From Micromonospora inyonensis (GTDB lineage Bacteria > Actinomycetota > Actinomycetes > Mycobacteriales > Micromonosporaceae), in the NCBI RefSeq assembly GCF_900091415.1, contig NZ_FMHU01000002.1, positions 248,001 through 312,000 on the forward strand: DNA of 64,000 bases. The letters are read 5' to 3'. Within the stretch, counting starts at the first letter, position 1, and each line of letters starts with the position of its first letter. A program made the translations under genes and the position numbers. The notes beneath the pieces are model-generated. The model was not told the origin of the DNA. It worked only from the letters and a program-made list of their open reading frames with translations, and did not search any database. This document shows, piece after piece, positions 1-64,000 of this stretch.

Positions 1-1227
1 CGCCACGCTCAACCGCCGCGACTCCCCTCCGGAGAGGGTGTACGGGTTCGCCCTGGCCAGCCGCTCCAGCCGTAACCGGTCCAGCAGCTCGTCCACGGTG
101 GCGCGGACGGCCGCCTCCGGGCGGCCGGTGCGGCGCGGCCCGAGCGCCAGCTCGTCGAAGACCGTACCGGTGACGAACTGGTGTTCCGGGTCCTGGAAGA
201 CCGAGCCGATCCGCCGGGCCAGGGCGGGTGCCCGCCAGCGGTGCGGGGGAGTGCGCCGGTCGGCGTCGGCCAGTTCCGGGCTGGCGGTCGCCCGGCCGCT
301 CCCCGGTCGGAGCAGCCCGCCGAGGAGCAGCGCGAGGGTGGACTTGCCCGCCCCGTTCGGGCCGAGGACGGCGAGCGCCTCGCCCGCGCGTACCGCCAGG
401 TCGGTGGGGCCGAGCCGGGGCGGCAGGCCGAGCCGGTCGGCGGTGAGCAGCACCTCCCCGGCGGGCGCGACCGCCCGGCGCGGCGGCACCGGGTGGCCCG
501 GCACCCAGACCCCGTCGGCGGCGAGCGCGGCACCGTGCTCGGCGAAGACCCGCTCGGGCGGCCCGTCGGCCCGCACACTGCCCCCGGCGGCGAGGACGAC
601 CACCCGGTCGACCAGGGGCAGCGCCTCGGCGACCCGGTGTTCGACCAGGACCAGCGTGGTGTGGGCGTCCACCGCGTCGGCGACCGCCCGCCGGACCAGG
701 GCCGCCCCGGCCGGGTCGAGGTTGGCGGTCGGCTCGTCCAGCAGCAGCAGTCCGGGACGCAACGCGAGCGCCCCGGCCAGGGCGAGGCGCTGCTGCTCCC
801 CACCGGAAAGCGCGGCGGTCGGCCGGTCCCGGCCGTACGGGAAGCCGACCCGGGCCAGCGCCTCGTCCACCCGGGGCCAGATCCGATCCGCCGGCACCCC
901 CCGGTTCTCCAACCCGAACGCCACGTCGTCGCCGCTGCGGGCCATCACGAGCTGGCTCTCCGGATGCTGGAAGACCATGCCCACCCGGTCCCGCGCCTCC
1001 TGCGGCGGGAGACCGTCGATCTCGATGTCACCGGCCCGCTCGCCGGAGTCCTCCGGCAGCAGGCCGGCCAGCGCGGCCAGCAGGGTGCTCTTGCCCGCGC
1101 CCGACGCGCCGAGCAGCAGCACCCGCTCGCCGGCCTCGATGCGCAGGTCGACGTCCCGGACGGCCCAGGCCCGCCGGCCCGCGTGCCGCCACCCGAACCC
1201 CCGCAGCCGTACGGAGACCCCACTCAC
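1..1227 (-). CDS. ECF transporter double-ATPase subunit (YkoD/EcfA-like), 3' end outside window
   Basis: The protein energises an energy-coupling-factor importer on the cytoplasmic face of the membrane. Two ABC ATPase halves are fused in one chain: the first has Walker A GASGAGKST and LSGGEQQRL, the second has Walker A GPNGAGKST and an LSGGES signature, and the chain runs off the left edge just after the latter. The GTG start at 1227 lies 4 nt after the stop of the S-component gene, so the two are co-transcribed. This S-component plus fused double-ATPase arrangement is the YkoEDC type for hydroxymethylpyrimidine/thiamine, and the TPP riboswitch upstream supports that substrate. A T-component (YkoC) is expected further left but is not visible. 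Family call is secure; substrate is inferred from the riboswitch. Confidence 0.9.
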   Translation of the reverse strand, partial: MSGVSVRLRGFGWRHAGRRAWAVRDVDLRIEAGERVLLLGASGAGKSTLLAALAGLLPEDSGERAGDIEIDGLPPQEARDRVGMVFQHPESQLVMARSGDDVAFGLENRGVPADRIWPRVDEALARVGFPYGRDRPTAALSGGEQQRLALAGALALRPGLLLLDEPTANLDPAGAALVRRAVADAVDAHTTLVLVEHRVAEALPLVDRVVVLAAGGSVRADGPPERVFAEHGAALAADGVWVPGHPVPPRRAVAPAGEVLLTADRLGLPPRLGPTDLAVRAGEALAVLGPNGAGKSTLALLLGGLLRPGSGRATASPELADADRRTPPHRWRAPALARRIGSVFQDPEHQFVTGTVFDELALGPRRTGRPEAAVRATVDELLDRLRLERLARANPYTLSGGESRRLSVA

Positions 1228-1231
1228 CGGA

Positions 1232-1822
1232 TCAGACGAGGGTGCGGTCGCGGGCGGCGGGGAGGTGGGCCAGGGCCCCGGTGCGGGCCAGGGCGGTGGT
1301 CAGGGCGTACCCGCCGACACCCGTCACGACCGCGGCGCTGACCACGGTGAGCAGGGCGTACGGGATGCGGTAGCTGGTCAGGTCGTACTTGGCGTTCCAG
1401 ACGAAGAAGTCGAACACCGCCGCGCTGACGCCGGTCAGCACCCCGGCGAGCAGTGCGGTCGGCAGCCGGAACGAGCGGTACCGGAACGCGGCGAAGGCCA
1501 GCTCCGCGCCGAGACCCTGGACGATGCCCTGCGGGATGACCGTGCCGGCCCACTGGCTGCCCAGCAGCGCGGAGAGCACCGCCGCGACGGTCTCGCAGTA
1601 CAGGGCCGCGCCGGGCTTGCGGATCACCAGGCCACCCACCACGGCCGGCATCAGCCAGACCCCGTAGATGAGGGCCTGCGCCGGTGGGAAGAAGGCGAAC
1701 GCGCCGGATGTGGCGCTCCACACCAGGCCCCAGGCCCAGAAGATGACGCCGAAGGCGACCGCGATCACCGAGGCGACCACGATGTCGATGGTGCGCCAGC
1801 GGGGGTTGTCGAGCTTGCTCAT
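1232..1822 (-). CDS. ECF transporter S component, HMP/thiamine type (YkoE-like)
   Basis: This is the membrane substrate-binding subunit of the thiamine-precursor importer, 196 residues. It has about five or six hydrophobic helices (for example around VASVIAVAFGVIFWAWGL and ALIYGVWLMPAVVGGLV), which matches ECF S-components. The ATG at 1822 (MSKLDNPRW) is chosen because everything further upstream in frame lies in the riboswitch leader. It is followed 4 nt later by the double ATPase. Expression should fall when thiamine pyrophosphate is plentiful, through the leader at 1912-2000. The alternative is another vitamin S-component, but the TPP leader makes HMP/thiamine by far the most likely cargo. 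Confidence 0.85.
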   Translation of the reverse strand: MSKLDNPRWRTIDIVVASVIAVAFGVIFWAWGLVWSATSGAFAFFPPAQALIYGVWLMPAVVGGLVIRKPGAALYCETVAAVLSALLGSQWAGTVIPQGIVQGLGAELAFAAFRYRSFRLPTALLAGVLTGVSAAVFDFFVWNAKYDLTSYRIPYALLTVVSAAVVTGVGGYALTTALARTGALAHLPAARDRTLV

Positions 1823-1911
1823 GGATACGTGCTCCCAGTCCGTGTGCGAACCAGGCAAGACGCACGTCGTACGCCCGGTGGCACCGGACGACGACGCGGC
1901 TGGAGACTGAC

Positions 1912-2000
<89 letters not shown>

Positions 2001-2135
2001 ATGTGAAGTTGTCTGCGCAGACGCTAGCACCGGGACGGGCCGGAACCCAGGGGCGCGTCGCGTGGAGAGAGTCGGCCACGTCACTGTCCGGGTTAGGGTG
2101 AGCTGCTCCCCGTACCCGTCGACCCGGAGACCACC

Positions 2136-3275
2136 GTGACCTCTGCCGGCCAGGCCACCCCGCGCCCCGGTCGACCCGGGCCCGCCGCGTCGCCCGACGA
2201 CGCCGTCCGGTCCGACCCGGCGACGTCACCGCTGGGCGTCGTCGCGCCCGGCGTACCGGGGGAGCAGCCGGCACCCGGCGGGCCCGAGCGGGACGCCCCG
2301 GGCGGCGGGCCGGGCCGGTGGCTCGGCGAGCGGGTCGGCTCGGTGGAGGTCCTGGCCGGGCTCCTGGTCCTGCTGGTGGTCTTCCGCGAACCGATCGGCA
2401 CCGCGATCTCCGCGCCCCGCCTCCAGACCTGGACCACCGTCTTCGTCTCGGTCATGGTGCAGGCGATGCCCTTCCTGGTGTTCGGGGTGCTGCTCTCGGC
2501 GGTGATCGCGGTTTTCGTGCCGCGTTCGTTCTGGGCCCGGGCGCTGCCCCGGCATCCCGCGCTCGCCGTGCCGGTGGCCAGTGCCGCCGGAGTGGTCCTG
2601 CCCGGGTGCGAGTGCGGGTCGGTGCCGATCGCCGGGTCGCTGATCCGCCGGGGCGTCACCCCGGCCGCCGCGCTGGCCTTCCTGCTCGCCGCCCCGGCGA
2701 TCAACCCGATCGTGCTCACCGCCACCGCGGTCGCCTTTCCCGACAACCCGGAGATGGTCCTCGGCCGGGGCCTGGCCAGCCTGGTCGTCGCCATGATCAT
2801 GGGCTGGCTCTGGCTGCGGCTGGGCCGCGCCGACTGGATCCGGCTGCCGCACCGACCGGACCTGGACGGCCTGGGCCGGGGCGCGGCGTTCTGGTCGGCG
2901 GTACGCCACGACGTCGTCCACGCCGGTGGGTTCCTGGTGCTCGGTGCGATGGCCGCCGCCAGCATCAACGTGCTGGTGCCGGAGCGCTGGTTGCAGACCC
3001 TGGCCGACGACCCGGTGCTCTCGGTGCTGGCCCTGGCGGTGCTGGCCGTCCTGCTCTCCATCTGCTCGGAGGCGGACGCGTTCGTCGCCGCGTCGCTGTC
3101 CCAGTTCTCGTTGACGTCCCGGCTGGTGTTCCTGGTGGTCGGGCCGATGGTGGACCTGAAACTCGTCTCGATGCAGGTCGGGGCGTTCGGCCGGCGGTTC
3201 GCGTCCCGGTTCGCCCCGACGACCTTCGTGGTGGCCGTGCTGGTGGCCGTCGGCGTCGGAACGGTGGTGGTCTGA
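2136..3275 (+). CDS. UPF0718/YraQ-type permease
   Basis: This is an integral membrane permease of 379 residues with about eight hydrophobic segments after a long Pro/Gly-rich cytoplasmic N-terminus (residues 1-70). The diagnostic loop PGCECGSVPIA (around residue 155) and the second conserved loop CSEADAFVA place it in the UPF0718 (COG0701) family, whose Cys pair suggests thiol or metal handling. The GTG at 2136 follows a GGAGA-type ribosome site. Its stop is immediately followed by the start of the His-rich partner gene, a pairing seen widely (YcgR/YcgQ in Bacillus). The transported substrate is unknown; a link to zinc is possible because the znu/zur locus lies 4 kb away, but that is inference. 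Confidence 0.85.
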   Translation: MTSAGQATPRPGRPGPAASPDDAVRSDPATSPLGVVAPGVPGEQPAPGGPERDAPGGGPGRWLGERVGSVEVLAGLLVLLVVFREPIGTAISAPRLQTWTTVFVSVMVQAMPFLVFGVLLSAVIAVFVPRSFWARALPRHPALAVPVASAAGVVLPGCECGSVPIAGSLIRRGVTPAAALAFLLAAPAINPIVLTATAVAFPDNPEMVLGRGLASLVVAMIMGWLWLRLGRADWIRLPHRPDLDGLGRGAAFWSAVRHDVVHAGGFLVLGAMAAASINVLVPERWLQTLADDPVLSVLALAVLAVLLSICSEADAFVAASLSQFSLTSRLVFLVVGPMVDLKLVSMQVGAFGRRFASRFAPTTFVVAVLVAVGVGTVVV

Positions 3276-4025
3276 GTGAACCGGCAGGCCCAGGCGGTCG
3301 TTCTGCTGCTGCTCGGGGGTGCGGTGCTGCGGGCCAGCCTCACCGACCTGCACCTGCGCTACGTCAAGGCGGGGCTGCAACCCTTCCTGGTCGCCGCCGG
3401 GCTGCTGCTGGTGGCCGCCGCCGCGATGACCCTCTGGTACGAGCTGCGCCCCGCCGCGCCCGACGACCCGGACGGCCACGGCCACGGCCACGATCACGGC
3501 CATGACCACGACCACGACCACGACCACCACGGCCCGCGAGTCGGGTGGCTGCTCCTCCTGCCGGTGCTCGGCCTGCTGCTGGTCGCCCCGCCGGCCCTCG
3601 GCTCGTACGCCGTCGGGCAGGCCGGGACGGTGCTGCCCGACCGGGTGACGTCCGACTACCCGCCGCTGCCCGAGGGGGACCCGGCCCGGATCACCGTGCT
3701 GGACTACGCCTCCCGGGCGTTGTTCGAGCGGGGACGGTCCATCGGGGACCGTCGGGTCCAGCTCACCGGCTTCGTCGTCACCGGCCCGGACGGGCAGCCG
3801 ATCCTGGCCCGCATGATCCTGTCCTGCTGCGCCGCCGACGGCCGCCCGGTGAAGCTCGGCCTCACCGGGGACCCGCCCACCGGCCTGGCCGACGACACCT
3901 GGGTGGAGGTGACCGGCCGCTACACCCACAAGGTCGGCCGGGATCCGGTCAACGACGCCGAGGTGCCGTACCTGGAGGTCGAGTCGTGGCGTCAGGTGCC
4001 CACCCCGAAGCAGCAGTACGAGTAG
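3276..4025 (+). CDS. TIGR03943/YcgQ-like membrane protein with His-rich loop
   Basis: This is the partner of the preceding permease; its GTG start abuts the upstream TGA, implying translational coupling. The 249-residue chain has two N-terminal membrane helices (about 7-21 and 35-53), a cytoplasmic or surface loop at 68-85 that is an almost pure alternation of His with Gly and Asp, and a third helix (90-108). A C-terminal globular domain follows, with a conserved CC pair (ILSCCAADG) and the motif WVEVTGRY. The His/Asp run is a likely metal-binding tract. The family (COG3689) has no settled biochemical role. Zinc or another transition metal is the natural guess from the His run and neighbourhood. 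Confidence 0.85.
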   Translation: MNRQAQAVVLLLLGGAVLRASLTDLHLRYVKAGLQPFLVAAGLLLVAAAAMTLWYELRPAAPDDPDGHGHGHDHGHDHDHDHDHHGPRVGWLLLLPVLGLLLVAPPALGSYAVGQAGTVLPDRVTSDYPPLPEGDPARITVLDYASRALFERGRSIGDRRVQLTGFVVTGPDGQPILARMILSCCAADGRPVKLGLTGDPPTGLADDTWVEVTGRYTHKVGRDPVNDAEVPYLEVESWRQVPTPKQQYE

Positions 4026-4082
4026 GGCTGCCCGCCGTCGGCGTGTCCGCTCCGACGCGCCGCGTCACGGTAGGCTCTGGGG

Positions 4083-4913
4083 ATGAAGATCGATGCGCGG
4101 GGGCTGACGTTCGACGTCCACGCCGACGGCCCGGCCGACGGTGATCCGGTGCTGCTGCTGCACGGGTTCCCCCAGCACAGCGGCGAGTGGGTGGACCTGC
4201 TGCCGGCCTTGCACGCCGCCGGGCTGCGGACGTACGCGCTGGACCAGCGGGGCTACTCGCCCGGGGCCCGGCCCACGGAGGTGCAGGCGTACCGGCTGGC
4301 CGAGTGCGTGGCCGACGCGGTCGCCGTCCTCGACGCGCTCGACGTGCCCACCGCGCACGTGGTCGGCCACGACTGGGGGTCGATCGTGGCGTGGGCGCTG
4401 GCCGCCGGGCACCCGGACCGGGTGCGCACCCTCACCGCCGTCTCCGTGCCGCACCCGGCCGCGATGGCCCGGACCATCGCCGGGGACCGGAAGCAGAAGG
4501 CCCGGTCGGCGTACATGGCGCTGTTCCGCAAGGAGGGCAAGGCCGAGAAGGTACTGCTCGCCTGGCACGGTGCCGCCCTGCGCAAGCTGCTCGGCGGGGT
4601 GGGGAACCGGGAACGGATCGAGACGTACGTGCGGCCGATGCGGGAGCCGGGCGCGCTCACCGGAGCGCTTAACTGGTACCGGGCGATGTCCGGTCGGGAG
4701 TTGGTGGGCACCGGACCGGTGTCGGTGCCGACCACCTACGTGTGGAGCGACCGGGACACCGCGGTCGGCCGGACCGCCGCCGAGGCGTGCGCGGCGTACG
4801 TCACCGGGACGTACCGGTTCGTCGAACTGACCGGGGTGAGCCACTGGATCCCGGACGAGGCTCCGGGCGCGCTGGCCGAGGCCGTTCTGGCCCAGGTGGA
4901 GGCGGTGGGGTGA
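4083..4913 (+). CDS. alpha/beta hydrolase, epoxide/haloalkane hydrolase-like
   Basis: This is a 276-residue soluble alpha/beta-hydrolase. The oxyanion-hole motif HGFPQ (residues 25-29) and the nucleophile elbow GHDWGS place an Asp where serine hydrolases have Ser, as in epoxide hydrolases and haloalkane dehalogenases. A C-terminal GVSHWIPDEAP supplies the catalytic His. The acid partner is probably the Asp in WSDRD. The stop overlaps the GTG of the next gene by 4 nt. The physiological substrate cannot be told from sequence. Confidence 0.88.
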   Translation: MKIDARGLTFDVHADGPADGDPVLLLHGFPQHSGEWVDLLPALHAAGLRTYALDQRGYSPGARPTEVQAYRLAECVADAVAVLDALDVPTAHVVGHDWGSIVAWALAAGHPDRVRTLTAVSVPHPAAMARTIAGDRKQKARSAYMALFRKEGKAEKVLLAWHGAALRKLLGGVGNRERIETYVRPMREPGALTGALNWYRAMSGRELVGTGPVSVPTTYVWSDRDTAVGRTAAEACAAYVTGTYRFVELTGVSHWIPDEAPGALAEAVLAQVEAVG

Positions 4914-5701
4914 CCGGCCCGGTGGACACCTCCGGGCCGGACGCGACGACCCCGCCGGTCAGTGCCGAGAGCTACCTGGCCGTCGTCACCTCGACGATCG
5001 CCCGGGTGGCCGCCGGCCAGCGTGCGGCGGTGGCCCGCGCGGCCGACCTGGTCACCGACGCGCTCCGGGCCGGCGGGGTGGTGCAGGCGTTCGGCACCGG
5101 GCACTCCGAGGCGCTGGCGATGGAGATCGCCGGACGGGCCGGCGGCCTGGTCCCGACCAACCGGATCGCCCTGCGCGATCTGGTGCTGCACGGCGGCGCG
5201 CCGGTCGACGTCCTCGACCCCACCCTGGAGCGCGATCCGGCGGTCGCGCACCGGCTCTGGGAGTTGACCCCGGTACGCCCGCCGGACGTGTTCGTGATCG
5301 CCTCGAACTCCGGCATCAACGGCGCGGTGGTCGAGTTCGCCTCGCTGGTCAAGCGGCACGGGCACGGGTTGGTGGCGATCGTCTCGGCGGAGCACTCGGC
5401 CCGGGTGCCGTCCCGCCACCCGAGCGGGCGTCGGCTCGTCGACTTCGCCGACGTGCTGCTGGACAACGGCGCCCCATACGGCGACGCGACCCTGCCGCTG
5501 CCCGGCGGGGGCGCGGTCGGCGCGGTCTCCTCGATCACCGCCGCCCTGCTGGCGCAGCAGATCGTGGCGGAGGTGGTGGCCCGGCTGCTGGCGGCGGGGG
5601 AGTCGCCCCCGGTCTACCTGTCGGCCAACGTGCCGCACGGCGACGCGCACAACTCCGAACTGGAGGCCCGGTACGCCGGCCGCCTGCGGCGCGGCACCTG
5701 A
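4910..5701 (+). CDS. SIS-domain sugar-phosphate isomerase-like protein (UPF0309 type)
   Basis: This 263-residue protein has a SIS fold, which binds phosphosugars. Visible phosphate-binding loops are GTGHSEALAMEIAGRAGG and IASNSGINGAVVEFA. The C-terminal LSANVPHGDAHN fits the group annotated as sugar isomerase domain proteins related to MurNAc-6-P etherase. The GTG at 4910 is chosen because it forms a GTGA overlap with the hydrolase stop; an in-frame opening further upstream is only shadow. Whether it acts as isomerase, etherase or regulator is unresolved. Confidence 0.85.
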   Translation: MTGPVDTSGPDATTPPVSAESYLAVVTSTIARVAAGQRAAVARAADLVTDALRAGGVVQAFGTGHSEALAMEIAGRAGGLVPTNRIALRDLVLHGGAPVDVLDPTLERDPAVAHRLWELTPVRPPDVFVIASNSGINGAVVEFASLVKRHGHGLVAIVSAEHSARVPSRHPSGRRLVDFADVLLDNGAPYGDATLPLPGGGAVGAVSSITAALLAQQIVAEVVARLLAAGESPPVYLSANVPHGDAHNSELEARYAGRLRRGT

Positions 5702-5889
5702 CCCGGTGCGGCATCCGGGCCCCGGTGTCCGGATCGCGGGCGCTGTCCCACGGTGTCCCGGTCCTGCCGTCGGGGTCCGGAAGCGGACAGGTGAATGCGT
5801 TTCGCGGCGCGCGGCACGGGGCAATCGCTGTGCTGCCGGCGGCGCGGGACGTACCGCCGGTTCTCAGTCCCCGGTGCGGAGGTGGCGGT

Positions 5890-6393
5890 TTGTCCAAGGA
5901 GACCGAACGGCAGCGTTGGCAGCGCAACTTCGCCGACCTGTTGCAGGAGCTGCGGGTCGCCCAGACCGGGGTGCAGATCCTTTTCGCCTTCCTGCTCACC
6001 CTTCCCTTCAGTGCCGGCTTCACCCGGACGACCGGCTTCCAGAAGGACGTCTACGTCGTCGCGCTCCTCTCCGCCGCCGCCGCCACCGCGATGATTATCT
6101 CGCCGGTGGCGTTCCACCGGGCGCTGTTCCGCCAGGGACGCAAACCGGAGCTGGTCCGCTTCGCGCACCGGATGGCCAGCGGTGGCCTCGCCTTCATGCT
6201 GGTCTCGATGGTCAGCGCGGTGCTGTTGATCACCGACTTCATCCTGAACCGGGGCGTCGCCTTCGTCCTGAGCGCGGCCACCGGCCTGTGGTTCCTGACC
6301 TTCTGGGTGATCCTGCCGTTCGCGCGGCGCAACTGGGGTGAGGACGACCTCGACGACGAGGACGACGATCCGCCCTCGGGCCAGGGCGACTGA
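5890..6393 (+). CDS. DUF6328-family membrane protein
   Basis: This small membrane protein of 167 residues has four hydrophobic segments (starting at ILFAFLLTLPFS, VVALLSAAAATAMII, FMLVSMVSAVLLITDF and GLWFLTFWVILPFA) and a strongly acidic C-terminal tail. The N-terminal helix ETERQRWQRNFADLLQELRVAQTGVQ is what I recall as DUF6328. A TTG start at 5890 is preferred because a GGAGGTGG ribosome site sits just before it; a longer in-frame reading from 5725 has no such site and a random-looking N-terminus. Function is unknown. A hairpin terminator follows. Confidence 0.75.
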   Translation: MSKETERQRWQRNFADLLQELRVAQTGVQILFAFLLTLPFSAGFTRTTGFQKDVYVVALLSAAAATAMIISPVAFHRALFRQGRKPELVRFAHRMASGGLAFMLVSMVSAVLLITDFILNRGVAFVLSAATGLWFLTFWVILPFARRNWGEDDLDDEDDDPPSGQGD

Positions 6394-6408
6394 GGACCAG
6401 CCGCCGAA

Positions 6409-6438
6409 CCCCACCGATTGCCGCGGGGCACGGTGGGG
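6409..6438. terminator. bidirectional hairpin between convergent genes
   Basis: CCCCACCG (6409-6416) pairs with CGGTGGGG (6431-6438) across a 14-nt loop. It lies between the convergent stops at 6393 and 6445, which is where a shared terminator is expected. There is no U-run, as is usual in this high-GC group. Confidence 0.6.
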
Positions 6439-6444
6439 GCCCGG

Positions 6445-6612
6445 TCAGCGGTTGACCGCCCAGACCAGCACGGCCACCAGGATGACCGCGTTGAGCACGC
6501 CGAGCACCACGTACGCGGTGGAGGGCATCTTCTGCCCGCGCCGGGCGAGACTCATCAGGTAGCCGGCGTAGCCGAACAGCAGCAGGGCCATGACGATCAG
6601 GAAGTAGAGCAC
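6445..6612 (-). CDS. small two-helix membrane protein
   Basis: This is a 55-residue protein too short for most ORF cut-offs. It starts at GTG 6612 and consists of two hydrophobic helices (LYFLIVMALLLFGYAGYLM and YVVLGVLNAVILVAVLVWAV) joined by a short basic turn SLARRGQKMP. The composition is typical of real membrane proteins and the stop falls just past the shared terminator. It lies 9 nt downstream of the end of the next gene on the same strand, so it may be part of that transcript. No function can be assigned. Confidence 0.6.
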   Translation of the reverse strand: MLYFLIVMALLLFGYAGYLMSLARRGQKMPSTAYVVLGVLNAVILVAVLVWAVNR

Positions 6613-6621
6613 CGGTCGACC

Positions 6622-7155
6622 TTAGCGGTCCGCCCGCAGGCCGAGTTCACGCAGTTCCAGCGCGGCCAGCGCGTCGACGGTGGCCGGGTCGCCACGCCGC
6701 CACGCCTCGGCCACGTCCGGCGCGATCCGGGTGAGCCGCCCCAGCGGCTGCCCGGCCAGCGCCCGCAGGGCGAGCAGGTCCCGGCCGGCGGGCATGGACC
6801 GCAGGGCCGCCGCCGCGCCGGCCCGACGCATCCAGCGCAGCCGCAGCGGCAGCCAGCCGAACAGGACCAGGCCGAGCGGGAACACCAGCACCGCCACGGC
6901 CAGGGCCAGGGCCAGCTGGTCGACCAGTTCCTGCTGGTCGCGGCCGGCCTCGGCGACCGCCCGGGCGGCCTCGGCGGCCCGCTCGAACGGCGTGGTCAAC
7001 TCGTCGCCGACCAGCGGAACCCGGCCGATCGTGCCGCCGGCGTCGGCCAGGTTGTCGGCCAGGCCGCCACCGGCGGACTCCAGCTTCCTCCCGGGTACGG
7101 CGAGCCGCTGCACCAGGTCGTGCAGCCACATCGCGCCCCGGATCGCGGCGTACAC
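6622..7155 (-). CDS. hypothetical membrane protein
   Basis: This 177-residue protein begins at GTG 7155, immediately after an in-frame stop. It has an amphipathic, Ala-rich N-terminal half that could be helical or coiled, then one strong membrane segment (LALALAVAVLVFPLGLVLFGWLPL, about 82-105) followed by a basic stretch (RLRWMRR) and a cytoplasmic C-terminal domain rich in Arg/Leu. The layout resembles actinobacterial proteins of unknown role. It is followed by the 55-residue membrane protein on the same strand. Confidence 0.65.
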   Translation of the reverse strand: MYAAIRGAMWLHDLVQRLAVPGRKLESAGGGLADNLADAGGTIGRVPLVGDELTTPFERAAEAARAVAEAGRDQQELVDQLALALAVAVLVFPLGLVLFGWLPLRLRWMRRAGAAAALRSMPAGRDLLALRALAGQPLGRLTRIAPDVAEAWRRGDPATVDALAALELRELGLRADR

Positions 7156-7325
7156 CTAGGCCACGACGAGCAGATCGGTGACGAGTTGACGGATGGCGGT
7201 GGGAAAACGATCGGCGTAGATCCTCACGCCGCACAGCGTGCCACGCGGCACCCGCCACCGCCGACCGGGCAGCCTGGCGCCGCGCCGTCCGCCGCAGGAC
7301 CGCAGCGGACGACGTACCCCGGCGG

Positions 7326-7727
7326 TCAGCCGGCGGCGCAGGACGGGCAGGTGCCGAAGATCTCCAGCGTGTGGCTGACGTCGGAGTAGCCGTGCTGGGC
7401 GGCCACCCGCTCGGCCCAGGTCTCCACGGCCGGGCCGGCGACCTCCACCGTGCGCCCACAGGAGCGGCAGACCAGGTGGTGGTGGTGTCCCTCGCTGCAC
7501 CGTCGGTAGAGGTGCTCACCGCCCGGCGGGCGCATCACGTCGATCTCGCCCGCGTCGGCCAGCCCCTGCAACGTCCGGTAGACGGTGGTGAGGCCGACCC
7601 GCTCGCCCCGTTCACGGAGCATCGCGTGCAGGTCCTGCGCGCTGTGGAAGCCCTCCACCTCGGCGAGCAGCGCGCTGACCGCCGTACGCTGCCGGGTGTT
7701 GCGCACGGCCGTACCGCTCTCGCTCAC
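7326..7727 (-). CDS. zur: Fur-family zinc uptake regulator (Zur)
   Basis: This zinc-dependent repressor of uptake genes has 133 residues. The N-terminal winged helix includes GLTTVYRTLQGLADAGEID. The metal section has EHLYRRCSEGHHHHLVCRSCG, and two CxxC pairs (Cys87/Cys90 and Cys127/Cys130) form the structural zinc site; the run of four His contributes regulatory zinc ligands. The GTG at 7727 has a GGGAGG ribosome site 5 nt upstream. It lies behind an SmtB-like repressor on the same strand, the same pairing I recall from Mycobacterium tuberculosis Rv2358-furB. The clear Zur box at 10764-10778, in front of znuA, is its expected target. Confidence 0.92.
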   Translation of the reverse strand: MSESGTAVRNTRQRTAVSALLAEVEGFHSAQDLHAMLRERGERVGLTTVYRTLQGLADAGEIDVMRPPGGEHLYRRCSEGHHHHLVCRSCGRTVEVAGPAVETWAERVAAQHGYSDVSHTLEIFGTCPSCAAG

Positions 7728-7794
7728 GCCACCGCCTCCCTCACACCGACCCCTACGCGGGGCCCGGCCCCGACGGTCCGCTCGCTCTGGTCGC

Positions 7795-8094
7795 TCATGT
7801 CCCCTCCCCGGCGTGGCTGACCGCGTCCGCCACGATGTGCGCGACGTGCTCGTCGACCAGGGTGTAGGCGATCTCCCGGCCACGCCGGGAACCCCGCACC
7901 ACACCGGCCCCGCGCAGCACCCGGAGGTGCTGGGAGACCAGAGGTTGCGTGGCGCCGAGTTTCTCCACCAGCTCGTGGACGCAGCGTTCACCCTGGGCGA
8001 GCTCGCTGACGATGGCCAGCCGGATCGGCGCGGAGAGGGCGCGCAGCAGGTCTCCCGCGCCCTCGTACGCGTCGTAGCCGTTGGTGCTGGTCAC
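7795..8094 (-). CDS. ArsR/SmtB-family metal-sensing repressor
   Basis: This 99-residue winged-helix repressor has the recognition region TQPLVSQHLRVLRGAGVV. The last helix carries Asp81, His83, His94 and Glu97, which reproduces the DxH-x10-HxxE spacing of the alpha-5 zinc site of Synechococcus SmtB. A zinc- or cobalt-responsive derepressor is therefore well supported. The Cys38 in the ERCVHEL segment is the equivalent of the alpha-3 Cys seen in some relatives. It precedes zur by 67 nt, and the two probably form one operon in which excess zinc inactivates this repressor and raises zur expression. Confidence 0.9.
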   Translation of the reverse strand: MTSTNGYDAYEGAGDLLRALSAPIRLAIVSELAQGERCVHELVEKLGATQPLVSQHLRVLRGAGVVRGSRRGREIAYTLVDEHVAHIVADAVSHAGEGT

Positions 8095-8137
8095 CCTGCA
8101 ACGGTAACCAATGCCGGCACGCCTCGGGCGATCAGGA

Positions 8138-9004
8138 TCAGCGCAGCACCACCTCGTGCGGCTCCGTCGGGGCGGGCGCGGCCGGGGTACGCCGTCGGAG
8201 CACCGTCCGCCAGACCGCCGCGCCGACCGCGACGACGAGGAAGGAGGCTATCGCGAGCACCACCACGGACGCGCCCGGGGCCGTGTCCGCGACCGCCGCC
8301 ACCCAGACCCCACTGCCGGCGGCCAGCAGGCCGACCGCCATCGCCATCGCCATCGTGCTGCGGAAACCCCGGGTGACCTGCTGCGCGGTGGCCACCGGGA
8401 CGACCATCAGCGCGCTGATCAGCAGGACGCCCACCGCCCGCATGGCGATCGTGACGGTCACCGCCGTGGTCACCGCCAGCAGCAGGTTGAGCGTACGGAC
8501 CGGCAGGCCGGAGACCCGGGCGTACTCCTCGTCGTGGCAGACCGCGAAGAGGGCGGGGCGCAACGCGACCATGGTGACCAGCACCGCCACCCCGAGCACC
8601 GCGATGGTGACCAGGTCGGTGCGGGAGGTGGTGGTCAGCGCGCCGAACAGGTACGCGTTGAGGTTGGCGTTGCTCGCGTCGGAGAGCCCGACCAGCATCA
8701 CGCCACCGGCGATGCCGCCGTAGAAGAGCAGCGCCAGGGCCAGGTCGCCGGAGGTGCGGCCGCGTTCCCGGACCAGCTCGATGACGACCGCACCGAGGGC
8801 GGCGGCGACCACCGCCATGAGCACGGGTGACTGGTTGAACAGCAAACCGGCCCCGACCCCGGTCAGTGCCACGTGGCCGATCCCGTCGCCGATCAGCGCC
8901 AGCCGTCGCTGCACCAGGTAGATGCCGAGCGACGGGGCGGCGAGACCGATGATCAGCGCGCCGACCAGGGCGCGGAGCATGAAGTCGTACTGGAAGAGGC
9001 TCAC
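8138..9004 (-). CDS. znuB: zinc ABC transporter permease ZnuB
   Basis: This is the membrane channel of the high-affinity zinc importer, 288 residues with about eight transmembrane helices. The family motifs QRRLALIGDGIGHVALTGVG (cytoplasmic coupling segment) and VGVLLISALMVVPVATA are present. GTG 9004 is chosen because it overlaps the znuC stop (GTGA) and has GGAG 6 nt before it; a GTG 12 nt further upstream is possible. It is the last gene of the znuACB operon on the minus strand. Confidence 0.92.
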   Translation of the reverse strand: MSLFQYDFMLRALVGALIIGLAAPSLGIYLVQRRLALIGDGIGHVALTGVGAGLLFNQSPVLMAVVAAALGAVVIELVRERGRTSGDLALALLFYGGIAGGVMLVGLSDASNANLNAYLFGALTTTSRTDLVTIAVLGVAVLVTMVALRPALFAVCHDEEYARVSGLPVRTLNLLLAVTTAVTVTIAMRAVGVLLISALMVVPVATAQQVTRGFRSTMAMAMAVGLLAAGSGVWVAAVADTAPGASVVVLAIASFLVVAVGAAVWRTVLRRRTPAAPAPTEPHEVVLR

Positions 9005-9765
9005 GGCGTGCTCCACAGCCCGGCGGGCTCCTCGGGACCGTGCGGGTGCACGTGGTCGTGGTCGGGATCCGCGTGGTGACCGGCCGGCTCCGGGACCGCG
9101 CCGTCGTGCGCGATGCCGCCCTGGTGGACGACCACCGCCCGGCTGATCAGCGGACGCAGCGGACCCAGCTCGTGGGCGACCAGCACCACCGTGCCGCCGC
9201 CGTCGACGAACCCCCGCAGCGCCTCGGCGAAGGCCTCCTGGCTGACCGCGTCGACCCCGGCGGTCGGCTCGTCGAGGACCAGCAGTTCCGGTGCTCCGGC
9301 CAGCGCCCGCGCGATCAGGGTCCGCTGCTGCTGCCCGCCGGAAAGGGTCGCCACCGGATCACCGGCCCGGTCGGCGAGCCCCACCGCGCGCAGCGCCTCG
9401 GCGACCGCCGCCCGGTCGGCCCGACCGGCCGGCCGCAGGACGCCCCGCCGGGCCAGCCGGCCGGAGGCGACGACCTCGGCCACCGTCGCCGGTACGCCAC
9501 TGCCGGCCCCGAGCCGCTGCGGGACGTACCCGATGCGGTGCCACTGCCGGAAGCGGCGCAGCGGGGTGCCGAAGAGGGTGACCTGCCCGGCGCTGAGCGG
9601 TACCAGGCCGAGGACCGCGCGGATCAGGGTGGACTTGCCGGAGCCGTTGGCCCCCAGCACGGCGACGACCTCACCGGCGGAGACCGCCAGCGAGACGTCA
9701 CGGAGCACGGGTCGGCCGTCGTAGCCGACCACCCCGTGCTCCACGTTCACGACGGGTTCGCTCAC
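9001..9765 (-). CDS. znuC: zinc ABC transporter ATPase ZnuC
   Basis: This 254-residue ATPase drives zinc import. It shows Walker A GANGSGKST, Q-loop YVPQR, signature LSGGQQQR, Walker B LLVLDEPT and the H-loop VAHE. The C-terminus carries a His/Asp tract (about residues 228-243, alternating H, D and P), a probable zinc-binding tail seen in several ZnuC proteins. It overlaps znuA upstream by 4 nt and znuB downstream by 4 nt, so all three are translationally coupled. Confidence 0.93.
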   Translation of the reverse strand: MSEPVVNVEHGVVGYDGRPVLRDVSLAVSAGEVVAVLGANGSGKSTLIRAVLGLVPLSAGQVTLFGTPLRRFRQWHRIGYVPQRLGAGSGVPATVAEVVASGRLARRGVLRPAGRADRAAVAEALRAVGLADRAGDPVATLSGGQQQRTLIARALAGAPELLVLDEPTAGVDAVSQEAFAEALRGFVDGGGTVVLVAHELGPLRPLISRAVVVHQGGIAHDGAVPEPAGHHADPDHDHVHPHGPEEPAGLWSTP

Positions 9766-10742
9766 GAGCAGCCCAATGCCGTCCGCAGGTTCTCCAGGTT
9801 GCTGCGCATCACCGAAAAATAGTCCCCACCGGTGTTGTCGGCGGAGAGACCCTCGATCGGGTCCAGCACCGCGGTCTTCGCCCCGACCTCCTTGGCGATG
9901 GTCTCGGCGACCTTCGGGCTGACCAGCTCCTCGAAGAAGATGGTGGTGGCCTTGTGCTCGCGGGCCTCCTCGGTGACCTCCGCGAGGCGCTGCGGGGACG
10001 GCTCGTTCTCCGGGCTCAGGCCGGAGATGCCGATCTGCTCCAGCTGGTAGCGCTCGGTGAGGTAGCCGAAGGCGGTGTGGCTGACCACGATCTCCCGCCG
10101 CTGGCAGGTCTTCAGGCCCTGGGTGAACTCGGCGTCCAGCTTCTCCAGCTCGGTGCGGAGCGTCTTCGCCCGGGTGGTGTAGTCGGCGGCGCGGTCCGGG
10201 TCGGCCTTGCCGAGCCGCTCGGCGAGCTTGTCGGCGATGGTGGCCAGCCGGGTCGGGTCGAGCCAGACGTGCGGGTCCTTGGCGCCGTCCTTCTCCCCGG
10301 CGGGCTCCTCCTTCTCCTCCTCGTGGCCCTCCTCGCCCTCGTGGCCGTGGTCGTGTCCGCCCGCCGCGGCGTCCAGGAGCGGCTGCACGGTGGTCACGTC
10401 GAACGTCCGGTCCCCGCCGTTCTGCTCGACCGCCTCGTCCACGGCCGGCTGGAAGCCCTTGAGGTAGACGACCAGCTCAGCCTCGCTGACCTGGCCGACC
10501 TGCCCCGGGTTCAACTCCAGGTCGTGCGGCTCCGCGCCGGGCTTCGCCAGGTTGACCACGGTGACCGCGTCCCCACCGACCCGCTCGCTGACGAACTGAA
10601 GGGGGTAGAACGCGGCCACCACGTCGACCCGCTGCGGGTCGGCGCCGGCCACCTCGTCGGAGGAGCAGGCCGAGACGGCACCGAGAGCGAGCAGGGCGGA
10701 GGAAGCGGCGGCCAGGACACGCGACGTGGGACGGCTGTTCAT
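9762..10742 (-). CDS. znuA: zinc-binding lipoprotein ZnuA
   Basis: This is the extracellular zinc-capturing component of 326 residues, anchored by a lipid. The lipobox VSAC puts the modified Cys at residue 26. Ligands expected for the cluster 9 family are His73 (EPHDLE), His158 (DPHVWLDP) and the His in VVSHTAFGYL. Between the lobes is the typical acidic His-rich loop (residues 129-145, HDHGHEGEEGHEEE). ATG 10742 has GGTGGGG 5 nt upstream; an earlier in-frame start would lie inside the Zur box. Regulation by Zur is indicated by the operator at 10764-10778. Confidence 0.94.
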   Translation of the reverse strand: MNSRPTSRVLAAASSALLALGAVSACSSDEVAGADPQRVDVVAAFYPLQFVSERVGGDAVTVVNLAKPGAEPHDLELNPGQVGQVSEAELVVYLKGFQPAVDEAVEQNGGDRTFDVTTVQPLLDAAAGGHDHGHEGEEGHEEEKEEPAGEKDGAKDPHVWLDPTRLATIADKLAERLGKADPDRAADYTTRAKTLRTELEKLDAEFTQGLKTCQRREIVVSHTAFGYLTERYQLEQIGISGLSPENEPSPQRLAEVTEEAREHKATTIFFEELVSPKVAETIAKEVGAKTAVLDPIEGLSADNTGGDYFSVMRSNLENLRTALGCS

Positions 10743-10763
10743 GTTCCCCACCTTCCGCTGCAA

Positions 10764-10778
10764 CGACAATGATTGTCA
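10764..10778. promoter_or_regulatory. Zur box upstream of znuA
   Basis: CGACAATGATTGTCA is a 7-1-7 palindrome, perfect over the inner 13 bases. It closely resembles the actinobacterial Zur operator built around AATGATT. It sits 22 nt before the znuA start, where it would cover the promoter. Zur is encoded 3 kb downstream. Confidence 0.88.
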
Positions 10779-10826
10779 AAAACGCATGCTTGCATGTGAG
10801 CGCCGTCAAGTCGCCGCAGGCCGGGT

Positions 10827-10860
10827 GCGGTGGAAGGAGGGGTGCGGTGGAAGGAGGGGT
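10827..10860 (+). repeat. 17-bp exact tandem duplication
   Basis: Two head-to-tail copies of GCGGTGGAAGGAGGGGT. The second copy runs directly into the dispersed palindromic repeat that follows. It lies in the non-coding gap between znuA and the next gene. Confidence 0.9.
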
Positions 10861-10905
10861 CCCCTGTTACCGCTTTTTGATGAGGAAGGGCCCCCTGCAA
10901 CCACC
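10846..10905 (+). repeat. dispersed palindromic intergenic repeat, copy 1
   Basis: First of five related elements. It has an AGGGGTCCCCTG arm, the central TTACCGCTTTTTG segment and an AGGGCCCCCTGCAACCACC arm. The two arms are partly self-complementary, so the RNA or single strand would fold. Between here and 10997 there is only G-rich low-complexity sequence. Confidence 0.85.
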
Positions 10906-10997
10906 TGGGGCGGGCGCGATGGGGCGCGGTGCGGGTGCGGTGCGGGGGCGGCGCTGGCTGTGGGCGCGGTGCGGGGGCGGTGCGCGCTGTGGGTGGG

Positions 10998-11255
10998 TCA
11001 GAGCAGCTTGGCGAGCGCGACGCCGACCAGCAGGGTGAGCATCAGCAGCCGGATCAGCCGGGTCGTCGGGGTCTGCACCGGCCAGGTCAGCCGCAGCAGG
11101 GCCACCAGCGCGGCGGCCAGCAGCAGGAGCGGCAACCCGCCGACGACGCCCGGCGTGAGCAGGCCCACCAGCACCAGCGCGAGCGCGGCCAGGAACACCC
11201 CGGTCGGATTCACCCGGGACAGGCGGGCCAGCAGGGGGCTCTGCGTACGCTGCAT
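10998..11255 (-). CDS. small membrane protein (DUF6703-like)
   Basis: This is an 85-residue protein. The ATG at 11255 (MQRTQSPLLARLSRVNPTG) is chosen over an upstream reading with no membrane-like features. It has two or three hydrophobic helices separated by short loops, ending with LLMLTLLVGVALAKLL. The opening motif SRVNPTGVF matches what I remember of the DUF6703 family of actinomycetes. Role unknown. It is divergent from the ABM-domain gene at 11284, with only 28 nt between starts. Confidence 0.7.
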   Translation of the reverse strand: MQRTQSPLLARLSRVNPTGVFLAALALVLVGLLTPGVVGGLPLLLLAAALVALLRLTWPVQTPTTRLIRLLMLTLLVGVALAKLL

Positions 11256-11283
11256 CCCACAGACTCTACGAGGAGGACGCCCG

Positions 11284-11625
11284 GTGCTCGTCACCAACCG
11301 GTTCGTGGTCGACGAAGACGTCGCCCCCACCTTCACCGAGCGGGCGCACGCCGCCCTCGCCGCGCTCGCCGCCCGCCCCGGTTACCTGCGCGGGGAACTG
11401 CTGCGCGCCCTCGACGACCCCCGCTACTGGTGCCTGGTCACCGAATGGGAGTCGGTGGGGGCGTACCGGCGGGCCCTGGGCGGCTTCGACGTCAAGGTCC
11501 ACGCCACCCCGCTGCTGGCCGAGTCCGTCGACGAGCCATCGGCGTACGAGACGCTGGCCAGTGCCGGGCCGGACGGCGCGGTGACGATCTCCACGAGCGA
11601 TCGGGCCGCTGGTCCGTACCGCTGA
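11284..11625 (+). CDS. antibiotic biosynthesis monooxygenase (ABM) domain protein
   Basis: This 113-residue single-domain protein begins at GTG 11284 behind GAGGAGG. It has the dimeric alpha-beta barrel pattern: strand VTNRFVV, helix APTFTERAHAALAAL, then GYLRGELLRALDDPRYWCLVTEWESVGAYRRAL. Members are haem-degrading or quinol-forming monooxygenases, or proteins of unknown role; no specific activity can be chosen here. Confidence 0.75.
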   Translation: MLVTNRFVVDEDVAPTFTERAHAALAALAARPGYLRGELLRALDDPRYWCLVTEWESVGAYRRALGGFDVKVHATPLLAESVDEPSAYETLASAGPDGAVTISTSDRAAGPYR

Positions 11626-11649
11626 CACCCGGGCACTACCCTCTCCGGT

Positions 11650-12192
11650 ATGACCGCACCCGGACCGGCCGCCCCGTCGCCGTACCCCGTGCTCCCCGAC
11701 GGGCCGGAGGGGAACGGCGTACCCGCACCACCGGCCGGCCCCGGGGTCGCCCCGCCGTTCGCCGCGCCGCCCACCGAGGGGCGCAGCGTCCGGATGTGGC
11801 TCGGCCTCGGTGCTGGGGGGCTCGCCCTGCTGCTCTGCTGCGGCGGCGGGACGGCGACCCTGGTCGGGTTGGCGGTGGCCGGCACCCAGGCACTGGACGA
11901 GCAGGGCCGCGCGGTCACCGGCGACTACTACCGGGCGCTCGTCGACGACCGGTACGCCGAGGCGTACGACCTGCTCTGCCGCGACCTCAAGGAGCGGGAG
12001 TCCCGGGCGGAGTTCGAGCGGCGGGTGACCGCCGAACCGGCCATCACCTCCTACCGGGTCGGTGGTGTCGACCTGAACGACCTCACCGTCCCGGTCGACG
12101 TGGTCCTCGACGGGGGCGGCCGGGAGACCCAGCGGGTGACCCTGGCGCAGAGCAGCTCCACCGGTCAGCTCGAGGTCTGCGGGGTCAGCTGA
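11650..12192 (+). CDS. membrane-anchored hypothetical protein
   Basis: This 180-residue protein has a Pro/Ala-rich cytoplasmic N-terminus (1-45), one transmembrane segment (about 50-78, GLGAGGLALLLCCGGG...) and an extracellular C-terminal domain. That domain begins AVTGDYYRALVDDRYAEAYDLLC and ends TGQLEVCGVS. The two Cys in the outer domain could form a disulphide. The YYRAL..RYAEAYDLL pattern is like DUF4878-type NTF2-fold domains of actinomycetes. No known function. Confidence 0.7.
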   Translation: MTAPGPAAPSPYPVLPDGPEGNGVPAPPAGPGVAPPFAAPPTEGRSVRMWLGLGAGGLALLLCCGGGTATLVGLAVAGTQALDEQGRAVTGDYYRALVDDRYAEAYDLLCRDLKERESRAEFERRVTAEPAITSYRVGGVDLNDLTVPVDVVLDGGGRETQRVTLAQSSSTGQLEVCGVS

Positions 12193-12393
12193 CCGGGGCG
12201 GGACGGGCGGACGTGACCGGCCCACCGCGACGTACGCCGTGACCAGCGGCGCCGGGACCGGCCCGCCACGCGGGCGGACAGCTCACCGGGAGTATCCTGC
12301 TGGGCTCGGGGCGGTGGTGGCCGTACCGTAGTCCCGAACCTGTCCGGAATCTCCCTGTGTCCCCGCCGACCGCCAGCCGGCGTAGGAGGAAAC

Positions 12394-13773
12394 ATGTCCG
12401 CCGACCGTATCGACGCCGTCGTCAGCCTCGCCAAGCGCCGGGGCTTCGTCTTCCCCTCCAGTGAGATCTACGGGGGTACCCGGTCGGCGTGGGACTACGG
12501 TCCGCTCGGCGTGGAACTCAAGGAGAACGTCCGCCGGCAGTGGTGGAAGACCATGGTCCAGCAGCGCGACGACGTGGTCGGTCTCGACTCGGCGGTGATC
12601 CTGGCCCGCGACGTCTGGGCCGCCTCCGGCCACCTCGACGCCTTCGTGGACCCGCTGACCGAGTGCCAGTCCTGCCACAAGCGGTTCCGGGCGGACCACC
12701 TGGAGGAGGCGTACGAGGCCAAGCACGGCAAGCCGCCGGCCTCCCTGTCCGAGCTGAACTGCCCCAACTGCGGCAACAAGGGCACCTTCACCGAGCCGAA
12801 GATGTTCAACGGCCTGATGAAGACCTACCTCGGCCCGGTGGAGAGCGACGAGGGCATGCACTACCTGCGCCCGGAGACCGCCCAGGGCATCTTCGTCAAC
12901 TACAACAACGTGGCGACCACGGCCCGCAAGAAGCCGCCGTTCGGCATCGCGCAGACCGGCAAGTCGTTCCGCAACGAGATCACCCCGGGCAACTTCATCT
13001 TCCGTACGCGCGAGTTCGAGCAGATGGAGATGGAGTTCTTCGTCGAGCCAGGCACCGACGAGCAGTGGCACGAGTACTGGCTCGCCGAGCGCTGGAATTG
13101 GTACGTCGACCTCGGCCTCTCCGAGGGGAACATGCGCTTCTACGAGCACCCGAAGGAAAAGCTCTCGCACTACTCGAAGCGGACCGTCGACATCGAGTAC
13201 CGCTTCCGCTTCGGCGGCACGGAGTTCGCCGAGCTGGAGGGTGTGGCCAACCGGACCGACTTCGACCTCTCCACGCACAGCAAGCACTCCGGCGTCGACC
13301 TGTCCTACTTCGACCAGACCAAGGGCGAGCGCTGGGTCCCGTACGTGATCGAGCCGGCCGCCGGCCTCACCCGGGCGGTGCTCGCCTTCCTGCTCGAGGC
13401 GTACGACGAGGACGAGGCCCCGAACACCAAGGGCGGGGTGGACAAGCGTACGGTGATGCGCTTCGATCCCCGGCTGGCCCCGGTGAAGGTGGCCGTGCTG
13501 CCGCTGTCGCGCAACGAGGCGCTCTCCCCGAAGGCCCGGGGCCTCGCCGCCACCCTGCGCAAGCGCTGGGTGGTCGAGTTCGACGACTCGCAGGCGATCG
13601 GCCGCCGCTACCGCCGCCAGGACGAGATCGGCACCCCGTTCTGCGTCACCGTCGACTTCGACACCCTCGACGACGACGCGGTGACCATCCGGGACCGGGA
13701 CACCATGACCCAGGAACGCGTCTCCCTCGACCAGGTCGAGCGCTATCTGATCGAGCGCCTCCCCGGCTGCTGA
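12394..13773 (+). CDS. glyS: glycyl-tRNA synthetase, dimeric type
   Basis: This enzyme attaches glycine to tRNA-Gly; 459 residues, the normal size for the alpha2 class II enzyme of Actinobacteria. Near the N-terminus is [24 protein letters not shown] zinc-ribbon-like insert follows with CQSCH and CPNCG pairs. The class II motif 2 [25 protein letters not shown] and motif 3 region [13 protein letters not shown] are intact, and an anticodon-binding domain occupies the C-terminal 110 residues. ATG 12394 follows a strong GGAGGAA site. The glyS - smtB-like - zur neighbourhood is conserved in actinobacteria. Confidence 0.96.
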
Positions 13774-13796
13774 GCGGCTTCGGCGGCTGCTGCGTT

Positions 13797-13857
13797 GGTT
13801 GGTAGCAGGGGACCCTTGTTACCGCTTTTTGCGGAGCAGGGGTCCCTTGCAGACACC
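13797..13857 (+). repeat. dispersed palindromic intergenic repeat, copy 2
   Basis: This is the best preserved copy: arm GTAGCAGGGGACCCTTG, centre TACCGCTTTTTGCGGA, arm AGCAGGGGTCCCTTGCAG. The centre contains a small CCGC/GCGG hairpin. It lies 23 nt after glyS and is followed up to 13965 by GC-rich low-complexity sequence with short GCGGTG repeats. Confidence 0.88.
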
Positions 13858-13965
13858 TGGGACGCCGGGTGTCGCGGTGCGACGGTGGCGGGGTGCGGCG
13901 GTGCGGCGGTGCGGCGGTGGCGGTGGCGGGGTGTGGCCGTGCGGCGGGGTTTTCGCGGGGAGGCG

Positions 13966-14919
13966 TCACCGGGCTGGCGACACCACGACTCCGACGCTTG
14001 CGCCCAGCCCACGTCGGGAGCGGTAGGCGTCCTCGACGGTTCGCCGCACCTGCTCCGGCTCACCACGGATCTGCGCCGGGGTGAAGTGCAGGACGAGGAT
14101 GCCGTGCCGACCCAGTTCGTTGTGCCGGCGCATCGTCCGGGCCCAGTCGTCGGGCGAGAAGTGGAACTCCCGGGAGTCCACCTCCAGAGCCACCGCGGCA
14201 TCGTCGAGGTACCCGTCGGGCGTGGGTAGCACGCCGCCGTCCGTGGTCCGCAGCTGCGGATTCCAGTGGATTGCCGGCAGCACCCGGCTGGCACCGAGGC
14301 ACTGCCGCAGCTCCGCCTCGGGCGCGGACCGCGCACCGGCGACGACTTCCGCGAACGCCCGCCGCACCAGGGCGGTGCTGCTTCGCCGGGCGCGACGGAT
14401 CTCCTCGTCGAGGGAGTTCAAGTCGGTGAACTCCCGCTGGATCGCCTCGGTGACGATGGCCCGTACCGGCCGGATCTGCCGCAGGCAGCGGGCGGCGTCC
14501 ACCACCGCCCGGGCGGGCGAACAGACCGGATAGAGCCGGGTGCGCCGGGCCCGCGCGTCCAGGGTGAGCGCACGGGTGATCACCACGTGACCGGTCGAGC
14601 GTCGCCGTGCGTGGTGCGGCACCACCAGGTGGACGTCCGGCGTCCGGGGACCCTGGCGGAAGCCGTACCAGATCAGTGCGGCCAGGCCGGTGACCTGGGC
14701 GTCCGGTCCCGCGTAGAGCGCTGCGGCGATCAGCCGTTGCTCGTCGGTCAACGTTCCGGTGACCAGCGCGTAGGTGGCCGGGAGCACGCGTTGCCAGATG
14801 CCCCGCTTGGCCTGGCGGCACATGTGGTTGTCGGCGAACCCGGCGGCGAGCAGTTGCGCCCGGGTGACGATCTGGTGCTGGACTCGTGCGGTCTCTTCGA
14901 GGGTGTGGCGCTGGCTCAT
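13966..14919 (-). CDS. AbiEi-like winged-helix plus PD-(D/E)XK nuclease-fold protein
   Basis: This 317-residue protein is of a type abundant in actinomycetes. The N-terminal 60 residues (QHQIVTRAQLLAAGFADNHM...GIWQRVLPATYAL) resemble the winged-helix of AbiEi antitoxins. The C-terminal 90 residues (DGYLDDAAVALEVDSREFHFSPDDWARTMRRHNELGRHGILVL) match the Vsr/DUF559-like restriction-endonuclease fold, with Asp and the E-x-D residues in the expected places. ATG 14919 (MSQRHTLEE) is the first good start after a non-coding-like N-terminal extension. Whether it is a toxin, antitoxin or repair nuclease is unknown. Confidence 0.75.
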   Translation of the reverse strand: MSQRHTLEETARVQHQIVTRAQLLAAGFADNHMCRQAKRGIWQRVLPATYALVTGTLTDEQRLIAAALYAGPDAQVTGLAALIWYGFRQGPRTPDVHLVVPHHARRRSTGHVVITRALTLDARARRTRLYPVCSPARAVVDAARCLRQIRPVRAIVTEAIQREFTDLNSLDEEIRRARRSSTALVRRAFAEVVAGARSAPEAELRQCLGASRVLPAIHWNPQLRTTDGGVLPTPDGYLDDAAVALEVDSREFHFSPDDWARTMRRHNELGRHGILVLHFTPAQIRGEPEQVRRTVEDAYRSRRGLGASVGVVVSPAR

Positions 14920-15064
14920 GGCGGCAGGGTGCCTGCCGGGCCGGCGCTCCGTCCGCCCCGTCGGCCCCGGCTGTGGACAACCGGGCCTCCTGTGGACGAC
15001 CACCGCCCACCGCCCACCGTGTGCTATGCGGCCCTGTCCTGCGGCGTGTGGCGTGCCCGCCTGA

Positions 15065-15120
15065 GGTGGTTGCAGGGGGCCCTTGCTACACAGAAAGCGG
15101 TAACAGGGGACCCCTCCTTA
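15065..15120 (-). repeat. dispersed palindromic intergenic repeat, copy 3
   Basis: Inverted relative to copies 1 and 2: GGTTGCAGGGGGCCCTTGCTAC, then AGAAAGCGGTAACAGGGGACCCC. It ends about 10 nt before the dusB start, so it forms most of the untranslated leader of that gene. Confidence 0.85.
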
Positions 15121-15130
15121 CACTTGAGCG

Positions 15131-16297
15131 GTGAGTGGAGCAGGGGTGTCGGGTGGGTTGCGGCTGGGGCGGCACGAGGTGTGGCCGCCGGTGGTGCTCG
15201 CGCCGATGGCCGGCATCACCAATGTCGGCTTCCGCCGGCTCTGTCGGGAACAGGGCGGTGGCATCTACGTCTGCGAGATGATCACCACCACGGCCCTGGT
15301 GGAGCGGAACCCGAAGACGCTGCGCATGATCGCCTTCGGACCCGAGGAGCGGCCGCGCAGCCTCCAGCTCTACGGCACCGACCCGGAGACCACCGCCGCG
15401 GCCGTGCGCATCGTGGTGGAGAAGGACCTCGCCGATCACATCGACCTCAACTTCGGCTGCCCGGTGCCGAAGGTTACCCGCCGGGGCGGCGGTGCGGCGT
15501 TGCCGTGGCGGCGTCGGCTCTTCGCCCGGCTGGTGAAGGCCGCCGTGGACGCCGCGTCACCCGCCGGGGTGCCGGTCACGGTCAAGATGCGCAAGGGCAT
15601 CGACGACGACCACCTGACGTACGTGGAGGCGGGGCTGGCCGCCCAGGACGCCGGGGTCGCCTGGGTGGCCCTGCACGGGCGGACCGCCGCCCAGCGCTAC
15701 TCCGGCACCGCCGACTGGGACGCCATCGCCATCCTCAAGCAGGCGCTCGACGTTCCGGTGCTCGGCAACGGCGACATCTGGGAGGCCGACGACGCGCTGC
15801 GGATGGTCGCCCACACCGGGGTCGACGGGGTGGTGGTCGGGCGCGGCTGCCTGGGGCGGCCGTGGCTTTTCGCCGACCTGCACGCCGCGTTCGACGGCCG
15901 GCCGGAACGGCGGCTGCCCACCCTCGGCGAGGTGGCGACGACCATGCGCCGCCACGCCGCACTGCTGGTGGAGCAGTTCACCGGCGGGTCGCGGACGCCG
16001 GCCCGGGGCGAGCGGGACGGGTGCACCGACTTCCGCAAGCACGTCGCCTGGTACCTGAAGGGCTTCCCGGTCGGCGGTGAGCTGCGCCGCTCCCTCGCCA
16101 TGATCGAGAGCCTGGCGCAGCTCGACGACCTGCTGGGCAAGCTCGACCCGGCGGAGCCGTTCCCGCTTGGCGCACTCGGCCAGCCCCGGGGCCGGACCAA
16201 CTCGCCGGGCAAGGTGTTCCTGCCGGACGGCTGGCTGGCCAGCCGGGACGACGACACCGTCCCCGAGGGCGCCGAACTGGCCGAGTCCGGCGGCTGA
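15131..16297 (+). CDS. dusB: tRNA-dihydrouridine synthase (DusB type)
   Basis: This flavoenzyme reduces uridines in the D-loop of tRNA; 388 residues. The FMN barrel opens with LAPMAGITNVGFRRLC. The catalytic Cys is in NFGCPVPKVTRRGGGAAL, followed by MRKGIDDD, HGRTAAQRYSGTADW and VVVGRGCLGRPW. GTG 15131 gives the longest form; GTG 15146 has a better ribosome site (GGAGCAGG) and may be the true start. The palindromic repeat copy 3 sits directly upstream. Confidence 0.93.
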   Translation: MSGAGVSGGLRLGRHEVWPPVVLAPMAGITNVGFRRLCREQGGGIYVCEMITTTALVERNPKTLRMIAFGPEERPRSLQLYGTDPETTAAAVRIVVEKDLADHIDLNFGCPVPKVTRRGGGAALPWRRRLFARLVKAAVDAASPAGVPVTVKMRKGIDDDHLTYVEAGLAAQDAGVAWVALHGRTAAQRYSGTADWDAIAILKQALDVPVLGNGDIWEADDALRMVAHTGVDGVVVGRGCLGRPWLFADLHAAFDGRPERRLPTLGEVATTMRRHAALLVEQFTGGSRTPARGERDGCTDFRKHVAWYLKGFPVGGELRRSLAMIESLAQLDDLLGKLDPAEPFPLGALGQPRGRTNSPGKVFLPDGWLASRDDDTVPEGAELAESGG

Positions 16298-16342
16298 GGC
16301 GGGGTTCTGTCACCCGTCGGTCGGTTTCCGGGACGACTCCGG

Positions 16343-19261
16343 TCAGCTCGGCGGCAGGGGAGGATCGGCCAGCTGGTCGACGAAGGCGCGTACCGCCACC
16401 CGGTCCATCGTCTCCCCGAGCGCCCGGGCACGGGCGTACTCGGTCGGCGAGAGCGCGGAGACGACCGCGGCGACCTCGCGGGGGCTGTCGTACGGGTCCA
16501 TCAGCTCGGGGGAGTAGCCGGCCCGACCCCCGATGCCCGCCACCGCGCCGAGCAGGACCGCGCCGTCGGCCGCGCGGCCGGTCATGCCGAGCGTCCCGGC
16601 GAGCAGGTGCAGGGCGGCCAGCCAGCCGGTCACGTCCTCCAGGTCGTCCAGTCCCCGGGTCGCGGTGAGCGCCGCCCGGTACGCGTCGTCGGCCGCCCCG
16701 GCGTCGGCCGCCACCTTCGCGCGGAACCAGTGCGAGGAGCTGACCGACCAGCGGTAGCCGATCCGGGTGCCGACCCGGATCGCCTCGTCCAGGGTCGCCG
16801 CGGCGGTCTCCAGGTCGCCCCGGGCGCGGGCCAGGTAGCCGTTGGTGGAGAGCGCCTCGGAGAGCAGCCAGTCCACCCCGGACCGGCGGGCGTGGCGTAC
16901 CCCGTTCTCCCCGGCGACCGCCGCCTCGGCGATCCGGCCCCGCATCGCCAGGTGGTACGCCTGGTAGACGTAGGCGCGCGCGACGGGGGCGGGGTCGTCG
17001 GTGGTCAGGGCGAGGTCGAGCGCCGCCCGGTTGGCCGCCCCGCTCTCCTCCAACTGCCCGGCGAGGTAGAGCAGGGAGGCGAGCGCGGTCAGCGCCCGGG
17101 CCCGGTCGACCGGGGGCGCCCCGGCAGCGGCGTCGATGGTCTCCCGCAGCCAGCGGACGCCCTCCCGCAGGTGGCCCCGGTGGTACCAGTACCAGGACAG
17201 GTCGGTGGCCAGCCGCATACCGGCCAGCGGCTGGTCGGCGGCGAGGGCGAACGCCAGCGCGGCCCGGGTGTTGGCCTGCTCGGCCCCGAGGGTGCGGTAC
17301 CAGCGCAGCGCGTCGGGCCCGCGCAACCCCTGGTCGGCGGCGCGCGCCAGACCCAGCGCCCAGTCCAGGTGACGGTGCCGCAGCCGGTCCCGGTCGGCCG
17401 GGTCGAGCAGCCGGTCGGCGTACTCGCGCAGGATCTCCAGCAGCCGGTACCGGCGCGGTGCCGCGCCGGCCGGGGTGCTGGCCACCAGCGAGCCGGTGAC
17501 CAGACCGGTGAGCGGGGCCAGGACGTCCGCGCCCGCGCCGGCCACCACCTCGGCGGCGTCCAGGTCGAAGGTGCCGGCGAAGACGCTCAGCCGGGCGAAC
17601 AGGTCCCGCTGGGCGTCGTCCAGCAGCCGGTAGCTGTTGTCGATGGTCCGGTCGAGGCTACGGTGCCGGTCCGGCAGGTCCGGGCGGGTGCTGGTGAAGG
17701 CCAGGGAACGGCCGAGCCGATCCAGGATCTGCGCCGGGGAGAGGACCGCCACCTGGGCGGCGGCCAACTCGACGGCGAGGGGCAGACCGTCCAGCCGGGC
17801 GCAGATCCGCGCCACGACCTCGTGATCCTCCGGGTCGCAGGTCCAGTCCGGGGCGACCGCGCCGGCCCGGTCCAGGAAGAGCTCCACCGCTGTCGGGTCG
17901 ACCGGCAGCGGTGGCACCGGGAAGCGGCGCTCGCCCTTCACGCCGAGTGGGCGCTGACTGGTCGCGAGGACGCGTAGACCGGGCAGGTCGGTGAGGAGCC
18001 GCAGCACGACGTCGGCGAGCGTCCCGGTCAGGTGTTCGCAGTTGTCCAGCAGCAGCAGGACCTCGGCGTCACCGACGGTCGCCGCCACGGCGTCCAGTCC
18101 GGAGAGGACGGCCAGGCCGAACGCCTGCGCGACGGTCGCCTCCAGCAGGCCCGCGTCGTGCAGTCCGGCCAGTTCGATCACCTGTACCGGCTGGGGGAGC
18201 CGGCGGCAGACCTCCCGGGCGAGGCGGGTCTTCCCGCTGCCGCCCGGACCGGTCAGGGTGACCAGCCGATACGTCTGAAGCAGCCGCCGGACCTCGTCCA
18301 GCTCGCGGTCCCGCCCGACGAACCGGTCCAGGGGCAGCACCAGCCGGGACCGTGCCGGCGCGGGCGTCACCGGGCCGGCGGACGGGGGCGCGGTGGCGGG
18401 TACGGCTGACGGCGGCGCACCGGCCGGTCCGGCGGTCGGCGACGCGGTGGGTCCGGTCGGCGACACCGTCGGCGACGCGGTGGGTCCGGTCGGCGACACC
18501 GTCGACGGCGCGCTCGGTGTGGTGAGCAGCTCCGGATCCTGCCGCAGGATCGCCTGGGCGAGCGCGGCGAGGTCGTCGCCGGGGTCGAGGCCGAACTCGT
18601 CGACGAGCAGCCGCCGGGCCTCGTGGTACGTGGTCAGCGCCTCGCTCTGCCGGCCGTCCCGGTACAGCGCGAGCATGAGGTGCGCGACGCCCCGTTCCCG
18701 CAGGGGGTGGTCGGCGACGAGCGCGCGGGCCGCGGCGACGCCGCCGGTGACGTCCCCGAGGGCGAGCATCGCCTCGACCCGCGTCTCGGCGGCCACGAGC
18801 CGCAGCTCGCCGAGGCGGGCGATCTCGGACTGGGCGAAGGGCACGTCGGTCACGTCGAGCAGGGCCGGGCCACGCCAGAGCGCGAGCGCCTCCTCGACGG
18901 CCCGGTGACCGACGGAGGGGTTCCCGGCGGCCAGGGCCGCGCGCCCCTCGGCGAGGAGCCGCTCGAAGCGGTGCGCGTCGATCATGTCGGGGTCGGCGAC
19001 GAGCCGGTAGCCGGCGGGGTGCCGGCACAGGGTGTCGGTCCCGAGCACCCGGCGCAGCCGGGACACGTACGTCTGGAGTGCGTTCCGCGCGCTCGGCGGT
19101 GGCTGCTCACCCCAGATCGCGTCGACGAGACCCTCCACCGAGACGATCCGGTTCGCCTCCAGCAGCAGCGCGGCGAGTGCCGCCCGCGGCTTGGGGCCGC
19201 CGATGGCGAGACTCCGCCCACCGTCGGTGACCTCGATCGGCCCCAGGATCCAGAACTCCAC
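16343..19261 (-). CDS. AfsR/SARP-type regulator with NB-ARC and TPR domains
   Basis: This is a large transcription factor of 972 residues. The domains in order are an OmpR-like winged helix (1-95, GGPKPRAALAALLLEANR...YVSRLRRVLG), the BTAD domain (about 100-245), and a Pro/Thr/Ser linker (245-305) with an internal 11-residue duplication. Then comes an NB-ARC ATPase (P-loop GPGGSGKTRLAREV, LLLLDNCEHL, RVLATSQRPLGV) and a C-terminal TPR-like helical region. Such proteins switch on secondary metabolism after ATP-driven oligomerisation. It diverges from a LuxR-type response regulator at 19471. No biosynthetic cluster is adjacent, so the target is open. Confidence 0.92.
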   Translation of the reverse strand: MEFWILGPIEVTDGGRSLAIGGPKPRAALAALLLEANRIVSVEGLVDAIWGEQPPPSARNALQTYVSRLRRVLGTDTLCRHPAGYRLVADPDMIDAHRFERLLAEGRAALAAGNPSVGHRAVEEALALWRGPALLDVTDVPFAQSEIARLGELRLVAAETRVEAMLALGDVTGGVAAARALVADHPLRERGVAHLMLALYRDGRQSEALTTYHEARRLLVDEFGLDPGDDLAALAQAILRQDPELLTTPSAPSTVSPTGPTASPTVSPTGPTASPTAGPAGAPPSAVPATAPPSAGPVTPAPARSRLVLPLDRFVGRDRELDEVRRLLQTYRLVTLTGPGGSGKTRLAREVCRRLPQPVQVIELAGLHDAGLLEATVAQAFGLAVLSGLDAVAATVGDAEVLLLLDNCEHLTGTLADVVLRLLTDLPGLRVLATSQRPLGVKGERRFPVPPLPVDPTAVELFLDRAGAVAPDWTCDPEDHEVVARICARLDGLPLAVELAAAQVAVLSPAQILDRLGRSLAFTSTRPDLPDRHRSLDRTIDNSYRLLDDAQRDLFARLSVFAGTFDLDAAEVVAGAGADVLAPLTGLVTGSLVASTPAGAAPRRYRLLEILREYADRLLDPADRDRLRHRHLDWALGLARAADQGLRGPDALRWYRTLGAEQANTRAALAFALAADQPLAGMRLATDLSWYWYHRGHLREGVRWLRETIDAAAGAPPVDRARALTALASLLYLAGQLEESGAANRAALDLALTTDDPAPVARAYVYQAYHLAMRGRIAEAAVAGENGVRHARRSGVDWLLSEALSTNGYLARARGDLETAAATLDEAIRVGTRIGYRWSVSSSHWFRAKVAADAGAADDAYRAALTATRGLDDLEDVTGWLAALHLLAGTLGMTGRAADGAVLLGAVAGIGGRAGYSPELMDPYDSPREVAAVVSALSPTEYARARALGETMDRVAVRAFVDQLADPPLPPS
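18438..18503 (-). repeat. 33-bp tandem duplication inside the AfsR-like linker
   Basis: Two identical 33-nt units encode the doubled linker segment SPTVSPTGPTA. The unit is a multiple of three, so the frame is kept. Such units allow the linker length to vary between strains. Confidence 0.9.
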
Positions 19262-19470
19262 GGTCCCCCCTCACGGCCGTCGGCCGTCCCCGCCGGCGGT
19301 CACGTCGCACAGTCGCCGGCTCTAGTCCCGGACGCGTCGACGCCGTCGGATGGTTGCCAGGGCTCTGCACGCGGATTGCGAGTGATTTCTGACAGTCTCT
19401 GCCCGCACGTCCGGCTTCCCCCACCCCCGCCCGCCGGACCCGTACCACGTCCGTAGCACGAGATGGAGAG

Positions 19471-20439
19471 ATGACCGTGATGGTGTCGCAGGTGAGCGCG
19501 GAGGTGCCGGCGTGGCCGGTGCCGGACGCGCCGGTGGGGGAGCCGCGAATCCGGCAGCGGCCGATCCGGCGGCGCACGGTGCGGGTCGGCCGTCCCGCTC
19601 TGGCCCGGCACCTGGCCGTCCTGCCGTCCTGCCCGGAGGACGCGGTCGGACCGGCGGCGGTCGGACCGGCGGCGGTCGGACCGGCGGCGGTCGGACCGGA
19701 CCGGGCCCTGACCGGGGTGGGCGACCCGGCCGCCGCGGTCATCCGGGTGGTGGTGGTCGACGGTCATCCGGTGTTCCGGCTCGGCCTGGCGGCCCTGCTC
19801 GGCTCCCTGGCCGATCTGGGGGTGGTCGGCGCCACCGGCGATGTCGCCACCGCGCTCACCCTGGTGGACCGGCACCGCCCGGACGTGGTGGTCATCGACC
19901 CGCATCTCGGCGGCCGGGCCGGTGCCACGGCCGTCCGGGACGTCGTGGCCCGCCACCGGCGCACCGGTGTGCTGGTGGTGACGACGCTCGACGACGACGA
20001 GTCGGTGGTCGCCGCGCTCCGCGCCGGGGCCCGGGGCTATCTGCTCAAGGGAGCCGCCCCGGCCGAACTGGAGCGGGCGGTGCGGGCGGTGGCCAACGGC
20101 GAGGTGCTGCTCGGCCCCGGGATCGCCGGGCGGGCGGTGGGGCGGCTCACCGGCGAACGCGTGGCGGGTCCGCCGCCCCTGCCCGAGCTGACCGGACGCG
20201 AGCGGGAGGTGCTGGACCTGGTCGCCCAGGGGCTGACCAACGTGCTGGTCGCCCGGCGGCTGGGACTGAGCCCGAAGACCGTCCGCAACCACCTCTCCAC
20301 GGTGCTGCACAAGCTCCAGGCCACCGACCGCAGCGAGGCCGTCCGCCGCGCCCGGCAGGCCGGGCTCGGTCAGCTCTCCGGGGTGCGGGGCGCGGGCACG
20401 GCGGCCACCGGCCAGGGCACCTCCGGGCTACGGTGGTAG
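19471..20439 (+). CDS. LuxR-family (NarL-type) response regulator
   Basis: This 322-residue protein has an unusual 90-residue Pro/Ala/Val-rich N-terminal extension, then a receiver domain (about 91-210) and a LuxR helix-turn-helix (about 240-300). The HTH has LTGREREVLDLVAQGLTNVLVARRL and KTVRNHLSTVLHKL. The phospho-acceptor is in VVVIDPHLGG and the conserved Lys in YLLKGA, but the first acidic pair is VDGHP rather than DDHP, so one Mg2+ ligand is missing. No sensor kinase is adjacent. It starts at ATG 19471 behind GGAGAG. Its 3' end overlaps the convergent hexosaminidase gene by 70 nt. Confidence 0.87.
   Translation: MTVMVSQVSAEVPAWPVPDAPVGEPRIRQRPIRRRTVRVGRPALARHLAVLPSCPEDAVGPAAVGPAAVGPAAVGPDRALTGVGDPAAAVIRVVVVDGHPVFRLGLAALLGSLADLGVVGATGDVATALTLVDRHRPDVVVIDPHLGGRAGATAVRDVVARHRRTGVLVVTTLDDDESVVAALRAGARGYLLKGAAPAELERAVRAVANGEVLLGPGIAGRAVGRLTGERVAGPPPLPELTGREREVLDLVAQGLTNVLVARRLGLSPKTVRNHLSTVLHKLQATDRSEAVRRARQAGLGQLSGVRGAGTAATGQGTSGLRW
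19643..19700 (+). repeat. 12-bp in-frame tandem repeat (VGPAA units)
   Basis: About four copies of GGCGGCGGTCGGACC-like 12-nt units encode VGPAAVGPAAVGPAAVGP in the N-terminal extension of the response regulator. Multiples of three keep the frame, so copy number may vary by slippage. Confidence 0.8.
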
Positions 20440-21941
20440 CCGGCGCCGGCGGTCTCCCAGCGGGGACCCTGGGCGGCCAGCCGGCGACGGAACCCGGCCC
20501 AGTCGTGGGTGGCGCGCGGTGACCAGCCCAGCTCGGCCAGGGCGGGCAGCCGGGGGAGGAGCATGTACTCGAGTTCGGCGCGTGAGGTGACGTACTCCGT
20601 CCACAGGGGCGCGGCGACGCCGAGCACCGCCTCGGCCGGCACGTCGTCCAGGTAACCGGCGGGGTCCCAGTCGTACGCCCGGCGTACGTCGATGGCGCCG
20701 GCCCAGTCGTGCCCGACCGGGCTGTCCGGGGCGTACCGCATGTCGAGGTAGGTCCGGTCGGCCGGGGACATCAGCAACCGCGCGCCGCGCCGGACCGCGT
20801 CGGCGACCACCGGGTCGGTGGCGGTACGCCCCCAGTACTGGAGCACCCGGCCCGGCGAGTGCGGGGCCGGGGCGATCTGGTGCCAGCCCAGCACCGTCTT
20901 GCCGGTGTCGGCGACGATCCGCTGCACCCGGTCGACGAACCGGGCGTACGCGTCGGCCGGCACCTTGAACGCCTCGTCCCCGCCGACGTGCAGGTACGGC
21001 CCCGGGGTGAGCGCGGCGACCTCGCCGAGCACGTCGGCGACGAAGGAGTAGGTCAGCTCGCGGTCCGGGTCGAGGTAGCTGAAGCCGACCTCGGTGCCGG
21101 TGTACGGCGGCGGCGTCACCCCGTCCGGCGCGAGCCGTCCGTACGCGGTCAGCGCCGCGTGGGTGTGTCCGGGCAGGTCGATCTCCGGCACCACGGTGAC
21201 GTGCCGCTCGGCCGCGTACCCGACGATCCGCCGGTAGTCGGCCTGGCTGTACCAGCCGCCGGGGCCGCCGCCGACCGCCGTGGCCCCGCCGATCTCGGCC
21301 AGGCGGGGCCAGGAGTCGATCGCGAGCCGCCAGCCCTGGTCGTCGGTGAGGTGCAGGTGCAGGTGGTTGAGCTTGTAGCGGGCCAGGTGGTCGACGACCC
21401 GCAGGACCTCGTCCACGCCGAAGAAGTGCCGGGCCACGTCGAGCATCGCGCCCCGGTGGCCGTACCGGGGGTGGTCGGCGATCGTCCCGCCGGGCAGCGA
21501 CCAGGGCCCGGCCACCGGGGTCGGGCTCTCCACGGCGGCGGGGAGGAGCTGGCGCAGCGTCTGGACCCCGTGGCCGAGCCCGGCCGGGGTGGCGGCGGTG
21601 AGCCGTACCCCGGTGGGGGTGATGTCGAGCCGGTAGCCCTCGGGGCCGAGACCGGGGTCGGCCAGGGCCAGGGTCAGCGCGCCGGCCGCCGGGGCGGCCG
21701 GGTCGACGGTGACCGGCAGCGGGTGGCCGGTGGCCGGCCGGAGCAGCGTGGCGAGCCGGTCGGCCTCCGCGCGGGCCGCCGGCTCGGCGCGGATCACCGT
21801 GTCGGCGGTCAACGGGAAGTCCGCGCCGGGCTCCGGACGGACGCTGGCCGGCACGGGCAGCACGTCGCCCAGCGCGACCGGGGTAGTCCGGCCGGAGACG
21901 GAGGTGACGACGGGCGGGACCGGCGAGGGGGTGGTGGGCAC
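20370..21941 (-). CDS. beta-N-acetylhexosaminidase, GH20
   Basis: This enzyme removes terminal GlcNAc/GalNAc from chitin or peptidoglycan fragments. An N-terminal GH20b-type domain (DVLPVPASVRPEPG..., TLALADPGLGPEGYRLDI) precedes the catalytic barrel: HRGAMLDVARHFF, LHLHLTDDQGWRLAI, VPEIDLPGHTHAAL and the catalytic Asp-Glu pair in HVGGDEAFKV. GTG 21941 behind GGGAAGG is preferred; the frame is open to 22088 but that stretch contains a 22-bp palindrome and an operator-like site. No clear signal peptide is visible from this start, so the enzyme may be cytoplasmic. Its 3' end overlaps the convergent response regulator. Confidence 0.88.
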   Translation of the reverse strand: MPTTPSPVPPVVTSVSGRTTPVALGDVLPVPASVRPEPGADFPLTADTVIRAEPAARAEADRLATLLRPATGHPLPVTVDPAAPAAGALTLALADPGLGPEGYRLDITPTGVRLTAATPAGLGHGVQTLRQLLPAAVESPTPVAGPWSLPGGTIADHPRYGHRGAMLDVARHFFGVDEVLRVVDHLARYKLNHLHLHLTDDQGWRLAIDSWPRLAEIGGATAVGGGPGGWYSQADYRRIVGYAAERHVTVVPEIDLPGHTHAALTAYGRLAPDGVTPPPYTGTEVGFSYLDPDRELTYSFVADVLGEVAALTPGPYLHVGGDEAFKVPADAYARFVDRVQRIVADTGKTVLGWHQIAPAPHSPGRVLQYWGRTATDPVVADAVRRGARLLMSPADRTYLDMRYAPDSPVGHDWAGAIDVRRAYDWDPAGYLDDVPAEAVLGVAAPLWTEYVTSRAELEYMLLPRLPALAELGWSPRATHDWAGFRRRLAAQGPRWETAGAGYHRSPEVPWPVAAVPAPRTPES

Positions 21942-21988
21942 GGGGACCTTCCCGGGGGCAGGGGGTGTAACCGCGACGCTTCTGGCAA

Positions 21989-22010
21989 ACCCACCTCGGC
22001 CGAGGTGGGT
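21989..22010. promoter_or_regulatory. 22-bp perfect palindrome upstream of the hexosaminidase
   Basis: ACCCACCTCGG is followed at once by its exact complement. Because it lies just ahead of the chosen start it could be an operator, or a leader hairpin in the mRNA. The factor is unknown. Confidence 0.6.
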
Positions 22011-22055
22011 GCGCCAAGCGTACGAGAGGACGGCTGAGCTGCGTGAACGTGCGCA

Positions 22056-22069
22056 TGGAACCGTTCCCA
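22056..22069. promoter_or_regulatory. LacI-type operator-like site
   Basis: TGGAACCGTTCCCA contains the symmetric core GGAAC-C-GTTCC, the look of LacI/GalR-family operators in actinomycetes. It is placed about 115 nt before the hexosaminidase start, which suits sugar-responsive control. Confidence 0.5.
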
Positions 22070-22259
22070 CCAACCCGTACGGACGCACACAGTCGTGATG
22101 ACTGTGCCGATTGTCACCGGATGGTCCCCGTTACCCGCCCGGTCGCTTAACCTTCGCCCACCGGCGCCCTTCCACCCCGGATTACCGGCCGGTGACCTCG
22201 GGGTACATGGGCGACTGAACCTTCGTTAAGTGTCCGACGGCGTGCGCGTGGAGGGTCTG

Positions 22260-24995
22260 GTGGCAGTGCAGGGAACCGTGGAACGCAAGTACGTCTACGA
22301 CTTCGCCGAGGGGAACAAGGACCTCAAGGACCTGCTCGGCGGCAAGGGGGCGAACCTGGCGGAGATGACCAACCTCGGTCTGCCCGTCCCGCCCGGCTTC
22401 ACCATCACCACCGAGGCGTGCCAGGAGTACCTCACCACCGGCCGGGAGCCGGACGGCCTGGCCGACCAGGTCGCCGCCCACCTGGCGGCCCTGGAGCGGG
22501 CGATGGGCCGGCGTCTCGGCGACCCGGACGACCCGCTGCTGGTGTCGGTCCGTTCCGGGGCGAAGTTCTCCATGCCCGGCATGATGGAGACCGTCCTGAA
22601 CGTCGGCCTCAACGACCGCAGCGTGGTCGGGTTGGCCCTGCAGGCCGCCGGCTCGGGGGGTCAGGTCGACTCGGCCGGCGCGGACCGGTTCGCGTGGGAC
22701 TCGTACCGCCGGTTGATCCAGATGTTCGGCAAGACCGTCTGCGAGGTGCCGGGGGAGGAGTTCGAGCACGCCCTGGAGGACGTCAAGGGGGCCCGGGGCA
22801 TCCGGGACGACGTCGACCTGGACGCCGACGACCTGCGCGGGCTGGTCGACGCGTACAAGAAGATCTTCCGCAAGCACACCGGCCGGGATTTCCCGCAGGA
22901 GCCGCGCGAGCAGCTCGACCTGGCCGTCCGAGCGGTCTTCGACTCCTGGCACGCCGAGCGGGCGGTGCTCTATCGGCGGCAGGAGCGCATCCCCGCCGAC
23001 CTCGGCACGGCGGTCAACGTGGTCGCCATGGTCTTCGGCAACCTCGGTCCGGACTCCGGCACCGGGGTCGCCTTCACGCGGGACCCGGCCAGCGGCGCGC
23101 AGGGCATCTACGGCGACTACCTGGCCAACGCCCAGGGCGAGGACGTGGTCGCCGGTATCCGCAACACCATCCCGTTGCAGGAGCTGGAGCGGCTCGACAA
23201 GCGGTCGTACGACGAACTGCTCGACATCATGGCCCGGCTGGAACGGCACTACCGCGACCTGTGCGACATCGAGTTCACCATCGAGCGCGGCAAGCTCTGG
23301 ATGCTCCAGACCCGGGTCGGCAAGCGCACCGCGGCGGCGGCCTTCGTCATCGCCGGGCAGCTCGTCGACGAGGGGCTCATCGACCTGGACGAGGCGGTGC
23401 ACCGGGTGACCGGAGCGCAGCTCGCCCAGCTCATGTTCCCCCGCTTCCAGCTCGACCACGAGATCCAGCCGGTGGCCCGGGGCATCGGGGCGTCGCCGGG
23501 CGCCGCCGTCGGCCGGGTCGTCTTCACCTCAGCCCGCGCCGTCGAGCTGGCCGCCGGAGGGGAACGGGTGATCCTGGTCCGCCGGGAGACCAACCCGGAC
23601 GACCTCGAGGGCATGATCGCCGCCCAGGGCGTCCTCACCTCCCGGGGCGGCAAGACCAGCCACGCGGCGGTGGTCGCCCGGGGCATGGGCAAGACCTGCG
23701 TCTCCGGCGCGGACGCGCTGGAGGTCGACGTCCCGGGGCGGCGGTTCTCCGTCGCGGGGCAGACCCTCACCGAAGGGGACGTCGTCTCCATCGACGGCAC
23801 CACCGGGAACATCTTCCTCGGCGAGGTGCCGGTGATGCCGTCGGAGGTGGTGCAGTACTTCGAGGGGAGCCTTGACCCGGAGCACATCGACAACGCGCTG
23901 GTCCGCGCCGTGCACCGGATCATGACCCACGCCGACCAGCGTCGGCGGCTGGCCGTCCGGACGAACGCCGACACCGGCACGGACGCCGCCCGGGCGCGGC
24001 GCTTCGGGGCGCAGGGCATCGGGCTCTGCCGCACCGAGCACATGTTCCTCGGTGACCGGCGGGAACTGGTCGAGCGGCTGATCCTGGCCCGTACCGACGA
24101 CGAACGGGAGCAGGCGCTCGCCGCGCTGCTGCCGTTGCAGCGGGCCGACTTCGTGGAGATCTTCCGCGAGATGGACGGGTTGCCGGTCACCGTACGGCTG
24201 ATCGACCCGCCGCTGCACGAGTTCCTGCCCCCGCTGGAGCAGCTCGCGGTGAACGTCGCGGTGGCCCAGGAACGGGGCGAGGACGTGGCGCAGGAGGAGG
24301 CGCTGCTCGCCGCCGTACGGCGGATGCACGAGGAGAACCCGATGCTCGGCCTCCGGGGCGTCCGTCTCGGCCTGGTCATCCCCGGCCTGTTCGCGATGCA
24401 GGTCCGGGCGATCACGGAGGCGGCCGTGCAGTGTGCCCGCGACGGCGTCACCGCCCGGCCGGAGATCATGGTCCCGCTGGTCGGCGCGGTCCAGGAGCTG
24501 GAGACGGTACGTGCCGAGGCGGAGCGGATCATCGCCGAGGTGGTCGGGGGAAGCGGCGTCGAGGTGCTGATCGGCACCATGATCGAGGTGCCCCGGGCGG
24601 CGCTTACCGCCGGCCAGATCGCCGAGGCGGCGCAGTTCTTCTCCTTCGGCACCAACGACCTCACCCAGATGGGCTGGGGCTTCTCCCGGGACGACGTCGA
24701 GGGCGCGTTCTTCTGGCGTTACCTGGAGCTGGGCATCTTCGGCATCTCGCCGTTCGAGTCGATCGACCGGGACGGGGTGGGCCGGCTGGTCCGGATCGCC
24801 ACCGAGGAGGGCCGGGCCGCCCGGCCGGACCTCAAGATCGGCGTCTGCGGCGAGCACGGCGGCGACCCGGACTCGGTGCACTTCTTCCACGAGGTGGGCC
24901 TGGACTACGTCTCCTGCTCGCCGTTCCGGGTGCCGGTCGCCCGGCTGGAGGCGGGTCGCGCCGCCGTGGAGACCACCGGCTCGGACAGCCGCTGA
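22260..24995 (+). CDS. ppdK: pyruvate, phosphate dikinase
   Basis: This enzyme interconverts pyruvate + ATP + Pi with PEP + AMP + PPi at the glycolysis/gluconeogenesis junction; 911 residues, the usual length. The ATP-grasp N-domain has GGKGANLAEMTNLGLPVPPGFT and SVRSGAKFSMPGMMETVLN. The phosphohistidine is in GGKTSHAAVVARGMGKTCV. The C-terminal PEP barrel has GLCRTEHMF, MIEVPRAAL, FFSFGTNDLTQM and the catalytic Cys in YVSCSPFRVPVARL. GTG 22260 follows GGAGGG by 5 nt. A strong hairpin terminator lies after the stop. Confidence 0.95.
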   Translation: MAVQGTVERKYVYDFAEGNKDLKDLLGGKGANLAEMTNLGLPVPPGFTITTEACQEYLTTGREPDGLADQVAAHLAALERAMGRRLGDPDDPLLVSVRSGAKFSMPGMMETVLNVGLNDRSVVGLALQAAGSGGQVDSAGADRFAWDSYRRLIQMFGKTVCEVPGEEFEHALEDVKGARGIRDDVDLDADDLRGLVDAYKKIFRKHTGRDFPQEPREQLDLAVRAVFDSWHAERAVLYRRQERIPADLGTAVNVVAMVFGNLGPDSGTGVAFTRDPASGAQGIYGDYLANAQGEDVVAGIRNTIPLQELERLDKRSYDELLDIMARLERHYRDLCDIEFTIERGKLWMLQTRVGKRTAAAAFVIAGQLVDEGLIDLDEAVHRVTGAQLAQLMFPRFQLDHEIQPVARGIGASPGAAVGRVVFTSARAVELAAGGERVILVRRETNPDDLEGMIAAQGVLTSRGGKTSHAAVVARGMGKTCVSGADALEVDVPGRRFSVAGQTLTEGDVVSIDGTTGNIFLGEVPVMPSEVVQYFEGSLDPEHIDNALVRAVHRIMTHADQRRRLAVRTNADTGTDAARARRFGAQGIGLCRTEHMFLGDRRELVERLILARTDDEREQALAALLPLQRADFVEIFREMDGLPVTVRLIDPPLHEFLPPLEQLAVNVAVAQERGEDVAQEEALLAAVRRMHEENPMLGLRGVRLGLVIPGLFAMQVRAITEAAVQCARDGVTARPEIMVPLVGAVQELETVRAEAERIIAEVVGGSGVEVLIGTMIEVPRAALTAGQIAEAAQFFSFGTNDLTQMGWGFSRDDVEGAFFWRYLELGIFGISPFESIDRDGVGRLVRIATEEGRAARPDLKIGVCGEHGGDPDSVHFFHEVGLDYVSCSPFRVPVARLEAGRAAVETTGSDSR

Positions 24996-25003
24996 CCTGC
25001 CCG

Positions 25004-25037
25004 GGACCGGTGGGGGCTCGCCCGTCCCCACCGGTCC
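25004..25037. terminator. strong hairpin after ppdK
   Basis: GGACCGGTGGGG (25004-25015) pairs perfectly over 12 bp with CCCCACCGGTCC (25026-25037). It lies between the convergent ppdK and roadblock genes and can serve both. Confidence 0.75.
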
Positions 25038-25049
25038 ACCGGCACCGGA

Positions 25050-25550
25050 TCAGAACAGCGGGCGGGGCCAGCCGTCTTGGGCGCTGCGCTGACGCAGGTG
25101 GGTCGGGATCGTCGCCATCGGCGTGCGGACGGTCAACCGCCCGGGCGTGATCGGCGGCTGGGGTTCGTCGTATCCCCGTCGGTGGGCGTCGAAGACACCG
25201 CCGGTGCGCCGGGCCACCGCCCGTGCCTCCTCGTGCAGGGCCTCCGGGTCGGCGTCCGGGCCGGCGACCAGGGTGAGCAGCGCGTGCTCGCCGGCCGGGT
25301 AGATGGCCACCTGCCCGTCCGTCGTGCGGACCACGTGCTCGCGGAACTCGCCCCGGGTGGCCGCCTGGGCGACCCGCTGGCCGAGACCGAAACTGGCGGC
25401 GGCGAGCGCGGCGAGGTGGGCCGCCTCCGTCGCCGGCAGGTCGCTGGCGATCAACAGGCCGTCCGTGCCGGCCAGGACCGTGCCGCAGACCTCCGGCCGG
25501 TTCGACCGCAACCGGCGCAGCTCCGCGTCCATCAGGGTGCCAGCGTCCAC
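25050..25550 (-). CDS. roadblock/LC7-domain protein
   Basis: This 166-residue protein has a roadblock fold in its first 120 residues: ELRRLRSNRPEVCGTVLAGTDGLLIASDLP, an AHLAALAAASFGLGQRVAQ helix and VAIYPAGEHALLTLVAG. In actinomycetes such proteins regulate small Ras-like GTPases, usually in conservons, but none of those genes is adjacent here. The start at 25550 (MDAGTLMDAELRRL) is the longest plausible. The C-terminal 40 residues are Pro/Arg-rich and probably unstructured. Confidence 0.78.
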   Translation of the reverse strand: MDAGTLMDAELRRLRSNRPEVCGTVLAGTDGLLIASDLPATEAAHLAALAAASFGLGQRVAQAATRGEFREHVVRTTDGQVAIYPAGEHALLTLVAGPDADPEALHEEARAVARRTGGVFDAHRRGYDEPQPPITPGRLTVRTPMATIPTHLRQRSAQDGWPRPLF

Positions 25551-25843
25551 GATCGCCCTCCCCAGGGTCGGTCCGACGCACCGGTCGGGTGACGCCGGTG
25601 ACGTTCCGCTCCTGGGAAGCTACCGCCGGCCACGGAAGGCCGCGATCCCATAACGGGCCGCGATCGGTCCGCAACTCAGGTCCGATCGGTCGATGTGCCG
25701 TCCGCCGAACGGCAGTGCACCCGGACCGGGCCGGTGATCCGGTGGCCGGGCCGCCCCGGGCCTCGTCGTCGAGCCCCGGCGACGCGGCGGGCGTAACCTG
25801 TGCTGGCCGGTGACACCGCTGTCCCGCAGACGGAGGAGGGCGC

Positions 25844-26203
25844 ATGACCAGCGTCTGGGAGAGCTTGACGATCGATGCCGAGGACCCGGCCCGGCTGGGC
25901 CGCTGGTGGGCCGAGGCGCTCGGCTACCAGGTCGTCCAGGAGCGACCCGACGGCGTGGAGATCCGCGGTGCGGCGCCACGGACACCCGCGATCGTGTTCG
26001 TCCCGGTCGCCGACGGCAAGACCGCGCGGAACCGGCTCCACCTCGACCTGCGTCCCGAGGACCAGGAGGCCGAGGTGGAACGGCTGGTCGACATGGGCGC
26101 GCGCCACGTCGACGTCGGGCGGGACGACCCCGGGTGGACGATGCTCGCCGACCCCGAGGGGAACGAGTTCCGCGTCCTGCGGCAGCGCGACCTGGCCGGC
26201 TGA
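25844..26203 (+). CDS. VOC-superfamily (glyoxalase-like) protein
   Basis: This 119-residue protein is a single pair of beta-alpha-beta-beta-beta repeats: SLTIDAEDPARLGRWWAEALGY, RLHLDLRPEDQEAEVERLVDMGARHV and WTMLADPEGNEFRVL. It resembles the actinobacterial Glyoxalase_6 group. Metal ligands are probably the His of RLHLDL and the Glu of GNEF. ATG 25844 follows GGAGGAGGG. It ends 5 nt before dgt, with which it is likely co-transcribed. Confidence 0.82.
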   Translation: MTSVWESLTIDAEDPARLGRWWAEALGYQVVQERPDGVEIRGAAPRTPAIVFVPVADGKTARNRLHLDLRPEDQEAEVERLVDMGARHVDVGRDDPGWTMLADPEGNEFRVLRQRDLAG

Positions 26204-26208
26204 GCGGC

Positions 26209-27459
26209 TTGGGCACCGACGTCGGCGGGGGACCGGCCCCGGCGGACCGCGAGCGGTGGGTGCCCGAGTCGCCCAAGGACACCGGCTACGGCCGCAGCCC
26301 GTACGAGCGGGACCGGGCGCGGGTGCTGCACTCTGCGGCGTTCCGGCGGCTCGCCGCCAAGACCCAGGTGCACACCGCCGGCACCGACGACTTCCTGCGG
26401 ACCCGGCTCACGCACTCGCTCGAGGTGGCCCAGATCGCCCGTGAGATGGGCGCCCGGCTCGGCTGCGACCCCGACGTGGTGGACACCGCCGGGCTCGCCC
26501 ACGACCTCGGGCATCCGCCCTTCGGGCACAACGGGGAGTCGGCGCTCGACGGCTTGGCCGCCGACTGCGGCGGCTTCGAGGGCAACGCGCAGACCCTGCG
26601 GGTGCTCACCCGGCTGGAGGCCAAGGTGCTCGGCCCGGACGGCCGTTCGGCCGGACTCAACCTGACCCGCGCCTCGCTCGACGCGGTCGCCAAGTACCCC
26701 TGGCCGCGTCGTGCCGGCGAGCGCAAGTTCGGGGTGTACCCGGACGACCGGGCCGTCTTCGACTGGCTGCGCCGTGGCGTGCCCGCCGACCGGCGACGCT
26801 GCCTGGAGGCGCAGGTGATGGACTGGGCCGACGACGTGGCGTACTCGGTGCACGACGTGGAGGACGGCATCCACGGCGGCTACCTGACGCTCCGGCCACT
26901 GCTGTGCGACGCCGACGAGCGGGCCGCCCTCTGCGCCGACGTCGCCGCCGTCTACTCCGCCGAGAGCGCCGCCGACCTCGGGGCAGTGCTGGTCGACCTG
27001 CTCGCCGACCCGGTGCTCGGGCCGGTCGTCGACTACGACGGCAGCCACCGGGCACAGGTCGCGCTGAAGGCGACGACCAGCACGCTGACCGGGCGGTTCG
27101 TGACGGAGGCGGTTCGCGCCACCCGGGACCGCCACGGCCCCGGCCCGCACCGCCGCTACGCCGCCGACCTGGTGGTGCCCCGGCGGATCCGTGCCCAGTG
27201 CGCGCTGCTCAAGGGCATCGCCCTGCGGTACGTGATGCGCCGCCCCGGCGCGGAGGCCCGTTACGCCCGGCAGCGGGAGGTCCTCGCCGAGCTGGTCCGG
27301 GTGCTCGCCGACCGGGGCGCGGACGCCCTGGACCCGGTCTTCGCCCCGCTGTGGCGGGCCGCCCCGGACGACCCCGCCCGACTGCGGGCGGTGGTCGACC
27401 AGGTCGCCTCGCTCACCGACCCGGCGGCGGTGGCCTGGCACGCCCGGCTGGTCGGTTGA
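26209..27459 (+). CDS. dgt: deoxyguanosinetriphosphate triphosphohydrolase-like HD protein
   Basis: This enzyme hydrolyses dNTPs to nucleosides and triphosphate; 416 residues. The HD-domain ligands are visible: His in RLTHSLEV, the pair in AHDLGHPPFGHNGE, and Asp in MDWADDVAYSVHDVEDG. The N-terminal RSPYERDRARVLHSAAFRRLAAKTQV is the family signature. The TTG at 26209 is the earliest start after the VOC stop; the ribosome site is weak, so coupling is likely and a start a few codons further in is possible. In other actinobacteria dgt is followed directly by dnaG; here 13 kb separate them. Confidence 0.92.
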   Translation: MGTDVGGGPAPADRERWVPESPKDTGYGRSPYERDRARVLHSAAFRRLAAKTQVHTAGTDDFLRTRLTHSLEVAQIAREMGARLGCDPDVVDTAGLAHDLGHPPFGHNGESALDGLAADCGGFEGNAQTLRVLTRLEAKVLGPDGRSAGLNLTRASLDAVAKYPWPRRAGERKFGVYPDDRAVFDWLRRGVPADRRRCLEAQVMDWADDVAYSVHDVEDGIHGGYLTLRPLLCDADERAALCADVAAVYSAESAADLGAVLVDLLADPVLGPVVDYDGSHRAQVALKATTSTLTGRFVTEAVRATRDRHGPGPHRRYAADLVVPRRIRAQCALLKGIALRYVMRRPGAEARYARQREVLAELVRVLADRGADALDPVFAPLWRAAPDDPARLRAVVDQVASLTDPAAVAWHARLVG

Positions 27460-27509
27460 GTCTGCGGTGGCCCGCCGCGCCCGGTCGGACGTGGGTTGCC
27501 CCGGGCCGG

Positions 27510-27569
27510 GGTGGTTGCAGGGGCCCCCTGCTCCGCAAAAAGCGGTAGCAGGGGTCCCCTGCTACCACC
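27510..27569 (-). repeat. dispersed palindromic intergenic repeat, copy 4
   Basis: Arms GGTTGCAGGGGCCCCCTGCTCC and AGCAGGGGTCCCCTGCTACC flank GCAAAAAGCGG. It is inverted relative to copy 2 and sits just after dgt, at the left boundary of the accessory island. Confidence 0.88.
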
Positions 27570-27622
27570 GAAGCCGACTGGGGCCAGCCGCCAACTTAGG
27601 TGAGTGGCGTCCGCAGCCCTTG

Positions 27623-27644
27623 ATCGACGTTTATGATCGTCGAT
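27623..27644. promoter_or_regulatory. inverted repeat ahead of the peptidoglycan hydrolase pseudogene
   Basis: ATCGACG and CGTCGAT are separated by 8 nt (TTTATGAT), and an AT-rich TATATT follows. The combination looks like a promoter with an overlapping operator, about 75 nt before the ATG at 27716. Confidence 0.4.
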
Positions 27645-27715
27645 ATATTGACCCTCCGTCCGGCACCTGGGCGGCACGTGACGGCCATCGCGGCCGGGAC
27701 CGGAGGAGGGGCGCC

Positions 27716-28577
27716 ATGTGCGAGACGGACCACGGGGTCGACCGGCGGACACTGTTGCGTGGGGCCGCGGCCGGCGCGGTGGTGCCGGGCGGCGCGGCGG
27801 TGGGCCTCGGCGGCGCGCTCGCGGTGGGTGCCCCGGCCCACGCCTCCGGCTTCTACAACCCGTTCACCGCCTACCCGATCTCCGACGGCTGGCAGGCGCA
27901 CCTCGACCGGGGCTCCCTCGGCGGCATCGACTACGTGATGAGCGTGGGCACCCGGCTTCCGGCCTGCGGTGGCGGCACCATCCAGAACATCCCGTACAAC
28001 GGCACCGGCGGGCACACCGTCACGATCTACCACCCCAACGGCTACCGCACCCAGTACATGCACCTGTCCGCGTTCAGCCTGAGCAACGGCGCGTCGGTCG
28101 GGGCCGGAGGCATCGTCGGGCTGCCGGTGGCGCGGCCGGTGCGCCCGGTTCCGGCTCCTCCACCGGCCCGCACGTGCACTGGCACATGATCGATCCGTCC
28201 GGCGTGCGGATCAACCCGCTCACCTACCTCGCCGGTCTCGGCGGCACGCTGCCGAAGACCTCCACCGAGTCCGACGGCATCCCCGGCCCGATCCTGTGGC
28301 AGCGGGCGCAGAACTGGCTGCGGATGGAGCACGGCTACACCGGACCGATCGACGGGGTGCCCGGACCGAACACCTACGCCGCCCTCCAGCGGGCGATGCG
28401 CGGGTACGGCTACACCGGCCCGATCGACGGCGTGCCCGGGACGCAGACCTGGGCGGCGGTGCAGCGGCTCGCCTCCCGCTGGGGCTACACCGGCCCGATC
28501 GACGGCGTGTGGGCCCCAACTCCTGGCGTGGCTTCGCCCGCTTCCTCAACCAGGACCGCTACGACCGCATCGCCTGA
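27716..28577 (+). pseudogene. Tat-exported M23-like peptidase with peptidoglycan-binding repeats, two frameshifts
   Basis: The reading starts at ATG 27716 behind GGAGGAGGGG. It has a twin-arginine signal (RRTLLRGAAAG), then an M23/endolysin-like domain (GGIDYVMSVGT, GGHTVTIYHPNGYRTQYMHLS). At about 28121-28125 the frame must shift to recover GSGSSTGPHVHWHMIDPSG, which carries the catalytic HxH. Three GYTGPIDGV-type peptidoglycan-binding units follow, and a second shift near 28510 (a GGGG run read as GGG) is needed to reach WRGFARFLNQDRYDRIA. Both lesions are one-base losses in G-rich stretches, so they may be sequencing errors. If real, the protein stops before the active site. Confidence 0.85.
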
Positions 28578-28665
28578 CCGGCCCGCGTCGCGTGCCGGCG
28601 CCGGTAGGCGGCCCGGGGACGCCCCCCGTGCGGCTGGCGGCAACATCCGACGGCCGCCCGGACGG

Positions 28666-28709
28666 ACCCGGGTGGCCGGACCGGGATGGCCCGGCCCGGT
28701 CACCCGGGT
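28666..28709. terminator. long imperfect hairpin between convergent genes
   Basis: ACCCGGGTGGCCGG with CCGGG pairs with CCCGGCCCGG and CACCCGGGT through small internal loops. It lies between the hydrolase pseudogene and the convergent glycerophosphodiesterase. Confidence 0.55.
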
Positions 28710-28717
28710 GGGGTGGG

Positions 28718-30598
28718 TCAGCGGTCGGCGAGGCTGCGGGCGTCGGCCGCGATCACGGCGGCCACCGCCGTCGGGACCTGCTTGCCGGCCTGCTGCTCGG
28801 CGTACGCGGCGAGCTGGTCGTACCGGCCGTCGGCCAGGAGGTTGAGCATCGCGTGCCGGGCGCCGGCCGCGGCCTCCGAGGCGAGCACCAGATGGGCCAG
28901 GCCGGTCGGGTCGGCGACCACGGTGAAGGTGGTGGTCACCGTGGTCCGGCCGCCCGGCCCGGTGGCCTCGACGCGGATCGTGTGCGCGCCGGCGGCGAGC
29001 CGGGTCGGGTCGAGCACCCGGCCCGGGGTGGCCGGCTCGCCGTCCAGGGTCACCGTGACGGCGTCCGCGTTACCGGTGACGACGCCGAGCACCGGGCGCT
29101 GGGCGCGGTCCAGCCGGGCCCCGTCGGCCGGCGAGGAGACGGTGACGGTCGGCCGCCCCAGCCCACCCTGGAGCTGTGCGGCGTTCCAACCGGCCAGCTC
29201 GGCGGGCCGGTTGGTGATGATGCCGTCCACGCCGTACCCCTCCAGCCGCTGCCAGGCGGTGGCCGAGTCCACCGTCCAGACCATCACCGCCACCCCGGCG
29301 GCGTGCAGGTCCGCGACCACCGACGGGTGCGCGACCAGGGCGGCGTCGCTCGGGTTGTACGCGGCCAGGCCCAGCTCCTTCGCCAGGGCGACCGGATCGG
29401 CGTCGAGGGTGCCGCGCAGCAGTCCCAACGGCAGTTCGGGGGCGAGCGCCCGGGTGTGCCGCAGGGTCTCCACGTCGAAGCTCTGCACGAAGACCCGGGT
29501 GGTCATCCGCTCGGCGCGGATCACCTCGACGATCCGGGCCACCTCGTCGCGGGTGTGCGCGCCCTTGATCTCCAGCAGCAGGTTGCCGCCCCGGTTCCGC
29601 AGGTCGGCGAGCTGCTCGGCGAGGGTGGGCAGCCGCGCGCCGACGAAGTGCGGGGCGAACCAGGATCCGGCGTCGAGCGCCTTGAGCTGCGCCGAGGTGA
29701 GGTTGCGGATCGCGCCGGTGCCGTCGGTGGTGCGGTCCACGGTGCCGTCGTGCAGCACGAACGGCACGCCGTCCTTGCTGGGCTGCACGTCGTTCTCGAT
29801 CCAGTCCGACCCGGCCCGGCGGGCGACCTCCTGGGCGGCCAGGGTGTTCTCCGGGGCCGCCGCCGAGGCTCCCCGGTGGGCGATCACGGTCAGCGGGGCG
29901 CCGTCCGGGCGGAGCAGCCCGTTCGGGGCCAGCTCGGTGACCCTGACGTCGTCGAACGAGACGGTCGCGCCGTTGACCACCAGGGCCTGCCCACCGTCGG
30001 TGGAGCGCTGGAGGCTGCTGGTCCGCATGAGCTGACGCCCGTCGAGGAACCAGCGGGCCTGGTTGCCGTGCACCTCGATGGCGAGCTTGACGTCCCGCCC
30101 CGTCCCGGCCGCGTACGGCGCGGCGGTGGCGTTCGTGACGTTCCAGGCCCCGGCCGGGGTGAGCTGCGCGAATTCCAGCCCGTTCGCGGCCGTGCTGCCG
30201 CTGCGCATGGTGGCGATCCACCACGGGGTGGCACCGCTGGCCGGCACGTCGAGGCCGAGCGCCGTCCACCGGGTCGCCTCGTTGACCTTGTCGAAACGGA
30301 CCGTCGCGGAGAACCGGAAGTGTTCGAGGTGCCGGCCGAAGGTGATCTTCCGGGTGCCGCTGGTGGCGGTGCCGACCAGCCGGCCGTCCACCACCTTCCA
30401 GTCCCCGTCGACCGCTCGCCAGCCGGCGGGGAGCGTGCCGCTGTCGAAGTTCTCGGCGACCGCGACGTCGCCCGGCTCGGCGCCAGCGGGGGTGGCTCCG
30501 CCCAGCGCGGTCAGCAGGCCACCGGCGACCACGAGCGTGGCCAGGCCGGCGACCGCGCGCCGCCGGGCCGAGGTCGGCCCGATCCTAGAAATGATCAT
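28718..30598 (-). CDS. secreted glycerophosphodiester phosphodiesterase with accessory domains
   Basis: This 626-residue exported enzyme releases glycerol phosphate from phosphodiesters such as teichoic acid or lipid head groups. A signal peptide (RRRAVAGLATLVVAGGLLTALGG...AGAEP, cleavage near 40) is followed by a LamG/DUF1080-like beta domain (about 45-200). The GDPD barrel comes next, with IAHRGASAAAPENTLAAQ, DVQPSKDGVPFVLHDGTVDRTTDG, LLLEIKG and the C-terminal GIITNRP. An Ig-like domain (VTVSSPADGARLD) and a helical FIVAR-like tail close the chain. ATG 30598 is chosen because it starts the signal peptide directly. Phosphate control is plausible but no site is visible. Confidence 0.88.
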   Translation of the reverse strand: MIISRIGPTSARRRAVAGLATLVVAGGLLTALGGATPAGAEPGDVAVAENFDSGTLPAGWRAVDGDWKVVDGRLVGTATSGTRKITFGRHLEHFRFSATVRFDKVNEATRWTALGLDVPASGATPWWIATMRSGSTAANGLEFAQLTPAGAWNVTNATAAPYAAGTGRDVKLAIEVHGNQARWFLDGRQLMRTSSLQRSTDGGQALVVNGATVSFDDVRVTELAPNGLLRPDGAPLTVIAHRGASAAAPENTLAAQEVARRAGSDWIENDVQPSKDGVPFVLHDGTVDRTTDGTGAIRNLTSAQLKALDAGSWFAPHFVGARLPTLAEQLADLRNRGGNLLLEIKGAHTRDEVARIVEVIRAERMTTRVFVQSFDVETLRHTRALAPELPLGLLRGTLDADPVALAKELGLAAYNPSDAALVAHPSVVADLHAAGVAVMVWTVDSATAWQRLEGYGVDGIITNRPAELAGWNAAQLQGGLGRPTVTVSSPADGARLDRAQRPVLGVVTGNADAVTVTLDGEPATPGRVLDPTRLAAGAHTIRVEATGPGGRTTVTTTFTVVADPTGLAHLVLASEAAAGARHAMLNLLADGRYDQLAAYAEQQAGKQVPTAVAAVIAADARSLADR

Positions 30599-30644
30599 GG
30601 TGGCCAACCTAGGGTCCGTCCGCGAACAGCCCCGTGACCTGCGG

Positions 30645-31325
30645 TTACTTCCGCGCGAACGGCTCGTGTACCGGGTCGACGTCAAGATGCAGGTCGGCAC
30701 GACGGGCGAGCACCTCACCGACCAGCCGGGCGGACTGGGCCACCCGGCGGCGTACCACCGCCAGGTGCACGGCGACGGAGCCGGCGAGGGCCGCGACCGC
30801 GGCGACCACCGCGAGCCAGCCCGGTGCCACCGCCGCCAGTCCGGCCCCGGCGGCCACCGCCACCACCACGCTGTTGATCAGGCCGATGGTGCCGGCCTGG
30901 CCGACCAGGTCGCGCAGCCAGTGCCGGCGGAACGGCTCCGGCGCGAACGGTCCCGGGTCGTCGAGCGTCGGCATCATCAGGTACGGCGCCAGGTCCGGCG
31001 CGCGGCGGGCCAGGTACGTGCGCAGTACCGTCGCGGCGACCGCGTACCGCCGGCCCCGGGCGTTCAGCTCCACCTGTCGGGCGAAGACCGCGCTGCCCAG
31101 CAGTAGCACCAGCACGCCCAGCCCGGCCAGTACGGTCGGCCGGACCGCCCCGGCCGGCGTACCGGTGGTGACCAGGCCGGCGGAGACGGCGGTGGCGGCG
31201 GTGGCCACGGTCAGGAAGAAGGTGAACCGGGCCGTCGTCTGGTCGTCGATGGCGCGACTGGCCTCCCGCAGGTGCTCGTACTCGGCCAGCGCGATGGTCA
31301 GCGGTGCGTCCGGTTCCTCGGGCAT
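30645..31325 (-). CDS. hypothetical four-helix membrane protein
   Basis: This 226-residue protein starts at ATG 31325 (MPEEPDAPLTIALAEYEHLREASRAIDDQTTARFTFFLTVATAATAV). It shows two membrane hairpins (about 33-75 and 135-178) separated by a cytoplasmic loop rich in Arg and Pro, with a charged C-terminus. The N-terminal YEHLREASRAIDDQTTARF helix is typical of small actinobacterial membrane proteins with a SLATT-like or RipA-like layout. No catalytic motif. It is the last intact gene before the remnant-rich gap at 31.4-32.0 kb. Confidence 0.65.
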   Translation of the reverse strand: MPEEPDAPLTIALAEYEHLREASRAIDDQTTARFTFFLTVATAATAVSAGLVTTGTPAGAVRPTVLAGLGVLVLLLGSAVFARQVELNARGRRYAVAATVLRTYLARRAPDLAPYLMMPTLDDPGPFAPEPFRRHWLRDLVGQAGTIGLINSVVVAVAAGAGLAAVAPGWLAVVAAVAALAGSVAVHLAVVRRRVAQSARLVGEVLARRADLHLDVDPVHEPFARK

Positions 31326-31419
31326 GGTCCTCCGTCCGTTTCCGGCCCCCGAGCGTAGCCATGATCCACAACCCGGTAGCCCGGTAGCCCCGACGCGCAT
31401 GCGGCATCGCCGAGGGCAG

Positions 31420-31770
31420 GCCGGCGGCGACCTCGACCAGTGGGTGCGCGAACCACCTCGTCCCCATCGTCGAGCGGCGGGTGGCCACCGGGGCCGGCGC
31501 TGGCATGTACTGGTGCCCCCGCTGGTGGGCCCACCCCGAGGCCGTCTCCCGTCTGCACGCCGGCTGGCAGGCATGGGACGCCCTACGCGCCTCCGACCCG
31601 ACCGGCATGTCGGTCTGGTGGGTCCACCACGTTGATCCCCACCTCGATCGGCTGGCCGCCGAGTACGGGCCGTTGAACCGGTGCCGTCCCGACAAGCACG
31701 TCGACGCCACCACGCTGCCTGTCATCGCGGCACCGGATGACGTCCGCGCCGGTCTGCCGGACGGCACAGG
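31420..31770 (+). pseudogene. DUF4913 gene remnant
   Basis: The stretch encodes NHLVPIVERRVATGAGAGMYW, then CPRWWAHPEAVSRLHAGWQAWDAL and GMSVWWVHHVDPHLDRL, the signature of DUF4913 proteins found on actinobacterial plasmids and integrative elements. The upstream piece DLDQWVR is in another frame, shifted by one base near 31450, and no start codon or ribosome site precedes it. After about residue AAPDDVRAGLPD the sequence loses similarity although the frame stays open to 31981. It is best read as a relic of a mobile element; the rest of 31326-32071 shows nothing recognisable. Confidence 0.7.
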
Positions 31771-32071
31771 GACACGGACCCCACCGCCACGGCGTGATCA
31801 GCATCGGACAGCCGTGCACAAGGCGTCGCCACCCTCCGTAGCCGCCGGGACATGCCAGAGCCGGCGTGAAGCACCACACCTCATCGCGTCCAGGCAAGAC
31901 GCCCGTGCCGGTAGGGCAGTCGCCGTGCGGCCGATACCGGACGGAGCCCGCCGCCCGAAAGATTGCACCGTTCAGCAATGAATGGCTGGTTGGGGCGGCA
32001 CTTCCACTGACCAGTCACTCAGCATCGTCCCCCCGGATGAGGGTCGACCCGGGCCATTGGATGGGAGACTG

Positions 32072-32677
32072 GTGAATGTGTCAGATGTACCGGACCGGAC
32101 AAGCGAGCTCTCCGAGCGGGTGCAGGAGCAGCCGCAGATGCGGTCACCGTGCGTAAACGCCACGATCCGGATCGACCTCGAACGGGCCGGTGACATCCTC
32201 TCCGGGCAGATCACCGTGACCAACTACGCCCCGGAGCGGGTCGACCTGCTGGTCCGGCTCACCATCGAAACCGACTTCGCCGACCTCGCGGAGGTCCGCC
32301 TGGGCGAATTCCGCCCCCGGGAGGGCATCGTCGTGGACGTGGGCGACGACCGGCTCAGATCGACCTTCGAGCGGGGGCACTTCCGGCGGCAGGTGACGGT
32401 GTACTCCAGCCAGCCGGCCCAGGTCGACGTCGGTGGCATGATCTTCCACGTGTCGCTCGGGCCCGGCGAGGACTGGGGCGCCATGCCCTCTGCGGGCACG
32501 ACCGGGCCCGCACCCGCCGGCCGGTGCCGTACCCGCGAGCGTGCAGCCCTCACGCCGTTTCGGCCGGCGCGACCATTCTGCTCTGCGTACCCTCCTCGGG
32601 CTGGAGCCGGAGGGCGATCACCTGCGCGCCGATCGAGGCGGGCTGGCTTCCCGGGTGGGCTGCCTGCGTTTCCTTGA
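32072..32677 (+). CDS. protein with glycogen-debranching N-terminal-like domain, no catalytic part
   Basis: This 201-residue protein begins at GTG 32072 with GGGAGA 6 nt upstream. Residues 30-130 (NATIRIDLERAGDILSGQITVTNYAPERVDLLVRLTIETDFADLAEVR ... GHFRRQVTVYSSQPAQVDVGGMIFHVSLGPGEDW) follow the pattern of the beta-sandwich domain at the N-terminus of bacterial amylo-1,6-glucosidase-like proteins. No catalytic barrel follows. The last 65 residues are Arg/Pro/Ala-rich and look like readthrough of non-coding DNA. It may be a truncated gene or a free-standing domain. Confidence 0.5.
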   Translation: MNVSDVPDRTSELSERVQEQPQMRSPCVNATIRIDLERAGDILSGQITVTNYAPERVDLLVRLTIETDFADLAEVRLGEFRPREGIVVDVGDDRLRSTFERGHFRRQVTVYSSQPAQVDVGGMIFHVSLGPGEDWGAMPSAGTTGPAPAGRCRTRERAALTPFRPARPFCSAYPPRAGAGGRSPARRSRRAGFPGGLPAFP

Positions 32678-32749
32678 CTACGACCATAAGACGTTTCATG
32701 ACGTGTTGCCTGTAGGACGCAAGATGCGAGGCGTTAGCAGCTGGTCAGT

Positions 32750-35700
32750 ATGAGTCGAGGGGGCACGTTGCCGCACGATCATTCGTTTCACAATTCGGCC
32801 CCTGATCAGGCAGGGACAACCGCAGAGATCCAGCCCCTGCCGGACTGGTCCGGTCCCGAGGTCCCGCCGAACCTGATCCCGGCCGACTGCACCCGGATCA
32901 CCCCGAACATGCTGCCGCTGGTCGACCTGAGCCAGCGGGAGATCGACGCGGTCGTCGCCACGGTCCCCGGCGGGGCGCCGAACGTCCAGGACATCTATCC
33001 CCTGGCCCCGATGCAGGAAGGGATCCTGTTCCACCACCTGACGGCCCGCGACAGTGACCCGCACCTGGTCACCAGCCTGATCGGCTTCGCCGACCGGGAC
33101 CGGCTCGACCGCTACCGGGCCGCGCTGGAGGCCGTGATCGCCCGGCACGACATCCTGCGCACCGGGATCGTCTGGCAGGGCGTCAACGAGCCGGTCCAGG
33201 TGGTGTGGCGGCGGGTGCCCCTGCTGGTGGAGGAGGTCACGCTCGACCCGGCGGGCGGCGACCCGGGCCGGCAGCTGCGCGAACACTTCGATCGGCGGTA
33301 CGGCCGCCTGCCCCTGGACCATGCCCCCCTGCTGCTGGTGGTCGCCCGCGACCCGCACGACGGCAGGTGGCTCGCCCTGGAGCTGATCCACCACATCATC
33401 GACGACACCTCGCTCAAGAAGCTCAACGCCGAGATCCAGGCACACCTGGCCGGTCAGGCCGACCGGTTGCCGCCACCGCTGCCGTTCCGCGACTTCGTCG
33501 CCCGGATCCGGCGCGGCGTCGACCGGGCGGCGCAGGAGGCGTTCTTCCGCGGGATGCTCGCCGACGTCGACGCACCGACCGCGCCCTTCGGCCTGCTCGA
33601 CATCCACGGCGACGTCCGCGTCATGCGCGACGCCCGGGTACGCGTCGACGCCGGCCTGTCGCGGCGGCTGCGCGACCGGGCGCAGGCCCTCCAGGTCAGC
33701 GTGACCAGTCTCTTCCACGTCGCCTGGGCGCAGGTGCTGGCCCGGGCCAGCGGCCGCCGGGACGTGGTGTTCGGCACCGTGCTGTTCGGCCGGATGCAGG
33801 GCGGCGTCGGCAGCGACCAGATGCTCGGGCCGTTCATCAACACCCTCCCGGTGCGGGTCACCCTCGGCGGGACCGGCGCCGCGGACGCCGTGCGGCGCAC
33901 CCACGAGACGCTGACGGAGCTGATCCGGCACGAGAACGCGCCGCCGGCGCTGGCCCAGTCGTGCAGCGGGGTGGCACCGCCCGCGCCGCTGTTCACCGCC
34001 CTGCTGAACTACCGGCACGCCGCGGTGCTGGCCAAGCCCGAGACCACGGCGACGGTCGGCGCGGACGACCTGACCTACCTGGCCGCCGAGGAGCGCGGCA
34101 ACTACCCCCTCGCCCTGGACGTCGACGACCTGGGCGACGACTTCGTCCTGACGGTCGCCGCCACGGCCGAGATTCCGGCCGACCGCGTCTGCGCGATGGT
34201 CGAGCGGGCGCTGGAGACCCTGGCCGAGGCGCTGGAGCGGGCACCGGGCGCGGCGGCGGGCCGGCTCGACGTCCTGCCGCCCGCCGAGCGGCGCCGGCTG
34301 CTGGCGGACGGCAACGATTCGACCGTGGCGTACCCGCCGGGGCGGTGCGTGCACCACCTCGTCGAAACCCAGGCGGCGCGGGACCCGTACGCTGTGGCGC
34401 TCGTCCTCGACGACGAAGAGCTGACGTACGGCGAGTTGAACGCGCGGGCCAACCGGCTGGCGCACCACCTGCGCGACCGCGGCGTCGGCCCCGACCGGGT
34501 GGTCGCGATCTGCGTCGAGCGCTCGCTGGACACGGTGGTGACCCTGCTCGCGGTCCTCAAGGCCGGCGGCGCGTACCTGCCGTTGGACCCGGCCTACCCG
34601 GTCGACCGGCTCGCCCACATGCTGGCCGACAGCGCGCCCGTCGCGGCGCTGACCCACGGCCCGGCCCGCGACCGGCTGCACGCCGCGCTGGCCGGGACCG
34701 ACACCCCCGTCGTCGACCTCGACCTCGACGCGGCGGCCTGGGCGGACCTGCCGGCGACCGGCCCGGTCGTCGCCGACCTGGCCCCGCACCACCTGGCGTA
34801 TGTGATCTACACGTCCGGCACCTCCGGCGCCGCCAACGGGGTACTGGTGGAGCACCGACAGCTGGTGGCGGTCGCCGCCGCCTGGGAGCGCCTGTTCGAC
34901 CTGCGCCCCGGCCTGACGCACCTGCAGATGGCCAGCTTCTCCTTCGACGTGTTCACCGCCGACGTGGTGCGCGCGCTGGGCTTCGGCGGGCGGCTCGTGC
35001 TCTGCCCGCGCCCGCTGCTGCTGGACAGCCCGGGCCTGTACGCGCTGCTGCGCCGGCACGACGTCGATTTCGCCGACTTCGTGCCGGCGGTGCTCAACCC
35101 GCTGATGGCGTACCTGGACGCCGTCGGCGGAACCCTCGCCGGCCTGGAGACGGTGGTCTGCGGCTCCGACGCGTGGACGGCGGCGAACGCCGTCCAGCTG
35201 CGGACGCTGTGCGGCCCGCGGGTGCGGATCGTCAACGCGTACGGCGTGACCGAGGCCGCCGTCGACAGCACCTGCCACCTGCTCCCCGCCGATGCGGCCG
35301 ACGTGGTGCGCCTGCCGATCGGCCGGCCGCTGCCCAACGTGCGGGTCTACCTGCTCGACGCGGCCGGCGAGCCGGTGCCGGTCGGGGTGGTCGGCGAGAT
35401 CTGGATCGGCGGCGCGGGCGTGGCGCGCGGCTACCTGAACCGGCCCGAACTGACCGCACAGCGCTTCACCGCCAGCCCGTTCGTGCCGGGTGACCGGCTC
35501 TACCGGACCGGTGACCTGGGCCGCCGGTTGCCGGACGGGCAGGTCGAGTTCCTCGGCCGGGACGACTTCCAGGTGAAGATCCGCGGCTTCCGGGTGGAAC
35601 TCGGCGAGATCGAGGCCCGGCTGGCCGCCTGCCCGGGCGTCCGCGAGGCCGTCGTCGTCGCCCGCCCCGACACCAGCGGCCACCAGCGGCTCATCGCCTA

Positions 35701-38700
35701 TCACCTGGCCGCCGCCGGGCAGCCGGCGACCGCCGCCGAGCTGCGCGACCGGCTCGCCGCCGAGCTGCCCGAGTACATGGTGCCCGCGGCGTACGTCCAC
35801 CTCGCCGCGTGGCCGCTGACGCCCAACGGCAAGCTCGACCGGGCGGCCCTGCCGGCGCCGGACGGGGAGGCGTTCGGCCAGCGCGGCTACGCCGAACCGG
35901 TGGGCCTGTTGGAGACGATGGTCGCCGGGATCTGGGCGGAGGTGCTGGGCGTCGAGCGGGTCGGCCGCCACGACGACTTCTTCGCCCTGGGCGGCCACTC
36001 GCTGCTCGCCATGCGCCTGGTGTCGAAAATCCGGCAGGCGCTGGGCTGGGAGGTGTCGCCAGCGGCGGTCTTCGCGGCACCGGTGCTGTCCACGTTCGTC
36101 GCTCGGCTGACGCCGGACGGCCGGGACGTGCTGCCGCCGATCCGCCCGGTCGACCGCGCCGGGGCGCTGGAGCTGTCGTTCGCGCAGCAGCGGTTGTGGT
36201 TCCTGGAACGCCTGGGCAGGGTCAGCCTGGCCTACCACCTGCCACTGACACTCCAACTGGACGGCTGGCTCGACCGCGACGCCCTCACCTCCGCCCTGGA
36301 CGCCCTCGTCGCCCGCCACGAAGCCCTCCGCACCCGCTTCGTCACCAACGGCGCCGACGCCTACCAATACATCGACCCACCCGACGTCGGCCTCACCCTC
36401 CACACCTACGACCTCACCGGCCGCACCGACGCCGGCAACCGTCTGGCCCAGATCCGGGACGAAGAAGCCGCCACCCCGTTCGACCTCACCACCGGCCCCC
36501 TCATCCGCGGCCGACTCGTCACCCTCGCCCCCGACCGACACATCCTCCTACTCACAATGCACCACATCGCTGCCGACGGCTGGTCCATGGGCGTCCTCAC
36601 CCGCGACCTCAGCACCCTCTACACCGCATTCCACCAGCACCAGCCCAACCCACTGCCACCACTGGCCGTCCAATACGCCGACTACGCCACCTGGCAACGC
36701 CAATGGCTCTCCGACACCACCCTCACCCGCCAGAAAACCTACTGGCGCCACACCCTCACCGACGCCCCCACACTCCTGGAACTACCCACCGACCGGCCCC
36801 GACCCGCCGAACAGGACCACCACGGCGCCCACCTGCCCGTCGAATTCGACACCGACCTCACCGCCGCCCTGCACACCCTCACCCATCACACCGGCGGCAC
36901 CCTGTTCATGACCCTCCTCACCGGCTGGTCCATCGTCCTGTCCCGCCTCGCCGCACAGCACGACCTCGTCATCGGCATCCCCACCGCCAACCGACGCCGC
37001 ACCGAACTCGAAGACCTCATCGGCTTCTTCGTCAACACCCTCGCTCTCCGCGTCAACCTCGACGGGGACCCCACCGTCACCCAACTACTCCACCGCGTCC
37101 GCGACCTGTCACTGGCCGCCCTCGAACATCAGGACCTGCCCTTCGAACAGGTCGTCGAGATCGTCAACCCCACCCGCAACCTCGCCCACGCGCCCCTGTT
37201 CCAGGTCATGTTCGCCTGGCAGAACAACGAGGAAAACGACCTCGACCTGCCGGGCATCGACGTCACCACCCTGCCCACCGCCCACCCCAGCGCCATGTTC
37301 GACCTCAACCTCTCCCTCACCGAACACGACGGCCGGATCACCGGCACTTTCGAATACGCCACCGCCCTGTTCGACCGCACCACCGCCCACCAACACACCC
37401 GCTACCTCCACCACGTACTCACCCAGATGGCGGAGCAGCCCGACCAGCCCATCAGCGAACTGTCCCTGATGGATGGACGGCAGCGGCAGCGGCTGGTGCG
37501 CCAGGGCTCCACGTCGCCGGTGGCGCAGGGCATCCGGGCGCGCTTCGAGGATCGGGCGGCGGCTAACCCCGAGGCGATCGCGGTGACGTTCAAGGGACGG
37601 TCGCTGCCCTACGGCGACCTGAACACCCGCGCCAACCAACTCGCACACCACCTACGCGACCTCGGCGTCGGCCCCGACTCGCTGGTCGCGGTCTGCCTGC
37701 GCCGGTCGCCGAACCTGATCGTCGCGCTGCTGGCCATCCTCAAGGCCGGCGGCGCGTACCTGCCCCTCGACCCGGCCTACCCCGCCCCGCGGCTCGCGTA
37801 CATGCTGGACGACAGCGCGCCGGTCCTCCTGCTCACCGACGCCGACACCGCGACCGTCACCGAGGTCGCCGGCGCGCTGCCTGCCGTCAACCTCGCCACG
37901 GACGGCGAACGCTGGGCCGGGCAGCCCACCGACGACCCCAGCCCGGTCGCCGGGCCCGACCACCTCGCGTACGTCCTTTACACCTCCGGCTCCACGGGCC
38001 GGCCGAAGGGCGTGGCGCAGACCTGGCGTTGCCTCGACAACCTGATCGACTGGCAGCTCCGGTACGCCGCGCCCGGCAGCCCGGCACCGGAGCGGGTGCT
38101 GCAGTTCGCCTCGATCAGCTTCGACATGTCCGCCCACGAGATCTGGAGCACCCTGTGCCAGGGCGGCACGCTGGTGCTGATCGACGAGGAACAAGCCAGG
38201 GACCTCGGCGGGCTGCGCCGCCTCATCGCCGAACAGGGCGTACGGCGCGCGTTCCTGCCGACGGCGGTGCTGCACCAGCTGGCGGGCCTGACCACGGACG
38301 AACCCCCGCTCGCGTCCGGCTGCGAGATCGTCACCTCCGGCGAGGCGCTGCGGATCGACGACAGCGTCCGCGCCCTGCTCGTGGGCCTCGGCGGCGGATA
38401 CCTCTACAACCACTACGGCCCGACCGAGACGCACGTGGTCAGCCAGTACGCCCTGGCCACCGCCGACGCGGCCAGCTGGCCGGCGCTGCCGCCGATCGGC
38501 CGGCCGATCGCCAACGCGCGATTCTACGTGCTCGACGACCGGCTCGACCCGGTGCCGGACGGGGTGCTCGGCGAGCTGTGGATCGGCGGCATCGCTCTGG
38601 CTCGGGGCTACCTGAACCGGCCTGCGCTGACGGCGGAACGGTTCCGCCCCGACCCGTACGCGGGGCCGGGCGAGCGGATGTACCGCAGCGGCGACCTGGT

Positions 38701-39391
38701 CCGCCGCCGGGCCGACGGCGTGATCGACTTCGTCGGCCGCGCCGACGACCAGGTCAAGGTACGCGGCTTCCGGGTCGAGCCGGGCGAGATCGAGAGCGCC
38801 CTGCGGGACGTCCCCGGCGTACGCGAGGCGGCCGTCCTGTTGCGCGAGGACTCGCCCGGCGACCCGCACCTGGTCGGCTACCTGGTCGGCGACGCCACCG
38901 CCGAGGCGGCCCGCGACCACCTGCGGCTGCGGCTGCCCCAGTACATGGTGCCGACCCGCTGGACGGTGCTGGACCGGCTGCCGCTGACCGCCAACGGCAA
39001 GCTCGACCGCCGCGCCCTGCCGGCGCCGGACCAGGCGGACGACGCCGCCTACGTCGCGCCGCGCGACGGGCGGGAGGCCGAGCTGGCCGCCATCTGGGCG
39101 GAGGTGCTGCGCCGCGACCGCGTCGGGGCGTACGACAACTTCTTTGCCCTCGGCGGGCACTCGCTGCTGGCCTCGCGGCTCGTTCACGCCGTCAATCAGC
39201 GCATGTCGGCGCAGCTGTCGCTGCGTACCCTGTTCCGCACGCCGGTCCTGGCCGACCTGGCGGCCGAGCTGGCGCGGCACGACGCCCCCGCCGCCGTGGC
39301 CTTCGCGTCGCTCACCCCCGACCCCGCCGCCCGCCACGAGCCGTTCCCGCTCACCGACATCTGTACGGGGGACTCTACAAACAATGGCTGA
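32750..39391 (+). CDS. dimodular non-ribosomal peptide synthetase (C-A-PCP-C-A-PCP)
   Basis: This 2,213-residue NRPS is built as C1 (about 75-510), A1 (525-1040), PCP1 (1050-1120), C2 (1135-1560), A2 (1580-2095), PCP2 (2105-2175) and a 35-residue tail. C1 has NVQDIYPLAPMQEGILFHH and HHIIDDT; C2 has HHIAADG. Both carriers have GGHSLLA with the phosphopantetheine Ser. A1 motif A3 is YTSGTSGAANG; A2 has YTSGSTGRPKG. My manual specificity codes are D-V-A-A-V-C-A-V-D for A1 and D-M-H-T-V-S-H-V-V for A2 (low confidence); A2 shares H-V-V with proline-type codes. There is no thioesterase and no carrier domain ahead of C1. The start ATG has only a weak ribosome site. The downstream dioxygenase is probably coupled. 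Confidence 0.93.
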   Translation: MSRGGTLPHDHSFHNSAPDQAGTTAEIQPLPDWSGPEVPPNLIPADCTRITPNMLPLVDLSQREIDAVVATVPGGAPNVQDIYPLAPMQEGILFHHLTARDSDPHLVTSLIGFADRDRLDRYRAALEAVIARHDILRTGIVWQGVNEPVQVVWRRVPLLVEEVTLDPAGGDPGRQLREHFDRRYGRLPLDHAPLLLVVARDPHDGRWLALELIHHIIDDTSLKKLNAEIQAHLAGQADRLPPPLPFRDFVARIRRGVDRAAQEAFFRGMLADVDAPTAPFGLLDIHGDVRVMRDARVRVDAGLSRRLRDRAQALQVSVTSLFHVAWAQVLARASGRRDVVFGTVLFGRMQGGVGSDQMLGPFINTLPVRVTLGGTGAADAVRRTHETLTELIRHENAPPALAQSCSGVAPPAPLFTALLNYRHAAVLAKPETTATVGADDLTYLAAEERGNYPLALDVDDLGDDFVLTVAATAEIPADRVCAMVERALETLAEALERAPGAAAGRLDVLPPAERRRLLADGNDSTVAYPPGRCVHHLVETQAARDPYAVALVLDDEELTYGELNARANRLAHHLRDRGVGPDRVVAICVERSLDTVVTLLAVLKAGGAYLPLDPAYPVDRLAHMLADSAPVAALTHGPARDRLHAALAGTDTPVVDLDLDAAAWADLPATGPVVADLAPHHLAYVIYTSGTSGAANGVLVEHRQLVAVAAAWERLFDLRPGLTHLQMASFSFDVFTADVVRALGFGGRLVLCPRPLLLDSPGLYALLRRHDVDFADFVPAVLNPLMAYLDAVGGTLAGLETVVCGSDAWTAANAVQLRTLCGPRVRIVNAYGVTEAAVDSTCHLLPADAADVVRLPIGRPLPNVRVYLLDAAGEPVPVGVVGEIWIGGAGVARGYLNRPELTAQRFTASPFVPGDRLYRTGDLGRRLPDGQVEFLGRDDFQVKIRGFRVELGEIEARLAACPGVREAVVVARPDTSGHQRLIAYHLAAAGQPATAAELRDRLAAELPEYMVPAAYVHLAAWPLTPNGKLDRAALPAPDGEAFGQRGYAEPVGLLETMVAGIWAEVLGVERVGRHDDFFALGGHSLLAMRLVSKIRQALGWEVSPAAVFAAPVLSTFVARLTPDGRDVLPPIRPVDRAGALELSFAQQRLWFLERLGRVSLAYHLPLTLQLDGWLDRDALTSALDALVARHEALRTRFVTNGADAYQYIDPPDVGLTLHTYDLTGRTDAGNRLAQIRDEEAATPFDLTTGPLIRGRLVTLAPDRHILLLTMHHIAADGWSMGVLTRDLSTLYTAFHQHQPNPLPPLAVQYADYATWQRQWLSDTTLTRQKTYWRHTLTDAPTLLELPTDRPRPAEQDHHGAHLPVEFDTDLTAALHTLTHHTGGTLFMTLLTGWSIVLSRLAAQHDLVIGIPTANRRRTELEDLIGFFVNTLALRVNLDGDPTVTQLLHRVRDLSLAALEHQDLPFEQVVEIVNPTRNLAHAPLFQVMFAWQNNEENDLDLPGIDVTTLPTAHPSAMFDLNLSLTEHDGRITGTFEYATALFDRTTAHQHTRYLHHVLTQMAEQPDQPISELSLMDGRQRQRLVRQGSTSPVAQGIRARFEDRAAANPEAIAVTFKGRSLPYGDLNTRANQLAHHLRDLGVGPDSLVAVCLRRSPNLIVALLAILKAGGAYLPLDPAYPAPRLAYMLDDSAPVLLLTDADTATVTEVAGALPAVNLATDGERWAGQPTDDPSPVAGPDHLAYVLYTSGSTGRPKGVAQTWRCLDNLIDWQLRYAAPGSPAPERVLQFASISFDMSAHEIWSTLCQGGTLVLIDEEQARDLGGLRRLIAEQGVRRAFLPTAVLHQLAGLTTDEPPLASGCEIVTSGEALRIDDSVRALLVGLGGGYLYNHYGPTETHVVSQYALATADAASWPALPPIGRPIANARFYVLDDRLDPVPDGVLGELWIGGIALARGYLNRPALTAERFRPDPYAGPGERMYRSGDLVRRRADGVIDFVGRADDQVKVRGFRVEPGEIESALRDVPGVREAAVLLREDSPGDPHLVGYLVGDATAEAARDHLRLRLPQYMVPTRWTVLDRLPLTANGKLDRRALPAPDQADDAAYVAPRDGREAELAAIWAEVLRRDRVGAYDNFFALGGHSLLASRLVHAVNQRMSAQLSLRTLFRTPVLADLAAELARHDAPAAVAFASLTPDPAARHEPFPLTDICTGDSTNNG

Positions 39392-39473
39392 TCGACCGAT
39401 CAAGGGAGAGGCGCCTGCTGTCGCAACGGCTTCCACAGCAGTGCGAGCCGGTGGAGAAATGAGGAGGAGCACC

Positions 39474-40307
39474 GTGGCTGACGTCGTGGCTGATCTTGAC
39501 CAGTATCGGGAGCAGGGCTGGTTGATGGCCGACTTTTCGCTGGATGACGATCTCCTGGAGGCGCTGCGCGAGGGCATCCTGCGGGTGTCCGCGCAGCGGC
39601 GATCCGAGGTCGTCTTCGAGAGTGGCACCGATGTCGTTCGCGCCGTGCACGGATGTCACATGTACGATCCGTTCTTCGGTCGCATCGTCCGGCATCCGCA
39701 GTTCGTGCAACTCGCCCAGGCAATCCTCGGCGAAGACGTTTATCTGTACCAGTTCAAAATCAATATGAAGCTGCCTTTCGAGGGTGCGGCTTGGCCGTGG
39801 CACCAGGACTTCACGTTCTGGCACAACGAGGACGGGATGGCGCTACCCAAGGCTGTCAACCTGATGGTGTTCATAGACGACGCGCACGAAGCCAACGGGC
39901 CGCTGAGGCTGATTCCCGGAACACACGTCGTCCTCGAGGACTTGGCGGGCGGTAACGAGCGGCGCGCAGACTGGCGGAGCCATGTCTCCGCTGACCTCGC
40001 GTACACCATCCCGGCCGAGATCGTGAAGCAACTGGTGGCAGAGCGAGGTGAGCAGATACTTCTCGCGCCGGCCGGGAGGGTCTGTGCCTTTCATCCGAGC
40101 CTCGTCCATGCCTCGTCGAGTAACCTGTCAGCGGATCGCCGCGCGATGATGATCCTCACCTATAATGCGGTGAGCAACGCGCCTGCATCGCCGACCCGGC
40201 CCGAATTCCTGGTTAACCGAGATGCAACTCCGCTGCCTGTGGAGCCGCTGTCCGAATGGCTGCGTAGCCTTGCAGTGTGCGGCGAGTATCGCCGCCGTTC
40301 ACTGTAA
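39474..40307 (+). CDS. phytanoyl-CoA dioxygenase (PhyH) family hydroxylase
   Basis: This Fe(II)/2-oxoglutarate-dependent oxygenase of 277 residues has metal ligands in WHQDF (HxD) and the distal His in FHPSLVHAS, with an Arg in DRRAMMILTYN for 2-oxoglutarate. NLMVFIDDAHEANGPLRLIPGTH is the typical middle section. GTG 39474 is preferred because GAGGAGG lies 6 nt upstream; ATG 39384 overlaps the NRPS stop and would add 30 residues by coupling. The gene is visibly less GC-rich than its neighbours, suggesting later acquisition. It probably hydroxylates the NRPS-bound or released amino acid. The 415 nt up to dnaG contain no recognisable gene. Confidence 0.85.
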   Translation: MADVVADLDQYREQGWLMADFSLDDDLLEALREGILRVSAQRRSEVVFESGTDVVRAVHGCHMYDPFFGRIVRHPQFVQLAQAILGEDVYLYQFKINMKLPFEGAAWPWHQDFTFWHNEDGMALPKAVNLMVFIDDAHEANGPLRLIPGTHVVLEDLAGGNERRADWRSHVSADLAYTIPAEIVKQLVAERGEQILLAPAGRVCAFHPSLVHASSSNLSADRRAMMILTYNAVSNAPASPTRPEFLVNRDATPLPVEPLSEWLRSLAVCGEYRRRSL

Positions 40308-40722
40308 CCCCTCCATCGCCGACAGACCCTCTGCGAGCCGGACCTGCGCGATCGACGTGTCTCGCCGTAACGCAACGCCCCGAACTGGTTACCCGACAGT
40401 CTCTGAGAGGCGGAGCATGGTGACGATTTTTTCGCATCGCGGCTCCTTCGAGTGTGAAACGTCGGTAGAAAGTTGGAGTCCTGTGCTTTTCATGGTCGGG
40501 GGATGAGGGTTCTGGTGCCCACAGATCGCGTCGACTGTCCCTGAGCACCTCGAACTCGCATCGCTGTACAGGGCAGGTAGGCAAGGGGGGAGCAGCCGGT
40601 TGAGTTGATCGCCGCTTTCTGCTCGGATCACCCGACCCCGGCAGGAGTCCGTCACACGCCGTGCCCCCGCCGGGCCGATCCCGGGCCGCGCAGGGCAGGA
40701 TGTACGCCGGAGGAGGTGGCCG

Positions 40723-42588
40723 ATGGCTGGGCGGATCCGGGACGAGGACATCGCGCTGGTACGCGAACGCACCTCGATCGCGGACGTCATCTCCGAGACG
40801 GTGACGCTGAAGTCGGCCGGCGGCGGCAACCTCAAGGGCCTCTGCCCGTTCCACGACGAGAAGAGCCCGTCGTTCAACGTCTCGCCGGCCCGCAACGTCT
40901 TCTACTGCTTCGGCTGCGGCGCGGGCGGCGACGCGATCAAGTTCCTGATGGACGCCGACCACCTCAGCTTCGTCGAGTCGGTCGAGCGGCTCGCCGACCG
41001 CGCCGGCATCCAGCTGCGCTACGTCGAGGACGGCAAGCCCGCCCCCCGCCTCCGGCAGCAGCAGGGGCAGCGGCAGCGCCTGGTCGCCGCGCACGCCGCC
41101 GCCGTCGAGTTCTACACCGCGCAGCTCACCACCGCCGGGGCGCGTCCGGCCCGCGAGTTCCTCGCCGAGCGCGGCTTCGACCGGGCCGCCGCCGAGCGGT
41201 ACGGCTGCGGCTTCGCCCCGGACGCCTGGGACCTGCTCACCAAGCACCTGCGTCAGCAGGGCTTCAGCCACGACGAGCTGGTCACCGCCGGGCTGTCCCG
41301 GCCGGCCCGCTCCGGTTCGCTGATCGACCGGTTCCGCCGCCGGCTGCTCTGGCCGATCCGGGACCTCAGCGGCGACGTGATCGGCTTCGGCGCGCGCAAG
41401 CTCTTCGCCGACGACGACGGCCCGAAGTACCTGAACACCCCCGAGACCCCGATCTACAAGAAGTCGCACGTGCTCTACGGCATCGACCAGGCCAAACGGG
41501 AGATCGCCAAGCAGGGCCGGGTGGTCGTGGTCGAGGGGTACACCGACGTGATGGCCTGCCACCTGGCCGGCGAGACGACCGCCGTGGCGACCTGCGGCAC
41601 CGCGTTCGGCGCGGACCACATCGGGGTGCTGCGCCGGCTCCTGCTGGACAGCGACGACGTGGCCGGCGAGATCATCTTCACCTTCGACGGGGACGCCGCC
41701 GGGCAGAAGGCCGCGCTGCGCGCCTTCTCCGACGACCAGCGCTTCGTCGGGCGGACCTTCATCGCGGTCAGCCCGGACAACATGGACCCGTGCGAGCTGC
41801 GGCTGGCAAAGGGGGACCTGGCCGTGCGGGACCTGGTCGCCCGCCGCGAGCCGCTTGTCGACTTCGCGCTCCGGCACGTGATCAGCCGGTACGACCTGGA
41901 CACCGTCGACGGCCGGGTGGAGGCGATGCGCCGCGCCGCCCCGCTGGTCGCCAAGCTCAAGGACGCCGAGAAGCGCCCGGAGTACGTCCGCAAGCTCGCC
42001 GGTGACCTCGGCATGGAGATCGAACCGGTGCAGCGGGCGGTGCTCGCCGCCGGGGCCGCCCCGACCGGCCGGGAGGCGTCGCGCTCCGCACCGGCCCGGC
42101 GGGAGCCGGCCGTGGACAGCCCGCAGTCGATGGTCGAGCGGGAGGCGCTGAAGCTGGCCCTCCAGGAGCCGGTGCTCGCCGGTCCGATGTTCGACGCGGT
42201 CGGCGCGGACGAGTACCGCCACCCGGTCCACCAGGTGGTGCGCGCGGCGGTCGCGGAGGCCGGCGGGGTGTCCTCGGCGACCGGCGGCGCGGTCTGGGTC
42301 GGCCGGGTCCAGGACGCCTGCGCCGATCTCGCCGCGCAGGCCCTCGTCGCGGAGCTGGCCGTGGAACCGCTGCGGATCGACGGCGAGCCCGACCCGAGGT
42401 ACGTCTCGATCACTCTCGCCCAGTTGCAGTGGGGGTCGGTGACCAGCCGGATCAAGGACCTCAAGTCCAAGATCCAGCGGGTGAACCCGGTGGCGCACAA
42501 GGACGAGTACTTCGCGCTCTTCGGCGAGCTGCTCTCGCTGGAGCAGCACGCCCGGGCGTTGCGCGAACAGGCCGCGGGAGGACTGTAG
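40723..42588 (+). CDS. dnaG: DNA primase
   Basis: This enzyme synthesises RNA primers at the replication fork; 621 residues, normal length. The zinc-binding domain has CPFHDEKSPSF...YCFGCGAGGDAI (CHCC ligands, residues 41-66). The TOPRIM core has VVVVEGYTDVMACHLAG and TFDGDAAGQKAA, and the helicase-binding helical C-domain runs from about 460. ATG 40723 lies behind GGAGGAGGTGG. The gene immediately downstream starts at the next base. Confidence 0.97.
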   Translation: MAGRIRDEDIALVRERTSIADVISETVTLKSAGGGNLKGLCPFHDEKSPSFNVSPARNVFYCFGCGAGGDAIKFLMDADHLSFVESVERLADRAGIQLRYVEDGKPAPRLRQQQGQRQRLVAAHAAAVEFYTAQLTTAGARPAREFLAERGFDRAAAERYGCGFAPDAWDLLTKHLRQQGFSHDELVTAGLSRPARSGSLIDRFRRRLLWPIRDLSGDVIGFGARKLFADDDGPKYLNTPETPIYKKSHVLYGIDQAKREIAKQGRVVVVEGYTDVMACHLAGETTAVATCGTAFGADHIGVLRRLLLDSDDVAGEIIFTFDGDAAGQKAALRAFSDDQRFVGRTFIAVSPDNMDPCELRLAKGDLAVRDLVARREPLVDFALRHVISRYDLDTVDGRVEAMRRAAPLVAKLKDAEKRPEYVRKLAGDLGMEIEPVQRAVLAAGAAPTGREASRSAPARREPAVDSPQSMVEREALKLALQEPVLAGPMFDAVGADEYRHPVHQVVRAAVAEAGGVSSATGGAVWVGRVQDACADLAAQALVAELAVEPLRIDGEPDPRYVSITLAQLQWGSVTSRIKDLKSKIQRVNPVAHKDEYFALFGELLSLEQHARALREQAAGGL

Positions 42589-43122
42589 ATGGGACTGTTC
42601 AACCGCCGGCCGAAGCTGCCCGTCCGGCACCGGCCGGAACTGGCCGCCGACGAGCGGGTCCTCGCCTGGGCCGGGGTGGGTGACGGCGGGGAAGCCGCCG
42701 CGGTCGCCACCAACCTGGGGCTCTGGCTGCCCGGCCGGACCGCGCGGCTGGGCTGGCACGACATCCTCAAGGCGGTCTGGTCCGGACGGGAACTGACCGT
42801 CACCCCGGCCGAGCCGGTCGCCGAGCGGGACGGGTACCTGGTAATCGCCGACGCGCCCACCGAGACCTTCCTCCTCCTGGACCCGGGGGAGCTGCCGCAC
42901 CAGGTCCGCGCCCGGGTGACCAAGTCCGTGGCGTACACCGAACACCAGCCGGTGCCCGGCGGCGCGGGCCGGATCGCCGCCCGCCGGGTGCCCGGCGTCG
43001 ACGGCCTGACCTGGACGGTCCGCTACGACCCCGGCACCCCGGCCGACGACCCGGAGGTGGTCGCCGAGACCGACCGCCTGGTGGCCGCCGCGCGGGTCGC
43101 CACCGCCCCCGGTTCGCTGTAG
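42589..43122 (+). CDS. conserved actinobacterial protein downstream of dnaG
   Basis: This 177-residue protein starts at the base after the dnaG stop, so it is translationally coupled. It has a basic N-terminus (MGLFNRRPKLPVRHRPEL) followed by a small beta-rich domain: ERVLAWAGVG, AVATNLGLWLPGRTARLGWHDILKAVWSGREL and GLTWTVRYDPG. The pattern resembles a PH-like fold (GRTARLGWHDI). No catalytic residues stand out. Actinobacteria commonly carry this gene after dnaG, but its job is not known to me. Confidence 0.8.
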   Translation: MGLFNRRPKLPVRHRPELAADERVLAWAGVGDGGEAAAVATNLGLWLPGRTARLGWHDILKAVWSGRELTVTPAEPVAERDGYLVIADAPTETFLLLDPGELPHQVRARVTKSVAYTEHQPVPGGAGRIAARRVPGVDGLTWTVRYDPGTPADDPEVVAETDRLVAAARVATAPGSL

Positions 43123-43203
43123 GGGACGTGGTGGCCGCCGCCTCCGGTCGAGGACCCGGAAAAGGGGTGGGGCCGGTCGGAGGGGCCGGCTAGGGTCGTC
43201 CGC

Positions 43204-44133
43204 GTGACGGCAGAGGTGTTGATCCGAGCCCGGGGCCTGGTGAAACGGTTCGGTGACTTCACCGCCGTGGACGGGATCGACGTCGACGTACCTGCCGGGG
43301 AGGCGTTCGGGTTCCTCGGCCCCAACGGGGCGGGCAAGTCCTCGACCATGCGGATGGTCGGCTGCATCTCCCCGCCCAGCGGCGGCGAGCTGCGTATCCT
43401 CGGCATGGACCCGGTCCGCGACGGGCCGGCGATCCGGGCCCGCCTCGGCGTCTGCCCGCAGCTGGACAACCTCGACCCGGAGCTGACCGTCCGGGAGAAC
43501 CTCACCACCTACGCGCGCTACTTCGGCATCCCCCGCCGGGTGGCCCGGGACCGCGCCGCCGAGCTGCTCGACTTCGTGCAGCTCACCGAGCGGGCCGACA
43601 GCAAGGTCGAGCCGCTCTCCGGCGGCATGAAGCGCCGGCTCACCATCGCCCGCGCGCTGGTCAACGAGCCGGAGATCGTCCTGCTCGACGAGCCGACCAC
43701 CGGGCTCGACCCGCAGGCCCGGCACCTGGTGTGGGAACGGCTGTTCCGGCTCAAGCAGCAGGGAGTGACCCTGGTGCTGACCACGCACTACATGGACGAG
43801 GCGGAGCAGCTCTGCGACCGCCTGGTGGTGATGGACGGCGGCCGGATCGCCGCCGAGGGGTCGCCCCGGGCGCTGATCGAGCGGTACTCCACCCGCGAGG
43901 TGGTGGAGCTGCGCTTCGCCGCCGAGTCGCAGGAGGCGTTCGCCGGCAAGCTCGACGGTGTCGGCGAACGGGTCGAGGTGCTGCCCGACCGGGTCCTGCT
44001 CTACGTCACGAACGGCGACGACGCGGTCACCGAGGTCCACGCGCGCGGGCTCACCCCGGCGAGCGTGCTGGTCCGGCGCAGCAGCCTGGAGGACGTCTTC
44101 CTCCGCCTGACCGGTCGCACCCTGGTCGACTGA
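43204..44133 (+). CDS. ABC exporter ATPase, DrrA/NodI-like
   Basis: This 309-residue ATPase has Walker A GPNGAGKSS, signature LSGGMKRRLTIARAL, Walker B IVLLDEPTTGLDPQ and the H-loop TTHYMDEAE. The C-terminal 70 residues have the DrrA-type extension (EVHARGLTPASVLVRRSSLEDVFLRLTGRTL). It heads a three-gene operon with two ABC-2 permeases. The NodI/NodJ-like features suggest lipid-linked or hydrophobic cargo, but the substrate is not identifiable. Confidence 0.93.
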   Translation: MTAEVLIRARGLVKRFGDFTAVDGIDVDVPAGEAFGFLGPNGAGKSSTMRMVGCISPPSGGELRILGMDPVRDGPAIRARLGVCPQLDNLDPELTVRENLTTYARYFGIPRRVARDRAAELLDFVQLTERADSKVEPLSGGMKRRLTIARALVNEPEIVLLDEPTTGLDPQARHLVWERLFRLKQQGVTLVLTTHYMDEAEQLCDRLVVMDGGRIAAEGSPRALIERYSTREVVELRFAAESQEAFAGKLDGVGERVEVLPDRVLLYVTNGDDAVTEVHARGLTPASVLVRRSSLEDVFLRLTGRTLVD

Positions 44134-44149
44134 GGACGGGGGAGCGCGG

Positions 44150-44962
44150 ATGAGCGTGACGCGGCAGCAGGCCCGCCGGGAGGCGGTCCGGCCGACCCTG
44201 CCCCGGGTGCCGGCGCTGGCGGTCCTGTCGTACCACCTGGTCGGATACCGGCGCACCTGGCGGGCGAGCGTCTTCTCGTCGTTCCTGCTGCCGGTGCTGA
44301 CCGTGCTCGGCTTCGGCGTGGGCGTCGGCGCGTACGTCGACCAGGGCGTCGACGGGGTGCCGTACCTCGACTGGATCCTGCCGGGACTGGTCGCCTCGAC
44401 CGCCTTCCAGGTCGCGGTCAGCGAGTCGACCTGGCCGGTGTACGGCAACTTCCAGTGGACCAAGCTCTACTACGCGCAGAGCGCCGCCCCGCTGCGGGTC
44501 GGCGACATCCTCGGCGGTCACCTGATCTTCGTCCTGTTCCGGGTGCTCACCTCCGCTGCCGCGTTCCTGCTGGTCGCGGCGGTGTTCGGGGCGGTGCGCT
44601 CCGGGTGGGTGCTGCTCGCCCTGCCGGTGGTGCTGCTGCTCGGCCTGGCGGTCGCCGCACCGGTCTTCGCGTTCGCCGGCAGCGTGCCCGGCGACAGCTA
44701 CCTGGCGCTGCTGTTCCGGTTCGCGGTGATCCCGGCGACCCTCTTCGCCGGGGTCTTCTTCCCGGTCGAGTCGCTGCCGGTCGGTCTGCGCTGGCTGGCG
44801 TACCTCACCCCGCTCTGGCACGGCGTCGACCTGTGCCGGGCCGCCACGCTCGGGGCGGCCCCGCAGTGGTCGGCCACCGGGCACCTGCTGTACCTCGCGG
44901 TCTGGGCGGTGGCCGGCTGGGTGCTGGCCCGGCGCGTGTTCCACCGCACCCTCGTCGTCTAG
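44150..44962 (+). CDS. ABC-2 type permease (first)
   Basis: This 270-residue membrane protein has six helices and the ABC-2/NodJ layout: YRRTWRASVFSSFLLPVLTVLGFGVGVG, then LPGLVASTAFQVAVSESTW, and the C-terminal FPVESLPVGLRWLAYLTPLWHGVDLCR. It starts 17 nt after the ATPase stop. With the following gene it should form a heterodimeric channel. Confidence 0.92.
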   Translation: MSVTRQQARREAVRPTLPRVPALAVLSYHLVGYRRTWRASVFSSFLLPVLTVLGFGVGVGAYVDQGVDGVPYLDWILPGLVASTAFQVAVSESTWPVYGNFQWTKLYYAQSAAPLRVGDILGGHLIFVLFRVLTSAAAFLLVAAVFGAVRSGWVLLALPVVLLLGLAVAAPVFAFAGSVPGDSYLALLFRFAVIPATLFAGVFFPVESLPVGLRWLAYLTPLWHGVDLCRAATLGAAPQWSATGHLLYLAVWAVAGWVLARRVFHRTLVV

Positions 44963-44971
44963 GGAGGACCC

Positions 44972-45781
44972 GTGGTCGCTCTGGTGCTGCCCCGGCTGCT
45001 CGACGTCCGAGCCGCCGCCCGCCGTTCGTCCGCGGTGACCTGGCGGAACGTCGACACGCTCGGTACGGCGTACTGGCTGGTGCTCGTCTCCGGCTTCCTG
45101 GAGCCGGTGTTCTACCTCTTCTCCATCGGCGTCGGGGTCGGGGCGCTGGTCGGTGACTTCACCCTTCCCGACGGTCGGGTCGTGTCGTACGCGACGTTCG
45201 TCGCCCCGGCACTGCTCGCCTCGTCGGCGATGACCGGCGCGCTCGCCGAGACCACCTTCAACTTCTTCGGCAAGATGAAGTACCTGAAGCTGTACGACGG
45301 GGTGATCGCCACCCCGGTGCAGCCGTTCGAGATCGCCCTCGGCGAGCTGGCCTGGGCGATGCTGCGCGGTTCGCTCTACTCGGCGGCGTTCCTCGTGGTG
45401 ATGGTGACGATGGACCTGACCACCGTGGCGCGGGCGGCGACGGCGTTGCCGGCGGCGCTGCTGGTCGGCTTCGCGTTCGGCGCGCTGGGCATGACCGTCG
45501 CCACCCTGATGCGCAGCTGGCAGGACTTCGACCTGCTCGGGTCGGCGCAGTTCACCCTGTTCCTCTTCTCCGGCACGTTCGTCCCGGCGCAGGCGTACCC
45601 GGACGTGCTGCGCTGGGTGGTGGAGGTGACCCCGCTCTACCGTGCGGTGCATCTGATCCGGGGCGCCGCGCTCGGCACCGGCGGCGGGGGTTGGCTCGTC
45701 GACGTGCTCTACCTGGTCGGGTTGACGGTGCTGTGTCTGGTCGTGGCGTCCCGCCGGACGTCCCGCCTGCTCTACCGGTAG
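44972..45781 (+). CDS. ABC-2 type permease (second)
   Basis: This 269-residue protein is homologous in layout to the preceding permease: TYWLVLVSGFLEPVFYLFSIGVGVG, FVAPALLASSAMTGALAETTFNFFGKMKYLKLYDG, and FLFSGTFVPAQAYPDVLRWVVEVTPLYRAVHLIRG. GTG 44972 has AGGGAGGA upstream and lies 10 nt after the first permease. The pair is probably an old duplication. Confidence 0.92.
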   Translation: MVALVLPRLLDVRAAARRSSAVTWRNVDTLGTAYWLVLVSGFLEPVFYLFSIGVGVGALVGDFTLPDGRVVSYATFVAPALLASSAMTGALAETTFNFFGKMKYLKLYDGVIATPVQPFEIALGELAWAMLRGSLYSAAFLVVMVTMDLTTVARAATALPAALLVGFAFGALGMTVATLMRSWQDFDLLGSAQFTLFLFSGTFVPAQAYPDVLRWVVEVTPLYRAVHLIRGAALGTGGGGWLVDVLYLVGLTVLCLVVASRRTSRLLYR

Positions 45782-45886
45782 TCCGGCGGCCGGCCGGAGC
45801 ACGGCCGGGTGGGACGCGGAGGGTGGTTACCCGGGGCCGGGGCGGGGCATGAGCAGGGGGAGACAGCCGACCTGAGGGAGGGGCGC

Positions 45887-47020
45887 ATGGCCTCCGACGA
45901 GTCCCCCGGCCGGGGCGGGCCGCACCGCGACCGCTCCGCCACCACCGCCCGGCGCGCACCCGGCGACGCGCCGGACGAGTCCCGCGCGGACGCGGAGCCG
46001 ACCCCCGCCGCGCCGAGCCGCAACCGCCCGGTGGGGCCGGACGACGGACCGGACAGCCCCACCGACCTGTCCGGCACGGGGTGGCTGGCCACGCTGCGCC
46101 GGACGGGGCGGGAGTTCTCCGAGGACAGCCTGACCGACTGGGCGGCGGCACTGACCTACTACGGCGTGCTCTCGATCTTCCCCGGCCTGCTGGTGCTGAT
46201 CTCGCTGCTCGGGCTGCTCGGCGATAGCGCCACGAACGAGGTCCGGGACACGGTCACCGAGGTGGTGCCGGAGGAGAACACCCGCCGGATCATCGAGGGG
46301 GCCATCGACCAGGCGAGCGCGTCCGGCGGCCTGGCCAGCGTGGCGGCCGTCCTCGGTCTGCTCGCCGCCTTCTGGTCGGCCTCCGGCTACATCGCGGCGT
46401 TCATGCGCGCCTCCAACTCGATCTACGACGTGCCGGAGGGCCGGCCGATCTGGAAGACCCTGCCGATCCGGATCGGCGTGACCGCGGTGATCGGGGTGAT
46501 GCTGCTGGCCAGTGCGGTCATCGTGGTCTTCACCGGTCGGCTGGCCGAGGCGGCGGGGGACGCGATCGGGCTCGGCTCGACGGCGGTGACGGTCTGGAAC
46601 ATCGCCAAGTGGCCGGTGCTGCTCGTGCTGGTCAGCCTGATGTTCGCGCTCCTCTACTGGGCCTCGCCGAACGCACGGCACGGCGGGTTCCGCTGGGTCA
46701 GCCCGGGTGGCGTGCTGGCGGTGGTGATCTGGCTGGCCATCTCGGGTCTCTTCGCGCTCTACGTCAGCAACTTCGGCTCGTACAACAAGACGTACGGGGC
46801 GCTGGCCGGCGTGATCGTCTTCCTGATCTGGCTCTGGCTGACCAACATCGCCATCCTGCTCGGTGCGGAGTTCGACGCCGAACTCGAACGCAGCCGGGCG
46901 ATCGCGGCCGGGCACTCCCCGGACAAGGAGCCGTACGTCGAGCTGCGTGACGACCGCAAGCTCCGCAAGAACGCCCGCAAGCGGGAGCAGGAGCGCAAGC
47001 GCCGCCCCAACGTCCGCTGA
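45887..47020 (+). CDS. YihY/BrkB-family membrane protein
   Basis: This 377-residue protein has a long acidic/polar N-terminus (1-70), then six helices of the YihY/BrkB family: DWAAALTYYGVLSIFPGLLVLISLLGLLG, AAFWSASGYIAAFMRASNSIYDV, LLYWASPNARHGGFRWVSPGGVLAVVIWL and FGSYNKTYGALAGVIVFLIWLWLTNIAILLGAEFDAELER. It ends with a basic KLRKNARKREQERKRR tail. ATG 45887 has GAGGGAGG upstream. The family was once called RNase BN; a transport role is more likely. Confidence 0.92.
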   Translation: MASDESPGRGGPHRDRSATTARRAPGDAPDESRADAEPTPAAPSRNRPVGPDDGPDSPTDLSGTGWLATLRRTGREFSEDSLTDWAAALTYYGVLSIFPGLLVLISLLGLLGDSATNEVRDTVTEVVPEENTRRIIEGAIDQASASGGLASVAAVLGLLAAFWSASGYIAAFMRASNSIYDVPEGRPIWKTLPIRIGVTAVIGVMLLASAVIVVFTGRLAEAAGDAIGLGSTAVTVWNIAKWPVLLVLVSLMFALLYWASPNARHGGFRWVSPGGVLAVVIWLAISGLFALYVSNFGSYNKTYGALAGVIVFLIWLWLTNIAILLGAEFDAELERSRAIAAGHSPDKEPYVELRDDRKLRKNARKREQERKRRPNVR

Positions 47021-47106
47021 CACCCGTACCGTCGCACCGCCCCCGCCGCGTACGTGGCGGGGGCGGTGGGTGGTGCGAACCAGAGGTGGGTTCTGCCGTG
47101 ACGTGT

Positions 47107-47163
47107 GGTGGCAGGGGTCCCTTGCTACCGCCTGGTGGTGAGGAAGGGCCCCCTGCCACCACC
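47107..47163 (+). repeat. dispersed palindromic intergenic repeat, copy 5
   Basis: GGTGGCAGGGGTCCCTTGCTACCGC and GGAAGGGCCCCCTGCCACC are arms of the same family. The central T-run is replaced by CTGGTGGT. The rest of the 400-bp gap (47021-47420) holds GC-rich sequence without a gene; the ribosome site AGAAGGACA for the next gene is at its end. Confidence 0.82.
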
Positions 47164-47420
47164 CCCGCCCCACCACCCGCCGGTGGCGTGAAGCTTTCCG
47201 CACCGGGCCACGCCGGTCCTAGAGTGGGGGACGGCAGCCGTGACAGGCGGCCGGTGATCCGGCGGGAGGCGCAACCCGCCGGGTGCCAGGTGCACCCGTC
47301 GACCCGGCGGGGAGGCACCCACCGGTCCCTCCCTCCGGCGTGGCCCCTCGTCCGGGCCCGGTCGCCCTCGCCCCGGTCCCGCCCACGGAATCCCCATCAC
47401 CACAGGGGAGTAGAAGGACA

Positions 47421-48429
47421 ATGGCGCGACCGATCACGCTCTTCACCGGCCAGTGGGCCGATCTTCCGTTCGACGAGGTCTGCCGGCACGCCGCCGAGTG
47501 GGGCTACGACGGCCTGGAGATCGCCTGCTGGGGCGACCACTTCGAGGTCGACAAGGCCCTGGCCGACGAGTCGTACGTCGACCGCAAGCGCGAGACGCTG
47601 GCGAAGCACAACCTCCAGGCCTCCGCCATCTCCAACCATCTGATCGGCCAGGCGGTCTGCGACCACCCGATCGACGAGCGGCACCAGGACATCCTGCCCG
47701 CCCGGATCTGCGGTGACGGCGAGCCCGAGGGGGTCCGGCAGCGGGCCGCCGAGGAGATCAAGGACACCGCGCGCGGCGGCGAAGCTCGGGGTACGGACCG
47801 TCGTCGGCTTCACCGGCTCGTCGATCTGGCACACCCTGGCGATGTTCCCGCCGGTGCCGCCGGCCATGATCGAGCGCGCCTACCAGGACTTCGCCGACCG
47901 GTGGAACCCGATCCTCGACGTCCTCGACGAGGTGGGGGTGCGGTTCGCCCACGAGGTCCACCCCAGCGAGATCGCGTACGACTACTGGACCACCCGGCGG
48001 ACCCTGGAGGCGATCGGGCACCGCCCCGCCTTCGGCCTCAACTGGGACCCGTCCCACTTCGTCTGGCAGGACCTGGACCCGGTCAACTTCACCCTCGACT
48101 TCGCCGACCGGATCTACCACGTCGACTGCAAGGACGCGAAGGTGCGTACCGGCGACGGTCGGCGCGGCCGGCTCTCCTCCCACCTGCCCTGGGCCGACCT
48201 ACGGCGGGGCTGGGACTTCGTCTCCACCGGACACGGCGACGTGCCCCGGGAGGACTGCTTCCGGGCGTTGAACGCCATCGGATACGACGGCCCGATCTCG
48301 ATCGAGTGAGAGGACGCCGGGATGGACCGGCTCGTCGGCGCGCCCGAGGCGCTCCAGTTCGTCCGTCGGCTCGCCTTCGACGCCCCGGCCGCCGCCTTCG
48401 ACGCGGCCTTCAGCAGCGGCCGCGACTGA
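47421..48429 (+). pseudogene. sugar phosphate isomerase/epimerase, frameshift plus in-frame stop
   Basis: This is a xylose-isomerase-like TIM-barrel enzyme. The intact N-terminal part ([36 protein letters not shown]) is followed at about 47768-47780 by a shift into a second frame, giving [17 protein letters not shown], then [33 protein letters not shown] and [19 protein letters not shown] at 48307 replaces the Trp codon expected in [13 protein letters not shown], after which [15 protein letters not shown] and FDAAFSS continue in frame to 48427. At two other sites Trp is expected from memory but Cys (ARICG) and Arg (DVPRED) are found. Two disruptive changes suggest genuine decay. A strong terminator follows. 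Confidence 0.85.
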
Positions 48430-48450
48430 CCTCGCAGGGCGTACGACGCC

Positions 48451-48484
48451 CGACGGGCCGGCCGCGGAAGCGGCCGGCCCGTCG
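48451..48484. terminator. 15-bp perfect hairpin with GGAA loop
   Basis: CGACGGGCCGGCCGC pairs with GCGGCCGGCCCGTCG around GGAA. It lies between the isomerase pseudogene and the convergent gene at 48498 and can terminate both. Confidence 0.85.
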
Positions 48485-48497
48485 GAGACACCTCTGC

Positions 48498-48920
48498 TCA
48501 GAAGGCGCTGCCGTTGGCTCCGGTGCCGGACGACTTGCTCCGGTTGGTGCTGCTGGCCGAGCTGGTGCCGGTGCCGGTCGAGCTGCTGCCCGTCGACCCG
48601 GTGCCGGTGGTGCTGCTGCCGGTCTTCGCTCCGACCGTGGCCGGCGTGCCGGCGAAGGCGTCGTCGGCGGCGGTCAACTCCTGGTTGCCGCCCCCCGTGT
48701 GGAGCTTCTCGCCCAGCTTGGAGTTGCTGAGCTTGTCCTTGCCCTCGCTGTAGAGCCGGGTTGCCTGGGCCTGTGCGACGCCGGCCGCCTCCTGCACGGT
48801 CGGGTGGTCGAGCACCTTGCGGCCCCGGACCACCAGCTCCTCGTACTTCTCCCGGCCGGCACGGGCGCCCAGGACGAATCCCGCAGCCAGCCCGCCAAGG
48901 AACATGATCTTTCCGCGCAT
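48498..48920 (-). CDS. YtxH-like small membrane-anchored protein
   Basis: This 140-residue protein has an N-terminal membrane segment ([29 protein letters not shown], the YtxH/GlsB-type start) and an amphipathic helical stretch to about residue 75. A low-complexity Ser/Thr/Gly tail (95-135) follows. ATG 48920 is preceded by GGGAGCC. Such proteins are stress-related in Gram-positives; the precise role is unknown. The tail looks disordered. Confidence 0.78.
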
Positions 48921-49182
48921 GGCGGCTCCCTTCGTACCTGACGCGCTACCGACCCCGTACCGGGAGGACCCGGTCGGGAGCCGTCGTGTCGCGCCTGCGT
49001 CCTCTGTCCGCAGCTAACTACCCATCCTGCTCTCTGCTCATGCCTCCTTGTGTCCGGATGGCGATTTGTCCCACTTCTTGCGGTTCAAACTTCGGCGTTA
49101 ACCCCCTGGACCAACACCCGGGGAAGTCCTGTACTCTTGTCCCCGTCGCACGGTGCCGGAGAGATCCGGTTCCGGGAAGCGA

Positions 49183-49255
49183 TCCCCTGTAGCTCAATTG
49201 GCAGAGCAGCCGGCTGTTAACCGGCAGGTTATTGGTTCGAGTCCAATCGGGGGAG
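49183..49255 (+). tRNA. tRNA-Asn (GTT)
   Basis: The acceptor stem TCCCCTG pairs with CGGGGGA. The D-arm has AGCTCAATTGGCAGAGC, the anticodon loop CTGTTAA gives GTT, and the T-arm has GGTTCGAGTCC. A TACTCT -10-like hexamer lies about 46 nt upstream. The CCA end is not encoded. Confidence 0.95.
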
Positions 49256-49543
49256 CTTCTCCACCAACGCCCGCCGGCACCGCCCGGCGGGCGGCGCTGT
49301 TTCCGGGCGGCCCGCCGCGCTGGTCATGTCACCGCCGTCGGCCCCGCAGCGGGTCGGTCGTTTCCTCCGAGCCCCCTCGACCGCCCGGCAGGATGGACGG
49401 ACCGGGGAGCGGGTGGAGGGGCAGCCGGGGTCGATGCAGGCTGTTATCCTCGCGTTGCCCATCGTGCCGGAAGATCCGCGCCGTCGCTGCGCATGGTGGT
49501 GGCCGGTGTTGGGGCGACCGGGTTAGTATCCCGGCGCCGGCAT

Positions 49544-49617
49544 GGGGCGGTAGCTCAGCAGGTTAGAGCAGGGGACTCATAATCCCTCGGTCGCGGGTTC
49601 GAGCCCCGCCCGCCCCA
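49544..49617 (+). tRNA. tRNA with CAT anticodon (elongator Met, or Ile2)
   Basis: GGGGCGG pairs with CCGCCCC. The D-arm has AGCTCAGCAGGTTAGAGC, the anticodon loop is CTCATAA and the T-arm has GGGTTCGAGCCCC. It is not the initiator type, because the three G-C pairs below the anticodon loop are absent in the classic form. Met versus lysidine-modified Ile cannot be settled by eye. The 287 nt between the two tRNAs show no gene. Confidence 0.9.
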
Positions 49618-49772
49618 CCGACCGCACCAATGTGCGAACCGGTGGTTGTTCATCGTGACTTCCCCCGTCCGGGTCGGGCGGGGGCATCGTCGTGTCGGTG
49701 GGCCGTCGGGCCGTCGGGTGAGGTGACGCCACCCGCCTGGAGCCGGGGCTCCGGGCGGGTGCGACGCGGGGA

Positions 49773-51242
49773 TCAGACGATCTTCATTCGGGCCATCATG
49801 CCCATCGCGCTGTGGTCGACCATGTGGCAGTGGTACGGGTAGACGCCGCGCCAGGTGTCGAAGGTGGCCCGGAGCCGGACCGGCTGACCGGGCCAGACGA
49901 CCACGGTGTCCTTCAAGCCGGACTCGGTGGGGTCGGGCGGACCGTCGCCCCGGCCGAGCACCCGGAACTGCACCAGGTGCATGTGGAAGTTGTGCGGCAT
50001 GAAGACGTTGCCGTTCGTCACCGTCCACTCCTCGGTGCTGCCCCAGGCGATGGTGGTGTCGATCCGGGCGGGGTCGAAGACCTTCCGTCGATGTACGCCT
50101 GGTGCCCGGTGCCGAACTCGTCCATGCGCAGCTCGACGGTGCGCCGTACGGTCGGCGTCGGCAGCGCCGGCAGGGTACGCAGCTTCTGCGGCACCGAGCT
50201 GCGGTCCCCCGCCCCGCGCCGGTACGACGTCGAAGCGCATCACCGAGCCGACCTGCTCGAACGGGCCCGGCCCCATGAGGTTGTGCAGCACCACCGACGT
50301 ACCCGGCTGGTAGCGCGAGAAGTCGACCACCACCTCCACCCGTTCACCGGGGGAGAGCAGCACGTACGGCACGGTGACCGGCGCCTCCAGCAGTCCACCG
50401 TCGGAGCCGATCACCGTGATCTCCGCGGCGTCGGCGAACTGGAGCAGGAAGAACCGCAGGTTGCTGGAGTTGACCAGGCGGAACCGGTAGCGGCGGGCCT
50501 GCACCTCGAAGCGCGGCCAGGGCCGGCCGTTGACCAGGAGGGTGGTCCGGTTGTCGGCGTCGTCCATGTTCCAGACCAGTTGGGCATCGGCGTCCAGGTG
50601 CGCGTCGCGCAGCACCAGCGGCACGTCGAACTGGCCCCGGGGCAGCGGCAGCGCCGCCTCGGTACGGTCGCTGAGCAGATAGAGGCTGGACAGGCCCCGG
50701 TAGAGGTGCTCGGCCTCCATGTGGTGGGTGTGGTCGTGCATCCAGAGTGTGGCGTGCGGCTGCTGGTTGGGGTACGTGTAGACCCGCTCCCCGCCGGGCG
50801 GGATCGTGGCGGTGCCGGAGCCGTCGTCACCCGGCGCGGTGGCGCCACCGTGCAGGTGCACCGCTGTCGGCATACCCAGCCGGTTGCGCTGCCGTACCAC
50901 CACCCGCCGCCCCGAGGTGGCCCGGATCGTCGGGCCCGGCAGGTCACCGTTGTACGTGTACACCTCGGTGCGGGTGCCCGGCAGGATCTCCAGCCGCCGC
51001 CGGTGCATGGTGACCGAGTAGTAGTCGGTGGTGGCGGTCCGCAGCACCGGCCGCAGGGTCTGCGGCACGGTCAACGGGACGGTGAACGGGGTCAGGGTGC
51101 CGCCCGCCAACCTCACCGGAGCCGGGGGTGCCGCCGCGGCGGGGGCCGCACCGGACCGTTCGACGAGGCCGGCCAGGCCACCGGTGGCGCCGATGACGCC
51201 GGACGCCGCGGTGAGGCGCAGCAGTTGACGACGAGTGGACAC
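49773..51242 (-). CDS. Tat-exported multicopper oxidase, with two compensating frameshifts
   Basis: This 489-codon frame starts at GTG 51242 behind GGAAAGGA. A twin-arginine signal (STRRQLLRLTAASG) precedes three cupredoxin domains. Copper ligands are in VHLHGGA, WMHDHTHH, PHNFHMHLVQF and YPYHCHMVDHSAMGMM. Between about 50212 and 50086 the frame gives nonsense (GGGPQLGAAEAAYPAGAADADR...). Shifting by one base there restores DRSSVPQKLRTLPALPTPTVRRTVELRMDEFGTGHQAYIDG before the original frame resumes at KVFDPARID. So a one-base gain and a one-base loss, both in or near G/C runs, bracket about 42 altered codons. This is either sequencing error or a damaged linker. Confidence 0.88.
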   Translation of the reverse strand: MSTRRQLLRLTAASGVIGATGGLAGLVERSGAAPAAAAPPAPVRLAGGTLTPFTVPLTVPQTLRPVLRTATTDYYSVTMHRRRLEILPGTRTEVYTYNGDLPGPTIRATSGRRVVVRQRNRLGMPTAVHLHGGATAPGDDGSGTATIPPGGERVYTYPNQQPHATLWMHDHTHHMEAEHLYRGLSSLYLLSDRTEAALPLPRGQFDVPLVLRDAHLDADAQLVWNMDDADNRTTLLVNGRPWPRFEVQARRYRFRLVNSSNLRFFLLQFADAAEITVIGSDGGLLEAPVTVPYVLLSPGERVEVVVDFSRYQPGTSVVLHNLMGPGPFEQVGSVMRFDVVPARGGGPQLGAAEAAYPAGAADADRTAHRRAAHGRVRHRAPGVHRRKVFDPARIDTTIAWGSTEEWTVTNGNVFMPHNFHMHLVQFRVLGRGDGPPDPTESGLKDTVVVWPGQPVRLRATFDTWRGVYPYHCHMVDHSAMGMMARMKIV

Positions 51243-51595
51243 GGTTGTCCTTTCCTAGGAGCCTCGCGGTGGGTTGCGGCCAACCGACGGCCCGTGGACG
51301 GGGGCAGTTGTCCCAGGTCTCGATGATGTCGGAGATCGCGCCGCACGGTGACCCCTGAACTGACCCCCTGAGACCGGACAACTCCCATGAATTCGCTGCT
51401 GGGCGAGGGTGGGCCGGCCAGGGCGGGGGTTCAGACCGAGGTGTCCCGGAGGTGCCCCCGTACGGCCCGCGACGCCACCGGCGCACAGGGCTACCATCCA
51501 CACCCGACGGTCCTCGCGGTCGGTATGCCCCCTCGGGCGGTGCGGAACGGGTGCGAAGGACACATCGAGCAGTTCGTTCCGACCGAGGAGAACCC

Positions 51596-52261
51596 GTGAC
51601 CGACCAGCAGCCCGGCCCCGACCCCACCGTCACGTCCGGCCCCGACCACGCCGCCGTACCGCCGCAGCCGGCCGGCCCTGACCACGTCGGCCCACCGTCG
51701 CAGCCAGCGGGCCCTGACCACGTCGGCTCACCGCCGCAGCCGGCCGGTTCCGACCAGGCTGCCGTGCCGCCGCAGCCCACGCATCCGGAGGTGCCGCCCG
51801 GTTTCGTCCCCGCCGATGGCGCGGCCCCGTTCGGCGAGCCCGCCCCCGGTCCGCTCGCCGCCTACCGGGTGCCGCTCGTCGCGGCGGGCGCGGTGCTGGG
51901 CCTGCTCCTGGCGGTGGTCGCCGGCACCGGCATCTACCAGGCCGTCAAGGAGGACTCGGGCATCACCGCCTGCAAGGCGATGGCGGCCGGCGGCGAGGGC
52001 GAGAAGCCGGTCGACGAAGGGGACGACGAGCTGAGCGAGGCCGAATACAAGAAACTGCGGGAGCAGTTCGCCGACTCCGACCACGAGAAGATCCGGGAGC
52101 ACGGGACGGCTCTGATCGACATCGTGTGGGAGGTGTCGAAGATGGAGGGCGACGAGGCGGCCGGAGCGCTGGCGTACATCGGTCCGATGAGCACGCACAT
52201 GGCCGGCCTGAAGACGGCGTGCGCCAACGAGGGCATCCAGGTGAACCTGAGCGGCGACTGA
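51596..52261 (+). CDS. membrane protein with Pro-rich repeats and acidic outer domain
   Basis: This 221-residue protein starts at GTG 51596 with GAGGAG upstream. The N-terminal 65 residues contain imperfect repeats of PQPAGPDHVG type. One membrane helix (about 92-115, VPLVAAGAVLGLLLAVVAGTGIY) is followed by an extracellular helical domain with acidic character (EKPVDEGDDELSEAEYKKLREQFADSDHEKIREHG) and two Cys (TACKAM, KTACAN) that could pair. No known domain. The 350 nt between this gene and the divergent oxidase show no other gene. Confidence 0.7.
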   Translation: MTDQQPGPDPTVTSGPDHAAVPPQPAGPDHVGPPSQPAGPDHVGSPPQPAGSDQAAVPPQPTHPEVPPGFVPADGAAPFGEPAPGPLAAYRVPLVAAGAVLGLLLAVVAGTGIYQAVKEDSGITACKAMAAGGEGEKPVDEGDDELSEAEYKKLREQFADSDHEKIREHGTALIDIVWEVSKMEGDEAAGALAYIGPMSTHMAGLKTACANEGIQVNLSGD

Positions 52262-52355
52262 TGCGCAGCCGACCGTCGTCCGGTGACCCGGAAACCGGTT
52301 CGCCGCCAACGGACCGTCGTTGGTAATGTCCCGCCCGGCTGAAGGGAAGATCGGC

Positions 52356-53087
52356 ATGGCGAAGCTCAACCAGATCATCGCGGTCACCAAGGGCGTGAAG
52401 GCCCAGACCACCCGGGAGTTCACCGAGGCACACCGCAACGTCCAGAAGGCGCCGCTGCTGTCCGGCATCTCCCGCAGCTACCAGCCGAAGGACGAGGAGG
52501 GCGAGCAGCTTCCGCCGGAGTCGACCCGGGTGCAGGTGTCGGCCACCGACGTGATCGCCGAGGTGTCGACGTCGCTGACCCGCCTCTTCGACCTGGTCCT
52601 CACCCAGGACGTCGCGAACACCCGGGCGAAGGCCGACGTGGTGGTGGACGGCCGGACGATCCTCGCCGACGTGCCGGTCACGTACCTGCTCTTCCTGGAG
52701 AAGCAGCTCGTCGAGCTGTACTCCTTCGTCGACAAGCTGCCCGTGCTGGACCCGGCCGAGAGCTGGACGTTCAACGACGCCGCCGGGGCGTACGCCTCGG
52801 ACCCGGTGAAGACGGTGCGCAGCCGCAAGGTGATGCGCAACCACGTCAAGGCCGAGGCGACCGAGAAGCACCCGGCCCAGGTGGAGGTGTACACCGAGGA
52901 CGTCCCGGTCGGCTACTGGACGACCGTGAAGCTCTCCGGCGCCCTGCCCGCCACCCGGGTCAAGGAGCTGCGGGAGCGGGTGGCGAAGCTCCAGCAGGCG
53001 GTCAAGTTCGCCCGCGAGCAGGCCAACATGACCGAGGTAGAGGACATGAAGGCCGGTGAGTGGGTGTTCGGCTACCTGTTCGGGTAG
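52356..53087 (+). CDS. conserved protein of unknown function next to tandem tRNA-mimic RNAs
   Basis: This 243-residue soluble protein starts at ATG 52356 (MAKLNQIIAVTKGVKAQTTREFTEAHRNVQKAPLLSGISRSYQP) behind a GAAGG site. It resembles an actinobacterial family I recall as DUF7873. The middle part (RVQVSATDVIAEVSTSLTRLFDLVLTQDVANTRAKADVVVDGRTILADVPVTYLLFLEKQLVELYSFVDKLPVLDP) is mixed alpha/beta. The end (TRVKELRERVAKLQQAVKFAREQANMTEVED) is a likely coiled coil. The last residues, AGEWVFGYLFG, are unusually hydrophobic. There is no TROVE (Rsr/Ro60) motif. The stop is 54 nt before the first of two YrlA-like RNAs, so protein and RNAs may be one functional unit. Function is unknown. Confidence 0.8.
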   Translation: MAKLNQIIAVTKGVKAQTTREFTEAHRNVQKAPLLSGISRSYQPKDEEGEQLPPESTRVQVSATDVIAEVSTSLTRLFDLVLTQDVANTRAKADVVVDGRTILADVPVTYLLFLEKQLVELYSFVDKLPVLDPAESWTFNDAAGAYASDPVKTVRSRKVMRNHVKAEATEKHPAQVEVYTEDVPVGYWTTVKLSGALPATRVKELRERVAKLQQAVKFAREQANMTEVEDMKAGEWVFGYLFG

Positions 53088-53098
53088 CCTCGAAGACT

Positions 53099-53136
53099 CC
53101 CTCCGTGGGAGCGCGGAGGGACGCGCGACAAGCGCG
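53099..53136 (+). other. two short hairpins between the unknown protein and the first Y-like RNA
   Basis: CCCTCCG (53099-53105) pairs with CGGAGGG (53114-53120). CGCGC (53122-53126) pairs with GCGCG (53132-53136) around GACAA, followed by AAAA. They could be an mRNA 3' end or a processing signal that frees the first RNA. Confidence 0.5.
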
Positions 53137-53140
53137 AAAA

Positions 53141-53275
53141 GCTGAGACTGAAGGTCAGACTGAGCTGGAGGTGTTCAGTGCAGGTTCGAGTCCTGCCCCC
53201 GGCACCCGGGCCGGGGTAGCCCAACTGGTAGAGGCGACCGTCGAATGAATCTCAGACTCTCGCTCCAGACTCAGC
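53141..53275 (+). ncRNA. YrlA-like Y RNA 1: permuted tRNA mimic on a long terminal stem
   Basis: This is a 135-nt RNA. A T-arm GCAGG-TTCGAGT-CCTGC (53180-53196) comes first. Then follows a closed acceptor-like hairpin, CCCCGGC (53197-53203) with GCCGGGG (53210-53216) and loop ACCCGG. The dinucleotide TA comes next, then a D-arm GCC...TGGTAGA...GGC (53219-53235) with the GG that docks into the T-loop. This is tRNA order cut at the anticodon and joined at the acceptor end. The ends pair as GCTGAG (53141-53146) with CTCAGC (53270-53275), with further pairing CTG/CAG and CTGAG (53160-53164) / CTCAG (53251-53255). That is the organisation described for bacterial Y RNAs, which tether Rsr to partners. 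No anticodon arm is present, so it is not a normal tRNA. Confidence 0.82.
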
Positions 53276-53300
53276 ATTACCGCCGATCGTCGGATGGAGC

Positions 53301-53408
53301 AGCCGTGGAAAGGGTTCGTGGAGTGTAGGTTCGAATCCTACCCGCGCCTCTCTTCGTGGCGCGGTAGCCCAATGGTAGAGGCGACGACTTTCAAACTGAC
53401 CCACGGCT
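53301..53408 (+). ncRNA. YrlA-like Y RNA 2: permuted tRNA mimic, second copy
   Basis: This is a 108-nt RNA, 25 nt after the first. The terminal stem is AGCCGTGG (53301-53308) with CCACGGCT (53401-53408), 8 perfect pairs. The T-arm is GTAGG-TTCGAAT-CCTAC (53325-53341). The closed acceptor-like hairpin is CCGCGCC (53342-53348) with GGCGCGG (53358-53364) and loop TCTCTTCGT. TA follows, then the D-arm GCC...TGGTAGA...GGC (53367-53382). The D-arm segment GGTAGCCCAATGGTAGAGGC matches RNA 1 apart from one base, whereas acceptor and terminal stems differ in sequence but keep pairing. Such compensatory change shows the fold is under selection. A hairpin terminator follows 37 nt later. Confidence 0.84.
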
Positions 53409-53444
53409 TTAAACGCGTCCGGCGTGCGACATGGGCGGAAACCT

Positions 53445-53476
53445 GGAACCCCCGGCTTGGGTAGGCCGGGGGTTCC
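53445..53476 (+). terminator. 12-bp hairpin terminator after the Y-like RNAs
   Basis: GGAACCCCCGGC (53445-53456) pairs perfectly with GCCGGGGGTTCC (53465-53476) around TTGGGTAG. It would end the transcript containing both RNAs. Confidence 0.8.
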
Positions 53477-53508
53477 GCTATTCCCGGAGCCGGCGGCTGT
53501 TCCAGGGT

Positions 53509-53536
53509 CAATGCCACGTAGCCTAATTTGATCATG
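53509..53536 (+). repeat. IS left inverted repeat
   Basis: 28 bp beginning CAATGCCACGTAGCC, exact complement of the right end. The 10-bp target duplication GTTCCAGGGT precedes it. Confidence 0.95.
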
Positions 53537-53612
53537 GGGTTGGACTGGGTCTTTGTGGATGGTCGGCGTGGTGGCGTGACCGGCAGGTCGGGTGCTGGTG
53601 TGCTTGCCGGTC

Positions 53613-54860
53613 ATGTCCGAGACGGTGGCGGTGACGGCGGATCAGGTGTCGTTGGGGGTGCTGGTGTCCGCGGTGCCGCGGGATGCGGTGGACGCGGCGG
53701 TGGCCCGGTTTGGGGTTGGGGCCAAGCGGTCGGATGGGAAGCTTCCGCCGCATGTGGTGGCCTATCTGACGATGGCGTTGTGCCTGTTCGGTGAGGATGA
53801 CTACGAAGAGGTCGCCACGAAGGTCACCGGGGCGTTGACCCGGTTCGGCTGCTGGGACGCCGCTTGGTCGGTGCCGACCGCGTCGGGGATCAGCCAGGCG
53901 CGGCAGCGGCTGGGCGCGCCGGTCATGGAGGAGATCTTCGAGTCGGTGGTGCAGCCGGTGGGCACGACTGATACGCGGGGGGCGTGGCTGCGGCGGTGGC
54001 GAGTCCTTGCTATTGACGGCTTCGATGTGGACCTGCCGGACACGCCGGGTAACGCCGCCGAGTTCGGCTACGCCGGCTCGGGGGGCAACCGGTCGGCGTA
54101 TCCGAAGGCGCGGGTGGTGGCGTTGGCCGAGTGCGGCACGCACGCGTTCCTGGCCGGGGAGGTGTCCGGCTATGGCACCGGGGAGCGGACATTGGCGATG
54201 CGGCTGTACCCGCGGCTGCGCCGCGATGAGCTGCTGACCGCCGACCGGGGGTTCTACTCCTTCGACGCCTGGTCTGCTGCGGCGGGCACCGGGGCGGCGT
54301 TGCTGTGGCGGGCGCCGACCGGGCTGCGGCTGCCGGTCGTGCGGGTGCTGGCCGACGGCACGTATGTGTCCGTGGTGATCAACCCGAAGATCCGCGGTGC
54401 CCGCCGGGACCGCATCGTCGCCGCTGCCCGCGCTGGGCAGGATCTGGCCCCTGAGCTGGCGTATCTGGTACGAGTGGTCGAGTACGACGTGCCCGACCGC
54501 GACGGCGACGGCACCGGCGAGCTGATCGTGCTGCTGACCACCGTCCTCGACCCGGCCGAGGCCCACGCGGACGAGCTGGCCGAGGCCTACCACCTGCGCT
54601 GGGAAGAAGAGACCAGCAACGACCAGCTCAAGACGCACCTACGCGGCCCGGGCCGTCTGCTGCGCTCAAGGCTGCCGGAGCTGGCCTACCAGGAAATCTG
54701 GGCCTGGCTGATCGTCCACCACGCCCTCGCCGCGTTGATCACCCGCGCGGCCGAAGCCGCCGACCTCGACCCCGACCGGATCAGCTTCACCCGCGCGCTG
54801 CGAATCGCCCGCCGTACCGCCACCGGGACGGCGGGCATTCCCCCCTGGAGACTGGACTGA
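53613..54860 (+). CDS. IS4-family transposase, C-terminus frameshifted
   Basis: This 415-residue transposase starts at ATG 53613 (MSETVAVTADQ). It begins with the IS4 N-terminal domain (DGKLPPHVVAYLTMALCLFGEDDYEEVATKV), followed by the DDE core: Asp in LAIDGFDVDLPD, Asp in LTADRGFYSF, and Glu in YHLRWEEETSNDQLK. A stop at 54858 comes just after GIPPWRLD. One base earlier a different frame gives DWTDHLPHALAELGRKPLPPRRHRSCPRAVKRARHNSYRVKKH, which is the normal basic tail of this family. A +1 shift in the C-run near 54841-54847 thus removes the tail. Activity is uncertain. Confidence 0.9.
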   Translation: MSETVAVTADQVSLGVLVSAVPRDAVDAAVARFGVGAKRSDGKLPPHVVAYLTMALCLFGEDDYEEVATKVTGALTRFGCWDAAWSVPTASGISQARQRLGAPVMEEIFESVVQPVGTTDTRGAWLRRWRVLAIDGFDVDLPDTPGNAAEFGYAGSGGNRSAYPKARVVALAECGTHAFLAGEVSGYGTGERTLAMRLYPRLRRDELLTADRGFYSFDAWSAAAGTGAALLWRAPTGLRLPVVRVLADGTYVSVVINPKIRGARRDRIVAAARAGQDLAPELAYLVRVVEYDVPDRDGDGTGELIVLLTTVLDPAEAHADELAEAYHLRWEEETSNDQLKTHLRGPGRLLRSRLPELAYQEIWAWLIVHHALAALITRAAEAADLDPDRISFTRALRIARRTATGTAGIPPWRLD

Positions 54861-55210
54861 CCACCTGCCCCACGCACTCGCCGAGCTGGGCCGCAAGCCG
54901 CTACCGCCCCGCCGGCACCGCAGCTGCCCCCGGGCGGTCAAACGAGCCCGCCACAACAGCTACCGCGTCAAGAAACACCACGAACCGGCCAGCATCCGCC
55001 ACGACGGCCCAGCGACCATCCGGTTCTGGGGCCTCAAACCCCCACCACCGGCGGACCCGCCCGCCGCCACCAGCCAGAAAGGACTACCAGAAACACCCGG
55101 CCAGACCCGCCCAGCCAGCCGGCGTCAACACCACAGCCCGGACACGCTGACCCGCCCGCCGCACCACACCCGCCGGAAGCCCGTCCGGGCACAAACGACC
55201 AGCACAACAA

Positions 55211-55238
55211 CATGATCAAATTAGGCTACGTGGCATTG
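55211..55238 (-). repeat. IS right inverted repeat
   Basis: 28 bp ending CTACGTGGCATTG, exact complement of the left end, followed by the second GTTCCAGGGT. Confidence 0.95.
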
Positions 55239-55361
55239 GTTCCAGGGTGACCGAGGCGGCACCATCTACCGAGCGGGTCCAGCCGGTGCGCTGCCCGCGT
55301 CCGTCGTCGCCGATCCGCACCAGCAGCCAGTCAGGGGCACGGGTGACCCGTACTGTCCGGG

Positions 55362-55487
55362 CTGCTGCGGGCGGTCGGGATGTCCCGGCACCGGCTCCGG
55401 GCCATGCTGACCGTGGAGGCCGGCCTGCTGCCCGCCCGTCGCGCGGCCCGGGTCAGCCCGGTCGCCGCCCTGGCCACCGACGGCTGA
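55362..55487 (+). pseudogene. FtsX-like ABC permease C-terminal scrap
   Basis: The reading LLRAVGMSRHRLRAMLTVEAGLLPARRAARVSPVAALATDG ends at a stop at 55485. The first half (RAVGMSRHRLRAMLTVEA) and the second half (LPARRAARVSPVAALA) are two conserved segments of FtsX-type permeases that normally stand about 60 residues apart. The intervening membrane part is missing. No start or upstream portion remains. It is a relic with an internal deletion. The stretch 55249-55361 shows nothing I can assign. Confidence 0.75.
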
Positions 55488-55550
55488 CCAACGGATGGTG
55501 GCGGGGCCGACGGGTCTCGCCAAAAGGTCCGGGCACCGAAATCGTCTGCC

Positions 55551-56300
55551 TCAGCGCTGTGGGTCAGCGGGTTTCCCGTCGGCCCACAGGGACTCGAAGT
55601 GCTCGACGTACCGGTCGAAGGCTCCCCCGTCCTGTCCGCGCCGCAGGTGCAGCGTCACGGAGTCCTGCCCGAGTCCCGCACCGATGTGCGTGGCGACGAT
55701 GGCTTCGTCGTCGAAGACCCACACCGACATCGCGATGTGTCGGTGGGACCGGCGAACCGGGATGGCGGCGTCAACCTTGTCGATCTCTGCGCGCGTCATC
55801 GCGATGCGCGTGGCCAGGGTGAGCGGGGTCGCTTCGACCCGATCCCGTTCGGTGGTGACCGGACTGTCCGGATCGCCGAGCAGGAATCGCAGATCAGCGC
55901 CAGCGCTGGCCTTCGCGCCGAGGGTGGCGGTAGCGCCGGGCACCTCCAGCCACACGAAGTAGCTGGTGTACCCACCGAACCACAGCCGGGAGTTGGCACG
56001 CTCGATCGCCTCGCGGAAGACCGATCGTGGGAGGTCGGCGCGTCGAGGGTAGATGCCGACCAAGTCACGATCAGTTCCGGTCTTAACGGTACGTCGTACT
56101 ATCTCGGGCCACAACACTCCCACATCCTCGCCCAACACCTCGGCCGCCCGCACTCTGGAACGGGGGTGGGGCACCCGCCCCCGACTGACCCACCGTTCCA
56201 CGGTCTTCGCATCCACATCGCATCTCTCTGCGAGATCAGCGATGGTCAGGCCGGCCACCGCCAACGCCTGCCTGAGTACGTCATTCCGCGCCACGACCAC
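55551..56300 (-). CDS. XRE-type HTH regulator with C-terminal PLD-like domain (DUF5919-like)
   Basis: This 249-residue protein from GTG 56300 (RBS GAAAGG) has an N-terminal helix-turn-helix (RQALAVAGLTIADLAERCDVDAKTVERWVSRGRVPHPRSRVRAAEVLGEDVGVLWPE). A larger C-terminal domain follows: SRLWFGGYTSYFVWLEVPG, ADLRFLLGDPDSPVTTERDRVEATPLTLATRIAMT, and FDDEAIVATHIGAGLGQDSVTLHLRR. This layout is common in actinomycete mobile regions. An in-frame extension to 56381 exists, so the start is uncertain. Ligand and targets are unknown. Confidence 0.82.
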   Translation of the reverse strand: MVVARNDVLRQALAVAGLTIADLAERCDVDAKTVERWVSRGRVPHPRSRVRAAEVLGEDVGVLWPEIVRRTVKTGTDRDLVGIYPRRADLPRSVFREAIERANSRLWFGGYTSYFVWLEVPGATATLGAKASAGADLRFLLGDPDSPVTTERDRVEATPLTLATRIAMTRAEIDKVDAAIPVRRSHRHIAMSVWVFDDEAIVATHIGAGLGQDSVTLHLRRGQDGGAFDRYVEHFESLWADGKPADPQR

Positions 56301-56434
56301 CAGGGACCTTTCGTAGACGTCCCTTGATGCTCCCATGTGGACGGTTTCACCGTCCGTGACTCCCTGAAAATGATTGGTCACATGTCGTGCTGTTCGCCGC
56401 GAGTGCCGTTTGTCTCGGCTACCGGGGCCGGGAG

Positions 56435-56749
56435 GTGAGCGCGCTCGTGGTGCTCGGGATCTCGATGATCGTGTTCGCTGGCCTCACGCTGGGGTTCCTG
56501 CTGGGACTGTTCGCGTTCCGGGTGAAGTCCCGGTGGTGTCCGCGCTGCGGGGCAGTCGACCGAGGCGCTGCACCGGGCGGTGCGGCGGTGACCGCGCCGG
56601 GCCGGCAGGACGGTCACCGTGAGCTGCCGATCGGGCGGCGGGTCGCGCAGTTACGGGTTCGCCGGGGGATGAGTCAGCAGGTCTTCGCCGACCGGATCGG
56701 CCGTTCGAAGAGCTGGGTCGACAAGGTCGTGCGACACGAGGTCGCATGA
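56435..56749 (+). pseudogene. membrane segment plus truncated XRE HTH, cut by group II intron
   Basis: From GTG 56435 the reading has a membrane helix (ALVVLGISMIVFAGLTLGFLLGLFAF) and CPRCG pair, typical of a small separate gene. It runs in frame into RELPIGRRVAQLRVRRGMSQQVFADRIGRSKSWVDKV, the N-terminus of a well-known XRE/TPR regulator family. Right after the Val codon, GTGCG begins the intron and the frame ends six codons later. The HTH gene may have its own start at GTG 56588. The matching C-terminus of that regulator is found 2 kb downstream, fused to the intron protein. Confidence 0.8.
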
Positions 56750-58685
56750 GAGCAGTGGCACTCTCCGAAGGAGGTTCGGCGTGTTGTCGAAGGGGTAGTG
56801 CTCGGTCCAGTGCGTAAGGACCGTCTCCACCTCGGCGTGCGTCGCGGGTAACTGCGGGGTGCGGAGCCCGAGGGCGTGCCCAAGGATCCTCGTTCCATCC
56901 GGGGGTTACAGGCTGGAGAAGGCCGGACGGGTGAATGATGTGAACCCTCGATGACGCCTCGTCACTACCACTCTCGCTCGATGGGACGCACCAGCGGGAG
57001 ACAGGGGCCGGCCGTTGCAAGGCGGCGGGTGCCGCCCGGAGGGACTTTGCCGGGCGGGAGCGCACCACCGTCCCCGGGGTTCAGGGGGCACCCACCCCGG
57101 TCGTATCTGTTGCGTGCGGAACGTGACAACCCCGATGGGATCCAGGCGGAGAACTGCTCTGGCTGGTAGGCCACCTGTGAGGGTGGGTGAAGTCCCAGCG
57201 GGCGCAGGACGACCCGAGAAGCGAATGCCGGTGGCCGAAAGGCGACGGGAAACCGGGAACAGCCGGGCTGGCTCCTTCGCCAGTGGTTGCCGGATAACCG
57301 GCCGGATAGGGGCTGATGCCCTGGCCTGAAAGGGCGCTGACGCGGGTCGGGTGAACCTGTGACGAATCGTGCTGGTCACAGCACCGGAGCCGAAGGGCAA
57401 GTTGGACACGATGACGGCGATGGCTTTCGCGGTGGCGATGGCGGGCCTCGGAGTGAACGGACCGGAGGGCGAGGTCCCCGACTGGGACGCCATCGACTGG
57501 CGGGCCTGCGAGGACAACGTACGGCGGCTGCGGCAGCGGATCTTCACGGCCACGCGGGCGGGGGACCTGAAACAGGTCCGGAATTTGCAGAAGTTGATGC
57601 TGCGGTCCCGCAGCAACGCCTTGGTGGCGGTGCGGCGGGTCACGCAGCTCAACGCTGGCCGTAAGACGGCCGGGGTGGACGGGTTGATCGTGGTGAACGG
57701 GCAGCAGAAAGCCGAGTTGGCTGACTGGGTTCAGCACCGCGCGCGGCCGTGGTCACCGCGGCCTGTCAAGCGGGTGTATGTGCCCAAGAGCAACGGGCGT
57801 CGTCGTGGTCTCGGGATTCCGGTGATCGCTGACAGGGCGTTGCAGGCCCTGACGGTCAACGCGTTGGAGCCCGAGTGGGAGGCCCGGTTCGAACCGAAGT
57901 CCTACGGGTTCAGGCCGGGTCGTGGCTGTCACGACGCGATCGTGGCTATCCACGCGACGGCGAGCCGCGCGGACGCGAAGCGCTTGTGGGTGCTCGACGC
58001 TGATCTCGCGGCGGCGTTCGACCGGCTCGACCACGAGCACATCAGCGAGTCGCTGGGCATGTTCCCCGGACGGGGAATGGTGCGGCAGTGGCTCACGGCT
58101 GGTGTGGTCGAGCAAGGCCGGTTCACCCCAACCGACCAGGGTGCTCCGCAGGGTGGGGTGATCAGCCCGTTGCTCATGAACGTTGCTCTGCATGGCATGG
58201 AGGCCGCCGCCGGGGTCCGCTACCACGTCACCGGCACCCGTGCCGGACAGACGGTGGATGGCTGCCCGGTGGTGGTCCGCTACGCCGACGATCTTCTCGC
58301 GCTGTGCCACTCCCGTGAGCAGGCCGAGCAGGTCAAGGCGCGGCTGGGGGCGTGGTTGACGCCCAGGGGTCTGGTCTTCAACGAGGACAAGACCCGCATC
58401 CTGCACCTGAGTGAAGGTGTGGATTTCCTGGGCTTCAATATTCGCCGCTACTCCAACGGCAAGCTGCTGACCAAGCCGAGCAACGATGCGTCGCGGCGGA
58501 TCCGGAAACGGCTGTCCACCGAGGTGAGGGCCCTTCGAGGGTCGAACGCCGACGCGGTGATCGGAAGGCTCAACCCGATCATCAACGGGTGGGCCGCCTA
58601 CTACCGGATCGGGGTGTCCAAACGCGCCTTCGGCGCGCTGGACGCCCACCTGTGGAAACTGACCTACAAGTGGGCCAGGTTCACA
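56729..58685 (+). mobile_element. group II intron, 3' end deleted
   Basis: The 5' boundary GTGCGACACGAG directly follows a host codon. About 640 nt of structured GC-rich RNA domain I-IV sequence follow, including GCGAATGCCGGTGGCCGAAAGG, then the maturase gene. The domain V/VI sequence and 3' splice site expected after the maturase are absent. Instead coding sequence of the host regulator begins around 58675-58690. The intron can therefore no longer splice or move by itself. Confidence 0.8.
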
Positions 58686-58889
58686 ATGATCGACATGACC
58701 CGGGTCCGCCTCGACGCCGGCGACCACCACGCCGCCGGCCGCACCCTGGTCACCGCCGACCACATCGCCCCCGCCAGAGTGCGCCTCCGACCCGCCGCCC
58801 ACGCCGCGCTGGCCGCCGTCCTCCGCGCCGGACCCACCCCGGCCGACGTCACCCGCCTCGCCACCACCATCGGCCTGACCCGAACCTGA
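57411..58889 (+). CDS. group II intron reverse transcriptase/maturase fused to host regulator C-terminus
   Basis: This 492-residue chimera starts at ATG 57411 (MTAMAFAVAMAGLGVNG); an in-frame GTG at 57369 is possible. The RT domain is intact: TAGVDG, KRVYVPKSNGRRRGLGIPVIADRALQALTVNALEPEWEARFEPKSYGFRPGRGCHDA, QGAPQGGVISPLLMN, the catalytic VVRYADDLL, and LVFNEDKT. The thumb/X domain starts (NGWAAYYRIGVSKRAFGALDAHLWKLTYKWA) and then breaks off. The last 65 residues (RVRLDAGDHHAAGRTLVTADHIAPARVRLRPAAHAALAAVLR...LATTIGLTRT) belong to the TPR tail of the XRE regulator whose head is at 56588-56728. The maturase tail and endonuclease domain are lost. Confidence 0.87.
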   Translation: MTAMAFAVAMAGLGVNGPEGEVPDWDAIDWRACEDNVRRLRQRIFTATRAGDLKQVRNLQKLMLRSRSNALVAVRRVTQLNAGRKTAGVDGLIVVNGQQKAELADWVQHRARPWSPRPVKRVYVPKSNGRRRGLGIPVIADRALQALTVNALEPEWEARFEPKSYGFRPGRGCHDAIVAIHATASRADAKRLWVLDADLAAAFDRLDHEHISESLGMFPGRGMVRQWLTAGVVEQGRFTPTDQGAPQGGVISPLLMNVALHGMEAAAGVRYHVTGTRAGQTVDGCPVVVRYADDLLALCHSREQAEQVKARLGAWLTPRGLVFNEDKTRILHLSEGVDFLGFNIRRYSNGKLLTKPSNDASRRIRKRLSTEVRALRGSNADAVIGRLNPIINGWAAYYRIGVSKRAFGALDAHLWKLTYKWARFTMIDMTRVRLDAGDHHAAGRTLVTADHIAPARVRLRPAAHAALAAVLRAGPTPADVTRLATTIGLTRT

Positions 58890-58936
58890 CCGCGCACCTG
58901 TGCTGACGAGCGTGCTGATCGGTTCTCGTCACAGTT

Positions 58937-58970
58937 CGGGCGGGCAGCCGCGTCAACGGCTGCCCGCCCG
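58937..58970. terminator. 14-bp perfect hairpin
   Basis: CGGGCGGGCAGCCG pairs with CGGCTGCCCGCCCG around CGTCAA. It lies between the chimeric maturase and the convergent MMPL gene and probably belonged to the original regulator gene. Confidence 0.82.
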
Positions 58971-59028
58971 GGCGTAACGATGGATCTACCGGTGGACCAT
59001 CCGGCAATGTGGGGGACGCTCCGCGTGG

Positions 59029-61239
59029 TCAGGCGGCGGGCTTCGGCTCCGGGGCGGTGCTCCGCTGGACACGGGTGGCGTGCTGCGCCGTGCGGCCCCA
59101 GACGCGCGGGCCGATCAGGTTCAGTGCGGCGGGCATCACCAGCAGTCGGATGACCACGGCGTCGAGGATGACCGCGATACCCAGGCCCAGGCCGAGCTGC
59201 TGGACGACGCTGACCTCCGCCACCAGGAACGAGGCGAAGACCGCCACCATGATCAGGGCGGCGCCGTTCACCAGGCCGGCCGTCTCGCGCAGGCCGCCGG
59301 TGACCGCCGCCTGGTGGTCACCGTGCTCGACGAAGTGCTCCCGCATCCGGGAGATCATGATGACCATGTAGTCCATGCTCAGCCCGAACATGATGGCGAA
59401 GACCAGCGCCGGGGTGGTGCTGTCGATCCGCTGGTCGAGCCAGTTCTGGCTGATCGCGGTGAGCAGGCCGAGGCTGGCCGCGACCACCAGCGCGTTGAGC
59501 GCCAGCGCCAGCAGCGGCAGCAGCCACGAGCGGAACGCCCGGGCCAGCAGCGCGATGGTGATCAACGCGACCGCGATGAGGATGGCCGGCAGCGTGTCGA
59601 TCAGGACCTCGTCGAAGTCGACGCCGGTGGCGGTCGCGCCGGTCACCTGGACGCGGACCCCGTCCGGGACGGCCCCGGGCAGCTCGTCGCGCAGGTCGTG
59701 GATCAGGTCGTGGGCGGCGTCGCTGTCCGGGTCGGAGCTGGGGATCACCACGACCCGGCTGACCTGGCGGTCGCCGTCGGCGCCCCAGAGCTGGTCGAAG
59801 CCGGCCTTCGCCTCGGGCGGCAGCCCCGCCGACTGACCGCTCACCGCGGCGGTGACCGCCTCGGCGGGCAGCCCGATGCTGGTCACGTCGGTGACCGTGT
59901 CGATCCCCTGCTGCTCCCGGACCGTCTCGTTGACCGCGCGTACGGCGTCGAGGAGCGTGGCGGGCGAGGTGCTCTCGGGTGCGCTCACCACGACCTGCAC
60001 CGGGAAGAGGTTACGGAACTCCAGCGCGGCCTGGAGCCGCTCGATGCCCTGCCGGGAGTCGGCGTCCTCGGGCAGGATGGTCGCGCTGGCCACCGGCGAC
60101 TGGAGCCGGATGTCGCTCATCGGCCAGGCCATCACCCCGAAGATCGCCACCAGGACGGCGAGAACCAGGGCGGGCTTGCGCTGGAGCCGGGTGAGCAGGC
60201 CGGGACCGCCCTGCCCGGCCCGCGCGGCGCGTGGCTTGAGCGACAGCCAGTTGATCCGCCGTCCCATCACGGTGAGCGCGGCCGGGAGCAGGGTCATCGA
60301 CATGGCCAGGGCGACCAGGGTGACCACCACGCCGGCGATGGCCATGCTGCTGAACACCATGATCCGGGGGATGAAGAGGGCGAGCAGGGCCACCACCACG
60401 GCGAGGCCGCTGAAGAGCACCGCGTGCCCGGCGGTCCGCATCGCGGTGCGCAGCGCCGGGACGTACGTGTCGCCCGCGACCAGCTCGTCCCGGTACCGCT
60501 TGATGATGAAGAGCGAGTAGTCGACCGCGACGGCGATGCCGATCAGGGACACCGCGTTGGTGTAGAGGGTGGAGAGGTCGGTCATGAAGGTGATCAGGTA
60601 GCCGATCGCGGAGGCGACCACCAGCGCGAGGCCGGCGAGCACGATCGGCAACAGCATCGCGCCGACCGAGCGGAACACCACCAGCAGGACGACGATCAGC
60701 AGCGGAAAGGCGATCATCTCGGCGGTGACCGCGTCCTTCTCGGACTGCACGCTGAGGTCGTAGTCGAGGGCCTGCGCGCCGGTGACGTGCACCTGGACGC
60801 CCCGGTCCCGCATCGTCTCGGTCATCCGCTCGCGGAGGCCGTCGATCTCGTGCTGGATCGTCGACTTGTCGATGAGGAAACCGAGCTGGAGGAAGGTGGT
60901 GTGCTTGTCCGGCGAGAGCCACTTCGGGTCCTGCCGGTAGTCCTGCACCGAGGCCACGTGCGGGGTCGCCTCGGCCACCCGGGTCGCCTCGGCCAGCTCG
61001 GCGGTCACGTCACCGTCCGGTTTGGTCAGTACGACCTGGAGGCTCTCCGGGGCCTCGTCGAAGGTGCGCTCGATGACCTTCTGCCCGGCGGCGGCCTCAC
61101 CCCGGGGGTTGTCGAAGCCACCGGCCTTCAGTGCGCCGGTGAGGGCGATCATCAGTGGTACGCAGATCGCGGCGAGCACGACCCAGATCGCGATGACGGT
61201 TTTCGGACGGGCTATGGAGAACCGGACGACGGCGTTCAC
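59029..61239 (-). CDS. MMPL-family RND exporter
   Basis: This 736-residue membrane exporter has two repeats of six helices with large extracytoplasmic loops. The proton-relay region is seen in SLIGIAVAVDYSLFIIKRYRDEL in the first half and MFGLSMDYMVIMISRMREHF in the second, both with the conserved Asp-Tyr pair. GTG 61239 behind GGGAGCAG gives the expected cytoplasmic start VNAVVRFSIARPKTVI. Such pumps export lipids or small metabolites. A perfect inverted repeat about 110 nt upstream suggests TetR- or MarR-type repression, though no repressor gene is within view. Confidence 0.93.
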   Translation of the reverse strand: MNAVVRFSIARPKTVIAIWVVLAAICVPLMIALTGALKAGGFDNPRGEAAAGQKVIERTFDEAPESLQVVLTKPDGDVTAELAEATRVAEATPHVASVQDYRQDPKWLSPDKHTTFLQLGFLIDKSTIQHEIDGLRERMTETMRDRGVQVHVTGAQALDYDLSVQSEKDAVTAEMIAFPLLIVVLLVVFRSVGAMLLPIVLAGLALVVASAIGYLITFMTDLSTLYTNAVSLIGIAVAVDYSLFIIKRYRDELVAGDTYVPALRTAMRTAGHAVLFSGLAVVVALLALFIPRIMVFSSMAIAGVVVTLVALAMSMTLLPAALTVMGRRINWLSLKPRAARAGQGGPGLLTRLQRKPALVLAVLVAIFGVMAWPMSDIRLQSPVASATILPEDADSRQGIERLQAALEFRNLFPVQVVVSAPESTSPATLLDAVRAVNETVREQQGIDTVTDVTSIGLPAEAVTAAVSGQSAGLPPEAKAGFDQLWGADGDRQVSRVVVIPSSDPDSDAAHDLIHDLRDELPGAVPDGVRVQVTGATATGVDFDEVLIDTLPAILIAVALITIALLARAFRSWLLPLLALALNALVVAASLGLLTAISQNWLDQRIDSTTPALVFAIMFGLSMDYMVIMISRMREHFVEHGDHQAAVTGGLRETAGLVNGAALIMVAVFASFLVAEVSVVQQLGLGLGIAVILDAVVIRLLVMPAALNLIGPRVWGRTAQHATRVQRSTAPEPKPAA

Positions 61240-61350
61240 GGACGTTCTGCTCCCAGGTCGCTCTCGGAGGGGGCGACCGACCCACCCGATCGCCGCGCAG
61301 CAGTGTCTCGTGACTGACTCGCATCGCACTAGAGGCGCGCTGAAGATGTC

Positions 61351-61373
61351 TACACGTAGCTACCCTACGTGTA
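61351..61373. promoter_or_regulatory. operator-like inverted repeat between MMPL and ACP genes
   Basis: TACACGTAG and CTACGTGTA, exact complements, are separated by CTACC. The 9-5-9 geometry is typical for TetR-family operators. It lies in the 414-bp gap between divergent genes and could control either. Nothing else recognisable is seen in that gap apart from the GGAGG site at its right end. Confidence 0.7.
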
Positions 61374-61655
61374 ACGGCACTGCGGATCTCATGCACCCTG
61401 AGTAGTTGTTGAGGCATCCTCGAGTGAGCCTTGAGTGATTAACGAGTGGGCCGTCCAAGCATTCAAGCCCGTTGCGGAGCCAGCACGGCCGAGGTCGCCA
61501 GCCCCGGGAGTGTGTCGCCTCAGGGTGCTCCGATCGCCGCGCCAACCTCCGAAGGCGTCCTTTTTGCTACGGATCGGAGACAACCACGTGCTCGGAAGAC
61601 TTTGCGTGATTCAGCAGCATCGCTGCGACCTTATCACTTTTTGCGTGGAGGGATG

Positions 61656-61940
61656 ATGATCGGTCTCGATGAACACGTGCGGGCGCTCGTCGACGACCTG
61701 GTCGCGGTGAAGCCGACCCTGCGTCCCGAGGAGATCCGACCGGAGTTGTCGATCACGCGCGATCTCGGCTTCGACTCGCTGGACCTCGTCGAACTGTCCG
61801 CCCGCATCCGTGACGAGCATCCGGACTTCGACCTGCTGCGCTGGCTGGAGGACGCGATGTCCTCCGAGGTGGACAGCGTCGGGTCGATGGCGGAGCTGCT
61901 GGCGCGTTCCGGTGCCGCCGCCGGGGAGGAGAAGGAATGA
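61656..61940 (+). CDS. acyl carrier protein
   Basis: This 94-residue free-standing carrier has the phosphopantetheine Ser in DLGFDSLDLVEL. Helix I is MIGLDEHVRALVDDLVAVKP and the last helix is SVGSMAELLARSG. ATG 61656 is chosen because GGAGG lies 5 nt before it; an adjoining ATG is too close. It overlaps the acyl-CoA dehydrogenase gene by 4 nt, so the two proteins are made together and the dehydrogenase probably acts on an acyl group carried here. Confidence 0.92.
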   Translation: MIGLDEHVRALVDDLVAVKPTLRPEEIRPELSITRDLGFDSLDLVELSARIRDEHPDFDLLRWLEDAMSSEVDSVGSMAELLARSGAAAGEEKE

Positions 61941-63109
61941 GCACGGCAGCCGTGTCCCGTACCGACTACGTGGCCCTGGCCCACGAGTTGGCGCCGACGT
62001 TCGCCGAGAACGCGGCGAAGCACGACCGGGACCTCAGCTTCCCGCACGAGAACATGGCCGAGCTGGTCCGCACCGGCTACACCGCGATGACCGTGCCGCC
62101 GGAGTTCGGCGGGGCGGGGGCGAGCCTCGCCGAGCTGTGCGAGGCGCAGCAGGTCCTCGCCGGCGGCTGCGCGTCGACCGCGTTCGCGGTCAACATGCAC
62201 GTCCACGGTCTCGCCATGATCGCCCGTCTCGGCGGGCCGAGCGCGGAGTGGGCCTGCAAGGCGGTGCTCGACGGCGCGGTGATCTCCGGCGGCTTCAGCG
62301 AGCCGGGCGTGGGCGGCAACTGGTGGCACCCGACCACCCGGGCCGAGGAGGTGGCGGGCGGCTACGTCCTCAACGGCCGGAAGGGCTTCTTCACCGGCTT
62401 CCCGGGCGCGACGCACCTCTTCCTCTCCGCCGCCACCATCGACGACCGCGGCCTGCCGCAGCCGATGGCCTTCCTGATCCCCAAGCCGGAGAAGGGCGTC
62501 CGGGTCACCGCCGAGTGGGACGCGGCGGGCATGCGCGCCACGGGCAGCCACTCGCTGGCGCTGGAGGACCTTCTCATCGACGAGAGGTGGATGGTGGGGG
62601 AGCGCGGCAACCTGCCGATGCTGTTCATGATGGGCGTGCACTGGGCCTGGTGCAGCTTCGCGTCCTGCTTCGTCGGCATCGCCCGCGCGGCCCTGGACCA
62701 CGTGGTGCGGACCCAGCAGCAGCGGGTGATCAGCGTGATCGGTAAGCCGAACGCGCACCTGCCCGGCATCCAGTTCAAGGTCGCCGAGATGGCCGCCAAG
62801 GTCGCCGCCGCGCGGGCGCACCTGGAGGCCGCGATCCACGCCGAGCACGACGACGTGGACCCGCTGCGGCACTACATCGACATGAGCGTCATGAAGACCA
62901 CCGTCACCCGGCTCGCACACGAGGTGGTCACCCTCGGCATGCAGGTGCAGGGCGGTTCCGGCCTGGCCTCCAGCGACCCGCTCCAGCGCATGTACCGGGA
63001 CGTCGTCGCCGGTCTGCTGGTGCCGCCAGCCACCGACGTCGTCGGAGAGTGGGCCGGCAAGCTCGCCCTGGACGTGCCGATCTTCGCCGAGCCGCGCTGG
63101 GTCGGGTGA
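61937..63109 (+). CDS. acyl-CoA dehydrogenase family flavoprotein
   Basis: This 390-residue FAD enzyme has the N-terminal helical domain (LVRTGYTAMTVPPEFGGAGASLAELCEA), beta domain (SGGFSEPGVGGNWWHPTTRAEEVAGGYVLNGRKGFFTGF) and C-terminal helical bundle (VQGGSGLASSDPLQRMYRDVVAGLLVPPATDVVGEW). No Glu is seen at the usual catalytic-base position by eye, so it might be an oxidase or N-hydroxylase of the DszC/KijD3 type instead. The ATGA overlap with the carrier gene implies action on a carrier-bound substrate. Confidence 0.88.
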   Translation: MSTAAVSRTDYVALAHELAPTFAENAAKHDRDLSFPHENMAELVRTGYTAMTVPPEFGGAGASLAELCEAQQVLAGGCASTAFAVNMHVHGLAMIARLGGPSAEWACKAVLDGAVISGGFSEPGVGGNWWHPTTRAEEVAGGYVLNGRKGFFTGFPGATHLFLSAATIDDRGLPQPMAFLIPKPEKGVRVTAEWDAAGMRATGSHSLALEDLLIDERWMVGERGNLPMLFMMGVHWAWCSFASCFVGIARAALDHVVRTQQQRVISVIGKPNAHLPGIQFKVAEMAAKVAAARAHLEAAIHAEHDDVDPLRHYIDMSVMKTTVTRLAHEVVTLGMQVQGGSGLASSDPLQRMYRDVVAGLLVPPATDVVGEWAGKLALDVPIFAEPRWVG

Positions 63110-63144
63110 GCCGGATGACCACGACGACCAACGAGGGGACCGCA

Positions 63145-63819
63145 ATGTCGAGCGCGGGTGTGGGCGTGGCCGCCGACCTGGCCGTGGACTTCGAGAAGCG
63201 CCGGGCCGGCCGGGTGGACGCCGGTGACCTGGTCACCGAGAACCTGGCCGCCCTGGCCGCCGCCGGCGTCACCGCCGCGACGGTCACCGACGGCGTGCAG
63301 CGGCGGCAGGTGCTGCGGACCGTGGCCGCCGGCTGCGGGGCGACCGCCTTCGCCCTGGGCGCGGCGTTGGCCGCCGGCCGGGCCGAGGCGGTGCTGCACC
63401 ACGCCGCCGTCCAGCTCGGCCTGGCCGAACGGGCGTACGCGGTGGCCGTCGAGCGGGTCCGGCAGGCCGGCAACGTCGCCCGGCAGCCCGGCCCGCAGTT
63501 CGCGGTGGCCCGGATGCGCGGGTCGCTGGACACCATGACCGCGCTGCTGGACCGGCAGGCCGGTCGGGCCGTCGGTGGGGACGCCGCCGCGCTGGCCGAG
63601 GCGTGCACCGCCGGGCTGTTCCTGGCCGCCGAGGCCGAGGCCGTGGTCTCCGCCGCGTACGACCTGGTCGCCGACGACGCCGAGGGCGCGACGCGGATCG
63701 GCCAGCTCTGGCACGACCTGAAGGCCAGCCCGGCCCCGGTCCCCGGGGCGCTCGCCCGGGAACTGGTCGGCAAGGCCGCCTTCGGCATCGACCCGGACGA
63801 GACCCCGAGGTGGGTGTGA
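63145..63819 (+). CDS. unknown protein of the ACP/dehydrogenase operon
   Basis: This 224-residue protein is Ala-rich and helical. It resembles the helical bundle of acyl-CoA dehydrogenase-like proteins (VAAGCGATAFALGAALAAGRAEAVLHHAAVQLGLAERAYAVAVERVRQ; RMRGSLDTMTALLDRQA; AEAEAVVSAAYDLVADDAEGATRIGQLWHDL). No FAD-binding beta domain. ATG 63145 has the best ribosome site (GAGGGG at 6 nt); GTG 63106 overlapping the upstream stop and ATG 63115 are alternatives. The stop overlaps the next ATG. It may be a partner or degenerate subunit of the dehydrogenase. Confidence 0.7.
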   Translation: MSSAGVGVAADLAVDFEKRRAGRVDAGDLVTENLAALAAAGVTAATVTDGVQRRQVLRTVAAGCGATAFALGAALAAGRAEAVLHHAAVQLGLAERAYAVAVERVRQAGNVARQPGPQFAVARMRGSLDTMTALLDRQAGRAVGGDAAALAEACTAGLFLAAEAEAVVSAAYDLVADDAEGATRIGQLWHDLKASPAPVPGALARELVGKAAFGIDPDETPRWV

Positions 63820-64000
63820 TGGCGGGAAACGACCGGCACCTGGCCGCGCTCGACCCGAACGCGGTCGCCATCGACAACGAGTACTACCACGAGGTCGGCG
63901 ACTCCTGGTGGGACGCGACCGGCCCGCTGCGCGCCCTGCACGACATGAACCCGGCCCGGGTGGCCTACTTCGACGCCACCGCCCGGGGGGCGTTCGGTGA
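63819..64000 (+). CDS. UbiG-like SAM methyltransferase, N-terminus only
   Basis: About 60 residues are visible before the window ends: AIDNEYYHEVGDSWWDATGPLRALHDMNPARVAYFD. The WWD..GPLRALH.MNPARVAYF pattern is the N-terminal motif of UbiG/COQ3-type O-methyltransferases. ATG 63819 overlaps the preceding stop. In this operon it may methylate a biosynthetic intermediate. The SAM-binding motifs lie beyond the edge. Confidence 0.8.
   Translation, partial: MAGNDRHLAALDPNAVAIDNEYYHEVGDSWWDATGPLRALHDMNPARVAYFDATARGAFG

Follow-up and report, generated by a model that had tools for sequence, protein, structure and literature searches.

The locus

The window (the whole stretch of 64,000 nucleotides of Micromonospora inyonensis DNA that was analysed) carries on its plus strand a gene for a protein of the DUF7873 family and, adjoining it downstream, a locus with two permuted tRNA mimics, each running T-arm, acceptor hairpin, D-arm, within 53141-53438. 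The protein match to Pfam PF25283 scores 376.6 bits against a cut-off of 27. The database holds at least 7163 relatives, the closest named ones among the matches listed being Micromonospora proteins with 97% and 93% identity. DUF7873 proteins are not basic (pI 5.5-7.8 in 10 members) and a confident structure model yielded no clear fold match; RNA binding is therefore not supported by the protein itself. An IS4-family transposase gene (53616-54857) lies soon 3' of the RNA, with a group II intron reverse transcriptase (57369-58889) further downstream; elsewhere in the window, a TPP riboswitch (1900-2005, minus strand) scores above its Rfam gathering score.

The features of the locus, all on the plus strand, are these (the modules are numbered in 5' to 3' order and the core helices are named P1 to P4):

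52356..53087, plus: DUF7873 gene, 243 amino acids (MAKLNQII...), Pfam PF25283 at E 7.7e-113 over residues 1-242
53099..53136, plus: two short G+C-rich hairpins, CCCTCCG/CGGAGGG and CGCGC/GCGCG, read by eye
53141..53146, plus: 5' strand of P1, GCTGAG, pairing with 53270-53275 (RNAalifold consensus and pairing comparison)
53180..53196, plus: T-arm of module 1 (structure scan)
53197..53216, plus: acceptor-like 7-bp stem of module 1, loop ACCCGG (structure scan)
53197-53203/53210-53216, plus: strands of that stem, CCCCGGC/GCCGGGG (structure scan)
53219..53235, plus: D-arm of module 1 (structure scan and 36-locus pairing comparison)
53270..53275, plus: 3' strand of P1, CTCAGC (RNAalifold consensus and pairing comparison)
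53280..53284, plus: 5' strand of P2, pairing with 53434-53438 (pairing comparison)
53288..53293, plus: 5' strand of P3, pairing with 53419-53424 (two-sided changes at all six pairs)
53302..53308, plus: 5' strand of P4, GCCGTGG, pairing with 53401-53407 and enclosing module 2 (two-sided changes)
53325..53341, plus: T-arm of module 2 (structure scan; two-sided changes at 4 of 5 pairs)
53342..53364, plus: acceptor-like 7-bp stem of module 2, loop TCTCTTCGT (two-sided changes at 6 of 7 pairs)
53342-53348/53358-53364, plus: strands of that stem, CCGCGCC/GGCGCGG (structure scan)
53367..53382, plus: D-arm of module 2 (structure scan, 36-locus pairing and two-sided changes)
53401..53438, plus: 3' strands of P4, P3 and P2 around a conserved TTAAACG motif (alignment, RNAalifold, pairing and covariation)
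53445..53476, plus: 12-bp G+C-rich hairpin after the core, with no T run, read from the sequence

The permuted tRNA mimicry had been claimed in an earlier, sequence-only reading of this DNA, and both modules are confirmed by sequence and by a structure scan for a T-arm, a 7-bp acceptor hairpin and a D-arm. (The structure scan replaced an exact-motif scan that missed most copies.) In the 64-kb window it finds the permuted arrangement at the two module sites only. As a control, 1.73 Mb of mononucleotide-shuffled sequence gave no hit on either strand, although dinucleotide shuffling would have been the stricter test. Neither ARAGORN nor Rfam (at its gathering score) calls anything at the RNA locus; their only tRNA calls in the window are two ordinary tRNAs, at 49183-49256 and 49544-49619.

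The hairpin pair at 53099..53136 is probably the 5' end of the RNA, and similar hairpins are seen by eye 5' of the core in many actinobacterial relatives. The hairpin at 53445..53476, for which a canonical terminator call was negative, is probably its 3' end; a hairpin also follows the core in many relatives (by eye). The end of the feature had been placed at 53408; P2 and P3 pair 53280-53293 with 53419-53438, past that position, and counting the following hairpin the RNA unit extends to ~53476.

Probably one RNA with a core of four helices

Folding of single sequences says little here. The z-scores are unremarkable (-1.82 and -1.09) and would not by themselves have led to this RNA, and the minimum-energy fold of 53141-53438, at -126.9 kcal/mol, differs from the fold indicated by covariation, to which a constrained calculation assigns -121.6 kcal/mol. 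Such folding was accordingly rejected as proof and, the folding energy being unremarkable, the case has been built on comparison between species.

The comparison uses 36 diverse loci, chosen by us and limited to those giving a clean module pair. In their alignment the linkers before, between and after the modules are conserved, with the core motifs AAGCTGA..CTGA, CTCAGACTCTCGCTCCAG, ATCGA and TTAAACG, and RNAalifold recovers P1, both modules, P3 and P4. Each core helix was compared with a control in which 3' strands were swapped between loci 500 times, the helices having been named after the alignment was viewed. P1 is paired in 83.1% of 213 cells (mean of swaps 76.4%, maximum 81.7%), P2 in 88.5% of 174 (83.6% and 87.4%), P3 in 93.5% of 215 (68.8% and 76.7%) and P4 in 85.7% of 251 (51.3% and 59.8%). 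In no case was the observed pairing reached by any of the swaps, so that sequence comparison supports P1 and P2 modestly and P3 and P4 strongly; one locus, L077, breaks P1 (by eye). The enclosing stems of the earlier reading are thus present, at 53141-53146/53270-53275 and 53302-53308/53401-53407.

The T-, acceptor and D-stems are paired in 98-100% of cells, in part by construction, because the scan demands pairing. The acceptor stems nevertheless use 21 different 5' strands in module 1 and 27 in module 2, and acceptor strands swapped across loci pair at only 73% and 67%, respectively. A MAFFT alignment of the module-2 domain from 31 loci has two-sided changes at 28 of 33 predicted pairs. The covariation that the sequence-only reading drew from two copies is thereby borne out by many compensatory changes in 31-36 relatives, and at this level of comparison the fold may be taken as demonstrated. 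At the position of an anticodon stem, a helix of at least 4 bp joins the arm to the core in 29 of 36 loci for module 1 and 35 of 36 for module 2, the longest such stems averaging 5.0 and 5.6 bp, as against 4.1 in swaps. No anticodon loop is seen by eye in the aligned loci; the flanks of the modules run instead into P1 and P4.

The inter-module linker pairs with the 3' end through P2 and P3 and with the 5' part through P1, and the long-range helices P2-P4 together surround module 2. The modules would therefore be arms of one RNA, and what lies at the locus looks, from its conserved pairings, like a single molecule of ~300-380 nt rather than two separate Y RNAs. The earlier proposal of two tandem RNAs with the YrlA/YrlB fold is not supported by this comparison, since P2-P4 and the linkers are conserved from Micromonospora to phages.

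Linkage to DUF7873

DUF7873 is found in 93 of 199 Streptomyces genomes. An exact pattern for the conserved RNA linker occurs in 54 of the 199, once in each. Every copy is on the strand of DUF7873 and 109-272 nt downstream of that gene, and the 106 genomes that lack DUF7873 have no copy (Fisher p 1.2e-23). For the 39 DUF7873 genomes without the exact pattern, the structure scan finds at least one permuted module downstream in 38, the sole exception (G570) having a DUF7873 piece of only 85 residues. That locus (L170), with its broken DUF7873 and, by eye, apparent remnants of the RNA linkers, resembles a decaying copy of the system.

A wider sample comprises 107 relative loci: 80 in named genomes (the best 80 of at least 540 confirmed matches) and 27 in viral contigs. 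Within 800 nt downstream of DUF7873 on the same strand there are two modules at 67 of these loci (49 genome, 18 viral) and one at 35, the distance from the end of the DUF7873 match to the start of the first T-arm being 41-442 nt (median 143). The loci with no module in that interval are L016, L102, L103, L119 and L120, of which the last two are partial matches.

The covariance-model search that had been suggested as a check was run with the module-2 domain on 396 genomes of the phylum. Seven of the 396 genomes carry DUF7873: all six that score at least 97 bits, and G171, whose full-length match scores 49.9 bits. Two genomes without DUF7873 come out slightly above G171, at 50.9 and 50.8 bits, through their tRNA-like part only. 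These two matches turned out to be Y RNAs and were rejected as RNAs of the DUF7873 type. RNA model R1 has matches at E <= 0.01 in 179 of the 396 genomes; its weak matches were not counted, most of those among the matches listed covering the tRNA-like part only or scoring below 44 bits. The co-occurrence of DUF7873 and the RNA is near-complete, and their linkage, like the fold, can be regarded as established by sequence comparison. Apart from DUF7873, a comparison of neighbouring genes finds none in more than 6 of 14 groups.

Other lineages, phages and plasmids

The pair, widespread among soil bacteria and phages, is also present in Micromonospora, Nocardia and Chloroflexota, as well as in phages infecting Arthrobacter, Gordonia, Rhodococcus, Rhizobium, Klebsiella, Vibrio and a cyanobacterium. 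DUF7873 matches were found in 4 plasmid records and in 73 phage records, the latter distributed by host as Vibrio 29, Gordonia 12, Rhizobium 12, Klebsiella 7, Serratia 6, Arthrobacter 3, Pseudanabaena 2, Rhodococcus 1 and Microcoleus 1. The structure scan finds two modules at phage loci L121, L122, L123, L125 and L127, one at L124 (with a second, weaker, found by the model), and one each in Rhizobium phages L126, L129 and L131 and in Vibrio phage L130. Several of the phages and viral contigs bearing the pair are rich in tRNA genes, and DUF7873 often lies inside their tRNA arrays.

In all 11 phage records examined DUF7873 is annotated as hypothetical, and the RNA is unannotated save for one apparent tRNA miscall. 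In Klebsiella phage vB_KpM_FBKp24 (MW394391) a tRNA-Sup-TTA annotated at L127:5013-5097, which ARAGORN calls likewise, overlaps the second module; it looks like a miscall of a permuted module.

Among 14 control genomes, Deinobacterium chartae is the only one with a DUF7873 match and also the only one with a match to TROVE, the domain of Ro60/Rsr proteins.

Modularity of the arms

The two arms are not equally constant. Of 28 Streptomyces loci with a single module by scan, none has the T-arm...D-arm motif of module 1; the same motif is present in 48 of 49 two-module genome loci and in 6 of 18 two-module viral loci. In the four of the 28 that were read (L015, L027, L056 and L076) a short hairpin or remnant bridges the core flanks. 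Seven further one-module loci (L065, L091, L097, L098, L100, L112 and L113) were left out of the count of losses, several being two-armed by eye or by model; in L100, module 2 looks degenerate (by eye). The missing body of module 1 implies that the pair of modules is not an obligate tandem duplication and, since Rhizobium phages likewise show one module, that module 2 is the more constant arm. The four loci that were read and the 24 other Streptomyces loci amount to a natural arm-deletion series in which module 2 is kept. Because arms are lost around a fixed core, natural strains with one arm and with two offer a way to test what an arm contributes.

How the pair might work

The DUF7873-RNA pair is probably a new ribonucleoprotein machine acting together with enzymes that handle tRNA. 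The arrangement that we favour, and that we regard as likely with considerable reserve, is a two-part ribonucleoprotein composed of DUF7873 and one structured RNA, with the core bound to the protein and an arm docking a tRNA enzyme. DUF7873 would bind and stabilise the core. The arms would have the shape of permuted tRNAs whose anticodon-stem position leads into the core, and a tRNA-like arm (nearly always module 2, with module 1 optional) would dock a tRNA-binding enzyme, for example a nuclease or a modification enzyme. Core binding and arm docking we infer by analogy, the docking being modelled on the way in which Y RNA bridges Rsr and its partners.

A decoy function is a different proposal, which we consider unlikely but worth keeping in mind. 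The RNA would bait enzymes that attack tRNA, such as anticodon nucleases and toxins, and DUF7873 would stabilise or present it; tRNAs would be protected because the RNA offers a tRNA elbow and acceptor without an anticodon loop. The tRNA-rich phages and viral contigs, with the gene so often within tRNA arrays, fit this idea about as well as they fit enzyme docking, the modules do lack an anticodon loop, and the same role has been suggested for YrlA (PMC7790460). The 93 Streptomyces genomes with DUF7873 fit it less readily, no recurring neighbour pointing to defence was found (in a comparison in which neighbours were unannotated), and the strongly conserved core exceeds the needs of a decoy.

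The acceptor loops are the source of another proposal: RNase P and 3' processing enzymes might open them, leaving two or three chains whose ends are tRNA-like, perhaps CCA-tailed and even charged, in the manner of two-piece tmRNA. The loops were surveyed as 52 distinct sequences for module 1 and 54 for module 2, drawn from 67 loci. The nucleotide that follows the acceptor strand is discriminator-like and the second base of the loop is C in 49 of 52 and 53 of 54, respectively; N-CCA follows the acceptor strand in 18 of 52 and 9 of 54, and also in all six proteobacterial-phage modules read by eye, a pattern that suggests tRNA-like 3' ends. Most ordinary tRNA genes encode CCA in L126 (17 of 17), L108 (8 of 9), L109 (15 of 16) and L113 (19 of 22), and loop length is free, ranging from 4 to 78 nt. 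On the other hand, most actinobacterial loops are short and without CCA, both cyanophage modules lack N-CCA, and module 2 loops mostly start with TCT, which CCA does not explain. By a crude check of gene ends, the tRNA genes of L121 (0 of 11) and L123 (0 of 10) are without CCA though module 1 has it, as are the single tRNAs of L129 and of L131 though their module has it. No charging identity is seen either, and the 1:72 pair varies. Processing of this kind is accordingly given a small chance only.

A bolder synthesis, which we hold to be speculative and put forward with little confidence, would place the pair next to Rsr/Y RNA and tmRNA as a third ribonucleoprotein type that mimics tRNA, present in bacterial chromosomes and also in phages whose hosts span at least three phyla. 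Its arms would be cut at the acceptor loops in the manner of permuted pre-tRNAs, and the resulting RNA of several chains, with tRNA-like ends bearing CCA, would capture or control enzymes of tRNA; phages would carry it within their tRNA arrays to manage damage to host tRNA.

TROVE proteins and their Y RNAs

The sequence-only reading noted that no Rsr/Ro60 gene lies in the window and guessed at a different partner. The first statement is true; in the 6.9-Mb source genome there is a TROVE match ~0.5 Mb away, beside which no Y RNA of the Streptomyces type was found. (RtcB matches also occur in that genome in two pieces, at C2:2356532-2357031, covering profile positions 1-61 and 347-425, which could be a broken or divergent ligase gene.) The RNA might, then, belong as a Y RNA to the TROVE (Rsr-like) protein of the same genome while being encoded at a distance from it, and the tRNA-like part that it has in common with Y RNAs is in keeping with this. 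We think it improbable, for the guess of another partner is upheld on several counts.

TROVE occurs in 95 of the 199 Streptomyces genomes, and its distribution shows no association with that of DUF7873 (both in 49, DUF7873 only in 44, TROVE only in 46, neither in 60; p 0.20), with the qualification that the Streptomyces TROVE matches are partial (about profile positions 278-354 of 442) and some absences may be misses. Furthermore, four genomes with both systems (G107, G128, G161 and G182) keep separate Y RNAs adjoining TROVE.

Those Y RNAs have a recognisable sequence. In six Streptomyces regions to which weak R1 matches pointed (L178, L179, L180, L181, L182 and L183), Y RNAs lie at a distance of 0.9-1.2 kb from the TROVE match, and four of the regions hold two copies. 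The signature GTGCGnAGGCAnnGGnTACTTC, with variants, is common to these TROVE-linked RNAs and to the viral contigs L104, L105 and L116. The lower stem of Y RNA is the Rsr binding site (PMC4726728), and the TACTTC-type signature may be that site. The TACTTC motif is absent from 52000-54500 of the window, and none of 105 DUF7873 loci has GGnTACTTC in the first 450 nt downstream. A Y RNA model was made from 13 signature RNAs, of which 9 flank TROVE genes in Streptomyces and 4 come from viral contigs. With it the window modules score 34.8 and 27.6 bits, no better than a site (32.1 bits) that overlaps a tRNA-Met gene in its 5' portion. It matches 12 signature copies at 38.3-130.9 bits, the four outside the training set scoring 38.3, 54.2, 61.4 and 88.8. 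(RNA model R2, whose consensus structure lacks the acceptor stem because of misalignment, works mainly by sequence.) Overlap with the Rfam YrlA model (RF02553), another check that had been proposed, gives a divided answer: at a relaxed threshold it matches the modules, at 31.2 and 26.3 bits, short of the gathering score of 69, which the TROVE-linked Streptomyces Y RNAs (30.5-56.2 bits) do not reach either. The Rfam cut-off thus misses the Y RNAs of all six regions. Judged by signature, model and TROVE co-occurrence, the window RNA does not pass as a Ro60/Rsr Y RNA.

The three viral contigs carry their TACTTC-signature Y RNAs, several in tandem, at L104:1200-1798, L105:10298-10583 and L116:13631-14071, together with DUF7873 and its RNA; some of these Y RNAs have a complete anticodon-like arm. 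Reading the extra permuted modules of these contigs as permuted tRNA genes with anticodon arms was tried and dropped, since most share the Y RNA signature; a module at L105:10141 reaches only 29.2 bits with the Y RNA model and one at L104:1852 is unmatched.

Probably a gene of its own

The first hairpin begins ~12 nt past the DUF7873 stop codon and no sigma-70-like promoter was found between them, as might be expected of a cis-acting 3' untranslated region or attenuator that regulates the DUF7873 mRNA. Four records make this a very improbable account. In viral contigs L102 and L103 the RNA lies ~8.4 kb downstream of DUF7873 on the same strand and scores 68.6 bits in each, the equal spacing and scores suggesting near-identical viruses and probably the same one. 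In Microcoleus phage L128 another gene intervenes, and the best model match (46.9 bits) is ~2 kb downstream. In L016, from a Chloroflexi MAG, the RNA (81.6 bits) is elsewhere in the genome, with no DUF7873 in the surrounding 3.1 kb examined. An RNA that stands 2-8 kb from DUF7873, or elsewhere altogether, is not merely a 3' untranslated region, and its placement argues that it is a gene in its own right. As for decay of ordinary tRNA genes, which had been offered as a refutation, the near-canonical T- and D-arm sequences are compatible with it, but bacteria and phages alike conserve the permuted order, the pairing of the stems and the linkers, which leaves it a negligible chance.

Comparison with known systems

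No description of the DUF7873-RNA pair was found in Rfam, PHROGs or the accessible portions of the open-licence literature (PMC3765725 included), and nothing under the name DUF7873 in the open-licence literature. The pair would thus add to the inventory a common, previously unannotated RNA-protein combination, DUF7873 being present in 93 of the 199 Streptomyces genomes and in phages and having over 7000 relatives among proteins, and it suggests that permuted tRNA mimicry extends beyond Ro60.

In two-piece tmRNA the gene order of the tRNA-like domain is swapped and the acceptor ends are joined by a loop. The DUF7873-linked RNA has the same swapped order (the two were compared through Rfam only) and differs in having intact D-arms and two tRNA-like domains. 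Rfam gives no tmRNA match at gathering score anywhere in the window, and none within 52900-53600 even at E up to 10; no tag-coding element was noticed in the window RNA. The permuted tRNA genes of algae and archaea place the 3' half first and then the 5' half, joined at the acceptor. The window modules differ from these in that the anticodon-stem position runs into the conserved core; there being no anticodon loop, no functional tRNA is expected from them.

GOLLD is a large RNA of mycobacterial tRNA arrays, according to the title of a paper cited in PMC9569102. It has no Rfam match in the window at gathering score. It is not known to be made of permuted tRNA modules.

The closest comparison is with YrlA and Rsr. 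Y RNA is described as tethering Rsr to PNPase and gating access (PMC4726728, PMC7790460), and the YrlA tRNA-like domain as not being a substrate for the anticodon nuclease (PMC7790460); a survey of jumbo phages mentions TROVE proteins that have a tRNA-like partner (PMC7824862). The two systems have in common a permuted module that is closed at the acceptor and open at the anticodon position, a dedicated protein gene that is usually adjacent, and the possibility of tandem modules. They differ in that DUF7873 takes the place of TROVE and the P1-P4 core that of the Rsr-binding stem; the window RNA holds both modules in one molecule and lacks the Y RNA signature, and TROVE-linked Y RNAs exist separately in some DUF7873 genomes. 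We place the DUF7873-linked RNA among the scaffold RNAs that mimic tRNA; both its partner and its core are new.
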